DNA of 56,168 nucleotides from Thermoflexus hugenholtzii JAD2 (lineage in GTDB: Bacteria > Chloroflexota > Chloroflexia > Chloroflexales > Roseiflexaceae): NCBI GenBank assembly GCA_945881915.1, contig CAMCVW010000019.1:1-56168 (forward strand), read 5' to 3'. The notes under the pieces are model-generated. The model searched no databases and had not been told where the DNA came from. It saw nothing but the letters and a program-made list of their open reading frames with translations. This document shows, one piece after another, positions 1 through 56,168 of the stretch; position 1 is the stretch's first letter; every line of letters starts with the position of its first letter. Position numbers and translations under genes: made by a program.

Positions 1-80
1 ACTCAACTCAACTCAACTCCACTCAACTCAACTCAACTCAACTCAACTCAACTCAACTCAACTCAACTCAACTCAACTCT
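1..80. repeat. ACTCA pentanucleotide tandem repeat inside dam-like gene
   Basis: Sixteen consecutive five-base units fill the first 80 bases. Fourteen are exactly ACTCA, the fourth is ACTCC and the last is ACTCT. The tract touches the window edge, so its true length is unknown. It lies in frame with the methylase that follows, where the 15-base period reads Leu-Asn-Ser-Thr-Gln without a stop. Because five is not a multiple of three, gain or loss of one unit would shift the reading frame. This is the arrangement of phase-variable genes, but a repeat at a contig end can also be an assembly artefact. Confidence 0.95.
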
Positions 81-814
81 ATATAGAACCATTTGTAGGG
101 GCTGGCGCAGTTTTGTTCGACCTGATGCCGCAACAGGCGCTAATCAACGACACAAATGCGTTGCTCATCACGTGTTACCGAGTGATTCGGCAAGATGTCC
201 ATGAGCTGATAGATCGGCTCAGCGCCCACGCCGCAGCACACAGCGAGGAATACTACTACGCGATACGCGCCCAAGACCGTGAATCGGGATATGCGAATAT
301 AGACACGGTCGAACAAGCAGCTCGACTCATCTATCTCAACAAGACCTGTTACAACGGGCTCTATCGTGTCAATAAAGCCGGCTACTTTAACACCCCATTT
401 GGCGCATACATCGACCCGGTCATCTGCGATGCACCGGTGTTGCACGCAGTGCATGCGTACCTACGCGACAACGATATCACCATTGTGCAGGGTGACTATG
501 CGCAGGTTGCAGAACACGCCACGGCAGGTAGCCTGGTCTACTTCGACCCCCCGTACCACAGCCCGACGCAGCGGAATTTTACACAGTATGACGCAGGAGG
601 TTTCGGGGAAGCAGAGCAGATTGCACTCGCACAGCTCTATAGGCGGCTGAGCTCTCGCGCTGTACGCTGTCTATTGAGCAATGCGAATACCCCCTTGATG
701 CATACCCTCTACGCAGACTATGCAATCGACATTGTCACCGCAAGTCGCGCCATCAATGCACAGGCAACGGCTCGTGGTGCGGTCACTGAAGTACTCGTAC
801 GGAACTGGTCCTGA
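2..814 (+). CDS. DNA adenine methylase, Dam / D12 class (5' partial)
   Basis: This is an N6-adenine DNA methyltransferase that uses S-adenosylmethionine. The SAM-binding motif I reads YIEPFVGAGAV (bases 80-112) and the catalytic motif IV is DPPY (near bases 545-556). The TCYNGLYRVN stretch is typical of the Dam/D12 family. The TTG at 113 is not the start, because motif I lies upstream of it in the same frame. The frame continues through the pentanucleotide tract to the window edge. The N-terminal FLKWAGGK-like motif expected in this family is not visible, so it must lie beyond the edge or be lost. The gene ends one base before the nuclease-like gene, which suggests a restriction-modification operon. 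A GATC-type target is likely for the family but cannot be read from the sequence. Confidence 0.85.
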   Translation, partial: LNSTQLHSTQLNSTQLNSTQLNSTQLYIEPFVGAGAVLFDLMPQQALINDTNALLITCYRVIRQDVHELIDRLSAHAAAHSEEYYYAIRAQDRESGYANIDTVEQAARLIYLNKTCYNGLYRVNKAGYFNTPFGAYIDPVICDAPVLHAVHAYLRDNDITIVQGDYAQVAEHATAGSLVYFDPPYHSPTQRNFTQYDAGGFGEAEQIALAQLYRRLSSRAVRCLLSNANTPLMHTLYADYAIDIVTASRAINAQATARGAVTEVLVRNWS

Positions 815-815
815 T

Positions 816-2117
816 ATGGACCGTCCCCGCAGCAGCATCAACGCGAGTTGGCAGACCCTGATTGAGCGCCACGACATCCCCGCGCGCATCGCCCGAGACG
901 GATCATTTATCATCAGCGCCGACGATATCAATGCCGTGCGCGAAGCGCGTTTGATGGCCAAATTCGACGAAGCACGCGCCGTCCCGCCGATTTTGGTGCA
1001 ATACGGCATTCAGATTTTGCCCATCAGCCGCGGTCAGTACATCCTCGGCCCGTTCGAGACCTATCAGACCCTCGATTACCCGCGCGCCCACCCGCAGCCG
1101 ATTCGCATCCCACACCTCGACACGCTCAATCCGCACGACATCCACAGCGAAGCCGAGGCACTCCTCTTTTTGGCGCAGAGCGGGGTCTGGAACGAAGTGT
1201 TCGGTGCGACTCAGGTCCACAACACACTCCAAGGACGGCGTGCGTCGGGCCAATTCGACTACACAATCCGGCGCACCGATGGCACCAATCAGCACATCAG
1301 CGTCGACAACGCGCAGATCGAAATAGACGCCGGGTATGAAACTACCGATGCAGTTTTTCTGTGCGAAGCCAAAAACCGGCACGTCAGTGAGCTCCACCTG
1401 CGCCAGCTCTACTACCCTTTTCGTTTTATCCGTGGGCGTACTAACAAGCCGATTTATCCCATCGCCGTGGTGTATAGCAACCAAACGTTTTACATATCCT
1501 GTTATCGCGTCGCTGTCGAAGGGGAATACAACTCGCTCGTGCTCGACCGGCGCTTCTGCTATACCCTCGACCCACAAACGGTCAGCGCCAGCATGGTGGC
1601 GCGTGCACGGGCGTTGCACCAACCACCCGATCCTACCCGTTACACGCAGGTACCATTCCCGCAGGCTGACAATTTTGCCCTCCTGTGCCGTCTGTGTGAG
1701 GCGTTGGCACAGCGCCCACTGAGTAGTGCCGACATTACCGCGTTCATTGGATATGCGCCACGCCAAACGGCCTACTATACGAGTGCCGGTCGTGCATTGG
1801 ACGTCATCGAACGTCATCGCGATGACGGGATGCTGACCTATCGACTGACTCCGTTTGGCCGCAGAATGATGCAGGCACCACTGCATACACAGCGCTTTTT
1901 ATTGATGGAAGCAATGATGAACATCCCCTGCTTCTATGAACTCATTCCGATACTGCTCCAGCAGCGGAGTGTGCCCGCCCGGAGTGAAATCATCCGGACG
2001 ATGACCGAACATCCGTACCTGTCGGCGAACACAGAAGTCACCATCCACCGGCGTGCCAGCACCGTGGAGCATTGGTTGACCTGGTTCGTGCGATCAATTG
2101 ATATCTGGGATACCTAA
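816..2117 (+). CDS. Putative type II restriction endonuclease (PD-(D/E)XK-like)
   Basis: This 433-residue protein starts at the ATG one base after the methylase stop (TGATATG), so translation may be coupled. The N-terminal third (EARLMAKFD, then ILPISRGQYILGPFETY) resembles uncharacterised restriction-enzyme-like families. I recall these as DUF6996/DUF6997 but could not check. A PD-(D/E)XK-like core is visible: acidic residues around 169-171 (QIEIDAGYE) and E184-A-K186 (LCEAKNR), followed by HLRQLYYPFR. The C-terminal part (about 310-433) looks like a winged-helix or DNA-binding domain. The position directly behind a Dam-type methylase supports a type II restriction role. Its 3' end overlaps the convergent NERD gene by four bases. 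The substrate site is unknown. Confidence 0.7.
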   Translation: MDRPRSSINASWQTLIERHDIPARIARDGSFIISADDINAVREARLMAKFDEARAVPPILVQYGIQILPISRGQYILGPFETYQTLDYPRAHPQPIRIPHLDTLNPHDIHSEAEALLFLAQSGVWNEVFGATQVHNTLQGRRASGQFDYTIRRTDGTNQHISVDNAQIEIDAGYETTDAVFLCEAKNRHVSELHLRQLYYPFRFIRGRTNKPIYPIAVVYSNQTFYISCYRVAVEGEYNSLVLDRRFCYTLDPQTVSASMVARARALHQPPDPTRYTQVPFPQADNFALLCRLCEALAQRPLSSADITAFIGYAPRQTAYYTSAGRALDVIERHRDDGMLTYRLTPFGRRMMQAPLHTQRFLLMEAMMNIPCFYELIPILLQQRSVPARSEIIRTMTEHPYLSANTEVTIHRRASTVEHWLTWFVRSIDIWDT

Positions 2118-3343
2118 TTTGAAGTCAACGGAACGAGCCACGACGCATCGCCAAAGGGCGTGTCGCGCAGGGTCACGATGAGCGAAGTCGCGCTCGGATG
2201 AATTGCCTGGAGCACCGTCACACTACCGCTAACCGTCAGATTGGGCACTGCCACCAACGTTTTGGGATTCGAGCGTTGTTCACTCAGCTCGTAGCGTGTA
2301 CCCAGCGAATCACGAATGCTCAGGTGCTCGTTGTCGAGCGGGATGCGCACCTCGAGGTCGCTCGCAGTGTGCAACACCGTCAGACTGATGTGCAACTCCC
2401 CATCGCAGGTATCTACCTTCGTCAGCGTCAATAATGCATCTGCCACCGCCCCCACAGACACACTCTGCCAACTGCCATCGCTCCCGCGGACACGCGCAAT
2501 CGTCTGTGCCGGCAACCAGGTACAGCGGGTAGCACGGGTGATGAACTGATTCGTTCCGGCAATATCAACGGTGGGTGTTGTGGTCATGGCTGGCAATGTC
2601 ACCAACCGTGTTCCTACGGTGTTGATGACGTACAGCACCGCCAAAATAATCAACAACACGCTGACACCAATGAGCGCCTGCCCAGTCCATGTCGACAGCA
2701 GCTGTGTCACAAAATTCGGCACCCGTGTGGGGCGTGATTCCGCATCCGGTAAAACTAACTGCTCGATTTCTTCCCAACGCGTGCAATGCAACAGCTGCGG
2801 GATGCGCACTAATTCGGTATCGCTCCACTGCATATCGGGCGAACGCTCAGTGAAGACATACAGCGCCAGTGTATCGAACCCCAGCACTTGCACCTTCCAA
2901 TCGGTATCAATCTGTGATTCCGGGTGCAAGTATGGCGCAATCGCCACGATACGGCGGATGGAGCGCACATCGATGTTGCGATTGCCGGCGATTTCACTGC
3001 GATGTTCATCGAGAAAATTCGAAAACGCGTAGTAATACGTCAACACCTGGTTGTATGGATTTTTGCGGCCCGGATTGATGCGCTTACGATCTTTATTGGC
3101 GCTTTCGACGAACCACGGACCGTTGACATCACCGATGACTTTGCCGTCACAGTACTTCAATTCGACGACGAAAATCCCGTCGTGCTTGAGCACGACCACA
3201 TCGAGCGTGCGTCCACCCACCGAGAAATTCGCCATCACAATGTACAGACCATCCAAGCGGGCAAACGCCGATGCGAGCTGCGTCAACGCACGGAGCTCGT
3301 TGGGATTTTCAGGTTTTTCGCCGATCCATATCTGTACTGCCAT
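2114..3343 (-). CDS. NERD-domain membrane protein with C-terminal Ig-like domain
   Basis: The 409-residue protein begins with a nuclease-related NERD domain (about residues 12-130). It shows the conserved pattern LDVVVLKHDGIFVVELKYCDG, with D48, E61 and K63 in the positions expected for a PD-(D/E)XK-type fold. One transmembrane helix lies near residues 217-240. A C-terminal beta-rich region (about 260-409) resembles DUF4352-type immunoglobulin-like domains, as in several secreted proteins further along this window. It follows uvrB with a nine-base gap on the same strand, so co-transcription is likely. NERD proteins are thought to act on nucleic acids, but a membrane-tethered version has no defined job. 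The start ATG at 3343 was chosen for the NERD alignment. Confidence 0.8.
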   Translation of the reverse strand: MAVQIWIGEKPENPNELRALTQLASAFARLDGLYIVMANFSVGGRTLDVVVLKHDGIFVVELKYCDGKVIGDVNGPWFVESANKDRKRINPGRKNPYNQVLTYYYAFSNFLDEHRSEIAGNRNIDVRSIRRIVAIAPYLHPESQIDTDWKVQVLGFDTLALYVFTERSPDMQWSDTELVRIPQLLHCTRWEEIEQLVLPDAESRPTRVPNFVTQLLSTWTGQALIGVSVLLIILAVLYVINTVGTRLVTLPAMTTTPTVDIAGTNQFITRATRCTWLPAQTIARVRGSDGSWQSVSVGAVADALLTLTKVDTCDGELHISLTVLHTASDLEVRIPLDNEHLSIRDSLGTRYELSEQRSNPKTLVAVPNLTVSGSVTVLQAIHPSATSLIVTLRDTPFGDASWLVPLTSN

Positions 3344-3352
3344 GTCGTATCG

Positions 3353-5413
3353 CTAGCGTTTTTTGGTGGGGCCGCGCCGGGCAGCCGCCGCGGGTTGTGG
3401 CATGATGGCAAATTCTTCTTCGAGTGCCAAAGTACGGCGAATATCCAGAATCTGGTCACGCAACGCCGCGGCTTTCTCGAACTCCAAATCGGCAGAGGCT
3501 TTTTTCATCTGCTTCTCGAGGTCTTTGATGAGCTTGACCATCGCCTCACGCGATGTGGGCATGTCGACGCGCTTAAAGTCGGCCGGATTCGCCGAATAGA
3601 CACCTTGCTCTTCGGCTGCTTTGCGCAATCGGTCACTCAAATCACGGACACCCTTGATGATGCCCATCGGGATGATGTTGTGCTCGGTGTTGTGTGCAAT
3701 CTGGATGGCGCGACGTCGGTCTGTTTCGTTAATGGCAGCCGTCATCGACCCCGTCATATTGTCGGCGTACATCAAGACCGTGCCTTCGACGTGACGAGCA
3801 GCCCGACCGATAATCTGAATCAGCGACGACGCCGAGCGCAAGTAGCCCTCTTTATCGGCATCCAGAATCGCCACCAACGACACCTCGGGCAGGTCTAACC
3901 CCTCGCGTAGCAGATTAATACCTACGACGACGTCGTAGACGCCCAAGCGGAGATCGCGCAAGATCTCGACACGTTCGATGACGTCGATGTCTGCATGCAG
4001 GTACTGTGTACGAATCCCTGACTCACGCAGATAATCGGCCAAATCTTCGGCCATCCGTTTGGTCAGCGTCGTCACCAGACAGCGATGCCCCTTGGTCACC
4101 CGGGCACGCACTTCGCTAATCAAATCATCGACTTGCCCACGCGACGGTCGGATGATGATGACCGGATCGATGAGGCCGGTGGGACGAATAATCTGCTCGA
4201 CAATCTGACCAGACACCTGGTGTTCATACGGTCCTGGTGTGGCCGATACGAAAATCGTTTGGCGGATGTGTTGATCGAATTCGTCGATGCGCAATGGGCG
4301 ATTATCCAACGCCGACGGCAACCGAAATCCATAATCCACCAGGGTTGTCTTGCGCGAACGGTCGCCGGCATACATGCCACGTACCTGTGGCAACGAGATG
4401 TGCGATTCGTCGACGAACAGGACGAAGTCATCGGGGAAGTAGTCGATCAATGTCCACGGCGTCTGGCCGGAAGCCCGGCGATCCATGTGGCGCGAGTAGT
4501 TTTCGATGCCGGAGCAGTAGCCCATCTCGCTCATCATTTCGATGTCGTACATGGTGCGCTGCTTGAGGCGCTGGGCTTCGAGATTTTTGCCCTGACTCTC
4601 GAGGTTCGCCAACTGCACAGCCAACTCATCCTGGATGTCGGTGATGGCCAGCTGGAGCTTCTCGGTCGTCGTCACAAAGTGCTTCGCAGGGAAGATGTCG
4701 ACGCTCTGCACTGTCTTAAAGACCTCACCGGTCAATGGGTCGAATTCACTGATGCGTTCGACCTCGTCGCCCCAAAGCTCGATGCGAATGGCTATTTCGG
4801 CATTGGCGGGCATGATGTCGAGCGTGTCACCACGCACCCGGAAGGTGCCACGGTGGAAGTCGATGTCGTTGCGTTGGAACTGCAAATCGAGCAGCTGGCG
4901 CAGCAATTTGTCGCGGTTGCGTACTTCGCCCACACTCACCGGCAACATCACCTGGCCGTAGTCGACCGGGCTGCCTAGACCGAAGATACACGACACCGAC
5001 GCCACAATCAGCACGTCACGCCGAGTCAAAAGGGCCTGGGTGGCGGCGTGGCGCAGGCGGTCTATTTCTTCGTTGATGGAGGCTTCTTTTTCGATATACA
5101 AGTCTTTGCTGGGCACATAGGCCTCAGGCGTGTAGGAATCGTAGTACGAGATGAACATTTCGACCGCGGCATCGGGCAGCAAATCGCGGAACTCGGCGTA
5201 CAACTGGGTCACCAGCGTTTTGTTGTGAGCCAGGACCAGCGTCGGTCGCTTCAATTCGCCAAACACCCAACTCATCACGGCAGTTTTACCGGTACCGGTG
5301 GCACCGAGCAATGTCTGATAGCGCAGACCGTCGTGCACCCCGCGCACGAGCTGCTCGATGGCCTTGGGTTGATCGCCGGTGGGTTTATAGGGAGCGTTGA
5401 CCGTGAATCCCAT
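3353..5413 (-). CDS. uvrB: UvrABC system protein B
   Basis: UvrB is the damage-verifying helicase-like subunit of nucleotide excision repair; it receives lesions from UvrA and recruits UvrC. The 686-residue length is normal. Walker A is GATGTGKT at residues 37-44. The beta-hairpin region contains [14 protein letters not shown], Walker B is DESH, and helicase motifs V-VI ([19 protein letters not shown]) are intact. A C-terminal UVR domain ([12 protein letters not shown]) for UvrC contact is present. The ATG at 5413 is chosen because it has an AGGAG site upstream and matches the family N-terminus ([15 protein letters not shown]); an in-frame extension to 5491 is unlikely. The NERD gene follows nine bases downstream. 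Confidence 0.97.
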
Positions 5414-5503
5414 TGTGGAGTACTCCTCGTATACCCTTCTATTATAGCGATACATCCGATGCGACGAGGGTGCGGGAGTTTTTATTTGCATGAGAAAAAG
5501 GGT

Positions 5504-6685
5504 TCACCACAGGCTGAGTTGGTCTGCCAGCGGGCGCAACGCAGCAATCCGGGCAGCGCGCATGGTCTGCCCGGTCCCATAGAATTTACCATCGAACAGC
5601 ACAAAATCCGCCACGCGCTTGCTGGCTGCGCCCAGAATGCTGATGTGCCCTGGCTCGCGCAGTTTGCCCAACGTGCGCATCCGCAGAATCCGTTTGACGC
5701 CCAAGGGACCAAGCCCGGGGATGCGCAGGAGTTGTTCAGGCGGCGCGGTGTTTATTTCGACGGGGAAGTACTGCGGGTTGCGCAGTGCCCAGGCCAGTTT
5801 TGGGTCGTTGTGGAGCGACAACAGCGGATTATCGGCACCGGCAATCTCGCCACTGGTGAATCCATAGTGACGCAGGAGCCAATCCGCCTGGGTCAGGCGC
5901 AGTCCACGCACCGCCGGGGTGGCCCGCTGATCGGCCATTGGGGTACCGGCAATCGGCTGGAAGGCCGCATAGTAGACCCGCCGCACTCCTAATTCACTGT
6001 GCAGCCAGGCAGTCGTGTCGAGCAGCGCTTTGTCGTCTTCGCCGGCAGCACCGACGACAAACTGCGTGGCAATGCCTGCTTTGAGCAACCCTGCCTGCTG
6101 GAAGTCACGCATCCAGGCGAGCCGGGCAATCACGTCGCGCTGCCAATCACGGCTCGGGTCGATGGCTGCCTGATGGGCAGCACTGGGCACTTCGATGTTG
6201 AGGCTGAGCCGATCCGATACGCGGGCGGCTGCCTCAATCAGTGCATGCGACACACCGGGGGGCAGTTTGAGGTGCAGGTATCCTTTGTACGCATGAGTGG
6301 TGCGTAGCAACACGGCACTATCGACCAACCCGCTTGCGGACTGTTCGGCCGAGTCAGCCACGGCCGTCGACAGGAGTAATCCTGCGTCATAGCGCCGTAA
6401 CTGGGGCATGACGGCAGTGGCGACTTCTTCGGGCGTCAGCGTTGCTCGTGGCACATCACGGCCGCGTTGCAGAGGGCAATACGGGCAATCGTGGATACAC
6501 TCGGCACTCATCAGCAGCCGCAAAACAGGGCGCGGTGTGCCTTTGGCATCGGCCTCGGTGCCCAGTGGGGCATTGGACCAGGCTGCTTTTTTGGATTGAT
6601 AACGACGGCCAGCCACGGAATGCGTGTCACACGCTTCGTAGCCGGCCGCAGGCGCGAGGATATCCAGTTTGCGTTCGAGGTCCAT
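5504..6685 (-). CDS. Radical SAM protein, putative DNA modification/repair (HhH-containing)
   Basis: The 393-residue protein has a radical-SAM cluster motif CIHDCPYC (CxxxCxxC) near residues 60-67, preceded by RLLMSAE. The C-terminus carries a helix-hairpin-helix segment (INTAPPEQLLRIPGLGPLGVKRI split around residues 305-330), which suggests DNA contact. The overall layout matches the family called 'putative DNA modification/repair radical SAM protein' (TIGR03916). That family is usually found beside a uracil-DNA-glycosylase-like gene, and no such partner is visible here. It starts ten bases after the lgt stop, so it is probably co-transcribed with lgt. The reaction is not known. The start ATG at 6685 gives the family-typical MDLERKLDIL N-terminus. 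Confidence 0.85.
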   Translation of the reverse strand: MDLERKLDILAPAAGYEACDTHSVAGRRYQSKKAAWSNAPLGTEADAKGTPRPVLRLLMSAECIHDCPYCPLQRGRDVPRATLTPEEVATAVMPQLRRYDAGLLLSTAVADSAEQSASGLVDSAVLLRTTHAYKGYLHLKLPPGVSHALIEAAARVSDRLSLNIEVPSAAHQAAIDPSRDWQRDVIARLAWMRDFQQAGLLKAGIATQFVVGAAGEDDKALLDTTAWLHSELGVRRVYYAAFQPIAGTPMADQRATPAVRGLRLTQADWLLRHYGFTSGEIAGADNPLLSLHNDPKLAWALRNPQYFPVEINTAPPEQLLRIPGLGPLGVKRILRMRTLGKLREPGHISILGAASKRVADFVLFDGKFYGTGQTMRAARIAALRPLADQLSLW

Positions 6686-6695
6686 GGGGGGCTGA

Positions 6696-7718
6696 TTATT
6701 CTTTGGGCTTGTTTTCGGGCATCGATTCGATGGTGAGCGGCCTGGTCTGATTGACTTTGTCGAGCATGGCGTCTTCGATACGCACGGTTTCGGGCGCGGC
6801 AGATTCATCGAACAATGACTTAGCCTCGACAACTTCGCTATTGTCGCCCTCGTCGTCAGCGACATCGACGGCTTCTTCGATGTGGCGAGCGTGGTTGAAC
6901 CACAGGCCGATGACGCCCCCCACAATCAGAATGATGCTGGCTATTTGGGCGACGCGCAATGAGTCACCACAGCCGCCACCGATGAGGTCGGTGCACAGAC
7001 TATCGACGCGCAGGCCTTCGATCCACAAGCGGCCTATGCCGTAGATGATGGCGTAGAAGAGAATCATGTCGCCGCGGCGCAACACGTCGCGGAAGCGTCG
7101 TTCGATCAAAATAAGCAACCCCACACCCACAAAATTCCACAACGATTCATACAAAAAGGTCGGATGGAAGAGCGTGCTGGCGGGGTATGTATCGAGGTCG
7201 TTATAGGGTGGGATGCGGTAGGGGGCATCGATGACCACGCCGAAGCCCAGGTCGGATGGGCGCCCATAGGCCTCTTGGTTGAAGAAGTTGCCCCAGCGAC
7301 CAATGGCTTGTGCCAGCATGAACGTCGGCATTGTGATGTCGAGCCATTCGATCATGTTGAGGTTATTGCGCTTGGTGTAGATGTACGCTGCCAGTGCGGT
7401 GCCGATGAGGGCACCATGGATGGCCAGCCCGCCGGTGGCGGGATTGATAATCATCAGCCAGCTCTGATTGGCAAAGCGCGGCCATTCGAAGATCACGTAG
7501 TAGATGCGGGCAAAGGCGATGCCCATAATCATCCCAAAGACGACCATGTTCCACATGTGCTCGGGATCGTGGCCGCGTTTGGCGGCCCGATTGGCGGCCC
7601 ATTGCCCGGCAATCATCGCACCGGCCACAATCAGCACCCCGTACCAGCGCAAGGCGACCTCGAAGGTGCCCAGCATGAATTGAATCAAAAACGGATCATC
7701 AGGTGGATATATTTGCAT
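6696..7718 (-). CDS. lgt: Prolipoprotein diacylglyceryl transferase
   Basis: Lgt is an integral membrane enzyme that moves a diacylglyceryl group from phosphatidylglycerol to the lipobox cysteine of prolipoproteins. The 340-residue sequence has several hydrophobic helices and the Lgt signature GRWGNFFNQEAYGRP. RWYG near residue 24, HGALIG near 111 and the late GRLWIEGLR motif are also present. A hydrophilic acidic tail of about 55 residues after the last helix is longer than in most Lgt proteins. It is divergent from coaX, with about 140 bases between the starts. At least one likely client, the lipoprotein at 19750, lies in this window. Confidence 0.96.
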   Translation of the reverse strand: MQIYPPDDPFLIQFMLGTFEVALRWYGVLIVAGAMIAGQWAANRAAKRGHDPEHMWNMVVFGMIMGIAFARIYYVIFEWPRFANQSWLMIINPATGGLAIHGALIGTALAAYIYTKRNNLNMIEWLDITMPTFMLAQAIGRWGNFFNQEAYGRPSDLGFGVVIDAPYRIPPYNDLDTYPASTLFHPTFLYESLWNFVGVGLLILIERRFRDVLRRGDMILFYAIIYGIGRLWIEGLRVDSLCTDLIGGGCGDSLRVAQIASIILIVGGVIGLWFNHARHIEEAVDVADDEGDNSEVVEAKSLFDESAAPETVRIEDAMLDKVNQTRPLTIESMPENKPKE

Positions 7719-7859
7719 GGTGCCCTCATCAGGTATTGAAAGATTGTCTGTATTTTACCGCAAAGGAGCGTATGCCGTATCCTCCTCACCAAGTGCTCAT
7801 ATAGGTCACAGAAAAGCGCGGTGGTACAATGGGGTAATTGTCCATTATGCGAGGGATCT

Positions 7860-8642
7860 ATGCTGCTTGCCATTGACATCGGCAATACCAATATCAAAAT
7901 CGGTGTGTTCAAGAACGACACCGTCGTCGCCCACTGGCGCGTGTTGACCGAACGTCATAAACTCGCCGATGAATACGTGGTGTTGTTGCACAATCTGCTG
8001 GAGCTTGCCAAAATCGACCGCAGAGACATCCACGGCTGTGTGATGTCGTGTGTCGTGCCGCCATTGACGACCCAAATCACGCAAGTCTGCGAAAACTACT
8101 TGGGCATTGCACCATTGATGGTCGGGCCGCGTGTACCGTCGGGACTGCGCTTCGATGTCGAATCGCCGGACGAAATGGGCTCGGACCGCATCGCCAATTC
8201 CCTGGCCGCCACGCGTCTGTACGGCTCGCCGGTGATTGCCATAGCCTTCGGCACGGCGACGACCTTTGATGTGGTGGTGGACGACGTCTACATCGGCGGC
8301 TGTATCGCACCGGGGCTGGGTATCTCGTCAGACGCGTTGTTTTCGCTGGCTGCCCGACTCTACCAAGTCGAACTCATCCGCCCGCCGACGGTCATCGCCC
8401 GCAACACCATGCATCACATGCAAGCCGGCGTGATTATCGGCTACACCGGCTTGGTCGAGGGTATCGTCAGCCGCATGCACGCCGAATTGGGGCAGACCTG
8501 CCCCGTGGTGGTGACGGGCGGCTTGGCTGATGTCATCGCCAAAGAGACCTCCGTCATCACGGCGGTCGAACCGAATCTGACCCTCAACGGCCTGCGCATG
8601 ATCTACTTACACAACCGCCCCGAGGGCGCTACACAGAAATAA
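7860..8642 (+). CDS. coaX: Type III pantothenate kinase
   Basis: CoaX phosphorylates pantothenate in the first step of coenzyme A synthesis. The 260-residue sequence begins MLLAIDIGNTNIKIGVF, the phosphate-binding motif of the ASKHA fold. It continues with DRIANSLAA, FGTATTFDVV and the later TGGLADVI segment, all typical of CoaX. The ATG at 7860 is chosen because the family N-terminus starts at MLLAIDIGNT. It is preceded by GAGGGA, and upstream in-frame codons add unrelated residues. The ubiE/menG-like gene follows after 12 bases, so the two are probably co-transcribed although the pathways differ. Confidence 0.95.
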   Translation: MLLAIDIGNTNIKIGVFKNDTVVAHWRVLTERHKLADEYVVLLHNLLELAKIDRRDIHGCVMSCVVPPLTTQITQVCENYLGIAPLMVGPRVPSGLRFDVESPDEMGSDRIANSLAATRLYGSPVIAIAFGTATTFDVVVDDVYIGGCIAPGLGISSDALFSLAARLYQVELIRPPTVIARNTMHHMQAGVIIGYTGLVEGIVSRMHAELGQTCPVVVTGGLADVIAKETSVITAVEPNLTLNGLRMIYLHNRPEGATQK

Positions 8643-8654
8643 CGAGGTACGCAC

Positions 8655-9356
8655 ATGTCTGTGTTGCCCCCTCCTGCCGACAAAGCCCGCTTCGTAGCGG
8701 CCATGTTCGACCGCATCGCCAGCGGCTACGACCGCATGAACAAGCTGATGACCTTCGGCCTCGACGACTGGTGGCGGCGTATCACCGTGCGTGCATTGGC
8801 CCCAAAACCCGACGCATTGATGCTCGACATCGGCAGCGGTACCGGGCCGTTTTTGCCCATCCTGCTGGCCCATGCGCCGCAGGGGTATGCGGTCGGGACG
8901 GACTTCACGCTGGCCATGATGCAAAACGGTCAGGCGCGCCTGACGGCGCAATCGGCGTTTGTGTGTGGCGACGCGATGGGCTTGCCGTTTGCGGACGATA
9001 CGTTTGATATCATCACTGCCGGCTTTGTCATTCGCAATGTGGTCGACATCGATACCACCTTCCGCGAGCTCTATCGCATCACCAAGCCCGGCGGCAAACT
9101 GGCCATCCTCGAAGTGGCCCGGCCACGGCTGGCAGTGGTGCGCTGGGGGCATCGGGTCTATTTCGAGCGCATCATGCCGGCGCTGGCGGGGGCGTTCGGC
9201 GCGGATGAGGTGGCCTATCGCTATTTGCCCGAGTCGTCGCGGTTGTTCCCTGATCCGCCGGTTCTGGCAGAGATGTTGCGAGCTGCAGGCTGGAAGAACG
9301 TCACCTATCGTCTACTGCCGCCCAATGCGGTGGCGTTGCATGTGGCGGAGAAGTAA
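8655..9356 (+). CDS. Demethylmenaquinone / 2-polyprenyl-benzoquinol methyltransferase (UbiE/MenG)
   Basis: This class I SAM methyltransferase performs the C-methylation of the quinone ring. Menaquinone is the expected product if the host is a Chloroflexota member, but the sequence alone does not separate MenG from UbiE activity. The 233 residues show FDRIASGYDRMNKLMTFGLD, the SAM motif LDIGSGTG and the UbiE signatures FVIRNVVDIDTTFREL and KPGGKLAILE. It lies 12 bases behind coaX. Downstream is a long repeat-rich intergenic stretch. Confidence 0.93.
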   Translation: MSVLPPPADKARFVAAMFDRIASGYDRMNKLMTFGLDDWWRRITVRALAPKPDALMLDIGSGTGPFLPILLAHAPQGYAVGTDFTLAMMQNGQARLTAQSAFVCGDAMGLPFADDTFDIITAGFVIRNVVDIDTTFRELYRITKPGGKLAILEVARPRLAVVRWGHRVYFERIMPALAGAFGADEVAYRYLPESSRLFPDPPVLAEMLRAAGWKNVTYRLLPPNAVALHVAEK

Positions 9357-9368
9357 TCGGGAGACGGG

Positions 9369-9738
9369 CACGCAGAGGCGCGGAGATAGAGAGAGCGCGG
9401 AGATTTTTGATAGACGGTCACGATGAGGTTGGGTGACGGGTGATGTTGAAGAGAAGCGGGCACGCAGAGGCGCTGAGGGGCAGAGATCGCGGAGATTAAA
9501 AAAAGGCCACGATCAGGTTGGGTGGTGGGCAGAAATTTTGGGGAGTGCGGGTCACGCAGAGGCGCGGAGTTTGATAGTACGCAGAGTTTTTTCGATGGTC
9601 GCTCACGATGGGGGTGGGTGGTAGATGATGGGAAAGAGATGCGGTCACGCAGAGGCGCGGCGGGGCAAAGAACGCGAAGATTTTAAAAAACCGGCTCGAT
9701 TAGGTTGGGTGGTGTAAAAATACAGTCGCGGGCGTGGG
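9369..9738 (+). repeat. Degenerate tandem repeat, unit about 92 bp, four copies
   Basis: Copies of a unit starting CACGCAGAGGCGC begin at 9369, 9461, 9553 and 9646, a spacing of 92, 92 and 93 bases. Each unit continues with a GATTTTT-like stretch, then CGAT(C/G)AGGTTGGGTGGTG-like sequence. The copies are diverged. No gene fits this stretch. A related fragment (GATCACGCAGAGGCGCG) occurs at 50149 near rpsU, so this is a dispersed family. Together with the inverted copies at 9760-9881 it fills most of the 635-base gap between ubiE/menG and era. Confidence 0.85.
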
Positions 9739-9759
9739 CGGTGGGTATGGCGGGAGAAG

Positions 9760-9881
9760 TATCTCTGCGTCCTCCGTACCTTTGCGCCCCTGCGTGATCG
9801 TTCCCACATCAACCCGCCCCACCTCGCCCCGACGGTATCTCTGCGTCCTCCATGTCTCTGCGTCTCCGCGCGATCGTTCCC
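9760..9881 (-). repeat. Inverted copies of the CGCAGAGG-type repeat
   Basis: Two related stretches, at 9760-9805 and 9836-9881 (76 bases apart), both read TATCTCTGCGTCCTCC and end in CGATCGTTCCC or TGATCGTTCCC. Read on the minus strand they resemble the GATCACGCAGAGGCGC element in the array just before them. The region therefore has copies in both orientations and could fold back on itself in RNA. The function is unknown. Confidence 0.7.
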
Positions 9882-9923
9882 TCTACCCCAACCTCCCACC
9901 TCCAACCTCAATCCTATAACCTG

Positions 9924-9929
9924 TATAAT
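9924..9929 (+). promoter_or_regulatory. Probable -10 element of the era promoter
   Basis: An exact TATAAT hexamer lies 62 bases upstream of the era-like ORF, just past the repeat region and preceded by TG. No good -35 hexamer is present at the usual spacing. The call is based on the hexamer and its position only. Confidence 0.4.
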
Positions 9930-9991
9930 GCTGTAGCCCAAAAGGACACGTATGATGTGCCGTTTTGCACATGATGATCTAAGGACCAGCC

Positions 9992-11326
9992 ATGCAACTG
10001 AGTTATGACCGTGACGCCGGGACCCTGTATTGGTACTTCGTCGAGCTCGATGCCGACGAAGAGACCGAAGAATTCGAATGCCCGGTGTCCGTGTTACTAG
10101 ACGACGCCCGCCACGTGGCCGGCATCCAGCTCGATTTGAGTGACCTCGACGACCACACTGCCCTCGTATCACTGGCCCTGCCCTACGCCGAAGCGCGCTG
10201 GGACGACGAGACCAAGCACCTGCGCATCGTCCTCGCCCCCTACACAAGCGTCGAAGCACTGCCCGAACCGGCCTTCCTCGACGTCAACTCCACCGGCCAA
10301 ATCCTGGGCATCGATGTCGCCGACGTCGACCACGAGAAGGTCGCCCGCTACACCATCCTTGAGCCCCACTTCATTTCGCTCGAAGAAGAGGTCGCAGACG
10401 GCGTCGTCCTGCCCGAAGTCGACGAGGCAGTGGTCCTGCCCACCGTCGAACGCGCCGGTATCGTGGCTATCCTCGGTCGCCCCAATGTGGGTAAATCGAC
10501 CCTGCTCAACGCCGTCATCGGCCAGAAAATCGCCATCACCTCGCCCAAACCGCAGACCACCCGCACTGCCATCCGCGGCATTCTGACACGTACAGACGCC
10601 CAAATCATCTTTGTCGATACCCCCGGCGTACACCGGCCCCGCAACCGCTTGGGCACGTTCATGGTGCAGCAGGCCCGGCAGGCCGTGCCCGATGCCGATG
10701 TCGTGTGCATGGTGGTCGATATTACTCACATGCCCAATGAACTCGACGAACGCATCGCCGCCATGATTCAACGCTCCAAAGCGCCCAAAATTCTGGTGCT
10801 CAATAAAGTCGATCGCCCCAATCCCAACGCCACCGCCTGCCTCGAAGCATTCCGCGCGCTGGCACCCTGGACGATGGAAATAGCCATATCCGCCCTGCGC
10901 AAGCAAGGCGTCGATGCGCTCATCGACCAAATCGTCGCGCTCCTGCCCACCGGACCCGCCTTCTACGCCGCCGATACGCTGACCGACCAGAACGAACGCA
11001 CCCTGTGCGCCGAACTCGTCCGCGAACGTATCATGCACCTCATCGGCGACGAGGTCCCCTATGGCGTGGCAGTCGAAGTCGAAGAGTGGGAGACGCGGCC
11101 CAACAACAACATCTACATTCGCATGACCATCCACGTCGAAAAGGATTCCCAAAAGGCCATCCTCATCGGCAAAGGCGGCGCCATGCTCAAGCGGATTGGC
11201 ACCGACGCCCGTCCCGCCATCGAACGCATGCTCCAACAGCGCGTTTTCCTCGATTTGTGGATCAAGCCACGCGACAATTGGCGCGACGACCCCAGCTCGC
11301 TGCATTGGCTGGGCTACAACAAGTAG
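9992..11326 (+). CDS. era: GTPase Era with N-terminal DUF2283-like extension
   Basis: Era is a GTPase that binds 16S rRNA and helps assemble the small ribosomal subunit. The GTPase domain starts near residue 155: G1 is GRPNVGKST (162-170), the switch region has PQTTRTAIRG, G3 is DTPG (209-212) and G4 is NKVD (271-274). The C-terminal KH domain has IGKGGAMLKRIG. The 444-residue length is about 145 longer than usual. The extra N-terminus holds two DUF2283-like repeats (MQLSYDRDAGTLYWYFVE..AGIQLD at 1-48; ARWDDETKHLRIVL..GQILGID at 68-108). The extension is rich in acidic residues, unlike typical RNA-binding additions. The ATG at 9992 follows AAGGACC. Era is normally an essential cytoplasmic protein; the role of the extension is unknown. 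Confidence 0.93.
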   Translation: MQLSYDRDAGTLYWYFVELDADEETEEFECPVSVLLDDARHVAGIQLDLSDLDDHTALVSLALPYAEARWDDETKHLRIVLAPYTSVEALPEPAFLDVNSTGQILGIDVADVDHEKVARYTILEPHFISLEEEVADGVVLPEVDEAVVLPTVERAGIVAILGRPNVGKSTLLNAVIGQKIAITSPKPQTTRTAIRGILTRTDAQIIFVDTPGVHRPRNRLGTFMVQQARQAVPDADVVCMVVDITHMPNELDERIAAMIQRSKAPKILVLNKVDRPNPNATACLEAFRALAPWTMEIAISALRKQGVDALIDQIVALLPTGPAFYAADTLTDQNERTLCAELVRERIMHLIGDEVPYGVAVEVEEWETRPNNNIYIRMTIHVEKDSQKAILIGKGGAMLKRIGTDARPAIERMLQQRVFLDLWIKPRDNWRDDPSSLHWLGYNK

Positions 11327-11392
11327 GTTCTGCTCGCGGTCGTCTCTGGGACGGCCGCGCCTGTATACATATCAATAGAGGAGGATGCCCTG

Positions 11393-12826
11393 ATGCAATC
11401 CACACCGACAAACGACTACGCGCGCAAATGGTGGGCATTGGCGGCGGTAGGCAGCGGCACGTTCATGTCGACGGTCGATGGCTCGATTGTCAACATCGCG
11501 CTCAACACCATCCAACAGACCTACAACGCATCGCTGGGGCAAGCCGAGTGGGTGATTTTAACCTATTTATTAGGCATCGTCTGCCTGCTGCCCAGCATGG
11601 GTCGGCTGGGGGACATGATTGGTCGCCGCCGGGTCTACATGACCGGATTTTTCTTGTTCGCGTTTTCGTCGGTCTTTTGTGGGTTCGCCTGGGATATCAA
11701 CTCATTGATTGTTTTTCGGCTTCTGCAGGCCGTCGGTGCAGCCATGATCCAGGCGATGGGTGTGGCGTTGCTCATCCAGGCCTTCCCGGCAACCGAACGT
11801 GGCCGCGCTCTGGGGTACAACGCCACCATCATCTCGGTCGGTGTTGCCTCGGGCCCGGTATTGGGCGGCTTCATGATCGCCAGCTACGGCTGGCGCTCGA
11901 TTTTCTTGGTCAACATCCCCTTCAGCATCCTGGCCATTGCGGTGTCGTACTGGGCGCTGACCAATGACACCCAACGCAGCAAACAACGCTTCGACTTCGT
12001 CGGAGCAATCAGCCTCGGTGCGTCGTTGGTGGCGATTTTGTACGCATTGACCCAAGGGCAACACCTCGGCATGGCGACCCCGTGGGTCTGGCAGCTGTTG
12101 GTCGTGGGTGTGCTCGGTATCGGCTTCTTCCTCTGGTGGGAAGCGCGCTTCGAGGCGCCGATGATCGACTTGAGCTTCTTCAAAAACCGCGACTTCAGCA
12201 TTGGTCTCGCCCAGACCTACCTGATCACCCTCCCACAACAATTTAATTATGTCTTGTTACCCATCTACCTGCAGATGGTAGCGGGCTATGACGCCCGCAA
12301 AACCGGCTGGGCGATGATTGTGGTGCCGATTACGACTGCGGTTTTGGCCTCGGTAAGTGGGCGCTTGTCTGACAAATACGGTCCCAAGTACATCACGCCG
12401 ATCGCCATTATCATCTGGGTTTTCGGGCTTTTCCTGATGAGTGGGATGTCAGCTCAGCCACCATTATGGGATGTGGCCGTGCGCGTCTTGTTCATCGGTA
12501 TCGGCATTAGTCTGTTCTTTACCCCGGTGAACAGCAGCATCCTGGGCAGCCTGCCCAAGGAACGTGCCGGCATCGCCAACGGCATCATGTCGGTTGTGCG
12601 TACCATCGCACAAATCAGCGGTATCTCGATTGGTGCATTTATCTGGACGGCCCAGGTCAACGGCATCGGCGGCACCGCCTACGAGGATATCAGCAAGGCG
12701 CCACAGGCCATTTTGCAGCAAGGCTACTCGACCACGATGATTGTGGCCGCAGTCATCTGCGCGCTCGGATTGATTCCGTCGATTATGCACTTCTTTACAC
12801 CCAAACAACAGACCACACAGGCGTAA
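11393..12826 (+). CDS. MFS transporter, DHA2 family (14-TM multidrug exporter), copy 1
   Basis: This is a predicted proton-coupled inner-membrane exporter of the DHA2 (EmrB/QacA) type. The 477 residues contain about 14 hydrophobic helices. Motif A is GRLGDMIGRRRVYM, and motif C-like sequence is GPVLGGFMIASYGWRSIF followed by LVNIPF. The N-terminal STVDGSIVNIALNTIQ is typical of the family. The start ATG follows an AGGAGG site with eight-base spacing. The next gene, 21 bases on, is a close paralog, so the pair arose by tandem duplication. No regulator gene is adjacent. The substrate cannot be predicted. Confidence 0.92.
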   Translation: MQSTPTNDYARKWWALAAVGSGTFMSTVDGSIVNIALNTIQQTYNASLGQAEWVILTYLLGIVCLLPSMGRLGDMIGRRRVYMTGFFLFAFSSVFCGFAWDINSLIVFRLLQAVGAAMIQAMGVALLIQAFPATERGRALGYNATIISVGVASGPVLGGFMIASYGWRSIFLVNIPFSILAIAVSYWALTNDTQRSKQRFDFVGAISLGASLVAILYALTQGQHLGMATPWVWQLLVVGVLGIGFFLWWEARFEAPMIDLSFFKNRDFSIGLAQTYLITLPQQFNYVLLPIYLQMVAGYDARKTGWAMIVVPITTAVLASVSGRLSDKYGPKYITPIAIIIWVFGLFLMSGMSAQPPLWDVAVRVLFIGIGISLFFTPVNSSILGSLPKERAGIANGIMSVVRTIAQISGISIGAFIWTAQVNGIGGTAYEDISKAPQAILQQGYSTTMIVAAVICALGLIPSIMHFFTPKQQTTQA

Positions 12827-12847
12827 TCAGATAGACGAAACGGACAG

Positions 12848-14260
12848 ATGGGTATGACCACGGACTCCAACCGCAAATGGTGGGCACTGGCAGCAATCGG
12901 GAGCGGCACCTTCATGTCGACCATCGACGGCTCCATCGTCAACATTGCCCTCAGCACCATCCAAGAGACCTACAACGCCTCACTCGGTGACGTCGAATGG
13001 GTTGTCCTTTCGTATTTGTTGGGCATCGTCTGTCTGCTGCCCAGCATGGGCCGGCTGGGCGACATGATCGGTCGCCGGCGCGTCTACATGGGCGGCTTCA
13101 TTCTATTCACGGCCGCCTCAGCGCTGTGTGGGTTCGCCTGGGACTTGCCCGCACTCATCGGGTTCCGCGTGCTCCAGGCCATCGGTGCAGCCATGGTACA
13201 AGCCATGGGCATTGCACTCCTGGTACAGGCATTCCCTGCATCGGAACGCGGTCGTGCCCTCGGCTACAACGGCACTATCATCGCCACTGGTGTGGCAGCC
13301 GGCCCCGTATTGGGCGGGCTCATCATTGCCACATTGGGCTGGCGGTCGATTTTCTATGTCAACATTCCGTTCGGCATCCTGGCCCTCATCCTGTCGTACT
13401 ATGTCTTGGCCGACGATTCCAAACGCATACAGCAGCGCTTCGACTACATCGGTGCGGCGCTCCTCGGCGGCTCGTTGGTGTCGATTCTGTATTCGTTGAC
13501 CGAGGGTCAACACACGGGCTTCGGCACGCCGCTCACACTGGGCATGTTCTTCGGCGGATTTATCGGGCTCGCGCTGTTCATCTGGTGGGAGCGACGGATT
13601 GACTACCCGATGCTCAATCTGCAGTTCTTCAGCAACCATAACTTCAGTTTGGGATTAGTAGCTGCCAGCCTGCAGGCGTTGACGTTACAGTTCAACTTCG
13701 TGTTGTTGCCCTTTTTCATGCAGAAAGTATTGAACTTCGACACCGGCAAAACCGGTCTGTTGATGGTGGTGTCGCCCATCGCGATTTCGATTTTCTCGAT
13801 GGTCAGCGGCCGCTTAACGGACCGCTTCGGCCCACGTTGGATTGCCACAGCGGGCATCTTCTTCCTCGGTTTGGGCCTGTACCGGGTGAGTGGTTTGACG
13901 GCCGAGTCAGATGTGTGGGACATCGTCTTCCGCGTCTTTTTCATCGGCACCGGCTTCGGCTTATTCAACTCGGCCAACACCAGTAGCGTCTTGGGCAACG
14001 TGCCGCGGGAACACGGCGGTATCGCCAACGGCGTCCTCTCGGTGGTGCGTAGCACCGGCCAGATTGCCGGCGTGACGTTGGGTGCGTTCATCTGGTCGAC
14101 GCAGATTTTCGCGCAGACCGGGCAAGCGTACACCGACTTTGGCGCAGCCCCGCAGGCCGCACTGGTGAGTGGGTTCCAGACGACGATGTTTATCGCAGCC
14201 TGTCTGTGCTGGCTGGCATTGATTCCAACACTGATTCGGCGCGATACCACGCCGGCCTGA
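12848..14260 (+). CDS. MFS transporter, DHA2 family, copy 2
   Basis: This 470-residue protein is strongly similar to the preceding transporter along its whole length, sharing RKWWALAAIGSGTFMST-type and GRLGDMIGRRRVYM motifs. The most conserved stretches are in the first six helices. The later helices, which in this family line the substrate path, differ more (for example LGLVAASLQALTLQFNF here). The copies may therefore export different compounds, or the two could act together; neither is shown. It lies 21 bases downstream of copy 1, probably in one transcript that ends at the terminator near 14296. Confidence 0.92.
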   Translation: MGMTTDSNRKWWALAAIGSGTFMSTIDGSIVNIALSTIQETYNASLGDVEWVVLSYLLGIVCLLPSMGRLGDMIGRRRVYMGGFILFTAASALCGFAWDLPALIGFRVLQAIGAAMVQAMGIALLVQAFPASERGRALGYNGTIIATGVAAGPVLGGLIIATLGWRSIFYVNIPFGILALILSYYVLADDSKRIQQRFDYIGAALLGGSLVSILYSLTEGQHTGFGTPLTLGMFFGGFIGLALFIWWERRIDYPMLNLQFFSNHNFSLGLVAASLQALTLQFNFVLLPFFMQKVLNFDTGKTGLLMVVSPIAISIFSMVSGRLTDRFGPRWIATAGIFFLGLGLYRVSGLTAESDVWDIVFRVFFIGTGFGLFNSANTSSVLGNVPREHGGIANGVLSVVRSTGQIAGVTLGAFIWSTQIFAQTGQAYTDFGAAPQAALVSGFQTTMFIAACLCWLALIPTLIRRDTTPA

Positions 14261-14295
14261 CCGCATCCTGACGCGCCAGATGACTATGGTATGAT

Positions 14296-14324
14296 GAGAG
14301 AGAAGCATCTGCTTCTCTCTTTTT
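14296..14324 (+). terminator. Rho-independent terminator after the MFS pair
   Basis: GAGAGAGAAGCA and TGCTTCTCTC pair across a two-base centre and are followed by a run of T. It lies 35 bases after the second transporter stop and upstream of rlmN. Confidence 0.8.
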
Positions 14325-14354
14325 CGATGCCAGACCGTTGCGTCTGCGGAGCAT

Positions 14355-15500
14355 ATGATGACGACACCACGCCGCGACCTGCTTGCGTATACCCCGTCCG
14401 AACTCGCCGAATTGCTGGTCAGTTACCAGCAGCCGGCCTTCCGCGCCAAACAAATCTACCGCCAATTGTATGTCAACCTCGTCGACGACATCCAGCAGAT
14501 GACCGACCTGCCGTTGGCACTGCGCACCGAGCTCGCCCAAAACCACTGCATTGGCTCGTTGACCTATGTACGCACCGTGAGCGCCGACAATAATCTGACC
14601 CACAAAGCACTCTACCAACTGCCCACCGGCGAACAGATCGAAAGTGTGCTGATGATCTATCCCGATCGGGCTACGGTGTGCGTCTCGACGCAGGCCGGCT
14701 GCGCCATGGGGTGCACATTTTGTGCCACAGGGCGACTCGGTTTTCTGCGCAACCTCGAGAGCCATCACATCGTCGAACAGGTGTTGTGGGCGCGCCGCAC
14801 GTTGCGCACGCTCCAACCCAGCGACTTGACTCCCCAGCCCAAACAGACCGACGCCGATGGCGACGACTGGTGGGGTAACGACGGTGGTCACCCCGATGCA
14901 CTGCCACAACACTTGGGGAACGTGGTGTTTATGGGCATGGGTGAGCCGTTTGCCAACTACGATCGCTGGTGGAAGGCCGTCGAATGCCTCCACGATCCCA
15001 ACGGAATCAACATCGGCGCCCGCGGCTTGACGGTATCCACAGTCGGATTAGTCCCTGGCATCAAGCGCTTGGCCGATGCACCGTACCCAATTAATTTGGC
15101 GATTTCGTTGCATGCCCCCAATGACGCATTGCGCTCGAGCATGATGCCGGTCAATGATCGTTGGAACATCGACGAGCTGCTCGCGACGACGCGTAACTAC
15201 ATCGCCAAAACCAACCGCCGCGTGTCGTTCGAGTACGTGCTGTTGCAAGGGCAAAACGACACACCGGAGCTTGCCGCAGAGCTGGCCGAAAAACTCCAAG
15301 GGATGCTCTGCCACGTCAACCTCATCCCGTGGAATCCTGTTCCCGGCATGCCCCTTGGTCGCTCGGAGCGCCAGCGCGTAATCGCATTCCAACGGGTCCT
15401 CCAAGAAGGCCGGGTCGCCTGTACCGTCCGCGTCGAACGCGGGATGTCGATTGCCGCAGCCTGTGGTCAACTCGCGGGGTCGGTGATTACCGGCCCGTAA
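14355..15500 (+). CDS. rlmN: Dual-specificity 23S rRNA A2503 / tRNA A37 C2-methyltransferase
   Basis: RlmN is a radical-SAM enzyme that methylates C2 of adenosine 2503 in 23S rRNA and, in many bacteria, A37 of some tRNAs. The CxxxCxxC cluster motif is C116, C120 and C123 ([12 protein letters not shown]). The second catalytic cysteine is in AACGQL (C370), and GEPFANY marks the SAM region. The 381-residue length includes an unusual polar insertion at about residues 152-186, with [13 protein letters not shown], between the cluster and the VVFMGMGEP strand. A GGAG lies just before the two adjacent ATG codons; 14355 is the first. The PGPGW gene starts ten bases downstream. Confidence 0.95.
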
Positions 15501-15510
15501 GGAATACGGA

Positions 15511-15822
15511 ATGTACTTACCACTGTTGTTACTGCTTCGTCGAGTGATTGGTGCAATCTGTGTCACTATTGGCATTTTGGGTATCCTGTTACCAATTTTA
15601 CCGGGCTGGCCGTTCCTCATACCCGGCATTGCCCTGCTCGGACCACGCGATCCGATTCTGCGGACATTGCACCTGCTGATTATTCGATTCCTCAAATATA
15701 TCAAGTCACGCAAAACACCATGGCTCGCGCGGACGGGTGAGTACTTGTATGATGCCTACAAAAAAACGCGGCACACCGTGACCCCGCTCATCATCAAAAT
15801 GGAGCTCACCCTCGAGCGCTGA
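15511..15822 (+). CDS. Small PGPGW-type transmembrane protein
   Basis: The 103-residue protein has an N-terminal hydrophobic segment (about residues 9-45) with GILGILLPILPGWPFLIPGIALLG. This pattern resembles the PGPGW putative transmembrane family (PF09656), though here the core reads LPGWP. The C-terminal half is basic and amphipathic (RFLKYIKSRKTPW). Its function is unknown. It follows rlmN by ten bases, which suggests a shared transcript. Confidence 0.7.
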   Translation: MYLPLLLLLRRVIGAICVTIGILGILLPILPGWPFLIPGIALLGPRDPILRTLHLLIIRFLKYIKSRKTPWLARTGEYLYDAYKKTRHTVTPLIIKMELTLER

Positions 15823-15919
15823 ACGGGGTACACGACCCCACCCAAAAAACAATAACCGGGTTCAGAACTCCCAAACAGACGTGCTATCATGCAACAGAAC
15901 GTTCTTTTTCGGAGTCACT

Positions 15920-17254
15920 ATGAGCACCAAACCCCAAAATGTCAAAGGCATGCGCGACCTCTTGCCGCCTGCGATGATGTTGCGTCAGTACATTATCAAA
16001 ACCCTCAGTACGGTATTTGAACGCTACGGCTTCGAACCACTGCAGACGCCGGTGCTGGAGCACGCCGAGACGCTCGAAGGCAAATTGGGCGACGAAGAAC
16101 GCCTCATCTATCGCTTCGAAGACCATGGCGGCCGCAAGTTGGCCATGCGCTATGACCAGACCGTGCCATTGGCTCGGGTGGTCGCTCAATATCAATCCCA
16201 ACTGCAACTGCCCTGGCGGCGTTACGCCATCGGTGCGTCCTATCGCGGCGAACGTACCCAACGCGGCCGCTATCGCGAATTCTATCAGGCAGATATCGAC
16301 ATCATCGGCTCGGCATCGCCCGTTGCCGATGCCGAAATCATCGCCGTCCTGACCGACGCCCTGTCGGCCCTCGGCTTCGACAACTTTGTCACCTTGCTCA
16401 GCCATCGTCAAATCCTGGGCGGCATCGCCCGCGTGTCGGGATTAGACGAAGCCGCCGCTGGGTCGGTCTACCGGGCCATCGACAAACTCGACAAAATCGG
16501 TGTCGACGGTGTACGCACCGAACTGACCAACAGCGGTGTATCCAGCGCTGCCTGCGATCAGATATTGCACCTCGTCTCGCTCACCGGTGCCTCCAACGAC
16601 GTCCTGGATGCATTGGCAAGTGCATTGGCCGGCGACGAGCGGGCCCAAGCAGCCATCCTCAACCTGCGGGCCATCATCGCCGCCGCCGAAGCCATGGGTG
16701 TGCCCAGCAATCGCTACACCGTTGCCCCACGGCTCGCTCGCGGCTTGTCGTACTACACCGGCATGGTCTGCGAGGCGGTGGTCGAATCGCCGCCGATGGG
16801 TTCGCTCCTGGGCGGCGGTCGTTATGATGATTTGATTGGCTTGTTTGCAGACAAATCACTGCCAACCGTGGGTATTGCCTTTGGCCTCGATCGGTTGCAC
16901 GATGTGATGGAAGAACTCGGGATGGGCCCGCGTGGCGCGATGGCCGAGGTCTTTGTGACCATGTTCAGCAGTGATTTGAGCGCAGCCAATCTGGCGCACG
17001 CACACACGTTACGCGCCGCTGGAATCAAGGTCGAAGTAGCCCTCGACGCCAACGAACGCCTGGGCAAACAACTCCAGACTGCCGATCGCCGCGGCATCCC
17101 GTATGCACTGGTGCAGGGACCCGACGAGCTGGCTGCGGGCGAAGTCGTGGTGCGTGACCTGAAAGACGGCACGCAGCATCGCTACGCCGTGTCTGCGTTG
17201 GTCGACGGTCTGCAACGTCTGTTGAGCGAACGCCACCACAGCACGCAGGAGTGA
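15920..17254 (+). CDS. hisS: Histidine-tRNA ligase
   Basis: HisRS is a class II aminoacyl-tRNA synthetase that charges tRNA-His. The 444-residue protein begins with KGMRDLLPP, followed by motif 2 (ASYRGERTQRGRYREFYQ). The histidine-specific motif LARGLSYYTGMVCE and motif 3 (GIAFGLDRLHDVM) are present. The C-terminal anticodon-binding domain begins near residue 345. The ATG at 15920 follows GGAGTCACT and fits the family N-terminus; an in-frame codon at 15881 adds 13 unmatched residues. The next gene follows after only five bases. Confidence 0.96.
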   Translation: MSTKPQNVKGMRDLLPPAMMLRQYIIKTLSTVFERYGFEPLQTPVLEHAETLEGKLGDEERLIYRFEDHGGRKLAMRYDQTVPLARVVAQYQSQLQLPWRRYAIGASYRGERTQRGRYREFYQADIDIIGSASPVADAEIIAVLTDALSALGFDNFVTLLSHRQILGGIARVSGLDEAAAGSVYRAIDKLDKIGVDGVRTELTNSGVSSAACDQILHLVSLTGASNDVLDALASALAGDERAQAAILNLRAIIAAAEAMGVPSNRYTVAPRLARGLSYYTGMVCEAVVESPPMGSLLGGGRYDDLIGLFADKSLPTVGIAFGLDRLHDVMEELGMGPRGAMAEVFVTMFSSDLSAANLAHAHTLRAAGIKVEVALDANERLGKQLQTADRRGIPYALVQGPDELAAGEVVVRDLKDGTQHRYAVSALVDGLQRLLSERHHSTQE

Positions 17255-17259
17255 GCAGG

Positions 17260-17880
17260 ATGAGCACCGAACTGCGCAGCCAGAGCGTCCAATCGTTCCT
17301 CGATCAACTGGCCTCGGCTAGCCCTACCCCGGGCGGCGGCAGCGTCGCAGCTCTGAGCGGCGCATTGGCTGCTGGCCTCATCAGTATGGTGTGTCAGCTG
17401 ACGGTGGGCCGGCCGCGCTATGCCGCCTTCGAGGCCGAGGCACAATCCATCCTCAGCCAGACCGAAGCGATCCGCGCACGTATGACTGACCTCATCCAAA
17501 TCGACATCGACGCCTACACCACGGTCGCTGCGGCCTACAAACTCCCCAAAGACGACTCCAGTCGGGCCGCTGCGATTGTCGCCGCCATGGTCATCGCAAC
17601 CGATGTGCCGCTCCAAATCGCCGAGCAAGCGGCAGCACTGTTGCCGTTGGCGTTGCCGGTCGCCCAGCATGGCAATCGCACTGCCGTCGGCGATGTCGTT
17701 GCCGGCGCACAGCTAGCTGTCGCCTGTGTGCATGCGGCGTTGATTAATGTGGATGCCAATGTGGGGATGCTGGTGGATCACCCGCGCCTTGCTGAATTTT
17801 TGGCGCGCCAAAACGCCGCACGCGCCGGCATCGAAGCCCAGCGCGATGCAATAGTTGCGGTGGCGGTGAATCGCCTATAG
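17260..17880 (+). CDS. fchA: Cyclodeaminase / methenyl-THF cyclohydrolase (FTCD-C family)
   Basis: The 206-residue protein belongs to the formiminotransferase-cyclodeaminase C-terminal family. Stand-alone members act as formimino-THF cyclodeaminase or methenyl-THF cyclohydrolase in one-carbon metabolism. The signature TPGGGSVAALSGALAAGL is near residue 24, and DIDAYTTVAAAYKLPK matches the family's D-A-Y motif. The ATG at 17260 is chosen because an AGGAG lies eight bases upstream; a GTG at 17251 sits too close to that site. No partner formiminotransferase is nearby, so the exact reaction is uncertain. It is convergent to dnaA, with only a palindrome between them. Confidence 0.88.
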   Translation: MSTELRSQSVQSFLDQLASASPTPGGGSVAALSGALAAGLISMVCQLTVGRPRYAAFEAEAQSILSQTEAIRARMTDLIQIDIDAYTTVAAAYKLPKDDSSRAAAIVAAMVIATDVPLQIAEQAAALLPLALPVAQHGNRTAVGDVVAGAQLAVACVHAALINVDANVGMLVDHPRLAEFLARQNAARAGIEAQRDAIVAVAVNRL

Positions 17881-17895
17881 ACCCACGGCAACAAA

Positions 17896-17929
17896 ACCAT
17901 AGCCCCACGGCATGCCGTGGGGCTATGGT
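17896..17929 (-). terminator. 34-bp perfect palindrome, terminator of dnaA
   Basis: Each half, ACCATAGCCCCACGGCA and its exact complement, pairs over 17 bases with no separate loop. On the minus strand it touches the dnaA stop codon and is followed by TTTTGTTG, so it probably ends dnaA transcription. It may also stop reading from the cyclodeaminase gene. The right arm shares 18 bases with a palindrome at 28927-28980. Confidence 0.85.
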
Positions 17930-19452
17930 CACGAATAAAACTTCTCGCGCAGGGTATTGATTTCGTTTTTGAGGCGAGTGTCGGTGATGAGTTCGTCGGT
18001 GATTTTTTCGCAGCCATACATAATCGTGGTGTGGTCACGCCCACCAAGCAGGACACCGATGTCGACCAGACTGGCATCGGTTTCTTCGCGCAACAAATAC
18101 ATGGCAATCTGGCGCGGCATCACAATATTGCGACTGCGACCACGGCCCTGTAGGGTCTTGAGGTCGATGCCGTAGAACTCGCACACCGTGCGTATGATGA
18201 CATCTGCGGTGACGCGTTTTTTGGAGCGCGTGTCGAGCAGATCGCTGAGGGCAGACTGCGCGCCTTCAACGGTAATGCCAGTGCCGTTCATTTTGGCAAA
18301 CGCCACCACCCGATTGAGGCTGCCTTCGAGTTCGCGGATGTTGCTCTGGATGCGTTGCGCCAGAAACTCGATGACCGCAGGCGGCACATCGACCGTCATC
18401 TGCTCGGCTTTGGTGCGCAGAATGGCAATCCGTGTCTCGTAGTCGGGTAATTGCACATCCACAATGAGGCCCCACTCGAAGCGCGAACGCAATCGTTCTT
18501 CGAGGGTCAAAATCGCTTTGGGAGGGCGGTCCGAGGTCATCACGACCTGCTTGCCGGCGGTGTGCAGGGTGTTGAAGGTGTGGAAGAATTCTTCTTGGGT
18601 GGCATCCTTACCGGCGATGAATTGGATATCGTCGATGAGGAGGATGTCGATGTTGCGATAGCGATTGCGGAATTCTTCGGTCTGCTGGCGGCGAATGGCG
18701 TTGATCAAATCGTTGGTGAATTTTTCGCTCGAGACATAGAGCACATTGATATCGGGGTTCTGAGACAACGCTGCATTGCCGATGGCGTGCAGCAAGTGGG
18801 TTTTGCCCAACCCGACCCCACCATATAGGAACAAGGGGTTGTAGGCTTGGGCAGGGTGGTCTGCCACCGCCATACAGGCGGCACTGGCGAGCCGGTTGCT
18901 CGAGCCGATGATAAAGCGGTCGAAGGTAAAGCGTTGATTGAGCATGCCGCGCGCAGCCGTACTGAGGAAGTCTATCTGCTGCGGAGTGTCGTCGCCGGTG
19001 GTTTGCTTGCCCAGCATTTTGGGCTTCTGGCCGGGTTGGTCCGTGGGTGGGCGCGTCGCCTTGGGCTGATCGTTGGCACTGACCGTCTGCGGTTGCAACA
19101 AATCGGCCAGCGAATCATCAGCTACAGGCGTATCGCTGCCTTCGTCGCGGATGATGGGCAGTTTATTGGTCGTGCTGCTCTTGGTTGCGCTGCCGTCAAC
19201 GTGTGTGTAGGCACCGACAACGACCCGCACGCGCACCGAATATCCCAAAATATCCTTGAGGATAGTGGTAAGCATGCCGCTATAGCGCGACTCGACGGCC
19301 TCGCGCAACATCGGCGTGTTGACGCTGACGACGGCGATGTTGTTATCGAGATGCACCAGTTCGGTACGGCGCAACCAGGTATTGTATTCGCTGCGAGGCA
19401 ACTGGAGTTCCAGTGACCCGAGGACGCTATTCCACGTTTTGGCCAGATTCAC
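17929..19452 (-). CDS. dnaA: Chromosomal replication initiator protein DnaA
   Basis: DnaA is the AAA+ initiator that binds DnaA boxes and opens the origin. The 507-residue protein has domain I (1-80, with [14 protein letters not shown]), a polar linker (about 85-160), then the AAA+ domain. Walker A is GGVGLGKT at 211-218 and Walker B is LLIDDIQF near 271. The C-terminal helix-turn-helix has the DnaA signature [11 protein letters not shown]. The GTG at 19452 is chosen because it has AGGGAG five bases upstream; a TTG at 19470 lacks a site. Neither dnaN nor gyrB is adjacent. Only one clear inverted-repeat terminator separates it from the convergent cyclodeaminase. Confidence 0.97.
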
Positions 19453-19682
19453 GGCTTCTCCCTGCCACAACGCATTTGGGGGTCAAAAAAAGCCGCCAAT
19501 GGCCGGCTTCAGGAGATGGTTTGGTGTCTTTCTATTCTACCCATTTTCGCCCAAACATGCAACCATGGCGACGACAGAGACGCGGACAGAATGCCCTCTG
19601 CAACGGATAATGCGCGCAGAACGTCGTTTTATTCAAAAATTCATATTTTTACAACGTGATTTTTGTTTAAAACTTAACCGAT

Positions 19683-19712
19683 TTGCTTTTTTCTTTGTCA
19701 CTCGCGTATACT
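19683..19712 (+). promoter_or_regulatory. Probable promoter of the lipoprotein gene
   Basis: TTGCTT (19683-19688) and TATACT (19707-19712) are separated by 18 bases and lie 37 bases upstream of the next start codon. The region between dnaA and this gene is AT-rich but shows no TTATCCACA-type DnaA box that I can find. Confidence 0.5.
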
Positions 19713-19749
19713 CAAATCAGCACTAGCATGCAGAGAAAGCAGGATACAG

Positions 19750-20130
19750 ATGAACCGACGAACATTTTTGGGTGCACTGGTGACCGGTGCGACGTTGATC
19801 GCACTGAGCGCCTGTGGCACAGCGGCAGCCCCGGCCGAAGGCAGCGGCGCACAAGCATTGCCGCCCGTCATGATTGAATTGGGCGGCGAGAGCATCATTG
19901 GCGACGCACCGGCGAGCATCAAGGTCAACGACTTTGTGGTCTTCGCCGGCGAATCGAAGGGGTGGACCGTGGCAACCACCACACCCGACCTCGTGACGGT
20001 CTCACAAGGCGGCACCCAAGACACGTACGAGACCAACCCCGGCTTCCAGGCAATCAACGCCGGTGCAGCGGTGGTCACCATTACCAGCCCCATGGGGACC
20101 GTCATTACCCTCGACATCACTGTCGAATAG
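19750..20130 (+). CDS. Small lipoprotein of unknown function
   Basis: The 126-residue protein begins MNRRTFLGALVTGATLIALSAC. It has a twin arginine, a hydrophobic stretch and a lipobox ending at C22, so it is probably exported (possibly by Tat), lipidated by Lgt and anchored to the membrane. The mature part (about 100 residues) is predicted to be beta-rich, with alternating hydrophobic strands (FVVFAGESKG, AVVTITSPMGTVITLDI), like a single Ig-like domain. No family was recognised. It has its own promoter-like sequence and terminator, so it is probably transcribed alone. Confidence 0.8.
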   Translation: MNRRTFLGALVTGATLIALSACGTAAAPAEGSGAQALPPVMIELGGESIIGDAPASIKVNDFVVFAGESKGWTVATTTPDLVTVSQGGTQDTYETNPGFQAINAGAAVVTITSPMGTVITLDITVE

Positions 20131-20145
20131 GTATCGTCTGGCACG

Positions 20146-20175
20146 CACCCCGAGCAACGGCTCGGGGTGTTTTTT
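20146..20175 (+). terminator. Rho-independent terminator after the lipoprotein gene
   Basis: CACCCCGAGC and GCTCGGGGTG form a perfect ten-base stem with an AACG loop, followed by six T. It lies 16 bases after the stop. Confidence 0.92.
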
Positions 20176-20296
20176 GTGCACGATGCATGGGTTTTTTATC
20201 TATGAAAAAAGAAAGCGGCCGTCCGTACTCCCGTCGGGAGGGGTAATGCCCCGTTCATCAAAAAATGGTACTGTATGGTGGGAAGAGGAGAATGCC

Positions 20297-21187
20297 ATGC
20301 GCACACCACACATTCGCATCCACGGTTTGCCGATGGACATCGGCCAAAATAGGCGCGGTGTCGACATGGGACCGAGTGCCATCCGCTATGCGGGATTGAC
20401 GGAACGGCTCATCGGACTCGGTTATACCGTCCACGACGGTGGGAACATCGAGCTCGGCGCAGACTCGGCAGACGCCACGATCCTCACCAATGCGCATCAT
20501 GCCGCCGGAGTTGCAGCGATTGCGGATCGTTCCTGTGCAGCGATGCAGGCCTGCATCGCTGCCGACGACGTGGCAATCTTCCTCGGTGGGGATCATAGTT
20601 GTGCCCTCGGCACCGTGGCGGGGTCGTTGACGCGCAGCGGCAGGACGGGGGTACTGTGGGTCGATGCGCATGCAGACTTCAATACGCCCGACACGTCGCC
20701 GTCTGGGAATGTCCACGGCATGGTCGTCGCCAGTCTGATGGGCATGTGCCCAGCGCCCTTGCGTATCGGCACGCCGGTGTTGGCAGCATCCGACATCATC
20801 ATGGTGGCGATACGCGACCTCGACCGCGAAGAACGCAGCGCACTGCGTGCCAGCGGCATCACGGTGTATACCATGCGTGACATCGACGAACAGGGTATTC
20901 CCGCGATTATGCGGCGCATCCAGTTGCAGTTTTCAACCTGCGAGAGCCTGCATGTCAGCTTCGATATGGATTCACTCGACCCGAGTATTGCCCCTGGTGT
21001 GGGGACGCCGGTGGGTGGGGGACTCAGTATTCGTGAAGCGCATCTCATCATGGAATTGCTGTGTGACGACGGACGCGTCCGCGCCCTCGATATGGTGGAA
21101 GTCAATCCCATCCTCGACCATTTGAATCGCACTGCAGAACTCGCGGTCGATTTGACGGCGAGTCTGTTCGGCCAACGCATTATCTAG
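20297..21187 (+). CDS. rocF: Arginase
   Basis: Arginase hydrolyses arginine to ornithine and urea with two manganese ions. The 296-residue protein has the three ureohydrolase metal motifs: GGDHS, DAHADFNTPDTSPSGNVHGM and SFDMDSLDPSIAPGVGTP. The N-terminus IHGLPMDIGQNRRGVDMGPSAIRY is characteristic of arginases rather than agmatinases. The ATG at 20297 follows GAGGAGAATGCC. A second ureohydrolase, the agmatinase-type speB, lies at 45340. Transcription probably ends at the 18-bp-stem hairpin at 21202. Confidence 0.93.
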   Translation: MRTPHIRIHGLPMDIGQNRRGVDMGPSAIRYAGLTERLIGLGYTVHDGGNIELGADSADATILTNAHHAAGVAAIADRSCAAMQACIAADDVAIFLGGDHSCALGTVAGSLTRSGRTGVLWVDAHADFNTPDTSPSGNVHGMVVASLMGMCPAPLRIGTPVLAASDIIMVAIRDLDREERSALRASGITVYTMRDIDEQGIPAIMRRIQLQFSTCESLHVSFDMDSLDPSIAPGVGTPVGGGLSIREAHLIMELLCDDGRVRALDMVEVNPILDHLNRTAELAVDLTASLFGQRII

Positions 21188-21201
21188 CCTGCGCAATGAA
21201 T

Positions 21202-21241
21202 ACACGACGCCCCCGATGTTTGCACATCGGGGGCGTCGTGT
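21202..21241. terminator. Bidirectional terminator between arginase and the convergent membrane gene
   Basis: An 18-base perfect stem (ACACGACGCCCCCGATGT with its complement) closes over the loop TTGC. It lies between two convergent genes. T-runs are poor on both sides. Confidence 0.75.
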
Positions 21242-21257
21242 CTGTGTGCGGCTGAGA

Positions 21258-22880
21258 CTACTCGACCACGAACGCCATGCGTGTGCCTTGGAGGGTTCCG
21301 TCGATATAGACTTCGACGGCATAGTCCCCTTCGGGAAGCACGTAGGACGGACCAAGGTCAATCGGGACGTCGATGGATGCAGAACCGTCACTGGCCTGAT
21401 CCCAATCGCCGATAAATCGGAGGGATTCGTCCTCATACCCATCGGCGTAGAATTTGACCAAGACATGGGCACCGGCGGTGACCCCGGTCGCAGTTGCCTG
21501 CACGGTCAACGGGATCCCGTCAAACGAGGTGTTGTCGAATGTATCAGAGGCGACGAAGCTGTCGTTCTCGTCCTTGGTACCCAGCGTCAGTTCTTGGAGT
21601 GAACCGGCACTCGGTGTCAATTGGAATGCGAGGGTCGTCACGAGTGAACGGGCATCGGCGATGGCAGCATCGATTGCCAGCGCTTGTTCGGCACTGCGCT
21701 CGGGAGCACCAGCGATGGGCTCACTATCGCGCAATTCGGCGATGACATCGGCGGCTTCTTCGATGGCATACAAGAAGTCTTCGTCGGGTTCATTGCCTTT
21801 GGCGCGGACATCTGCGACGGTCGCGATTGCGCTGTCACGCATGGCCTTCGAGGCAGCGGCAACGGCTGCGGGGTCTTGCTCGGCGGCGGTCACGGCGATC
21901 ATCGTCCCGAGGGCAGTCGGTGATGCGGGCTCGCGCTTCACCCACTCTACGGTGATGGTGCGTGCATTCGCGATATCGCCGACGATGAGGTAGAGGTAAC
22001 TCTGCCACGAATCGACGCTCGAAACATCGTAGCCAGCGGCGCGAGCTGCAGCAAAACCGGCCAATGCTTCGTCGTTTTTACCCTCAGTGTAGAGCAACAG
22101 GGCACGCTCATAGTGGGCATCGCCGTAGCTTGGCAGGGCAGCGATTGCTTCGTCGTAGGCAGCGACAGCACCGGTGACGTCCGCTTGGTACGCCAAGGTG
22201 TAGGCTTTGACGTAGGCGTCTACTGCCGGTGCCGAGTATGCTGGCAGTGGTTCACGGTAGGTCTGGATGGACCAATTGGCGGTGATGAGGGTAATCACAA
22301 TGGCAGTAGAGAAAATCATCAAGCGCGGAATGTCTGACATGACCAAACACAGACCCAACAACCCCAACACGACCGCAAGCAGCGTGAGGTGCACGATGTA
22401 GGTGTTCGCCTTGGTATCCCAGGCCATATCGAGCGCTTGCATAAACGTTCGCATCTGCTCCGCATTGGTTGCGTCACGGAGGTAGACGTCGACTTCGTAT
22501 GCTGCAGGACCTTTGTCACCCATTGATGCGTAGGGTTCGCCATACGCTGGTGAGATGACCGTCAATGCGTCTTTTGCATCGCCCAGCGTCGTTATTGCAT
22601 CGGTCTGGCCATTGAGTTCGGCCAAATCTTGCTGCTGGGTCAGGAGTTCTTCGACACGTGATGCGTAGTCGAGATTCGCCGAGACCATTGTCTCGCCAAC
22701 GCTCCGTATACGCATGGCGTCGAGGGAATATCGTTGGGTCTGGGCACGGTAGTCGGTATTGAGGTTACCTGCATGCACTTGCAGCATGCCGACTATACCG
22801 GCGAATACCGTCACGATACCGATAATGACACCAATCCATCCGTCAAATTCGTTCAGTCGGTCGACAATACGCTTCATCAT
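21258..22880 (-). CDS. Membrane protein with TPR-like region and beta-rich C-terminus
   Basis: I do not recognise the family of this 540-residue protein. A transmembrane helix is predicted near residues 15-36 and two more near 163-212. Between the first and second lies a soluble region of about 125 residues. After the helices, residues 220-310 look like TPR repeats (VTGAVAAYDEAIAALPSYGDAHYERAL and KNDEALAGFAAARAAG split by short linkers). The C-terminal 110 residues are beta-rich and end like an Ig-like or DUF4352 domain (LPEGDYAVEVYIDGTLQGTR). Its start overlaps the stop of the preceding gene as ATGA, so the two proteins are made together and may form a complex. Confidence 0.75.
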   Translation of the reverse strand: MMKRIVDRLNEFDGWIGVIIGIVTVFAGIVGMLQVHAGNLNTDYRAQTQRYSLDAMRIRSVGETMVSANLDYASRVEELLTQQQDLAELNGQTDAITTLGDAKDALTVISPAYGEPYASMGDKGPAAYEVDVYLRDATNAEQMRTFMQALDMAWDTKANTYIVHLTLLAVVLGLLGLCLVMSDIPRLMIFSTAIVITLITANWSIQTYREPLPAYSAPAVDAYVKAYTLAYQADVTGAVAAYDEAIAALPSYGDAHYERALLLYTEGKNDEALAGFAAARAAGYDVSSVDSWQSYLYLIVGDIANARTITVEWVKREPASPTALGTMIAVTAAEQDPAAVAAASKAMRDSAIATVADVRAKGNEPDEDFLYAIEEAADVIAELRDSEPIAGAPERSAEQALAIDAAIADARSLVTTLAFQLTPSAGSLQELTLGTKDENDSFVASDTFDNTSFDGIPLTVQATATGVTAGAHVLVKFYADGYEDESLRFIGDWDQASDGSASIDVPIDLGPSYVLPEGDYAVEVYIDGTLQGTRMAFVVE

Positions 22881-23527
22881 TTCGCTACCACCTGTTCGAT
22901 GAGAATGGTTTGAATTGCCAAACCAATCGATACCAATGAACTCACCGTCGCGATGATGGTATTGACCAATGGCGAAGGAATGATTTCGGTACAGGCCAGC
23001 AACAAGACGATAATCGCATACACGAACAGCAAGACGACCAATTGGTCTGTCTTGGAGCGGAATGATGCCGCATCTGCTAACGGCCCGGAGGCATCGGCGG
23101 TACGACGACCGACGATGGTTGCATAATTCGCGCGTGTGTCGGCGCGCTGGTTGTAGCTCCCATCACGGAGCACAAAGCGTTGTGGGAAGTAGGACTTGGC
23201 AACGGTCCGTGGGATTCCCTGCTGTGCCTGCACCTCAGCCAACACATCGGTCATTGTCTCGTCGGTATTTGCCTCGAAGACTTCACCCGCGATTGATTCA
23301 TTTGCTACTGCAACACGGAAGTCCATGTAGGCACGCGCATGATTCGCTACATCGCCGGAAGCACGAATGGATGCATTCGCATCGACAATCAGCGCCAAGG
23401 CTGCGTCGTTATACGAATCGCCCATGCTGTCGTCTGTCACCGACATGCGCCACGCCGTGTAGGCGCCGCAACATGCGGACAACAAGAGCGCAAAGGCCAC
23501 CACAATTTTGGCGGTCGTCTCTTTCAT
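22877..23527 (-). CDS. Membrane protein of unknown function, coupled to the TPR protein
   Basis: The 216-residue protein has an N-terminal hydrophobic helix (about residues 7-27, including LLLSACCGAY). A soluble domain of about 110 residues follows, then two C-terminal helices (about 160-210). The layout copies the first part of the next gene: one helix, a soluble domain, then a helix pair. The two may therefore be distant paralogs. The ATG at 23527 has AGAGGAG five bases upstream; a GTG six bases earlier is too close to it. It overlaps the next gene by four bases (ATGA). No known family was recognised. Confidence 0.75.
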   Translation of the reverse strand: MKETTAKIVVAFALLLSACCGAYTAWRMSVTDDSMGDSYNDAALALIVDANASIRASGDVANHARAYMDFRVAVANESIAGEVFEANTDETMTDVLAEVQAQQGIPRTVAKSYFPQRFVLRDGSYNQRADTRANYATIVGRRTADASGPLADAASFRSKTDQLVVLLFVYAIIVLLLACTEIIPSPLVNTIIATVSSLVSIGLAIQTILIEQVVAK

Positions 23528-24215
23528 ACACACTCCTCTGATTTCGAATCTATGGTCTTGATGACTGTTTCATTATACCCTATCGTAAATTGTTTCATCA
23601 ACTGCAAACGGCTTTCAACCCACATCCCACACATTCTCCCGACGCGTTATGCTTTTTTTCTATTTTATTAACTAATTACGGTCCTCCCACATAATCATTC
23701 GGATCTTTCCCCATTTTGTCGATACTAGTGACTCTGACGTACACGCAATATACGTTCACTGCACTGCGATGCGTTCGGAGTGTCGCGCCATGTGGATGAC
23801 TGCAGCGCACAAAATGCCTGTTAGCACCCAACCCCAGCTACGGGTACGTTCGTCTCGTCGGTGTATGGAAGGACGAACGCGCAGTCTGTTTGCGGTGAAT
23901 TATTTGTATAATCGTCACAGATACCTCGGGTAAGTCACCCCTGCATCTCGCCGTTGTGAATGCGTTGCCCTGTTACACGATTGGTACACCGTTCCGACGT
24001 ATTGGGCGCTCAACACACGCCAAACGAATTTCGTACCCGACCCGCGGACTTCTCATTCGAGTCGGGGCAAAACCCGTGGATCAGGCCGGTGTGCACAGGA
24101 ATTGATTCCCGCTATGTATGCTCTTGCGTGCGGGGCTGCAGCAACCTGGAACAGCACAGACTGGCCGTAGCATCGTTGTTATGCTGCACTCTATTGCAGC
24201 CGAAAGGACACCACC
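23528..24215. other. Intergenic region of about 690 bases, no gene seen
   Basis: No convincing coding region is visible on either strand. The region between two divergently oriented membrane protein genes is AT-richer near 23560-23700. A TATAAT at 23907-23912 (in TTGTATAATCG) could be a promoter element for the downstream small membrane gene, though it is 300 bases away. No tRNA-like fold or repeat was found. Confidence 0.5.
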
Positions 24216-24584
24216 ATGCCGACTCTGATGACGATCTCACTGGCAGCAAACATTCTGATCCTGGTACCGATTGTGGTGTTGATGGCAATGAAGTCGTGGG
24301 TGATTGACGACGCATGGGGGCCATTCACCGCAGCCCGCGGGATTCTCTTTTCGATCTATCTTGCAATCTTAGTGGCGTCAATCGTGCTCGTAATCATCCC
24401 TATACCTGCCTTCATCGCTGCGCTGTTGTTGGTGCAGGTCATCTACAAAATCACCACACCGTTCACCGTTGGTCGGCTGCAAAACCCCATCATCATCAGT
24501 AATCTTGTCGTTGCGGCGTTGCACAGTGTCACGCTGGTGTCCATTTTTCGCCTCTACGGCGATCAATTCATGCCGATACGCTGA
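24216..24584 (+). CDS. Small integral membrane protein (about four helices)
   Basis: This 122-residue protein is almost wholly hydrophobic, with predicted helices at about 6-27, 42-66, 68-80 and 93-115. Short conserved-looking loops read DDAWGPFTAARGIL and TPFTVGRLQNP. The ATG at 24216 has AAAGGA eight bases upstream, a good ribosome-binding site, and codon use is normal for the window. I do not recognise the family, and nothing nearby suggests a role. A GC-rich 16-base palindrome follows the stop. Confidence 0.7.
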   Translation: MPTLMTISLAANILILVPIVVLMAMKSWVIDDAWGPFTAARGILFSIYLAILVASIVLVIIPIPAFIAALLLVQVIYKITTPFTVGRLQNPIIISNLVVAALHSVTLVSIFRLYGDQFMPIR

Positions 24585-24992
24585 GTCTTGTCCCCGCTGC
24601 ACGGGTACCCGTGCGAAACCGAAATACCATGTAGCACACATCGTACTGATTGCTGCGCTCGACTCCTTGTGGGCATATATCCCAGATGCAAAATAAACGG
24701 TTTGGTCCGCGCAATGGCCGTATGCGAGAGCAGCGCTTTCTGCACAGCGATGCGTTCGTTGCACTGTTGCAACATTCTGACGGTTTGGCCGTTCCGCGTG
24801 CGTCACATCGCGACTCTATAGTGCACGCGCATGTGCCGTTCCATCGCAACCCAGCCCGCCACTCGTGAATAGCAGTGATTGCGTTACAACATAACGTATT
24901 ACGCGCTTTAGACTTGGACCCAAAACCACTTATGTGGACACAAAAAAGAGTAACGTATGTAAGGGTATCGCTTGAACGGAAGGAATCAGAGG
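24585..24992. other. Intergenic region of about 400 bases
   Basis: It contains a perfect 16-base palindrome GCACGGGTACCCGTGC at 24599-24614 just after the small membrane gene. The last 90 bases are nearly the same as the sequence upstream of the second secreted paralog at 26363 (TTATGTGGACACAAAAAA, then CGCTTGAACGGAAGGAATCA). That part probably carries the shared promoter and ribosome-binding site. Nothing coding was recognised between. Confidence 0.6.
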
Positions 24993-26164
24993 ATGCGACG
25001 CATAGTAGGATTTGTGCTGGTGTTTGGTCTCTTGGTTGGTGTGCAGCCAAATCAGTATGCTAAGGCCGCCCAGCGCTGCTTCACCGAGACGAATCAGTGC
25101 ATGGATGGGCGGATTGCCGAATTCTGGGAGCAGAATGGCGGGTTAGCAGTGTTTGGCTTCCCTATCGGGCCGCAGGAGCTGTCAACGGTCGATGGCAAGC
25201 CTTCACGGTGCAGCGCTTTGAACGTAACCGCCTCGAACTGCACCCTGAGAACGCACGACCGTACGACGTATTGCTCGGCCGCCTCGGCGCAGACCGATTG
25301 GGTCAGCAAGGACGTGACTGGTTCGGCTTCGCCAAGAGCGGTGACACTGGCGGCTGTCGAGTCTTTGCCGAGACCGGGCATGCAATCTGCGGCGCCATCC
25401 TCAAAGCCTGGCGTTCGAATGGATTGCAGATTGATGGCAAACGGGGTGTGACCGATGGTGAAAGTCTGGCCTTATTTGGCATGCCGCTGTCGGGCCTATT
25501 GACCGAGACGTTGTCGGATGGCAAGCAGTACCAGGTCCAGTGGTTCGAGCGCGCACGATTCGAGCTGCATCCCGAAAATGCCGCACCGTACGATGTGTTG
25601 CTAGGTCTGGTCGGCAGTGAAGACACTGCATTCCGCAGCAAACCTGCGCCGACCGCGGTTCCTCAAGCGACTGCTGTGCCACAAGCCACCGCAGTGCCGA
25701 CGCCTGATACCACATCGATACTGAACAAATCACAACTCAATGCACGTCGACGCGCGATGCCAGCAGGCTATTGGACCACGACGCAGTACGGCGTCCAACT
25801 TGCAGCGGGCAGTATTACCTACATACCAAACATTCGCTACACGGATGCCTCGCCGGGACGCAAAATCGTTGCACTTTCTATCACGGTCAAGAATGTCCGC
25901 GGACGGGGGGACGATGATGTCTACATTAACCCCTTCAGATTCACGTTGATTGATCTTGAGGGAAATAGTTATAGTCACATGTCGGCTACGTATTCGCTCG
26001 ACGGGTGGTTTGATTCGGCGAGCATATACCCAGGATATTCCGGCGGAGGCCAACTCGCGTTTGAAATACCCAATACGACAGCACCAGCGCAACTGATTTT
26101 CGTGCATGAAAGTTACAGTGCGACACCGATGGTTTTGGAATTACGTACACTTCCCCTGCGTTGA
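24993..26164 (+). pseudogene. Secreted double-module protein, paralog A, frameshifted
   Basis: This is the first of six tandem paralogs. The start ATG at 24993 has AAGGA eight bases upstream and a signal peptide ending near AKAAQRCF. Reading is normal until VDGK (about base 25199). There one base is missing relative to the paralogs, and the correct protein continues in another frame from AFTVQRFERNRLELHPEN to the end. If restored it would have the two N-terminal modules, then a Pro/Ala/Thr linker (PTAVPQATAVPQATAVPTP) and a C-terminal DUF4352-like Ig domain (about residues 240-390). A single-base sequencing error is possible. The rest of the sequence is otherwise intact, so the lesion is recent or false. 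Confidence 0.8.
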
Positions 26165-26221
26165 CGAATCCATAATCCCGTCCAATGCTCCAAAATTCTT
26201 CTATGTCAGAATCCACTTCAG

Positions 26222-26251
26222 CATCACGCCTGTCATGAGACAGGCGTGATG
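26222..26251 (+). terminator. Hairpin between paralogs A and B
   Basis: CATCACGCCTGTC and GACAGGCGTGATG form a perfect 13-base stem with an ATGA loop. No T-run follows, so termination strength is uncertain. Confidence 0.6.
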
Positions 26252-26362
26252 GATTGCAATACAACGTAATACGCATTTTAGATGTAGACAAAAAACCACT
26301 TATGTGGACACAAAAAACAGTAGCGTATGTATGGGTATCGCTTGAACGGAAGGAATCAGAGG

Positions 26363-27583
26363 ATGAGACGTATAGTAGGATTTTTGCTGGTGCTTGGTCT
26401 CTTGATTGGTATACAGCCAAAGCAGGCCGCCAAGGCCGCCCAACGTTGCTTCACCGAAACGAATCAGTGCATGGATGGGCGCATCGCCGAGTTTTGGGAA
26501 CAAAACGGTGGTCTGGCGGTCTTCGGATTTCCCATTGGTCCACAGGAACTGGTGCTCATTGATGGCAAAAGCTTCACGATCCAGCGCTTCGAGCGCAATC
26601 GACTCGAGTTGCACCCCGAGAACAAACGCCCATACGATGTGCTCCTCGGTCGATTGGGTGCTGATCGGCTCGGCCAACAGGGTCGTGACTGGTTCGGCTT
26701 TGCCAAGAGCGGCGACACCGGCGGCTGTCGGGTCTTTGCCGAGACCGGCCATGCCGTGTGTGGTGCCATCCTCAAGGCCTGGCGTTCGAATGGATTGCAG
26801 ATTGATGGCAAACGAGGTGTGACCGATGGTGAGAGTCTGGCGTTGTTCGGCATGCCGTTGTCGGGTCTGCTGACCGAGACGTTGTCGGACGGCAAGCAAT
26901 ACCAGGTGCAGTGGTTCGAGCGCGCACGATTCGAGCTGCATCCCGAAAATGCCGCGCCGTATGATGTGTTGCTGGGGTTGTTGGGGAATGAAGTCGGTGG
27001 TGGGGCCGCTCCTGCCGCAGCTGCAGCGCCTGCGCCAGCAGCAAAAGGACCAGGCAGTCTGTTTGTGCCGTTGCACAAGCGGATGTTTGCTTCGTACATG
27101 CTCGAAAAGTGGGGGTACAAGCTCGATTCCTGGGAACAGGAGTGGGAAATTAGTTCGAGCTTTATTGATGGGCTTAATGACGGAACTGGTGTAGTGCATG
27201 ATGCAAACGACTGGCGTGACAACCTGGTTCAATCGGTCGACGTGAATACCGGAATGTACTCACCGAGTGGGAAATATTGGGGACTCGTTTATTCAATTGT
27301 TGAATTTACCAACAACGCAGATGCACAGACAATGTATTACGACATTGACGTTGAAAAACCAATGAAATCGTCGTTGGGTCTGCATTTCTACAGTCCAAAC
27401 AGTGTTTGTACTGAGCAGTGGGCAGTTGGCTCAACAGAAAACGGAACCACGATAAGCCGCCTCAAGATGCGCTGCAATAACAAGATCCTCACACTAAATG
27501 TGTTAGGTTCGGGAAATCTCGAAGAATTTAGTCAACTTTTTTCCAACATCGACCAATTCTTCGCAGGTAGCTTCAGCTGGTAA
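26363..27583 (+). CDS. Secreted double-module protein, paralog B
   Basis: The 406-residue protein has a signal peptide (about 1-26, ending KAAQRC), so it acts outside the cytoplasm. Two N-terminal modules follow at about 29-98 and 121-208. Each has an ETxxC or ETGHxVCG motif, a GGLAVFGFP or LALFGMP motif and an FERxRxELHPEN motif. Four conserved cysteines could form disulfides. An Ala/Pro linker (211-231) leads to a C-terminal domain of about 175 residues (WEISSSFIDGLNDGTG, WGLVYSIVEFTNNADAQ), homologous to that of paralog C and different from A, D, E and F. The modules resemble LGFP-like repeats common in Chloroflexota secreted proteins. Ligand and role are unknown. It ends before a strong terminator. 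Confidence 0.82.
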   Translation: MRRIVGFLLVLGLLIGIQPKQAAKAAQRCFTETNQCMDGRIAEFWEQNGGLAVFGFPIGPQELVLIDGKSFTIQRFERNRLELHPENKRPYDVLLGRLGADRLGQQGRDWFGFAKSGDTGGCRVFAETGHAVCGAILKAWRSNGLQIDGKRGVTDGESLALFGMPLSGLLTETLSDGKQYQVQWFERARFELHPENAAPYDVLLGLLGNEVGGGAAPAAAAAPAPAAKGPGSLFVPLHKRMFASYMLEKWGYKLDSWEQEWEISSSFIDGLNDGTGVVHDANDWRDNLVQSVDVNTGMYSPSGKYWGLVYSIVEFTNNADAQTMYYDIDVEKPMKSSLGLHFYSPNSVCTEQWAVGSTENGTTISRLKMRCNNKILTLNVLGSGNLEEFSQLFSNIDQFFAGSFSW

Positions 27584-27587
27584 TCCG

Positions 27588-27623
27588 TACTCCCCCATTC
27601 ATGCCTGCATGAATGGGGGAGTA
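27588..27623 (+). terminator. Rho-independent terminator after paralog B
   Basis: TACTCCCCCATTCATGC pairs with its exact complement across a two-base centre, then TTGTCTTTTT follows. It begins four bases after the stop codon and lies directly before the ribosome-binding site of paralog C. Confidence 0.88.
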
Positions 27624-27646
27624 TTGTCTTTTTGAAAGGATTTCAC

Positions 27647-28912
27647 ATGCGTGTTCGTCTTTTGCTCGTCTTTCTCGGAATCCTCTCGTTCGTTTTTCTG
27701 TCGCCTGCTCCATCATCCCACGCCGCCCAGCGCTGCTTCACCGAGACGAACCAGTGCATGGATGGGCGGATTGCCGAATTCTGGGAGCAGAACGGTGGGT
27801 TAGCGGTCTTTGGCTTCCCCATCGGACCACTCGAGCAAACGACAGTCGACGGCAAAACCTTCACGGTACAGCGATTCGAACGGAATCGCCTCGAACTCCA
27901 TCCCGAGAATGCACGGCCCTACGATGTACTCCTCGGCCGCCTCGGCGCAGACCGATTGGGTCAGCAAGGACGTGACTGGTTCGGCTTTGCCAAGAGCGGC
28001 GACACCGGCGGCTGTCGGGTATTTGCCGAGACGGGTCATGCAGTCTGTGGTGCAATCCTCAAGGCATGGCGTGCCAACGGCCTGCAAATCGACGGCAAAA
28101 AGAGTGTCAGCGCCGCCGAGAGTCTGGCCCTATTCGGCATGCCGTTATCGGGCCTATTGACCGAGACACTGTCGGACGGCAAGCAGTACCAGGTGCAATG
28201 GTTCGAGCGTGCACGATTTGAGCTCCACCCCGAGAATGACGCGCCGTATGATGTCTTGTTGGGGTTGTTGGGGAGTGAGGTTGGTGTTCCGCCTGGGACA
28301 CGGCTGTTAGTGGTTGTACAACCCACTCCTGTACGGATAGGGACGGGGGCGAAGTACACACCATTCCCATCGATTGCACTTACGTTTCCAACGCTACTTA
28401 GTGAAGGATATGTTTCTGTAAACACCCTTGAAGCTTGGGAGATAACCCAACCATACGCCCAAGGCCTCAATAATGGCACTGCAGAAATCGTAGACCCTGC
28501 AACGAAACGAACTGGTCTTGTCCAGCTATACAGACGTAGTGAGACCTTTCGATCGCCTGCAAGCAATATGTGGAGTATTTCCTACGGAGTATTTCAGTTC
28601 ACGAGTGCACGCTATGCCGAATTGTTCTTCGCAGACACAGACATTACTTTTCCTGGGAGTGATCAACCATACACACTCGCCCTTGACTACGATTGCAAAG
28701 AAAAATCACTAATTGGATTTGATTCAAACAGACTATACCAATACAACTCTTTGTATTGGTGTGGAAATTCCGTAATGTACATGCGCATACTTGGTGAAGT
28801 TAGTGTAGCGTCTATGAGCCCACCAAACAAATGGGAAGGTTTCGATATGATTGCGTATATTGACCCAAAATTTTGGATGTACGAGCATTTTGTTTGGGCA
28901 CTGCGAAACTGA
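27647..28912 (+). CDS. Secreted double-module protein, paralog C
   Basis: The 421-residue protein starts at an ATG with AAAGGA seven bases upstream. The signal peptide (MRVRLLLVFLGILSFVFL...SSHAAQRC) differs from B, but the two N-terminal modules are almost identical to those of A and B. The C-terminal domain (about residues 235-421) matches that of B in pattern (AWEITQPYAQGLNNGT, WSISYGVFQFTSARYAELFFADTD) but is clearly diverged. Conservation is thus highest in the modules and lowest in signal peptide and C-terminus, which points to domain exchange or gene conversion. No lipobox, sortase or S-layer motif is seen. It probably sits in or outside the envelope; function is unknown. Confidence 0.82.
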   Translation: MRVRLLLVFLGILSFVFLSPAPSSHAAQRCFTETNQCMDGRIAEFWEQNGGLAVFGFPIGPLEQTTVDGKTFTVQRFERNRLELHPENARPYDVLLGRLGADRLGQQGRDWFGFAKSGDTGGCRVFAETGHAVCGAILKAWRANGLQIDGKKSVSAAESLALFGMPLSGLLTETLSDGKQYQVQWFERARFELHPENDAPYDVLLGLLGSEVGVPPGTRLLVVVQPTPVRIGTGAKYTPFPSIALTFPTLLSEGYVSVNTLEAWEITQPYAQGLNNGTAEIVDPATKRTGLVQLYRRSETFRSPASNMWSISYGVFQFTSARYAELFFADTDITFPGSDQPYTLALDYDCKEKSLIGFDSNRLYQYNSLYWCGNSVMYMRILGEVSVASMSPPNKWEGFDMIAYIDPKFWMYEHFVWALRN

Positions 28913-28926
28913 ACGCAGTAGGTCCA

Positions 28927-28980
28927 CCCCATAGCCCCAGCCTGCCCCCGGAACGGGGGACATGCCGTGGGGCTATGGGG
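28927..28980 (+). terminator. Nested palindrome after paralog C, related to the dnaA terminator
   Basis: CCCCATAGCCCCA pairs with TGGGGCTATGGGG (13 bases), and an inner CCCCCG pairs with CGGGGG. Eighteen bases of the right arm (CATGCCGTGGGGCTATGG) are the same as in the palindrome at 17896. It starts 14 bases after the stop of paralog C; the following TAATTTGTTATT is only weakly T-rich. Confidence 0.7.
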
Positions 28981-29000
28981 TAATTTGTTATTATGCAGCC

Positions 29001-29545
29001 ATGCATATAAATCCCCCAATCGCTATCTTCCAGCGCGGCATCAATGTCGCCGCGTGCGCATGGCAATGACCGATCTCGCGGCCATACTCGCAGCTGCGGG
29101 GTACGGTGACGTCCAGACGGTATTTGCGACAGGCAATGTCGTCTGTCGGCCAGCGCATACAAGAGACACAGCAGGGTACAAAGCAGATATCAAGCGCCTA
29201 CTCAGCGATCGCTTTGGCTACCGTGCTTCTCTCCATATCCGTACACAGGCCGATCTGATACGCCTGTGTGCAGCGGCAGATTTGTTCTCAGAGACGCAAC
29301 GCAGCATTGCTATGCACTCATTGCCGATCGTGCAGCTACCATCGTGGCGCTCGGCAGTGACTATCGCACCATCCCGGCAGATCCCCAACAGCAGTTCTCC
29401 GCGCACGGGGCAGATGCTCTGTGAGTCGTCACAAAGGGGCAGACGCTGACGGCACCATTCGGTACCATCGTCCTCGGCAGTGCCAAGTATAAAGCAATGG
29501 TGACCAGTCGTCCTATGCAACCATCCAAAGGCTGACTACGTTAGG
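29001..29545 (+). pseudogene. DUF1697 protein remnant, frameshifted
   Basis: Reading frames in this stretch together give a protein of the DUF1697 family, whose members start like LLRGINVGG...MAELR...GxxNVxTYIQSGNV. Here MHINPPIAIFQRGINVAA (from 29001) breaks after GCCGCG. The next piece, in another frame, reads VRMAMTDLAAILAAAGYGDV, then TVFATGNVV. A further break near 29315 moves to the frame encoding DRAATIVALGSDYRTIP, and more follow before the end at YATIQRLTTLG near 29545. At least three indels make a sequencing error unlikely as the only cause. It interrupts the paralog array between C and D. Family function is unknown. Confidence 0.75.
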
Positions 29546-29614
29546 TATTTTGGAACGAAACCGATTCATCAAATTGCATGTATAATGGAATGTACATTTC
29601 GTTGAGGTGAGAAT

Positions 29615-30772
29615 ATGTCACGTTCTATCTGTCTTCTGATTGCGTTATGCGTAATAATAATCAACGCATGCATTCAAACTGTTGCGCCTGTCGAAGCTGC
29701 TCAACGATGCTTCGACGAAACACAGCAGTGTGTCGATGGCCGTTTTGCCGAATTTTGGGAACAGAATGGCGGACTGCCTGTGTTCGGTTTCCCATTAGCC
29801 GCACCAACCTTGGTAAACACGAATGGGAGTTCGTTTGTGAGCCAACGCTTTGAACGTGCACTGTTAGAGCTCCATCCTGAGTTGAATGCGCCATATGACG
29901 TCTTGTTGGGGCGTATGGGAGCGCTGCAGTTAGAACAGCAGAAGCGCGATTGGCGTGCATTCCCAATAGCTCCCGCAACCGCAGGTTGCAAAACCTTTAC
30001 CGAGACAGGCCATGCCATCTGTGGTGCTTTTCTCAAGACTTGGCGCTCAAACGGATTGCAAATAGACGGCAAACCAGCAGTTTCTGACAGCGAAAGCCTA
30101 GCTTTGTTCGGACTACCACTCTCAGACGTTTTGACTGAAACGCTCTCGGACGGCAAACAATACCAAGTACAGTGGTTTGAACGTGCACGCTTCGAGTTCC
30201 ATCCCGAACTTCCCGCTTCTTACCAGGTACTACTTGGCCTTTTAGGCAAGGAATTGATCCCCTCGGTGACACCACAAGCGACGGCAACCGTCATGCCTGT
30301 CACAACGCCCACTCCAATCCCCCTTCCAATAAGTGCTGCCGAACTCAAGCGGCGTATGAAACTCATGCCAATCGGATATTGGAAGAAAGAATTTGAATCG
30401 ATTACCTTCATAGCGGGTAGTTTTCAATATTTTGATATTCTCAAAGGTAAATACCCTGCTACGGGGAAACGCTTTTTACGTTGCTCGCTGATATTAGACA
30501 ATCGACGGACCAACCCAAACGACATGGTGTTCATCGACGTCTCGCGGATCAGGATGATCGACAGCAATTTCGAAACGGTATATGTCGCAGTCGATGAAAC
30601 AAAATCACTGAACAACGATTTACTCAAAAGGAACGCTTATCCCGGAGTTCCTGTCGGCGGCGATGTCTTGTTCGAAATTTCTACCAACGCGTCACCAATC
30701 AAAATCCAATATATATACGATTTCGCAAAACAAAAGGTCGAGCTCGTCTTGGACGAACATCCCTTTCGTTGA
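29615..30772 (+). CDS. Secreted double-module protein, paralog D
   Basis: The 385-residue protein starts at an ATG behind GAGGTGAGAAT, with a TATAAT at 29581-29586 upstream. A signal peptide ends near VEAAQRC. Both N-terminal modules are present (EFWEQNGGLPVFGFPLA; ETGHAICGAFLKTW; LFGLPLS; FERARFEFHPE) but are diverged from A-C. After a Thr/Pro-rich linker (VTPQATATVMPVTTPTP) comes a DUF4352-like Ig domain, as in A, E and F (MPIGYWKKEFESITFIAGSF; PGVPVGGDVLFEIS). Codons are more AT-rich than in core genes. The role is unknown; a cell-envelope or ligand-binding role is a guess from architecture only. Confidence 0.82.
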   Translation: MSRSICLLIALCVIIINACIQTVAPVEAAQRCFDETQQCVDGRFAEFWEQNGGLPVFGFPLAAPTLVNTNGSSFVSQRFERALLELHPELNAPYDVLLGRMGALQLEQQKRDWRAFPIAPATAGCKTFTETGHAICGAFLKTWRSNGLQIDGKPAVSDSESLALFGLPLSDVLTETLSDGKQYQVQWFERARFEFHPELPASYQVLLGLLGKELIPSVTPQATATVMPVTTPTPIPLPISAAELKRRMKLMPIGYWKKEFESITFIAGSFQYFDILKGKYPATGKRFLRCSLILDNRRTNPNDMVFIDVSRIRMIDSNFETVYVAVDETKSLNNDLLKRNAYPGVPVGGDVLFEISTNASPIKIQYIYDFAKQKVELVLDEHPFR

Positions 30773-30796
30773 CATATATCATTCCTCCTTGGAGCG

Positions 30797-30832
30797 ACAC
30801 ATCCCCCGCCGACATGGTGGGGGATGTGTTTT
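30797..30832 (+). terminator. Rho-independent terminator after paralog D
   Basis: ACACATCCCCC pairs with GGGGGATGTGT, closing over a small CC...GG inner stem, followed by TTTTT. It starts 25 bases after the stop. Confidence 0.88.
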
Positions 30833-30858
30833 TCCCGTGTGTTGTTTTACTCCGTAGT

Positions 30859-30882
30859 ATAGTTACGTCAATACGTAACTAT
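30859..30882 (+). promoter_or_regulatory. Inverted repeat upstream of paralog E, possible operator
   Basis: ATAGTTACGT and ACGTAACTAT form a perfect ten-base inverted repeat around CAAT. It ends 17 bases before the start codon of paralog E. The size and symmetry fit a dimeric regulator site, or an RNA hairpin that could cover the start region. No regulator gene is nearby. Confidence 0.5.
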
Positions 30883-30899
30883 GAACATTGGAGCCGTAG

Positions 30900-32023
30900 A
30901 TGCGCGTACGATTTATTTTTTGCATCATTATGATAGTCGTCTTGAGTATACTGCTGGAGAGCACTTCGGCACGTGCAGCTCAACGCTGCTTTGCCGAAAC
31001 CAGCCAGTGTATCGACGGGCGTGTTCGTGAATTCTGGGAACAAAATGGTGGTCTGTTGGTGTTTGGACTGCCCATCTGCGCACAAGAAGCAGTCAGCGTC
31101 GACGGCAGTACATTCATTGCGCAACGATTCGAACGGAACCGACTCGAGTTACATCCCGTGAACGCACGACCATACGAAGTATTGTTCGGCCGGTTGGGTG
31201 CAGATCGGTTGTCGCAACAAGGCATCGATTGGACGACATACCCCTCGCAGGGAGTTGCCACGGATTGTCAGTACTTTAGTCAGACGAAACAATCGGTATG
31301 CGGCTTGTTCCTCCGCGCATACCGTCAGAATGGGCTGCAGATGGACGGGATGCCGCGGTCAGCGCAGCCGAGAATTTGGCATTGTTCGGACTGCCGCTGT
31401 CGAATGTCTATGTCGAAAACCCTGTCTAACGGACAACGGTACCAGGTCCAGTGGTTTGAGCGCGCGGCGCTTTAATTACCATCCCGAAAATCAGGCACCA
31501 TACGATATGTTGTTTGGATTATTGGGCAATGAATCGTGGCAGTTTTTGAATAAGCCGACGGCGACAGCCACGGTGAACAAACCATAACCGCAACAGCACA
31601 ACCCACTGCTATCCGTCGCCTACGCCACTGCCCACCTTGCCAGCAGCGATTACCGACACATTTCGCAGTCTCATGACCAGCGGGGGCAAGTGGTACGGCG
31701 ATGTGCCCTGTGGAATATTGGCAGTCTACGACTTCACGTATACCGAATCGAGTATCTGGGCCAAAACCGTGTCGTTCAAAGTGATGGAATACAATCCCGA
31801 AGCCAACGGCGAATCGATGATATCTGCGGTGAGCATCATCGATCTCGAGGTTAAGTACGGATCATATAGTGCAGGGAGTCGCTGCACGAGTGGCTGTACG
31901 TTCCTCACCACCAACTTCAGCTACCTCATCCCCCGCGATGCGGCACCGGCGCAGGTGGTTGTCTATTTGTCGGGGAACCCGGTGGTGATAGAACTGCGGC
32001 GCTGGCCCACACCATACTGTTGA
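30900..32023 (+). pseudogene. Secreted double-module protein, paralog E, multiple frameshifts
   Basis: It starts well (MRVRFIFCIIMIVVLSILL signal peptide, ARAAQRCFAETSQC) and runs through module 1 and half of module 2. Near 31345 one base is missing (DG then out of frame; the other frame reads AAVSAAENLALFGLPLSNVYVE). Near 31416 an extra A in GAAAACC restores the frame (LSNGQRYQVQWFERA). Near 31467 another extra base causes a stop, with RFNYHPENQAPYDMLFGLLG in the next frame. A further break lies around 31590. The C-terminal DUF4352-like Ig domain continues to 32023. Four lesions in one gene point to true decay, unless local sequence quality is poor. Confidence 0.82.
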
Positions 32024-32031
32024 CAGTTCGC

Positions 32032-32060
32032 CCGAGCGTACCACAGGGTGCGCTCGGTTT
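32032..32060 (+). terminator. Terminator-like hairpin after paralog E
   Basis: CCGAGCG and CGCTCGG pair over a 12-base loop, followed by TTTT. It lies nine bases behind the stop. Confidence 0.65.
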
Positions 32061-32504
32061 TGGGACGATGCATGCGTCGGTCGCAGTGCGTTGGTTCAGC
32101 ATGGGTCACGGCGTCTGTGAATCGATGGTCTGTCCTTGAGCAGCAAGGATCGTGCGTGTATGGCAGGCCTTGTGACTGCAAAACAAAACGCTGGGTGGCA
32201 ATTCTTTCACCCATACGCTCAATCCAATACCAATTGAATGACTCCGCAGCAACGCGTGTGACGATGACATATTGATTACACAATATTGATATTGATTTAC
32301 GGATTTGAGATAGAAAAATATATTTGTATAAAATGGTTATACGTCTTCAGAGAATGAAATTACGGGGCATAGAAAAACGCACTCCCCACGTGTCATTGCG
32401 ATGTGTTTCTTACGACATAATGACGATTTGGACGAACGCTGACCGAACCTAGATGAACATGCTATTATTCGTAGTATCGAATCGACACTATATGTGAGGG
32501 CTGC
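32061..32504. other. AT-rich intergenic region before paralog F
   Basis: No convincing gene is visible. Base composition turns strongly AT-rich at 32260-32350, unlike the rest of the window. TATTAT near 32463 and a CTATATGTGAGGG stretch just before the start of F may be promoter and ribosome-binding elements. No tRNA or repeat was seen. Confidence 0.5.
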
Positions 32505-33650
32505 ATGAAGAACATGTACAAAGCACTCGGGACGCTCGTAATTATCGTTGCATTGTGGGCATCATATATGCCGGTTCAGGCTACAGAGCGCTGTTATCCC
32601 GAGACCGGATATTGCATTGATGCAGCGATTGCGCCGTACTGGGAGCGCAACGGCGGACTCAGCGTATTTGGATTCCCAATCAGCACCGTACAAGAACGTA
32701 TCGTCGATGGCTCAGCCATTCGAACGCAATATTTTGAACGACACCGGATCGAAGTACATCCATTGGCTGCACCGTACAACATCCAGTTGGGACGCGTCGG
32801 CGCCGAAGAATTACAGGCGCGCTACAGCGTCGACAACCTGGCTGGTCCAGGAGGTGCGGCGGCCGAACGGGCTCAGGCTGGGTGTACCTGGTTTGCCGAA
32901 ACGGAACATGCTGTCTGCGGGGAATTATTGCGCTTCTGGAATGGTCATGGTGTGTCGTTGGATGCACGCAGTGGCTGGTCGTATGCCGAAAATTTGGCAC
33001 TCCTCGGCTTCCCACTGTCACCAGAATTGACCGAGACAAACGACGGAACGACGGTGACGGTGCAATATTTTGAGCGCGGCCGGCTCGAATTGCATCCCGA
33101 AAACCAAGCCCCTTACATGGTGTTATCTGGGCTATTGGGGAGAAATGCGCAGCAACGAACAGTACCTGCAGCGCCCGCTGTGACGACGGAAGCGGCGAGT
33201 TCCATCCTACCGGACAGTGTGCTGCAGACGTTTATTGTGTACAAAATGCCGTTGGCAGGTTATTGGCAGGCTTCGGCGCATGGAATCTATAGTGCGGTGA
33301 CGAATATCAGCTACCTCAGCACGTTTAGTTCGTACACTGCACCGTACGGTCGGCGCTTCGTGGCCATGACGGTGCAATACCGCAATGACCGGCAACCGAA
33401 CCAGGCGACCGAATACAGCGGACCAGAGTTGTACACGTTGATTGACCTCAACGGCAACGAACATGCACTTGATGAGCGCTATCTGGCCTTGACAAGGCAC
33501 ATGCTTGGTACGATGGTGCCGCCCGGCCAGCGCAACGGTGGACAGTTGTTGTTTTTGATCGACAAAGACACTGCACCCAAGCAATTACAGGTCACCACCA
33601 ATGCGGGTATTGTGACGATCGAACTGCGTGTCTGGCCGATAATCCCGTAG
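32505..33650 (+). CDS. Secreted double-module protein, paralog F
   Basis: The 381-residue protein is the most diverged member of the array. A signal peptide ends near MPVQATERC. Module 1 has ETGYCIDAAIAPYWERNGG and LSVFGFPIS, module 2 has FAETEHAVCGELLRFW, LALLGFPLS and FERGRLELHPEN. All four cysteines are kept. After an Ala/Thr linker comes a DUF4352-like Ig domain (MPLAGYWQASAHGIYSAV; RFVAMTVQYRNDR; GTMVPPGQRNGGQLLFLI). It is intact, with GAGGGC before the ATG. Its divergence makes it a candidate for the oldest copy. Function is unknown. Confidence 0.82.
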   Translation: MKNMYKALGTLVIIVALWASYMPVQATERCYPETGYCIDAAIAPYWERNGGLSVFGFPISTVQERIVDGSAIRTQYFERHRIEVHPLAAPYNIQLGRVGAEELQARYSVDNLAGPGGAAAERAQAGCTWFAETEHAVCGELLRFWNGHGVSLDARSGWSYAENLALLGFPLSPELTETNDGTTVTVQYFERGRLELHPENQAPYMVLSGLLGRNAQQRTVPAAPAVTTEAASSILPDSVLQTFIVYKMPLAGYWQASAHGIYSAVTNISYLSTFSSYTAPYGRRFVAMTVQYRNDRQPNQATEYSGPELYTLIDLNGNEHALDERYLALTRHMLGTMVPPGQRNGGQLLFLIDKDTAPKQLQVTTNAGIVTIELRVWPIIP

Positions 33651-33721
33651 CGCGAATTTGATTCTCTGTGCGTGCAGGTCGACCCATTTGGGTGCAGACA
33701 CAACAGAAAACCTAACACATC

Positions 33722-34909
33722 GTGTTTGCTGTAGAATCCCACAAAACAAAAGAATCGCGTACTCCGCAGTGGTTTAAAACGGTCGCTCAGATTGCCGCGG
33801 TCGTGTCTATACCGATAGTGCTGTGCACCGTGTGGTTGAACATCGCAGACCAGGCGACGTTGCAATCGAGTGCCTTCATGGCAGGGTTGCGTGAACCGCA
33901 ACAGGATCAGCAGAAGGTGGTCACACGTTCGCTCATCGGTGCGGCACTCACCGGAACACAGAGCGCTGTGCTCCCGGTGTACGAAGCGTTATATCCAGCC
34001 CAGACCACGCAATACGTGGCGCTTTTGCTTTTGCCCGGACTGATTGACGAACTGCAAGGGGATGTGCGCAGCGGGCACATGGCGTACATCATCGACGAGC
34101 GCCTTCCCGTGGTGGTGCGCGAATACGTACACGATGGCCCGTTGTGTAGCACTGTGCAAGAAAAACTGATTCTTGCAGCGATACAACAGACCAGTGTCAA
34201 TGCGGTAGACGTCTGTCGACCCGTATCTGCCGTGAGCGAACAACGCCTGGTGGAATGGCTGACAGGCCAATTGCAACGGGGATTTGACACACCAGAACCG
34301 AGCGTTCAGGGCATCATCTACCCTCTCCGCGTCGAGACGAGTGAACGATTGGGCTACACACGCTTTGCGCGGTATGCCCGCTACAGCGCTATTTTGGTGC
34401 TGGTCTTGTGGGGGGCGGTTGTCGTCCTGACAGGACTGAATTGGCATCGATCGATGCGCTGGCTCGGGGTGGTGTGTGTCTGCGCAGGGATCTTGGGGGT
34501 GAGTTTCCGTGCCGTGACCGAATCAGGACAAGTCTTCGATGGTACGCTCGTCTTGCAGCAATATAGTCGTCAAGCTGCTTGGTCAGGATTGCCGTTGGGG
34601 GTGCTGCTGCGAGTCTTGGTGGATACGTCGTTCCGAGATTGGAGCATCATCAGCGCTTGTGTGGTGTTGTTCGTAGGCACCGCAGGAGTGGGGATTGGCG
34701 CTCTGCAAAAACACAAACGCCCCATGCTCGTGGGCGAATTGACGCCCATGGAAGGGGTGCCTTTGGAATACACACCGCCGCACCCGAGCATCACCGCGAT
34801 TGTGCCGACGGCGACCGTGACGGCTGCGCTGCCAGCAGGGCTGGTGACCAATCCGCTCGAGATTATTCGTGATGAGTTCCCCACTGCGGACATGCCGAGC
34901 AATCGCTAG
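33722..34909 (+). CDS. Membrane protein of unknown function
   Basis: The 395-residue protein starts at a GTG, or possibly a nearby codon, with no strong ribosome-binding site. One hydrophobic helix lies at about residues 22-42. A soluble extracytoplasmic-looking domain of about 180 residues follows, with cysteines at about 143 and 161. Then come about three or four helices between 223 and 330, and a Pro/Thr-rich polar tail of 70 residues. No family was recognised. It is the last plus-strand gene of the array region and overlaps scpB, which is convergent, by four bases. A link to the secreted paralogs is possible from position only. Confidence 0.65.
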   Translation: MFAVESHKTKESRTPQWFKTVAQIAAVVSIPIVLCTVWLNIADQATLQSSAFMAGLREPQQDQQKVVTRSLIGAALTGTQSAVLPVYEALYPAQTTQYVALLLLPGLIDELQGDVRSGHMAYIIDERLPVVVREYVHDGPLCSTVQEKLILAAIQQTSVNAVDVCRPVSAVSEQRLVEWLTGQLQRGFDTPEPSVQGIIYPLRVETSERLGYTRFARYARYSAILVLVLWGAVVVLTGLNWHRSMRWLGVVCVCAGILGVSFRAVTESGQVFDGTLVLQQYSRQAAWSGLPLGVLLRVLVDTSFRDWSIISACVVLFVGTAGVGIGALQKHKRPMLVGELTPMEGVPLEYTPPHPSITAIVPTATVTAALPAGLVTNPLEIIRDEFPTADMPSNR

Positions 34910-35502
34910 TCGATCCGGGTATCGCCCAAGGGAACGACGGGGAATGTACTCTGGAGGAACGGCGCATCGTCGTTTGGATCGGCGAGCAGTGGAATGTCGA
35001 GGGGCGGCAACTCCGCAAGGGACGTCAACCCAAACTGCCGCAGAAAATGATCGGTCGTGGCAAAGAGCACGGGACGCCCGACAGTGTCGAGTCGGCCCAC
35101 GTCTACGACGAGTTCACGGATTTGGAGCTGACGCACCAGCGTACTACAATCGACGCCACGGATGGCTTCGATTTGGGCGCGGGTGACGGGTTGGCGATAT
35201 GCGATAATCGTCAGCACCTCAGAGACCGCATTCGAGAGTTTGGTCGCTCCACTCTGCCCCAACATCCGCCGCACGACCGGCGCAGCCACTATATTGGTGA
35301 CGAATTGAATCCGGTCTTCGTGATGCAGCAGCGTGATTCCACGCTGCAGGAGTTGTGTGTTCAGTCGTGCGACCGCTGCCTCGACTTGGGGCGCAGCGAC
35401 CTCGAGCCATTCAGCGAGTTGGCTGAGTTCGACGGGTTCCCCAGCGACGTAGAGTATTGCTTCGATTTGGCTCTCGAGGCTGAGCATGGGTTGATCGAGC
35501 AT
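34906..35502 (-). CDS. scpB: Segregation and condensation protein B
   Basis: ScpB binds the kleisin ScpA within the SMC condensin complex that compacts the chromosome. The 198-residue sequence shows the two winged-helix domains and the family motifs IEAILYVAGEPV, LSNAVSEVLTIIAYRQPVTRAQIEAIRGV and VGRPVLFATTDHFLRQFGL (split). It is the last gene of a minus-strand operon, four bases behind the M24 peptidase. scpA is not in the window; smc is at 52327. Confidence 0.94.
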   Translation of the reverse strand: MLDQPMLSLESQIEAILYVAGEPVELSQLAEWLEVAAPQVEAAVARLNTQLLQRGITLLHHEDRIQFVTNIVAAPVVRRMLGQSGATKLSNAVSEVLTIIAYRQPVTRAQIEAIRGVDCSTLVRQLQIRELVVDVGRLDTVGRPVLFATTDHFLRQFGLTSLAELPPLDIPLLADPNDDAPFLQSTFPVVPLGDTRID

Positions 35503-35506
35503 TGGG

Positions 35507-36604
35507 TTAGCCGATGCACTGCAAGGTGCGCGGGAAGGAGGTCATCGTCTGTGCGCCATCGCCACTGCGAATGACCATGTCTTCGATGCGCACACCGAAT
35601 TCGCCCGGTAGGTAGATTCCCGGCTCGACAGTGAAGGTCATCCCATCGAGGATGGGGTTGGTGTCACCGGCCACCATGAACGGCGGCTCGTGGACGTCAA
35701 TACCCAGTCCATGACCGGTGCGATGAATGAAGAACGGACCGAAGCCGGCAGCGTCGATGACTGCACGTGCCGCTCGGTCGACAGCATCGCCGGTTGCGCC
35801 GGGTTGTTGCGCCGCGCTGCGGCCGGCTTCATTGGCTGTCAGGACCGTCTGATAGACCAACTGCGCCCGCGCAGACAGCGTGCCGACGCCGATCGTGCGG
35901 GTGATATCGGATACATAGCCGTCCACGATGGCGCCGCCATCGATGACGACGAGGTCACCGGACTGGAGCGTGCGGTCGCCATTGGTGTGGTGCGGGCTCG
36001 CGCCATTCGGCCCGGAGCCGACGGCAATGTCGAACGAAGGTATGCTCCCTGCGGCACGGATGCGCTGTTCCCAGTCTGCGGCGACCTCGAGTTCGGTCAT
36101 ACCAATCTTGATGGCAGCTATGGTTGCAGCCAGGGTCGATTCGGCGACGTCGATAGCGCGGCGCATGGCGGCTTGTTCGTCGGGGGCTTTTTGCATGCGC
36201 AGCGCGCCAATGATGGAGTCGGCATTGACGATGTGTGCCTGTGGGATTGCAGCTTCGACCGCGCGTAATTCAAACACGCGCATGGTGGTGTGCTCGACGG
36301 CGATCGTTCGCGGAGCGGAACCCAATGCCGCGAATGCTGCCTCGAGCGCAGCAGCGGGACCGTCACCGTCGTCCCACGGGTGGACGACGAGGGGGAACTG
36401 CGCGGCGGCTTGGGCGCGCGGGGCTTCCATGGTCGGGAGGACCATCTGTGCGCTGCCACGTTGGGGGATGAGCAGGCAAGCCAGTCGGAGTTTGGTCGAA
36501 AAGCCGATACCACTGAGATAGCGCAGATTGGTGCCGGGCACAAGGACGGTCACGTCGATCCCGGCGGCATTCATGGCTGCTTGCATGCGTGTAAATCGTG
36601 TCAT
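35507..36604 (-). CDS. M24 family Xaa-Pro aminopeptidase/dipeptidase
   Basis: The 365-residue protein has a creatinase-like N-terminal domain and the pita-bread M24 catalytic domain. Metal ligands are seen in VVIDGGAIVDGYVSDITRT (the two Asp), HRTGHGLGIDVHEPP (His), and EPGIYLPGEFGVRIEDM (the two Glu). Such enzymes release the residue before proline, or cleave Xaa-Pro dipeptides, using two metal ions. The sequence does not decide between PepP and PepQ activity. Its start overlaps the stop of the histidine kinase gene (ATGA), so translation is coupled. Confidence 0.9.
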   Translation of the reverse strand: MTRFTRMQAAMNAAGIDVTVLVPGTNLRYLSGIGFSTKLRLACLLIPQRGSAQMVLPTMEAPRAQAAAQFPLVVHPWDDGDGPAAALEAAFAALGSAPRTIAVEHTTMRVFELRAVEAAIPQAHIVNADSIIGALRMQKAPDEQAAMRRAIDVAESTLAATIAAIKIGMTELEVAADWEQRIRAAGSIPSFDIAVGSGPNGASPHHTNGDRTLQSGDLVVIDGGAIVDGYVSDITRTIGVGTLSARAQLVYQTVLTANEAGRSAAQQPGATGDAVDRAARAVIDAAGFGPFFIHRTGHGLGIDVHEPPFMVAGDTNPILDGMTFTVEPGIYLPGEFGVRIEDMVIRSGDGAQTMTSFPRTLQCIG

Positions 36605-38511
36605 ATCTGATGTTCCTCTTCGTTGTCTTGGGGGGCAAAGGCGACGCGGGCAACAGCCCAGCCAGCGTCGATGGAGAACGAGAATTCGCCGTTGAGATCA
36701 CTTTCGACCAATGTACGGACCATTTGCAGACCCATGCCGGTTCCGTGATGTGGCGGTAACCCAACGGTTCGTTCGGGACCATTATCGCGCACTTCAATGG
36801 CATAGCCGTGGACTTCGGCAGACAAGGTAACGCTGACCTCCCCGCCCACTGCGGACAAGCCATGCGACAGCGCATTCATGATGAGTTCATTGAATACAAT
36901 CGACAGAACAGTCGCTTGGCGGGATGCGACGTTGATGGTCGCACCAGTAATCGAAAAGCGGACCGTGTGGGCCGGATCGGTCATGCTGACGACGGCGTGA
37001 TCGACGATTTGCTGCACAATGGCACTCACGGTGGTCACGCCAATGTCTTCGCGCGATAACAGATTATGCACCGCCGAAATAGCCTGGATGCGTGCCACAC
37101 TGTCGCGCAGCGAATGATTAGCCTCGGATTCGGCGGGGAGGCGCCGCAGCTGCATGGTGAGTAATGCAGAGATCGTCTGGAGGTTGTTGCGCACTCGGTG
37201 GTGCATCTCTTGGAGCATGACCGACTTGACGGCCAGTGCACGTTGGCTGTCGTCATAGAGACGTGCGTTTTCGATGGCAATTGCAGCGGCATCGGCAAAC
37301 GCAGCCAACAGGCGGACCTGTTCGAAATCGTAGTAGTGTTCGTGGTCCATATACAGACTAATTGCACCGAGTGGTTTTTCGCCGCGGACGCGCAACGGTG
37401 TGCAGTAGAGTGAAAAAAATCCGTCGCGGGCGGCTGTTTCGGCCAAGTCAGGGAAGCGCGTGTCGGTGAAGGCATTGAGCACTGCCAGCGGGCGGCCATC
37501 GTGTACGGCGGCATTGATGCACTTGGGAATGGGCGAGGGATTGAGGGGCGCACCGTGGGTGGCGGCGAGCACGAGGGTGTCGTTGCTGTCGATACGGAAG
37601 ATATCTGCACGGGATGCCTGCGACAACTCGACCGCTTTGTCGGCGATGAGCTGGAGCAAATCGTCGATACGCAGTTGCTCTGCAATGAGTTTGGAAACCT
37701 GCTGGAGCGTGGTCAACTCACGGATTTTGCGATGAAGTTGATTATCGGCGTTCTGGTAGATTTGTGCGTTTGTGATGAAGAAGGCTAATTCACCGGCGAT
37801 GGTCTCGACAAAACTGACTTCACTGGTGCTAAAGAGCCGCGGCTGGCGCGTCTGGACGGTGACCACGCCCTGCAGTTTGGGGGTGCCGAGGTGGAATCGC
37901 CCGTCGCTGAACAGCACAATCGGAACTGCCAGCATGCCATGGAGCTCGGCTGCCAAGCGCGAAACGTCATTCGAACCGCGACTGTCGCGGTAGATGTCTT
38001 CGACCATGATGGGTTTGCCCGCTTGGCCCGCCGCCCCGATGATGCCTTCGCCGAGGGTCATACGAAGCTGCCCGATATGGCTTTGATCGATACCTGCACA
38101 GGCGCGCAGCACCAATTCGTTGGCATCGCGGTCATACAGATAGATGGCACAGACATCGACGCTGCCTACTTCGATGACCGTATCGACGACCTGTCGCATG
38201 GACGTATCGAGGTCGAGCGTCGAATTGGCAGCGGCAATGATACGCTGCAGCCCGCGTAGTTCGGCCATACGTCGCAGAAACTCCGACTCGCGCTCGGCGT
38301 GCACGTGCTCTGCCGACGCAGCACCGTAGGCAATCCAGACCGCACGTTGGACGGCACTGAGGGGCAGTTGGTAGTAGGCGGCGATAGCCGGCAGTGCTGC
38401 TTCGAGTGCAGGAATGTCGCCGTGTTGATCGTACCAACGGGTGGCAATCAGGCGCATGCCTTCGGATGGGCTGATGTCGTTTTTGGGGATGAGATCGAAG
38501 GGAGTCGTCAT
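36601..38511 (-). CDS. Cytoplasmic sensor histidine kinase, GAF-GAF-HisKA_2-HATPase
   Basis: The 636-residue protein has no transmembrane helix. After a helical N-terminus of about 85 residues come two GAF domains (about 95-260 and 280-425). Then a HisKA_2-type dimerisation box, MLQEMHHRVRNNLQTISALL (His at 437/438), is followed by an HATPase_c domain with N-box NELIMNALSHG, G1 box DNGP and G2 box GTGMGLQMV. This type signals to response regulators from soluble cues, such as redox or small ligands bound by GAF. No response regulator is adjacent, so the partner is elsewhere. The ATG at 38511 overlaps the M23 gene stop (ATGA). Confidence 0.9.
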   Translation of the reverse strand: MTTPFDLIPKNDISPSEGMRLIATRWYDQHGDIPALEAALPAIAAYYQLPLSAVQRAVWIAYGAASAEHVHAERESEFLRRMAELRGLQRIIAAANSTLDLDTSMRQVVDTVIEVGSVDVCAIYLYDRDANELVLRACAGIDQSHIGQLRMTLGEGIIGAAGQAGKPIMVEDIYRDSRGSNDVSRLAAELHGMLAVPIVLFSDGRFHLGTPKLQGVVTVQTRQPRLFSTSEVSFVETIAGELAFFITNAQIYQNADNQLHRKIRELTTLQQVSKLIAEQLRIDDLLQLIADKAVELSQASRADIFRIDSNDTLVLAATHGAPLNPSPIPKCINAAVHDGRPLAVLNAFTDTRFPDLAETAARDGFFSLYCTPLRVRGEKPLGAISLYMDHEHYYDFEQVRLLAAFADAAAIAIENARLYDDSQRALAVKSVMLQEMHHRVRNNLQTISALLTMQLRRLPAESEANHSLRDSVARIQAISAVHNLLSREDIGVTTVSAIVQQIVDHAVVSMTDPAHTVRFSITGATINVASRQATVLSIVFNELIMNALSHGLSAVGGEVSVTLSAEVHGYAIEVRDNGPERTVGLPPHHGTGMGLQMVRTLVESDLNGEFSFSIDAGWAVARVAFAPQDNEEEHQI

Positions 38512-40316
38512 GGTGCCTCTGTATCCAGCGCTTGCAACAGCAGCGCATCTGCCCAGATGCCGCGGCCACCGATGGCGTCGCGTAACGGCAGAATGACCCG
38601 AGCGCGTGAATCGAAGGTATAGGAGCCGATGTCGACCCATTCGTTGGCAACAGCTTGCAGATTGACACGTTGTTCGCTGACACCGTCGTGATGGATGATT
38701 TGATACGAGACTGCGTCGCTGTCGATGAGTCCACTGAGTGCATACGGCACGTAGACCAGCAGACGATACCGTCCAGGCTTTGGCACATCGACCTGCCATT
38801 CGGCGGTGGCGACGGGTCCGAATGGACGGGCGCGCCAACTCCGTAGTAAATCAACACCCCGTTGGCCGGCGACAAAAATGGCACTCGCACCGACTCCCGA
38901 GGCAGTCGTCTGTGTGGGGACACCATCGATGCGGAAGTGGGCGGGATCGGCACTGTCCACCAGGACATCACCAGCGGGAACTACTCCACACGGAGAAGGC
39001 ACACCTGCCCACATCCAGTAACTTTTGGCCCCCGCCGGGTGCATCGCCCAGGGATCCTCACCCTGACCGCACCAACCGTAGGGATCGATACTGACCCCGG
39101 CGTAGTGCACGCCGAAGTGCAGATGCGGGCCTTTGGCACAGCCCGTCTCGCCAATGACCCCGACGACATCGCCGACGCGGACCTCCTGGCCCATGTCGAC
39201 CGCCAACGCCGAGAGGTGCCAATAGAACGTACGCACATCGGCTCCGTGGTCGATGATGACCGCCAACGTATCGCAGTTGTCATCCGCAATGCCAGCAAAA
39301 ATGACGGTACCATCGGCAGCCGCCAGTGCTTCATCGGGTGGTGCAGCGGCATAGTCCCAGCCGTCGTGCCCGTTGTAGGCAAATGCCATGTCGGTCTCGG
39401 TGCGTCCCCAGTAGGTTGTAATCCCCTGTGCAGTGTTGCGTGTGAGGAATGGTCCACCGTGATCAAAAAATGACGTGACGGGGAATATCTTGCGGAGCGG
39501 ACGCTCCAAGCCGATAGTCGGTGGGCCGAGTGGATCGGGTGGCATTGCATCCAACGGACCAAACAGCCGTACATAGACAGATTGAAATTTCCACAGCGCC
39601 GCTTCGAGGCGATCTGCGCGAATGGTCGGAGCGAGCACTCGGGCGAGTACATATTGCGCGTCGCTGAGGCTGGTTGGAGCATCGAGGGAAGTGCCGTCTG
39701 CAAAACGCAGCGACGGGCGCTCTGGCAGATCACGACGCGCATAGAATAGCTCACGCACGGCCCAGCGAATCTGTGCCGTAAATCCGGCATATTTGCCCGC
39801 TTCTTGATAGTTGCCGACCGCCCATTGATAGCGATCATCCGTTTGACCCGGTTGACTGACCAAATCTGCTTGAAATTCGATGAGCGCCAAGATGATTTTG
39901 GGGCTGACACTATAGTAGAGTGTTTGTCCAAGCAGGGCTTTGGCAAATGGTTGCCGACGACCAGCGACATTGACGGTCAGATCCGCCAAATCACCGCCAC
40001 TCGCGCGCAGAAACACCTCGATTGGTGCTTGGGTAAAGTCACGTGCATAGACAAGCTCAGGCATCGCGAGGAAGCGTGGTGCCGGCGTTGCGGTCAGGAA
40101 AGGGACCGCTGTCTGTGTGACACGTGGCGTCTGTTGGTTGGGGACACTGGTGGATTGTGGGATTATAACGGGTGTGGGAACGCGTCCAACTGGCTCGTTT
40201 GAATATGAACGTTGAACCAGCCACGCGACTCCCCCTCCGATGAGGAGTATTGCAATGATGACGCCAAGCATCCAGCGGGGGGATGCAGGCTGAACCGGAG
40301 GGGGAGCTGCACGCAT
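38508..40316 (-). CDS. Membrane-anchored M23 peptidase with golvesin-like C-terminus
   Basis: The 602-residue protein has one helix at about 16-36, then a long extracytoplasmic part. A lysostaphin-type M23 domain (about residues 300-440) has the zinc motifs GHDGWDY and HLHFGVHY plus DHGADVRTFYWHLS, and AAADGTVIFAG. It therefore probably cuts peptide bonds in peptidoglycan, or another cell-wall peptide. The C-terminal ~140 residues (PKPGRYRLLVYVP, AVANEWVDIGSYTF) resemble the golvesin/carbohydrate-binding-like beta domain. It begins two bases after the cyclophilin gene and its stop overlaps the kinase start, so it is in the middle of the operon. Confidence 0.88.
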   Translation of the reverse strand: MRAAPPPVQPASPRWMLGVIIAILLIGGGVAWLVQRSYSNEPVGRVPTPVIIPQSTSVPNQQTPRVTQTAVPFLTATPAPRFLAMPELVYARDFTQAPIEVFLRASGGDLADLTVNVAGRRQPFAKALLGQTLYYSVSPKIILALIEFQADLVSQPGQTDDRYQWAVGNYQEAGKYAGFTAQIRWAVRELFYARRDLPERPSLRFADGTSLDAPTSLSDAQYVLARVLAPTIRADRLEAALWKFQSVYVRLFGPLDAMPPDPLGPPTIGLERPLRKIFPVTSFFDHGGPFLTRNTAQGITTYWGRTETDMAFAYNGHDGWDYAAAPPDEALAAADGTVIFAGIADDNCDTLAVIIDHGADVRTFYWHLSALAVDMGQEVRVGDVVGVIGETGCAKGPHLHFGVHYAGVSIDPYGWCGQGEDPWAMHPAGAKSYWMWAGVPSPCGVVPAGDVLVDSADPAHFRIDGVPTQTTASGVGASAIFVAGQRGVDLLRSWRARPFGPVATAEWQVDVPKPGRYRLLVYVPYALSGLIDSDAVSYQIIHHDGVSEQRVNLQAVANEWVDIGSYTFDSRARVILPLRDAIGGRGIWADALLLQALDTEAP

Positions 40317-40318
40317 GC

Positions 40319-41068
40319 TTAGTCTTCGCTAATCGTGATAGTCTGCATTGCTTCGCCCGGGGTAGTGGCGGTCTCGGGGTCACGCAATGGGATACCGTTG
40401 GCGATGTCTTGGCCACTGACGACTTCACCAAAAATGGTGTACTGACCGTCCAGGAACGTTGCCGGGGCGGTGGTGATGAAGAACTGCGAACCGTTGCCAT
40501 TCACGTCGTTGCCGGGTCGGGCCATAGCCAGGTACCCAGGTTTGTCGAACGAGACAGCGGTGGTGAACTCACCTTTGACGGTGTAGCCAGGGCCACCCAT
40601 GCCAGTACCGGTCGGATCACCGCCCTGTGCCATGAAGTCCTGCAGAACGCGATGGAAGGTCACGCCATCGTAGAAGCCATCTTTGGACAGAAAAACGAAG
40701 GAATTGACCGTCTCGGGAGCCAAATCTGGCCGGAGTTTGACGACGATGTCGCCACGCGGAGTTTTGATGGTGGCGGTGTAGTTCTTGGCGGGGTCGATGG
40801 TCATCGGAGGCGCAGATGCATACTGTTTGCCGGTGGCAGCTGGTTCCGCAACGGGAGCGGCTGGTTCTGCGGCTGGTGCCGTAGTGTCTTCGGCGGGCAT
40901 TGGCTCAGGCGTTATCTCCATCGTGACAGCGCCGGTGTCAGCGGCTTGTGGAGTGTTCCCGAGGTTGAGTGCCACGAGGATCAATACGGCGACGACGAGG
41001 ACTGCGGCAATGACCGCCGGGGTGTTGCGCTGGCTTATCGATGAGCGCTGCTTGGGTTTCTGTGACAC
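40319..41068 (-). CDS. Peptidyl-prolyl cis-trans isomerase, cyclophilin type
   Basis: The 249-residue protein has an N-terminal helix (about 18-37), then a Pro/Ala-rich linker (about 45-85) and a cyclophilin domain. Catalytic motifs are TFHRVLQDFMAQGGDP (Arg for catalysis) and NGSQFFITTAP. It is therefore anchored outside the cytoplasmic membrane and probably helps fold secreted or envelope proteins. It heads a five-gene operon (cyclophilin, M23 peptidase, kinase, M24 peptidase, scpB) with spacings from -4 to +4 bases. An ATTATA at 41100-41105 reads TATAAT on the minus strand as a likely -10 element. Confidence 0.93.
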   Translation of the reverse strand: MSQKPKQRSSISQRNTPAVIAAVLVVAVLILVALNLGNTPQAADTGAVTMEITPEPMPAEDTTAPAAEPAAPVAEPAATGKQYASAPPMTIDPAKNYTATIKTPRGDIVVKLRPDLAPETVNSFVFLSKDGFYDGVTFHRVLQDFMAQGGDPTGTGMGGPGYTVKGEFTTAVSFDKPGYLAMARPGNDVNGNGSQFFITTAPATFLDGQYTIFGEVVSGQDIANGIPLRDPETATTPGEAMQTITISED

Positions 41069-41142
41069 GGAGTACCTACCTCGCTAGAAGATTTTTTTCA
41101 TTATACCCGATGCTGATTCTCGATACGCCAAAATACGTGAGA

Positions 41143-41160
41143 GCTCTTATAATGTAAGAG
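41143..41160 (+). promoter_or_regulatory. Promoter element with inverted repeat upstream of fni
   Basis: TATAAT at 41148-41153 is centred within the inverted repeat CTCTTA...TAAGAG, about 33 bases before the fni start. The symmetry around the -10 hexamer could be a repressor site. No good -35 is visible, so this is a tentative call. Confidence 0.45.
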
Positions 41161-41185
41161 TACTTATGAACTGGAAAGACAGACC

Positions 41186-42238
41186 ATGGACGAACAGTCC
41201 CAGACACGCAGTCGCAAACTCGACCATGTCCGCATCGTCCTTGACGAAAACGTCGCAGCCAAAGGCATCAGCACAGGCTTCGCTGCTTGGCACATGCCGC
41301 ACGAAGCACTCCCTGAACTCGATATGGTAGCCATTCAGCTCCAGACGGTTTTTTTGGGCAAAACACTGCGCGCACCACTCCTGATTAGTTCGATGACCGG
41401 CGGTGCACACGATGTCGAAGTCATCAACACCGTGCTCGCCGAAGCCGCGCAACATCTTGGCCTGGCCATGGGCGTGGGTTCGCAACGCGCGGCCATCGGC
41501 GATGATTCCTTGGCAGGATCGTACCGTGTGCGTCAGATTGCACCCGATATCGCCCTGTATGCAAACCTCGGGGCAGTCCAATTGAATTATGGATACGGCG
41601 TCGCTGAGTGTCAGCGCGCGGTCGATATGATTGGCGCGGATGCGCTTATTTTGCACCTCAATGCGCTCCAAGAGGCAGTCCAACCTGAGGGGAATACGAA
41701 TTTCTCGGGATTGTTACCCAAAATCAGCGCAATCTGTCGGGCACTTCCCGTGCCCGTCATTGTCAAAGAAGTCGGGAACGGCATCGGCGCACAGACTGCC
41801 AGACGCCTCCGCGAAGCAGGAGTCAGCGCCATTGACGTCGCAGGAGCTGGTGGCACGAGCTGGTCCGAAGTCGAGCGATTCCGCCACGCAGCGGGCGAGC
41901 GCAGTGCACAGACCGCCGGGCAATTTGCAGACTGGGGCATCCCGACGACGACCGCGATTCGCCAGGTGCGAGCGGCGCTTCCCACGGTGCCACTCATCGG
42001 ATCGGGCGGCATTCGCAGCGGCGTCGATGTGGCCAAAGCCATCGCACTCGGGGCGAACCTCGTCGGGACTGCCAAACCAGCCTTACTGGCCGCGGTCGAC
42101 TCCCGTGGGTTGGAACGAGTCATCACCGAGTTGCAGGGATTCATCGACGAACTACGTATCGCCATGTTTTGTAGTGGTTGTGCAGACATCGCCGCACTGG
42201 GATGCCTCCCGCTGCAACGATCAGACCACGATGGATAA
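41186..42238 (+). CDS. fni: Isopentenyl-diphosphate delta-isomerase, type II
   Basis: This FMN-dependent enzyme interconverts isopentenyl and dimethylallyl diphosphate, supplying isoprenoid synthesis for quinones and carotenoids. The 350-residue protein shows SSMTGGAHDVEVIN, GLAMGVGSQRAAI, HLNALQEAVQPEGNTNF, VIVKEVGNGI and GSGGIRSGVDVAKAIALGANLVG, the usual type II motifs. The fold is a TIM barrel related to inosine dehydrogenases. Its 3' end overlaps the next gene by eight bases, so the set fni, TaqI-like protein and recF is likely one transcript. Confidence 0.95.
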   Translation: MDEQSQTRSRKLDHVRIVLDENVAAKGISTGFAAWHMPHEALPELDMVAIQLQTVFLGKTLRAPLLISSMTGGAHDVEVINTVLAEAAQHLGLAMGVGSQRAAIGDDSLAGSYRVRQIAPDIALYANLGAVQLNYGYGVAECQRAVDMIGADALILHLNALQEAVQPEGNTNFSGLLPKISAICRALPVPVIVKEVGNGIGAQTARRLREAGVSAIDVAGAGGTSWSEVERFRHAAGERSAQTAGQFADWGIPTTTAIRQVRAALPTVPLIGSGGIRSGVDVAKAIALGANLVGTAKPALLAAVDSRGLERVITELQGFIDELRIAMFCSGCADIAALGCLPLQRSDHDG

Positions 42239-43193
42239 GTTTGCCCGGTTGTCTGACATCATCCAGAGCCCCACCCAAGAGGGTCTTGCGCCCACTCCAC
42301 GCGCGGTCTTTGTGCTCGATAAATCGACGCGTGACCGGATTGTGTTACTCGATCCCACGTTGGGCCCGTGCTTCCGTCGCTATATCGGCAACGAAGACAT
42401 CCAGCGCTATGCCTGCTCGCAGAGCAGCAAATTTCTCCTCACGTTGCCGTCGGGGTGGACTGCTTCGACCTGCAACGTGCGGTTAGGTGGGGTAGATGCA
42501 TGGCAGGCAATCGCTGATACATACCCCGCACTGGCACGCCATCTGGTGCTGCACGTCGCCGACCGTCCCAAAAGCCCCACCCACTGGTGGGAGCTCGACG
42601 CAGGCGCCGTCGTCCCGCCCCGGGAGCGAACAGTGGTGACCATGGAATGGAATCGCAACGTCTTGTGGTTTGCGCGCATGCCACTTGGCTATGTGTCCGC
42701 ATCGGCCTGGATCGACAGCGATGCAGATTGGTTGTTGGGGTACCTCAACAGCATCCCCTTGCAACGCCACATTCAAGCCGCCCGCGCAGCCAATCTGCGT
42801 TGGACGTATGCAGATCTCGATACATTACCCGTGCCCGAGATATTAGCCATAGATGCTGATATGCGCGATTTGTCGGCACAGAATTATCGATTGCACAGCC
42901 AGCGACTGCGCCTCGTCGACGACGGGTTGTTGTCTTTGGTACGGGCCTTTGCACCCCTCGGTGCAGTGCCCTCAGCGGCGTTGCAGCGCTGGATCGAGTT
43001 GGACTTTGCGGGGTTGTGCAAAGCAATCAGCAAAGCGTTCAAAAACGATATTCCTGAGCGGGTCTACCCCGAATGGCAACAGTGGCTCGAGCTGAATCGA
43101 CAGGCGTATAGCGATGTCAGTCAACAGATAAGTTTTGTGGATGGGGCATTGACCAAAGAAGTCGCCACCCAGCTACCGTTGCCACAGGGGTAG
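42231..43193 (+). CDS. Orphan TaqI-like specificity-domain protein
   Basis: The 320-residue protein resembles the C-terminal specificity (target recognition) part of type IIG/Eco57I or BREX PglX enzymes (the TaqI_C family). It has the phrases RRYIGNEDIQRY, YPALARHLV, HWWEL, VVTMEWNRNVLWFAR and LLGYLNSIPLQRHIQAARAAN, then DLDTLPVP. There is no methyltransferase motif (NPPY) and no nuclease motif, and no methylase is adjacent. It is therefore either a stand-alone DNA-binding protein, or a relic. The ATG at 42231 overlaps fni by eight bases; recF follows after two. The TaqI_C assignment is from pattern only and needs profile support. Confidence 0.65.
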   Translation: MDKFARLSDIIQSPTQEGLAPTPRAVFVLDKSTRDRIVLLDPTLGPCFRRYIGNEDIQRYACSQSSKFLLTLPSGWTASTCNVRLGGVDAWQAIADTYPALARHLVLHVADRPKSPTHWWELDAGAVVPPRERTVVTMEWNRNVLWFARMPLGYVSASAWIDSDADWLLGYLNSIPLQRHIQAARAANLRWTYADLDTLPVPEILAIDADMRDLSAQNYRLHSQRLRLVDDGLLSLVRAFAPLGAVPSAALQRWIELDFAGLCKAISKAFKNDIPERVYPEWQQWLELNRQAYSDVSQQISFVDGALTKEVATQLPLPQG

Positions 43194-43195
43194 GG

Positions 43196-44380
43196 ATGGA
43201 AATAGAACGACTATCGCTGCGCCACTACCGTAATTACACGCGCCTTGATCTGCCCTTTGGCAGCGGGGCAACGTTGCTGTACGGTCCGAACGCGGCAGGC
43301 AAGACTTCTATCCTCGAAGCGATTGCGCTATTGGCTCTGTCCAAATCACCACGCACCAGCGTCGACCGTGAACTGATTGGCTGGCAGACCAGCCACAGCG
43401 AACTCCTGCCTGCCACGGCCCGTGTCAGTGGCGACATCCGCCGCCAGGACCGCGTGACCCGCCTCGATGTCATCATTCAAGCACGCAGCGATTCTCCGAA
43501 CCAAGGGGCCAGCGGCGGCAGTGCAACCAAGGTCTTGCGGGTCGACGGCAAACCCGTGCGCGCTGGTGATTTGATTGGATTTGCGCGCATGGTGTTTTTT
43601 GCGCCGACCGACCTCGACATCATCACGGGTGCACCCGTCGAACGCCGCCGTTGGATCGATGCGATGCTCTCGCAACTCGACAGCAATTACCTACGCACCC
43701 TCAACCTCTATCAGAAAGTCATCACGCAACGCAATAGTCTGCTCCGCTTGTGGCGCGAGAAAGGCGCTACCCCGCGCAACTACGCCACCGAATTGGCATT
43801 CTGGGACGAACAACTCGCCCAGGCGGGCGCATACATCATGCTCCAGCGCCGCGCGGCTTTGACGGAACTGAGCGCGAGCGCCGCCCAGACCTACGCTGCC
43901 ATCAGCGACCAGCGCACCGCACTCGAAGCCCGCTATGCTGCCAATATGACGCAGCCGTGGGATAACCAGAGCGACGCACACGAGGTGCTCCTGGCCGCCT
44001 ACAAAAAGAGTCATACAGAAGACATGGCCCGCATGCAGACGACCGTCGGGCCGCATCGCGATGATGTTTTGGTGCACGACCGGGGGGTCGATCTGGGTAC
44101 GTTTGGGTCGCGCGGGCAGCAACGGAGCACGGTTTTAGCGCTCAAAATGGCCGAAGTCGCCGTGATGCACGCCCGCAGCGGCGAACGCCCCATCCTCCTG
44201 CTCGACGACGTGCTGTCAGAGCTCGATGCATTGCGTCGGTTACACATCTTGGCGCTCATCTCGGAGCCCACGCAGCAGTCGATTCTAACGGCAACGGGCG
44301 TCGGGGATTTTTCGGCGGACTTCCTCGCTTCTGCGCAAGTCCTCCGCGTCGACCAGGGACACGTGTCGGATATGCGCTGA
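43196..44380 (+). CDS. recF: DNA replication and repair protein RecF
   Basis: RecF is an SMC-like ATPase that helps load RecA at single-strand gaps with RecO and RecR. The 394 residues include Walker A GPNAAGKT near residue 30, LDDVLSELD (Walker B with D-loop) near 335, the ABC-type signature FGSRGQQRS near 300 and LRHYRNYTRLDL at the start. RecF is usually next to dnaN/dnaA/gyrB; here it is 24 kb away from dnaA and has two unrelated upstream genes. Start ATG follows AGGGGTAGGG. Confidence 0.95.
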   Translation: MEIERLSLRHYRNYTRLDLPFGSGATLLYGPNAAGKTSILEAIALLALSKSPRTSVDRELIGWQTSHSELLPATARVSGDIRRQDRVTRLDVIIQARSDSPNQGASGGSATKVLRVDGKPVRAGDLIGFARMVFFAPTDLDIITGAPVERRRWIDAMLSQLDSNYLRTLNLYQKVITQRNSLLRLWREKGATPRNYATELAFWDEQLAQAGAYIMLQRRAALTELSASAAQTYAAISDQRTALEARYAANMTQPWDNQSDAHEVLLAAYKKSHTEDMARMQTTVGPHRDDVLVHDRGVDLGTFGSRGQQRSTVLALKMAEVAVMHARSGERPILLLDDVLSELDALRRLHILALISEPTQQSILTATGVGDFSADFLASAQVLRVDQGHVSDMR

Positions 44381-44385
44381 TTCGA

Positions 44386-45288
44386 TTACCGAATATCGTC
44401 GCCCCGGAGCCAGCCTTTTCGTCGAAAATAGAGAACCACACCGGTACTCGCCGTCAGCATCAACCCCAGTGCAACTGGGTATCCGTAGGTCCACGATAAT
44501 TCTGGCATATGCGCAAAATTCATCCCATAGATCCCGGCAATCAACGAATTCACCATCAAAATGACCGATGCGATGGTCAACACCTTCATCACGGAGTTGA
44601 GTTTATTGGATTGCACCGACAGATGCACATCCAAAATCGACGCCAGCATGTCGCGGTGCAGGTCTATGGCATCCACCGTGCGCAGCACGTGGTCATAGAC
44701 ATCTTGGATTTGCATGATGGCAGATTGGTTGAGATCGAGCATGTCGCCGCGGAGCAGCACATTGAGCGCTTCACGGGCGGGCGCCACATAGCGTCGTAGC
44801 TCGAGCAATGTCCGCTTGAGGTGCAGGACGGTGCGCAGATCGTTCTGTTTGGTGTCCATGAGGACCGCCAATTCGACCTTTTCGACATATTCGCCTATTT
44901 CGTCAATAAGCGGGAAGTAACTGTCGACGATGATGTCCAACACACTGTGCAGGACATCGCCATAGCTATCGTGACGCGCCTGTACATGGCTCTGCCAACG
45001 TGCATAGGCGATGCGGATGAGTTCGATATCGCTATCATGAATCGTATACAGGCGCTGTGGCGTCACAAAAATATAGATGGGTGTCGCAATCAAATCGAGC
45101 CCTGGTTGGCTGCCAAACGTAAACGCATAGAATACGAAAAAGACGCCATCTTCGTACCGTTCGATTTTGGTGCGTTGGCCACCGTGGAGGATGTCTTCGA
45201 TGACGAGCCCGTTGATGGCCAATGCTTCGAGGTCAGCCCGATTGGGCGACGTGATATCGTGCCAGAATGAGGAATCGATGGCAGTCAT
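44386..45288 (-). CDS. corA: CorA-family magnesium/cobalt transporter
   Basis: CorA forms a pentameric channel for magnesium and cobalt. The 300-residue protein has a soluble alpha/beta domain, a long helical region (about 130-235) and two C-terminal helices. The signature YGMNFAHMPEL closes the first, and a basic tail RRKGWLRG follows the second. The ATG at 45288 gives the family-like SSFWHDITSPNRADLEAL N-terminus; in-frame sequence up to 45513 is not typical of CorA. It is convergent to recF and divergent from speB, with about 50 bases between the starts. Confidence 0.92.
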   Translation of the reverse strand: MTAIDSSFWHDITSPNRADLEALAINGLVIEDILHGGQRTKIERYEDGVFFVFYAFTFGSQPGLDLIATPIYIFVTPQRLYTIHDSDIELIRIAYARWQSHVQARHDSYGDVLHSVLDIIVDSYFPLIDEIGEYVEKVELAVLMDTKQNDLRTVLHLKRTLLELRRYVAPAREALNVLLRGDMLDLNQSAIMQIQDVYDHVLRTVDAIDLHRDMLASILDVHLSVQSNKLNSVMKVLTIASVILMVNSLIAGIYGMNFAHMPELSWTYGYPVALGLMLTASTGVVLYFRRKGWLRGDDIR

Positions 45289-45339
45289 AGGCGCTACACT
45301 TTCGCTACATGGTACAATTCGTCGAATCTGACAGGGGGA

Positions 45340-46242
45340 ATGATGAGTCACTACGAATATGCAACGCCCGAAAACTTCCTCGGGCTCGAGGGTGAGATTG
45401 CCACCTACGACGGTGCGCGGGTCGTAGTTTTGCCTATCCCGTACGAGGCCACGGTGAGCTTTGGGCAAGGTGCACGCAGCGGACCGCGGGCCATCATCAA
45501 CGCATCGCGTCAAGTTGAATTATACGACCGTGAGTTCGACCGCGAAATGGCCTACGAATACGGCGTCCACACCCTGCCTGCACTGGCCCCCCACGGCGCC
45601 GGACCGGAGGCCATGGTCGATGCCATCCATGCCTGCGCCCACGAGCATCTGTCTGCCGGTAAGTTGTTGGTCGGCCTCGGCGGTGAGCACAGTATCTCGA
45701 GCGGGTTTGCCCGCGCCATTCACGACATCCACGGCGACTTTGTGCTCGTCCAAATCGATGCCCATAGTGATCTGCGCAACAGTTACGACGGCACGCCCTA
45801 TAGCCACGCCAGCGTCGCCCGCCGTATTGCAGACCTAGGAGCGCCCATTTTGCAATTCGGCATTCGGTCGATTTGTCTCGAAGAAATGGACTACATCCGC
45901 GCAACGCCCGATACGACACGCGTCTGGTTCAACGACGACGTGCATGCAGGTGGACATTTGCCTGAATTGGCAGCTCGCATCAAGGGCAAAAAGGTCTTTC
46001 TGACCATCGATGTCGACGGCTTCGACCCCAGCATCATCCCTGCCACTGGCACGCCCGAGCCACATGGCCTCACCTGGGTGCAGGTACTGGACATCGTCAA
46101 GACGGTCTGTAGCAACAGCACCGTGGTGGCCTTCGACTGCGTCGAACTGGCGCCCATCCCTGGGATGCATTCCAGCGATTTTATCACTGCCAAGTTGGTC
46201 TACAAAGTCATCAACCACATTATGGCCAAACGGATTGCCTAA
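45340..46242 (+). CDS. speB: Agmatinase (ureohydrolase family)
   Basis: The enzyme hydrolyses agmatine to putrescine and urea with two manganese ions. Its 300-residue sequence shows the metal motifs GGEHS, DAHSDLRNSYDGTPYSHASV and LTIDVDGFDPSIIPATGTPEP. SFGQGARSGPRAIINAS is typical of agmatinases. The ATG at 45340 or 45343 follows AGGGGGA. The second ureohydrolase, arginase at 20297, has the different GQNRRGVDMGP N-terminus. TACAAT at 45313-45318 may be its -10 element. A terminator follows at 46257. Confidence 0.92.
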   Translation: MMSHYEYATPENFLGLEGEIATYDGARVVVLPIPYEATVSFGQGARSGPRAIINASRQVELYDREFDREMAYEYGVHTLPALAPHGAGPEAMVDAIHACAHEHLSAGKLLVGLGGEHSISSGFARAIHDIHGDFVLVQIDAHSDLRNSYDGTPYSHASVARRIADLGAPILQFGIRSICLEEMDYIRATPDTTRVWFNDDVHAGGHLPELAARIKGKKVFLTIDVDGFDPSIIPATGTPEPHGLTWVQVLDIVKTVCSNSTVVAFDCVELAPIPGMHSSDFITAKLVYKVINHIMAKRIA

Positions 46243-46256
46243 GTTGCGCAGACATG

Positions 46257-46286
46257 ACCCCGGCAGCAGGGCTGTCGGGGGTTTTT
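46257..46286 (+). terminator. Rho-independent terminator after speB
   Basis: CCCCGGCAGC pairs with GCTGTCGGGG (one G-U pair), followed by G and TTTTT. It starts 14 bases after the speB stop. Confidence 0.82.
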
Positions 46287-46453
46287 GTGTCTTCGTCAGA
46301 TTACTATTGGGCATCGCGGCGTTTTTGATGAAAAAACTCCGCCGTGACGCAGGTGAATTGCCGCCGACTTCGTCCATGCACTGTTGCGGGTAACGGAGGC
46401 ACAGAAAATCGGACGCGCCGGATTTATTCCACCCTCCGCCAGCCCCGTGTGCG

Positions 46454-47599
46454 CTAGATCCGCGTCATCAGCATCGCCAACAGGGCCGTGCGCGGCACGA
46501 TACTATCGACCAATATGTATTCGCCGGGGCTGTGGTCGTTCCCGCCCACTGGGCCGAGACCATCGAGGGCAGGCAAGCCGAGTTCGGCGAAGTAGTTCGC
46601 GTAGGACATGCCGCCGGTGTGGGCATCGTTGATGCTGAATCCCAATTCGTTGGCACAGACCTTTGCAACTGTGGCGAGTTTGGCAATCTGGGGCGTGCAG
46701 GCCATGGCGGGCGTACTGATAGCTCCGGTCACGACGGTCGAGGTACCGGCGACGGTCGTGCGTGCGCCGATGGCCATAATGGCTTCGGTGACTGCCTGCC
46801 GGTCGGTGGGGTCGGTGATGCGCACGTCTATTTTGGCCTGCGCCTGATCGGGCACGCTATTCGAGACCGTACCGCCACTTACCACCCCCACATTGAGCGT
46901 CATACCGGGTCGCATCCCATTAAGCGCATGGAGTCCGATGCTGTGATGGGCCAGCTCGACGATGGCATTGGCGCCCTTGTGCGGTTCGACGCCGGCATGG
47001 GCGGCCTTGCCGGTGACGGTGAACCAAAAATTACCGCCGCCTTTGCGGGCCGACACGATATCGCCGTTTTCGCGGCCGGCCTCGAGCACCAACGCTACAT
47101 CGTGGTGCGGTGCCAAATCGGCAAAGCACTGCCGTGAGACGCGCATGTCGGTCTCTTCGTCGCTGCCGCAGATGATCGTGATCGAGGCAAAGGTCGAAAG
47201 CTGACCCAGATCCTGGAGTGCCGCCATCGCATAGAGACCAGACAACAAGCCGCTCTTGTTGTCGGCGCTGCCAGGCCCAAACAGCGTATTGCCCTCGATA
47301 CGGACTGGGCGTTCGGCGGCGATACCTACTGGGTAGACGGTGTCGAGATGGGCACCCAGCAAGATACGCGCCGTACCCGTACCGGTGAGTGTCAGCGCGA
47401 TAGTCGTGCCTGCGCGTTCATCCTGCCAGCGTCGGACGCTCCAGCCGCGTGCTGAGGCCCAATCGAGCACCCATGTAGCGGCGGTATCGACACCGACTTT
47501 GGACTCAGAGGGACATTCGATGGCGCACAATGCGGTCAGTTCCCAAATGTACGCGGGCAGGCGCGGGGTGAGGTAACCGACGAGTGTCGATGCGTCCAT
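46454..47599 (-). CDS. M20 family metallopeptidase
   Basis: The 381-residue protein has the M20 layout of a catalytic domain with an inserted lid/dimerisation domain (about 180-295). Metal ligands are all in place: GAHLDTV (H84, D86), GPGSADNKSG (D113), SDEET (E148/E149) and a late GGNDHSPGEY His. This resembles CPG2-like carboxypeptidases, though substrate cannot be told. The start ATG at 47599 lies 14 bases after the stop of a related gene lacking these residues. The pair is probably one operon. Confidence 0.9.
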   Translation of the reverse strand: MDASTLVGYLTPRLPAYIWELTALCAIECPSESKVGVDTAATWVLDWASARGWSVRRWQDERAGTTIALTLTGTGTARILLGAHLDTVYPVGIAAERPVRIEGNTLFGPGSADNKSGLLSGLYAMAALQDLGQLSTFASITIICGSDEETDMRVSRQCFADLAPHHDVALVLEAGRENGDIVSARKGGGNFWFTVTGKAAHAGVEPHKGANAIVELAHHSIGLHALNGMRPGMTLNVGVVSGGTVSNSVPDQAQAKIDVRITDPTDRQAVTEAIMAIGARTTVAGTSTVVTGAISTPAMACTPQIAKLATVAKVCANELGFSINDAHTGGMSYANYFAELGLPALDGLGPVGGNDHSPGEYILVDSIVPRTALLAMLMTRI

Positions 47600-47613
47600 G
47601 GGGTATCTCTTTT

Positions 47614-48465
47614 CTATGTACGCGTGATAGCCGCACGGAGCCGGGCACACACCAGGGCTAGGAGGGCAATTGCCGGGGCAATGCGTCTGTCGTCATCAGT
47701 CGTCAACATTGGCCCAAAGCCCTGCAGGACAGGCCAGCCTGCAGATATATCAATCAGCGCAGGGAGTGCATTGACGTGGAGGGGTGCCATACCCAGTGCA
47801 GCTGCGCTGGCATGCAGGACACTCGTCACAGGGTCTGTGGCTACAGCACCAAATCCATCATCAGCCGGCGCACCGAGCATCAGGATGCAGTCGTGACGCG
47901 TACGGAGCTCAGCGAGTGCGCGCTGTAGACCGAGATTGTCGCCAGCAGACAGCAGCGTGATGCACCCGACATCACCCAGGCCACCACATTCTTCGAGGGC
48001 TGCCATGGCGGTCAGTGCCGTCACGATGCCCGCCCGTGCCAGCACATCGACGGAGCCGTGCTGTCCGACCAACACGATACGTGGGCCACCCTTGCCGAGG
48101 ATACTAAAGGCGATAGCATCGGGCGTATTTGGCTCCTTCCAGCGCATCAGCTCCCAGTTGCGTTGGCGGCCCCAGCGGGCAATCCACTCAGCGGTGCTAT
48201 TAATGGCAGCCACATCGCCAGCTGGGAGGGAACAGAAGTCATCGAGCTGCGTACGGAACGCGCCACTTTGGTCTGCGCCGTAGGCGAGTAACGTCTGCGG
48301 GAATTCCGGCGTCAAGCCGCCGTCGAGGGCTGCTAGTGCGTCGTGCAAGCCCCAGATGAGTTGCATGCGACGCAGATGCCAGGCTGGTCGTTTGGGGCCG
48401 GTCTCGCGCATGAGGATGAGTTGGCGCAGGCGCTGCCGGAGTACCTGGCGTGAGGGGTGCGTCAC
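47614..48465 (-). CDS. Shortened M20-like protein without metal ligands (pseudo-enzyme)
   Basis: The 283-residue protein (GTG start at 48465, with weak GGGAA upstream) aligns by eye to the M20 peptidase that follows. STAEWIARWGRQRNWELMRW matches ATWVLDWASARGWSVRRW, and LARAGIVTALTAMAALEECG matches the SGLYAMAALQDLG helix. ISAGWPVLQGFGPM resembles the C-terminal LPALDGLGPVGG. The metal-binding motif has become GQHGSVD, the GPGSADNKSG loop is missing and SDEE reads AGDN. The lid domain is absent. It is unlikely to be a peptidase, but the frame is intact, so it may be a regulatory partner. Exact start is uncertain. A TATAAT on the minus strand (48496-48501) lies upstream. Confidence 0.75.
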   Translation of the reverse strand: MTHPSRQVLRQRLRQLILMRETGPKRPAWHLRRMQLIWGLHDALAALDGGLTPEFPQTLLAYGADQSGAFRTQLDDFCSLPAGDVAAINSTAEWIARWGRQRNWELMRWKEPNTPDAIAFSILGKGGPRIVLVGQHGSVDVLARAGIVTALTAMAALEECGGLGDVGCITLLSAGDNLGLQRALAELRTRHDCILMLGAPADDGFGAVATDPVTSVLHASAAALGMAPLHVNALPALIDISAGWPVLQGFGPMLTTDDDRRIAPAIALLALVCARLRAAITRT

Positions 48466-48533
48466 AGGCGTGTTCCCACGGGTGAATCTGCACGCATTAT
48501 AGACAAAACCACCCCACGCTGCCGTGCACATAC

Positions 48534-48575
48534 AAAAACCCCCTCCGCCGGCATCCTGCGATGCAACGAAGGGGG
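48534..48575 (-). terminator. Terminator of prfA
   Basis: On the minus strand ACCCCCTTCG... folds with ...GGAGGGGG and an inner GCATCGCAGGATGC hairpin, followed by TTTTT. It starts 22 bases behind the prfA stop. Confidence 0.82.
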
Positions 48576-48597
48576 TGTGGCAATCCAGGTCGCAGCG

Positions 48598-49686
48598 CTA
48601 TGCGTCGACACCGACGGCACGCAGACGTTCAGCGTTGTCATACACGGTCAGCGCGTCGATGAGTTTGTCGATGTCGCCGTCGAGGATCCCGGGGATGTTC
48701 GAGAAGTTCTGGCCGATGCGGTGGTCGGTCAGGCGGTCTTGGGGGAAGTTGTAGGTGCGTACTTTTTCGGCGCGTTCGCCAGTACCCACCTGGGCCAGCC
48801 GCGATTCGCCGACCGCTTTGGCGCGTTTTTCTTCTTTGACGGCGAACAAGCGCGCGCGAAGCACGCCCATGGCTTTTTCTTTGTTTTTGAGCTGCGAACG
48901 CCCGTCCTGACAGGTGACCACCATCTCGTCGGGAGTACCGCCGCGATAGACGATACGCACCGCCGAGTCGGTGGTGTTGACACCTTGGCCGCCGTGACCG
49001 CCAGAGCGGAATACGTCGATGCGCAGATCATCTTGTTTGATGTCGATGACGTCTTCGTCGAGCTTGGGCAGCACGGCAATCGTTGCGGTCGAGGTATGGA
49101 TACGGCCGCGCGCTTCGGTCGCAGGTACGCGCTGGACGCGATGGACGCCGCCTTCGTACTTGAGGCGGCTATAAGCGCCGTCGCCTTGGATTTCGACCGA
49201 GATTTCTTTATAGCCGCCGATGCCGTTTTCGGAGGCATTGAGGAGTTCGACCTTCCAACCAACGCGTTCGGCATAGCGCAGGTACATGCGATACAGGTCT
49301 GCAGCAAAGAGGGCCGATTCGTCGCCGCCTTCGCCTTGGCGCAGTTCCATGATGACCGAGCGTTCATCGTTGGGGTCTTTGGGGAGGAGCAGTAATTTGA
49401 GTGACGATTCAAGACCACCGCGTTCAGTGTTGAGCGTCGAGAGTTCTTCTTGGGCCATGGCACGCAGATCAGGATCATCCGCCGAGGCGTTGAACATCTC
49501 TTGGGCGTCGGTGATTTGTTGGACGACGGCATTGTAGCGCTGGAAGGCATTCACCACACCTTCGAGATCACGCTGCTCACGGGCAACCTGCTGCAGGCGC
49601 GGCAAATCGGTCAACACGGCCTGATCGGCCATTTGTTCAGTCAAATCTTCGTAGCGCTGGACGACGCTATTGAGCCGGTCAAACAT
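48598..49686 (-). CDS. prfA: Peptide chain release factor 1
   Basis: RF1 reads UAA and UAG stop codons and triggers peptide release. The 362-residue protein contains the catalytic GGQ in FRSGGHGGQGVNTTDSAV. The stop-codon region is VHRVQRVPATEARGRIHTSTATIAVLP (split), with the RF1-type PATEARGR rather than an RF2 motif. The ATG at 49686 follows AGGGAG. rpsU lies upstream on the same strand after about 150 bases. Confidence 0.96.
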   Translation of the reverse strand: MFDRLNSVVQRYEDLTEQMADQAVLTDLPRLQQVAREQRDLEGVVNAFQRYNAVVQQITDAQEMFNASADDPDLRAMAQEELSTLNTERGGLESSLKLLLLPKDPNDERSVIMELRQGEGGDESALFAADLYRMYLRYAERVGWKVELLNASENGIGGYKEISVEIQGDGAYSRLKYEGGVHRVQRVPATEARGRIHTSTATIAVLPKLDEDVIDIKQDDLRIDVFRSGGHGGQGVNTTDSAVRIVYRGGTPDEMVVTCQDGRSQLKNKEKAMGVLRARLFAVKEEKRAKAVGESRLAQVGTGERAEKVRTYNFPQDRLTDHRIGQNFSNIPGILDGDIDKLIDALTVYDNAERLRAVGVDA

Positions 49687-49786
49687 GGCGACTCCCTCTT
49701 GTTGTATGTCTACCGCACGCAGCGCGAGGCGGTAGAAGCGATGGACGGCGAGTAGGGTGGGCTGCGTAGACCACACAACAATCCAA

Positions 49787-49814
49787 AGCCGCCCCGGTAA
49801 CTACCGGAACGGCT
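49787..49814 (-). terminator. Hairpin after rpsU
   Basis: On the minus strand AGCCG...CCGGTA pairs with TACCGG...CGGCT around a short loop and is followed by TTTGGATTGTT. It lies 20 bases after the rpsU stop. T content is moderate, so termination is probable rather than certain. Confidence 0.6.
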
Positions 49815-49834
49815 GGTGGAGTATCGAACAAGGA

Positions 49835-50029
49835 CTAATGGCCGGTCTGAGCCATCTTCTTGCGGCGATTGCGTTCGGCGCGGCGACGCTTTTCTTTGCG
49901 TTGCTCACTCTTGGAGACGAATTGCATCTTCTCACGGAAGGTTTTGGTGATGCGCTCGGCCACGACAATCTTGTTGAAACGACGAAGCAACTGTTCGATG
50001 CTTTCCCCGTCACGGCGATCGATTTTCAT
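49835..50029 (-). CDS. rpsU: 30S ribosomal protein bS21
   Basis: The 64-residue protein is a normal-length bS21: ESIEQLLRRFNKIVVAERITKTF, then a very basic tail (SEQRKEKRRRAERNRRKK, split). It assists translation initiation on the small subunit. The ATG at 50029 is about 12 bases downstream of a GGGGAA stretch. It lies upstream of prfA on the same strand, separated by a hairpin. Confidence 0.93.
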   Translation of the reverse strand: MKIDRRDGESIEQLLRRFNKIVVAERITKTFREKMQFVSKSEQRKEKRRRAERNRRKKMAQTGH

Positions 50030-50171
50030 GCGCGTAGGGTTTCCCCTTTCACCCCCCTCCCGAAAACTAGAAGAATTCCCTTCAGTATACGAAGGTTGAA
50101 CTGCAAATGCAAACGTACCGGTGATTCTGGTGAGGACAAAAGAGGAACGATCACGCAGAGGCGCGAAGGAT

Positions 50172-50202
50172 AGTGAGTAGTGAGTAGTGAGTAGTGAGTA
50201 GT
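50172..50202. repeat. Heptanucleotide tandem repeat AGTGAGT
   Basis: Four full copies and three extra bases occur directly after a copy of the dispersed element GATCACGCAGAGGCGCG (50149). It is followed by a T-run. It lies in the 330-base gap between rpsU and the CsaA-like gene, which otherwise has no gene. Such short tandem repeats are common in cyanobacteria and Chloroflexota. Confidence 0.9.
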
Positions 50203-50316
50203 TTTTTTCCGCGAGGCGAACATGCTCTGTGTCTAGTACTCGAATCCGTGGTTCTTTCGCATCCTATATATCTCCGCGACGGAGCGGAGTGGAGGAACCG
50301 CGAATTCCATCCTCAC

Positions 50317-50358
50317 CATAATTCATAATTCATAATTCATAATTCATAATTCATAATT
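50317..50358. repeat. Heptanucleotide tandem repeat CATAATT
   Basis: Six perfect copies end four bases before the CsaA-like stop codon (minus strand). Read on the minus strand the unit is AATTATG, the same heptad that forms half of the 14-base repeat at 55939. The gap between 50203 and 50316 holds no visible gene. Confidence 0.95.
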
Positions 50359-50362
50359 CTCG

Positions 50363-50716
50363 CTACCCTGCCCGCGCACCATTCGGCACGGCCACCTCAG
50401 GCACAGCCAGCGCTGGCGTAATCCCGTCCGAAAACCCAATATCGAACAACATCCCCTCCGACACTTCGCCGGCCATCTTTTTGGGGGCCAAGTTTACAAT
50501 GAACAACGCCTGTTTGCCCACCAGTTCCTGCGGGTTGCTGCGCTCTTGTTTGATGCCGGCAAGGATATTGCGGGTCATCGAGCCGAAGTTGACCACCAAC
50601 TTCATCAATTTGTCTGATTTGGCGACCTCGAGGACCTGCTCGATGGTGCCCACGCGGATGTCGAGTTGGTCGATGACATCGAATGTCGTGACGGCTTTGA
50701 TTGGTGCGACGTCCAT
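50363..50716 (-). CDS. CsaA-like tRNA-binding domain protein
   Basis: The 117-residue protein is a stand-alone OB-fold tRNA-binding domain of the CsaA / MetRS C-terminal type. Family motifs are DIRVGTIEQVLEVAKSDKLMKLVVN and VNLAPKKMAGEVSEGMLF (split in two). CsaA-type proteins are described as export-related chaperones, others as tRNA-binding factors; here the role is not settled. The ATG at 50716 has GGAG six bases upstream; starts at 50728 or 50770 have none. It follows the PHP gene. Confidence 0.85.
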   Translation of the reverse strand: MDVAPIKAVTTFDVIDQLDIRVGTIEQVLEVAKSDKLMKLVVNFGSMTRNILAGIKQERSNPQELVGKQALFIVNLAPKKMAGEVSEGMLFDIGFSDGITPALAVPEVAVPNGARAG

Positions 50717-50769
50717 TGTTTTCTCCATATAAAAACGATTATGCTTGGTTTCGGAATTGTAAATTGACA

Positions 50770-51603
50770 TCAGCCACGAATAAGCCCCACGCGGCGCAAC
50801 AACGGCAGCATGTGCAGCGCATTCCAGCGCGCCAACGGCTGGTCTGGATGATGCGAATCCGAGCCGCCGCTGATAAGCAATCCGTGTTTTTGGGCTTGTG
50901 CGAGGTAGAAGTCCACCTGCACAGCGCTATGGGCCGGGTAAAAGACTTCCATACCGTCGATACCCGCTGCCACAAATGCGCTGATATCGTGCGCATCTGC
51001 CGGGATGGCATAGACGCCTTTGGAACGACCAGGATGGGCAATCAACGCCACACCGCCTGCCTCGTGTGCAGTAGCGATGACTTCTGGCACTGTGGGTGGA
51101 TTGTATGAACCGGCGCGCGCCAACAAGAAGCGCATCCCGGCCGCTTCGTCGTCACCGTCGACCCGTCCAGGCAGGTCGTTGTGTGCTGCCAGGGCAGTCG
51201 CTACCTCGGCGACATTAGTGTGACGCGGCGCATCGGGGGCAAACTGCGGCAACCGCCACCCCTCGGCGGGGAGTTGCTGGATCAGCACTGCGGCATCGGC
51301 TGCGTTGCGTGCATCGACCGAAGCGCACAGTGCGAGGACTGCGGGGTGCACCGGGTCGATACCGTACATCAGGGTGTGCCAGAGTTTGCCGTTGTGCGCA
51401 CTGTCTACTTCACAGCCCGACACAAAGCCCAGACCCGCTTGGTCAGCGGCAGTGCGCATGGCAACGACCCCGGCAGTGGTGTTGTGATCGGTGATGGCAA
51501 ACACCGCGACACCAGCGATTTTGAGGGCCGGAATGAGCGTACCCGGCCTCCAGCTGGAGTGATGCGGGAGCGCATCGGAGTGAATTTGCAGGTCTGCGAG
51601 CAT
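50770..51603 (-). CDS. PHP-domain phosphoesterase
   Basis: The 277-residue protein has the metal-binding motifs of the PHP superfamily: DLQIHSD (usually DLHxH), ITDHNTT, GCEVD, LIAHPGRSKG and GGSDSHHPD. Such stand-alone enzymes include RNase AM/YciV-type 5'-3' phosphoesterases and other nucleotide phosphatases; this one most resembles YciV-like proteins. Start ATG follows AGAAGGA. It lies between the CsaA-like and HAD genes on the same strand, with 33-53 base gaps. Note DLQIH in place of the usual DLHxH at the first site. Confidence 0.88.
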   Translation of the reverse strand: MLADLQIHSDALPHHSSWRPGTLIPALKIAGVAVFAITDHNTTAGVVAMRTAADQAGLGFVSGCEVDSAHNGKLWHTLMYGIDPVHPAVLALCASVDARNAADAAVLIQQLPAEGWRLPQFAPDAPRHTNVAEVATALAAHNDLPGRVDGDDEAAGMRFLLARAGSYNPPTVPEVIATAHEAGGVALIAHPGRSKGVYAIPADAHDISAFVAAGIDGMEVFYPAHSAVQVDFYLAQAQKHGLLISGGSDSHHPDQPLARWNALHMLPLLRRVGLIRG

Positions 51604-51636
51604 GGTGCGGTCCTTCTGTGTGTGCGCACAGTTTTT

Positions 51637-52296
51637 CTACAACGCGAAGTGGCGCATCAGCTCCTCGTAGTCCGAGACAATCACGTCGGGTTTGGCTGCC
51701 GCCAATTCGGCCGGCGTGTGCGTCGTCGCTATTGCGACGGTATACATGCCAGAATCACGCACAGATTGCAGGCCGGCGAAGCTGTCTTCGATACCGATAC
51801 AGTGTTGCGGGGCATGACCCAGACGCCGGGCAGCCTCGATAAAAATATCCGGCGCTGGTTTGCCGTACTTCACTTCGGCACCGAGGGTGATGGCACCGAA
51901 GTAGTTGGGCAGTTGCAGGCGATCCAACGTCGGTCCGACATTGCTGTGTGGCGCCGAGGTCGCGATGGCCGAACCCAACCCGTGCGTGTCCATGTGCTTC
52001 AGGAACACGTGCAACCCGTTGACCGGATGCACATGGTGCATCAGGGTGCGGTAGAGGGATTCTTTTTCGTCGGCATAGGCAAGCAGCTCTGCCTCGGTCA
52101 ATGGTCGTCCAAACAAAACCGGGAAAATTTCGCTGTTGCGTTTGCCCGACAAGCCGGCAATTGTCGCTTCGTCAGGAGTTGCAATGCGGTATTTGTCACG
52201 AAAAATAGTAAAGGCTTCTTCGTGCAGATGCATATTGGGCGTCAGTGTACCATCCATGTCGAACACAACGGCTTTAAAGTCAGATAGTCGAGGCAT
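51637..52296 (-). CDS. HAD superfamily hydrolase (beta-phosphoglucomutase-like)
   Basis: The 219-residue protein shows the HAD motifs in order: motif I VVFDMDGTL (nucleophile Asp near residue 12), motif II AIATSAPHSN, motif III KPAPDIFIEAARRLG and motif IV GIEDSFAGLQSVRDSGM. A helical cap (about 20-85) follows motif I, as in beta-phosphoglucomutase and sugar-phosphate phosphatases. The substrate is unknown. AGGAGG precedes the ATG at a good distance. It is next to the smc gene on the same strand (30-base gap) and may share its transcript. Confidence 0.9.
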   Translation of the reverse strand: MPRLSDFKAVVFDMDGTLTPNMHLHEEAFTIFRDKYRIATPDEATIAGLSGKRNSEIFPVLFGRPLTEAELLAYADEKESLYRTLMHHVHPVNGLHVFLKHMDTHGLGSAIATSAPHSNVGPTLDRLQLPNYFGAITLGAEVKYGKPAPDIFIEAARRLGHAPQHCIGIEDSFAGLQSVRDSGMYTVAIATTHTPAELAAAKPDVIVSDYEELMRHFAL

Positions 52297-52326
52297 ACAT
52301 TCCTCCTATGGTGAGTGCAGGTACAC

Positions 52327-55300
52327 TCAGCGCAGATGTGGGGCGACGGTGATGAGTTCATCGAGGCGTAACGACAACACCCGCGAGGCGCTGTCGTCGC
52401 CCATGGATACACCGTAGATAGAGTCAGCTATTTCGATGGTGCCACGATTGTGTGTGACAACGACGAACTGCGACGTCGAGCGCAAGTCGTCGAGGGCAGC
52501 ACGGAATCGCGCGACGTTGGCCTCGTCGAGCGCAGCATCGACCTCGTCGAGGACACAGAACGGCGTCGGTTTGACCTTAAGGATGGCAAACAACAGCGCC
52601 GCCGCCGTCAACGAGCGTTCGCCGCCCGACAACAGCGCCAGATTCTGCTGCCGTTTGCCCGGCGGACGTGCGTTGATTTCGATGCCGATGTCGTCGAGTG
52701 CGCCGCCGTCACCGGTTTTGGTCAGCTCTAGGCTCGCACTGCCGCCGCCAAACATGATTTGGAACGTCAACGCAAATTCACGGGCAACGGCACCGAAGGT
52801 CTGCTCGAAGTTGGCGCGCATCGTCGCATCGAGCTCTTTGATGAGCTCATTGAGACTCTGGGCAGCAGAGCGCAAATCAGCGACCTGGGTATTCATGAAC
52901 GTGTAGCGCTCGTTGGCTTCGTCGTATTCTTCGAGTGCCAACGGGTTTACCGGGCCGAGCCGTTGCAATTGATTACGATATGTCGTCAATTGCTGGTTAA
53001 GTGTCGTCTCGTCGCCTTCGATGGGTTCCGCGGTATGACTCAGCACCGACAAATCATACCCCTCGCTGTTGGCGCGGTCATGCAACACCGAGATACGATC
53101 GTTCGCCCGTTCGAGCGTCAATGCAGCGCGACCGGCGTCTGCTTCTGCGGCGCGCAGCGCCGTCATGAACGCTTGTTCGGCAGCTTCCTGCTCTGGCAAC
53201 AATGCTTCCGCTGCTTTGAGGGCGGCCTCGAGGGGGGCAATACGCGTCTGAATCGCGGCTATTTCGTCCTGGACGGTGACGAGCTCCTGCTCGTAGCCCG
53301 CGGTCTCGTGTTGGATTTTGGCGGCTTCGCCGGACAATTCGTCGGTGCGTGCTTGGCGTTGACTCATCGCATGGGCAATGGCCGCCAGGCGTTGTTCGGC
53401 AGCCTGGATGGTCGCTAGCGTTGCACGCACGTGTCCTTCGGCATCGGTCAGCAATTGCTGCACGGCAGCCCGGTGGTCGTCGTCGGCGTAACTCTGCTCG
53501 ATGAGCGCTTGTTCGTCATGGTAGGCGGCGTCGAGCGCGGTACGCTGAATCTGTTGCTGCGCCGACAAATCCAGCAGTTCTTGGTTGAGTTGGCTCATTT
53601 GTGCACTCGAGTCAGCCTGTCGTTGGCCGGCTTGTGACGCCTGTTGACTGACCAGGGCGACATCAGCCTCTGCTTTGTTATACGCCCGAAGTGCGTGTTC
53701 ACGTTGTTGCGACGTCTGCTGGACCGTGTTTTGATCTTCTTGGCGCGCAAGTTCATTCTGCTGTAGACGCTGTTCGAGTTGCTGCATGTGCGTACCGGCT
53801 CGGGCCACGACTGCGGTCAGACGATCGACCTCGGCTTTGGCCTTGTCGACTTCGAGGGGCAATTCGCGCAGATTGCGCTCGCGCTGCAACGTACCGCCAT
53901 CACGGACCTGGGCACCGCCGGTCAAGGAACCACCGCTGCTGACTTGTTCGCCACCGGTGGTGACGATTTGCCAACCGCCCGAGATACGTTTGATTTCGCT
54001 ACGCGCTACATCGAGGCTATCGACGATCAGCGTTCGACCAAGCAAATAGTCCAAGATGATGCGGTATTTGGGGGCGATATCGACCAACTGTGCTGCGACA
54101 CCCAAGACACCTGCAGCGTTCGATGGTGAACGCGTGTCGCCGCCTTGGCGGATGGTATCGAGGGGGAGGAACGTTGCGCGCCCTTGATTGTTCTTTTTGA
54201 GGGCCGCAATTGCTGCTTCGGCGTCGTCCCAGCGGTCGGTGACGATGTGTTGGAGGCGCGCACCGAGGGCTGTTTCGATCGCCAACTCGAGTGTCTGCGG
54301 GGCGGTGATGAGCGACGACACCAGGGCGAATTCGCGATTCGTCCGTTCGGCGTATTCCATTGCCGCTTTGACGCCTTGGGCAACGCCGCCATGGCTACGT
54401 ACAATCTGAAGCAGCGCTTGGTAACGCGAATCGACCTGGTTGTGGGTGCGGCGTGCGGCGGTCAGGGCTTCTTCGTTGAGGGTCCGTTCGGCGCGGAGGG
54501 AGTCTATTTCGGCACGAAGAATATTGATGGTCTGTTCGCGCTCAGCAGCACGTGTCTGGGCAATGGTGTGTGCATTCGTCGCTTCATCGACAAGCGCTTG
54601 CTGAGTACGCAACGCCAGTTGTGCTTGATCGACCAACACGGATTCGTTTTGTTGTGACGAGTCGAGTTGCGCCAGCAATTCTTGGAGGCGTTCGAGCTGT
54701 CGTTGGCGCTCGCGAATGGCACCGGCGGTAGCGGCTTCGGCACGTTGGGCGGCGTCGACGGTCGCACGCAATGCTCGGCGCCGTTCGTTGTAGCTGACGC
54801 GTCCATTATCGAGTTCATTGATGGTCGCCTGATGTGCCGCCCGCGTGTCGGTTTGTTGGTTGACGGTGAGTTGGAGTGCGACTATTTCGACGGCGACAAT
54901 GGCCTGCTGTGCTTCGGCATCACGAACGGTCTGCGCGTATTCGACACTCCGTTGCTGGACCGCTTTGATACGCTCAGCAGCCACGGCAATCGCGCGTTGG
55001 AGCCCCTCTGCGCGGGTATGCAAGCGACTGCCTTCGCCATAGATGCCGCCCATTTCTTCACGGAGGGTGCGTATCTGCAATCGTGCTGCGCCGATACGCT
55101 CGTTGAGGGCATCACGCTGCGTCTGTACATCGCTCAATATGTGCTGTGCGAGCGTGACATCCTGCGTGGCAGTGCCGAGTGAGGTATTTGCGATGGCATC
55201 CTGCATGCGGAGTAGCTTGATTTGGGTGGCATCGAGCTCATGTTTGATGTCACGGTGTTGTTTGGCGGCGCTGGCTTGCCGTTTGAGCGAACGAATGCGC

Positions 55301-55890
55301 GGCTCGAGTTCGACCAGGACGTCTCCGCAGCGGCGCACATTGGTATCTGTTTCACGCAGGCGCTTCATGGCGTCATTACGCCGTTGTTCATGGACCGATA
55401 TATCAGCGGCGTCTTCGAACAAGCGCCGACGCTCTTCGGGGCGCAGATCGAGTACATTGTCGACAAGGCCCTGATTGATGATGGTATACGAGCCACCCAG
55501 AGTGGCAGTCGCCTCTTGGATATCGCGTAGACGCACTTTGGCGCGATTGATGAAGTACTCGTGGTCGCCAGAACGGGTGACACGTCTCGTGATAGTGACG
55601 GTATCGAATGCGACGGGGAGCGTCCGATCGCTATTATCGATGGTCAGTGAGACTTCCGCAAAGCCAGATGCAGCCCGCTTCGACCCGCCACCGAAGATGA
55701 GGTCTTCGCTCTTGCGACTGCGCAACATAGCCTGGGATTGTTCACCCAGTACCCAACGGATTGCATCGACGACGTTGCTCTTGCCGCTCCCATTTGGACC
55801 AACGATAGCAGATACCCCCGGCCGGAACTCAAACGTAGTCCGGGAGGCAAATGTTTTAAAACCGTGAATTTCGAGTCGCTTGAGATGCAA
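52327..55890 (-). CDS. smc: Chromosome segregation protein SMC
   Basis: SMC forms the ring of the bacterial condensin, working with ScpA and ScpB to compact and separate chromosomes. The 1187-residue length is normal. Walker A is GPNGSGKSNVVDAIRWVLGEQ (split, residues 32-39), followed by two long coiled coils around a hinge (about 500-650, with AQGVKAAMEYA and ATFLPLDTI). The C-terminal half-head has LLSGGERSLTAAALLFA and LDEVDAALDE. The start codon is TTG at 55890, eight bases after GGAG. scpB is at 34906. A 14-base tandem repeat lies upstream. Confidence 0.97.
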   Translation of the reverse strand: MHLKRLEIHGFKTFASRTTFEFRPGVSAIVGPNGSGKSNVVDAIRWVLGEQSQAMLRSRKSEDLIFGGGSKRAASGFAEVSLTIDNSDRTLPVAFDTVTITRRVTRSGDHEYFINRAKVRLRDIQEATATLGGSYTIINQGLVDNVLDLRPEERRRLFEDAADISVHEQRRNDAMKRLRETDTNVRRCGDVLVELEPRIRSLKRQASAAKQHRDIKHELDATQIKLLRMQDAIANTSLGTATQDVTLAQHILSDVQTQRDALNERIGAARLQIRTLREEMGGIYGEGSRLHTRAEGLQRAIAVAAERIKAVQQRSVEYAQTVRDAEAQQAIVAVEIVALQLTVNQQTDTRAAHQATINELDNGRVSYNERRRALRATVDAAQRAEAATAGAIRERQRQLERLQELLAQLDSSQQNESVLVDQAQLALRTQQALVDEATNAHTIAQTRAAEREQTINILRAEIDSLRAERTLNEEALTAARRTHNQVDSRYQALLQIVRSHGGVAQGVKAAMEYAERTNREFALVSSLITAPQTLELAIETALGARLQHIVTDRWDDAEAAIAALKKNNQGRATFLPLDTIRQGGDTRSPSNAAGVLGVAAQLVDIAPKYRIILDYLLGRTLIVDSLDVARSEIKRISGGWQIVTTGGEQVSSGGSLTGGAQVRDGGTLQRERNLRELPLEVDKAKAEVDRLTAVVARAGTHMQQLEQRLQQNELARQEDQNTVQQTSQQREHALRAYNKAEADVALVSQQASQAGQRQADSSAQMSQLNQELLDLSAQQQIQRTALDAAYHDEQALIEQSYADDDHRAAVQQLLTDAEGHVRATLATIQAAEQRLAAIAHAMSQRQARTDELSGEAAKIQHETAGYEQELVTVQDEIAAIQTRIAPLEAALKAAEALLPEQEAAEQAFMTALRAAEADAGRAALTLERANDRISVLHDRANSEGYDLSVLSHTAEPIEGDETTLNQQLTTYRNQLQRLGPVNPLALEEYDEANERYTFMNTQVADLRSAAQSLNELIKELDATMRANFEQTFGAVAREFALTFQIMFGGGSASLELTKTGDGGALDDIGIEINARPPGKRQQNLALLSGGERSLTAAALLFAILKVKPTPFCVLDEVDAALDEANVARFRAALDDLRSTSQFVVVTHNRGTIEIADSIYGVSMGDDSASRVLSLRLDELITVAPHLR

Positions 55891-55938
55891 TCCTGCCGCT
55901 CCGTCTATGACAGTAACCGTCAGTATAGCAGGCAGGAG

Positions 55939-56020
55939 ATGAATGAGGAATTATGAATGAGGAATTATGAATGAGGAATTATGAATGAGGAATTATGAAT
56001 GAGGAATTATGAATGAGGAA
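55939..56020. repeat. 14-bp tandem repeat ATGAATGAGGAATT, 5.9 copies
   Basis: Five perfect 14-base copies plus 12 bases of a sixth lie 49 bases upstream of the smc start codon. Each unit is two related heptads, and the one read AATTATG equals the minus-strand unit at 50317. If the smc promoter lies here, repeat number might affect it, but that is inference. Confidence 0.95.
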
Positions 56021-56081
56021 GGTTGCGTCTTGTCAAGTGGTGTAAATTCGTGGGTTCGTTGAAGCGGCGATTGTACCGGCG

Positions 56082-56168
56082 TTAACTGGATTCGCGGGCT
56101 TCATCCATGGACTTTTTGGTGAAGTAACCGCGCTTCAGACTCCAATCTCTGTCAAGTTCTACGATTTC
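56082..56168 (-). CDS. C-terminal end of an unidentified protein (partial)
   Basis: Read on the minus strand from the window edge, 28 residues (...DRDWSLKRGYFTKKSMDEARESS) are followed by TAA. The polar, helix-forming composition looks coding. Continuing past the stop in the same frame reads RRYNRRFNEPTNLHHLTRR, which is also protein-like, so the stop may be recent. The family is not recognised. The gene body lies outside the window. Confidence 0.35.
   Translation of the reverse strand, partial: EIVELDRDWSLKRGYFTKKSMDEARESS

Follow-up and report, generated by a model that had tools for sequence, protein, structure and literature searches.

The window analysed here, 56,168 nucleotides long, is the whole of contig C19 of the 3.09-Mb, 63-contig genome G000 (GenBank assembly GCA_945881915.1), and its left end lies inside a tandem repeat. 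This (AACTC)n tract occupies positions 1–79 of the plus strand (TRF: period 5, 15.8 copies, 97% matches, score 151); the ACTCA repeat that the initial annotation had noticed at the start of the window is thus real. In the AACTC phase the tract reads ACTC followed by 15 units, with a single variant unit, CACTC, at 20–24, which is the 12th counted from the 3' end and corresponds to the ACTCC at 16–20. It is closed by TAT at 80–82, leading into YIEPFVGAGAV, and the frame stays open down to a TGA at 812–814. The 5' end of the tract is cut by the contig edge; its continuation in G000 lies at positions 4–103 of contig C51, minus strand. Perfect runs of five units, (AACTC)5, occur in only one of 400 Chloroflexota genomes, G000 itself, and at this one locus, so the length of the tract is far beyond chance. 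Across 11 genomes of the genus (AACTC)4 is likewise confined to this locus, in G000 and in its sister species G007.

The body of a methyltransferase gene (M, 80–814, +) is followed by a predicted restriction endonuclease gene (R, 816–2117, +), whose ATG stands 1 nt past the M stop. The right flank is formed by a gene for a NERD-domain protein (PF08378; 2114–3343, −), a conserved neighbour in the clade of G000, and by uvrB (3353–5491, −), which is syntenic in G007, G004 and G006.

The part of M encoded in the window belongs to the D12/Dam family of N6-adenine methyltransferases. It matches PF02086 (4.1e-50) and TIGR00571 dam (2.8e-70), and its nearest PDB structure is M.DpnII (2dpm, 5.3e-58). 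Motif I, EPFVGAGA, is encoded at 86–109 and the catalytic DPPY (motif IV) at 545–556; with the portion of the gene described below, M has both profiles and all three motifs of the class, i.e. X (FxKWxGGK), I (EPFxGxGA) and IV (DPPY). By these marks M is a candidate DpnM/Dam-type (GATC) methylase, sharing FLKWAGGK, EPFxGxGA and DPPY with the M.DpnII/Dam family, which it matches strongly. It differs from that family in the linker between GGK and EPF, which the repeat extends from about 17 to about 42 residues. In 79 homologues from outside the genus this linker has 17–22 residues and is free of repeats; a linker with three AACTC units would come to 17. We also considered M as the Mod of a Type III system (PF01555-type) with a Res partner, but PF02086 is its sole match, with no N6_N4_Mtase profile, and the neighbouring gene has no helicase domain. 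A lone Dam was ruled out as well, since R directly follows M and the pair is conserved: R was matched at the same locus for 53 of the 79 distant homologues, in pairs from many phyla. The "Dam-like methylase" of the initial annotation was therefore right as to family, but the gene appears to be the M of a Type II-like restriction-modification operon.

At E≤0.001 the R protein matches only DUF6996, DUF6997 and DUF7226, in that order along the chain, with winged helices at the C-terminus; at the same threshold it has no match to the DpnII restriction endonuclease family (PF04556), in which it departs from the partner of M.DpnII. An alignment of 32 sequences has 38 invariant residues, all kept in R, among them E169, D171, E184 and K186 in the arrangement E169xD171...E184xK186 (GAC 1326–1328, GAA 1365–1367, AAA 1371–1373, +). 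These four lie on neighbouring strands of the predicted model (pLDDT 91.8), which makes R a candidate PD-(D/E)XK-like nuclease of an unnamed family. Foldseek and VIA-align returned mainly MarR/ArsR winged-helix matches over residues ~260–433 and no nuclease match for the N-terminal part; the query was the whole model rather than the N-terminal domain alone, so that this result excludes nothing about a nuclease fold. When R was searched against the PDB with phmmer, no credible match came back. The order M-R recurs in different phyla and is also seen on plasmids, where two records place a "hypothetical" R beside a "DNA adenine methylase". R homologues are found on Lactiplantibacillus, Enterococcus, Staphylococcus and other plasmids under the labels hypothetical, translation elongation factor and AAA-associated protein (hits H1–H20). 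The two adjoining genes fit a candidate Type II restriction-modification system in which the nuclease role of R is predicted.

The repeat had initially been described as running in frame into motif I. Read from the window, this is uninformative because the contig starts inside the tract and the ACTCA repeat is free of stops in all three forward frames. The annotation had also advised looking further left for a start codon and FLKWAGGK, and both do precede the tract, on C51, the end of which is the sole other site of the AACTC repeat in G000. Its minus strand carries, in order, tatC, a promoter-like stretch, a Shine-Dalgarno GAGG, ATG, MATRPPHLKPFLKWAGGKRQLLPVIRAAI, 20 perfect AACTC units, TAT and the contig end; 29 codons of M, FLKWAGGK included, thus precede the tract. 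That C51 and C19 hold the two parts of one split M gene is supported by their matching end sequence and by G007, where tatC, M, R, the NERD gene and uvrB follow one another on a single contig. The two contig ends, with 20 and at least 16 units, are one substitution apart, a difference that may be assembly noise.

The M frame is open only if the number of units is a multiple of three (frame table, n=14–24). Full-length M has 303 aa at n=18 and 308 aa at n=21, while any other number ends translation at window position 86 or 204. With 20 units, not a multiple of three, the C51 copy does not read into YIEPF in frame and is thus off if the assembled length is right. The G007 copy, with 18 units (17 AACTC and one AACTT), has an open M of 303 aa followed by R, i.e. 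on. Unit numbers therefore differ between relatives, these being different species and not strains. The tract has the features of a repeat-driven phase-variable gene: it is coding, its unit is not divisible by three, and two of every three lengths lose the frame.

The M-R pair is present in five of the 11 genomes of the genus. G000 and G007 carry AACTC, between tatC and the NERD gene. The other three (G002, G005 and G010) have seven-base AATTCCC arrays at the same position of the M protein, between motif X and motif I, in a copy that is about 60% identical to the AACTC-bearing one and occupies a different locus: the G002 copy follows recG, the same protein-kinase-like gene lies beyond R in all three, and in this clade tatC and NERD adjoin directly, without R-M between them. 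The G002 array has at least 17 units, the N-terminal and C-terminal halves of the gene both ending in AATTCCC. The residues encoded by the repeats differ between the clades (NSTQL for AACTC, NSQFPIP for AATTCCC); since they are not conserved, what is retained is not the amino-acid sequence of the insert. No repeat-free copy of M was found among the 11 genomes. Four of the five that have the pair show a contig break exactly at the tract, a further point in favour of the switch proposed below. In G004, G006 and G008 (L154, L155 and L156) only the beginning of M, start codon to KWAGG(K), remains after tatC, joined to the 3' end of R; the sequences read as scars of a lost R-M operon, deleted at the short direct repeat GGYGGCAAA. 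In M of G005 (contig C409, L160) a run of T just past motif I (GCACTTTTTTT) counts seven, one fewer than the eight of G002, and the frame is broken; this run is possibly a second slippage site or an assembly error.

Between G000 and G007 pS is 0.74 and pN 0.18 for M, and 0.76 and 0.18 for R. By these values both genes are under purifying selection although synonymous sites are saturated. The unit of the tract is identical in the two species despite this saturation, and for this reason we take the AACTC tract to be renewed at the DNA level.

M and R are separated by 1 nt in G000 and G007 and by 5 nt in G002 and G010, and in the G000 clade the ribosome-binding site of R itself is poor. Because R starts 1 nt past the M stop behind so poor a site, coupling to M is the simplest way to its translation and probably the only one.

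GATC, the sequence expected of a DpnM/Dam-type enzyme, is depleted in G000, with an observed/expected ratio of 0.51 over 454 kb (rank 2 of 256 tetramers). The ratio is 0.40–0.59 in all congeners sampled, some from samples as small as 8–27 kb, versus 1.0–1.15 in sister genera and the order. GATC is likely the target of M-R, and the depletion fits an old association with long exposure to a GATC-cutting system, though it could have another cause. It does not prove the specificity of the enzyme, because G003 and G009, where no such system was detected, are depleted too. In the Lake Biwa metaepigenome the Chloroflexi motifs were GANTC, TTAA and GCWGC, not GATC; two of the three Chloroflexi bins concerned are assigned to the CL500-11 group, a different family from G000 (PMC6329791).

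Taken together, the split gene, the conserved locus, the frame arithmetic, the two non-triplet repeats, the purifying selection and the GATC depletion make it probable that the tract is a slipped-strand phase-variation switch in the M gene of a Type II restriction-modification operon. One unit gained or lost would shift the frame of M and turn the system on or off, and through coupled translation the frameshift would silence M and R together; no nuclease would then be made without protective methylation. From the sequences we infer slippage in living cells, the coupling, GATC specificity, nuclease activity and a benefit in phage defence or epigenetics. The phase-variable methylase proposed initially is well supported in its central idea, by the 5' start with FLKWAGGK, the open gene of G007 and the second non-triplet repeat; on the other hand the bounded G000 copy, at 20 units, is out of frame.

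The explanation that competes best, to which we give a low chance, is that the repeat grew neutrally in a tolerant surface loop with no selection for switching, its out-of-frame copies being dying genes. The C51 copy is indeed out of frame, and the system has disappeared from three congeners through deletion between the GGYGGCAAA direct repeats. Repeat growth moreover appears common in G000, since the 454 kb covered out of 3.09 Mb hold about 12 further short tandem arrays, most of them 7- and 14-mers. Nearly all of these arrays are nevertheless intergenic, and strong purifying selection on a gene would be expected to remove a non-triplet repeat from it. Yet separate lineages have units of five and seven bases at one and the same codon position, and the pentamer has outlasted synonymous saturation.

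It is less probable still, and in our judgement unlikely, that only M switches, R being independent or dead and the methylase acting as an epigenetic regulator (a phasevarion) rather than in defence. Phase-variable methylases of pathogens are often regulators (PMC7394358), and the nuclease activity of R is only predicted. Against this, purifying selection acts on R as it does on M, the 38 invariant residues are all present in R, the genus-wide GATC depletion is as expected under restriction, and R made without M is expected to kill the cell. An assembly artefact, i.e. a mis-join at the contig edge hiding a normal N-terminus next to motif I, is so improbable that we set it aside: the window does open within the tract, and repeats are a frequent place for contigs to break, as the initial annotation had cautioned, but the repeat stands in several independent contigs (C51, C19, both halves of the G002 copy and the unbroken contig of G007, which includes the two flanks), and C51 with the intact G007 contig rules out the direct junction named there as a refutation.

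The phase-variation switch in M may be combined with a second layer of control. Upstream of M a promoter-like element, TTGATC-N17-AATAAT, is associated with two GATC sites 13 bp apart (C51:197–256, −; L009). It is kept in G000, in G007, in the three scar genomes (the second hexamer reading AATATT in G006) and in G002, at the different locus; a single match to the pattern in G010 lies inside another gene and was taken as a chance match. A leader hairpin covers the GAGG of M; in the upper stem of this hairpin G000 and G007 differ by compensatory changes that keep the pairing. Upstream of M in distant homologues GATC pairs follow no consistent pattern, with two or more sites in seven of 61 loci. 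Methylation-controlled expression of M-R is possible on this evidence. It has a known precedent in CfrBI, described as rarely used (PMC12707154), which likewise has recognition-type sites in the promoter region of an R-M system; the likeness is at the sequence level only, and M and R are here in tandem, not divergent. We propose tentatively, as an idea with appreciably less than an even chance, a two-layer heritable switch. Slippage would set M and R on or off together, while the GATC-bearing promoter-like element and the leader hairpin would let the system's own methylation tune its expression, making the passage between states survivable for a Type II system; two lineages would have kept this module at different places and rebuilt its slippery repeat with different units.

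Phase-variable methylases have been catalogued mainly in Type I and Type III systems and studied mainly in host-adapted bacteria, repeat-driven switching being recorded for 17.4% of Type III mod genes and about 10% of Type I systems (PMC7394358). The mod genes of Neisseria and Haemophilus, with which a parallel was first drawn, are Type III, so this is an analogy only. Like M, modS of Streptococcus suis is an N6-adenine methylase gene with a coding non-triplet repeat, the pentamer GAGCA, whose length shifts the frame (PMC6265453). Unlike such Type III Mod proteins with their Res, the present system, in Chloroflexota, pairs a D12/Dam-type M with a separate Type II-like R, and has its repeat placed between motifs X and I. 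Switching of Type II restriction-modification by repeat length is known from the Type IIG proteins JHP1272 and HP1353-1354 of Helicobacter (PMC3936762) and from Campylobacter jejuni (PMC4889913). In Type IIG both activities reside in one protein, whereas M and R are separate genes here and joint switching needs coupling; the Helicobacter switch also works by homopolymers (PMC3936762), not by a pentamer.

Switching a classic two-gene Type II system looks risky, since a cell that loses M while R persists should die. The locus suggests how this could be done safely, with the repeat in the upstream M and R apparently translated only behind it. In open-licence papers we found no report of phase variation in Chloroflexota or in a comparable Type II system with two genes, which is weak evidence of absence. 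The 5-mer and 7-mer at one codon position in two lineages offer a natural replicate for selection on switching, and the locus draws attention to an R family (DUF6996/6997/7226) that is widespread and has no name yet.

Other arrays were noted in passing. The window has intergenic TAGTGAG x4.6 (50171–50202) and CATAATT x6.1 (50317–50359), and an intergenic 14-mer, ATGAATGAGGAATT x5.9 (55939–56020), which lies upstream of a gene resembling smc; G000 has similar 7-mers and 14-mers in other places. On contig C5 (L167:2945–2990) an 11-base unit, GCTCCGGCCTC x4.2, lies in a long ORF (1618–3336, −) and is thus coding and not divisible by three. Contig C10 (L172:13280–13477) carries AACCTGT x28, a heptamer array of 198 bp.
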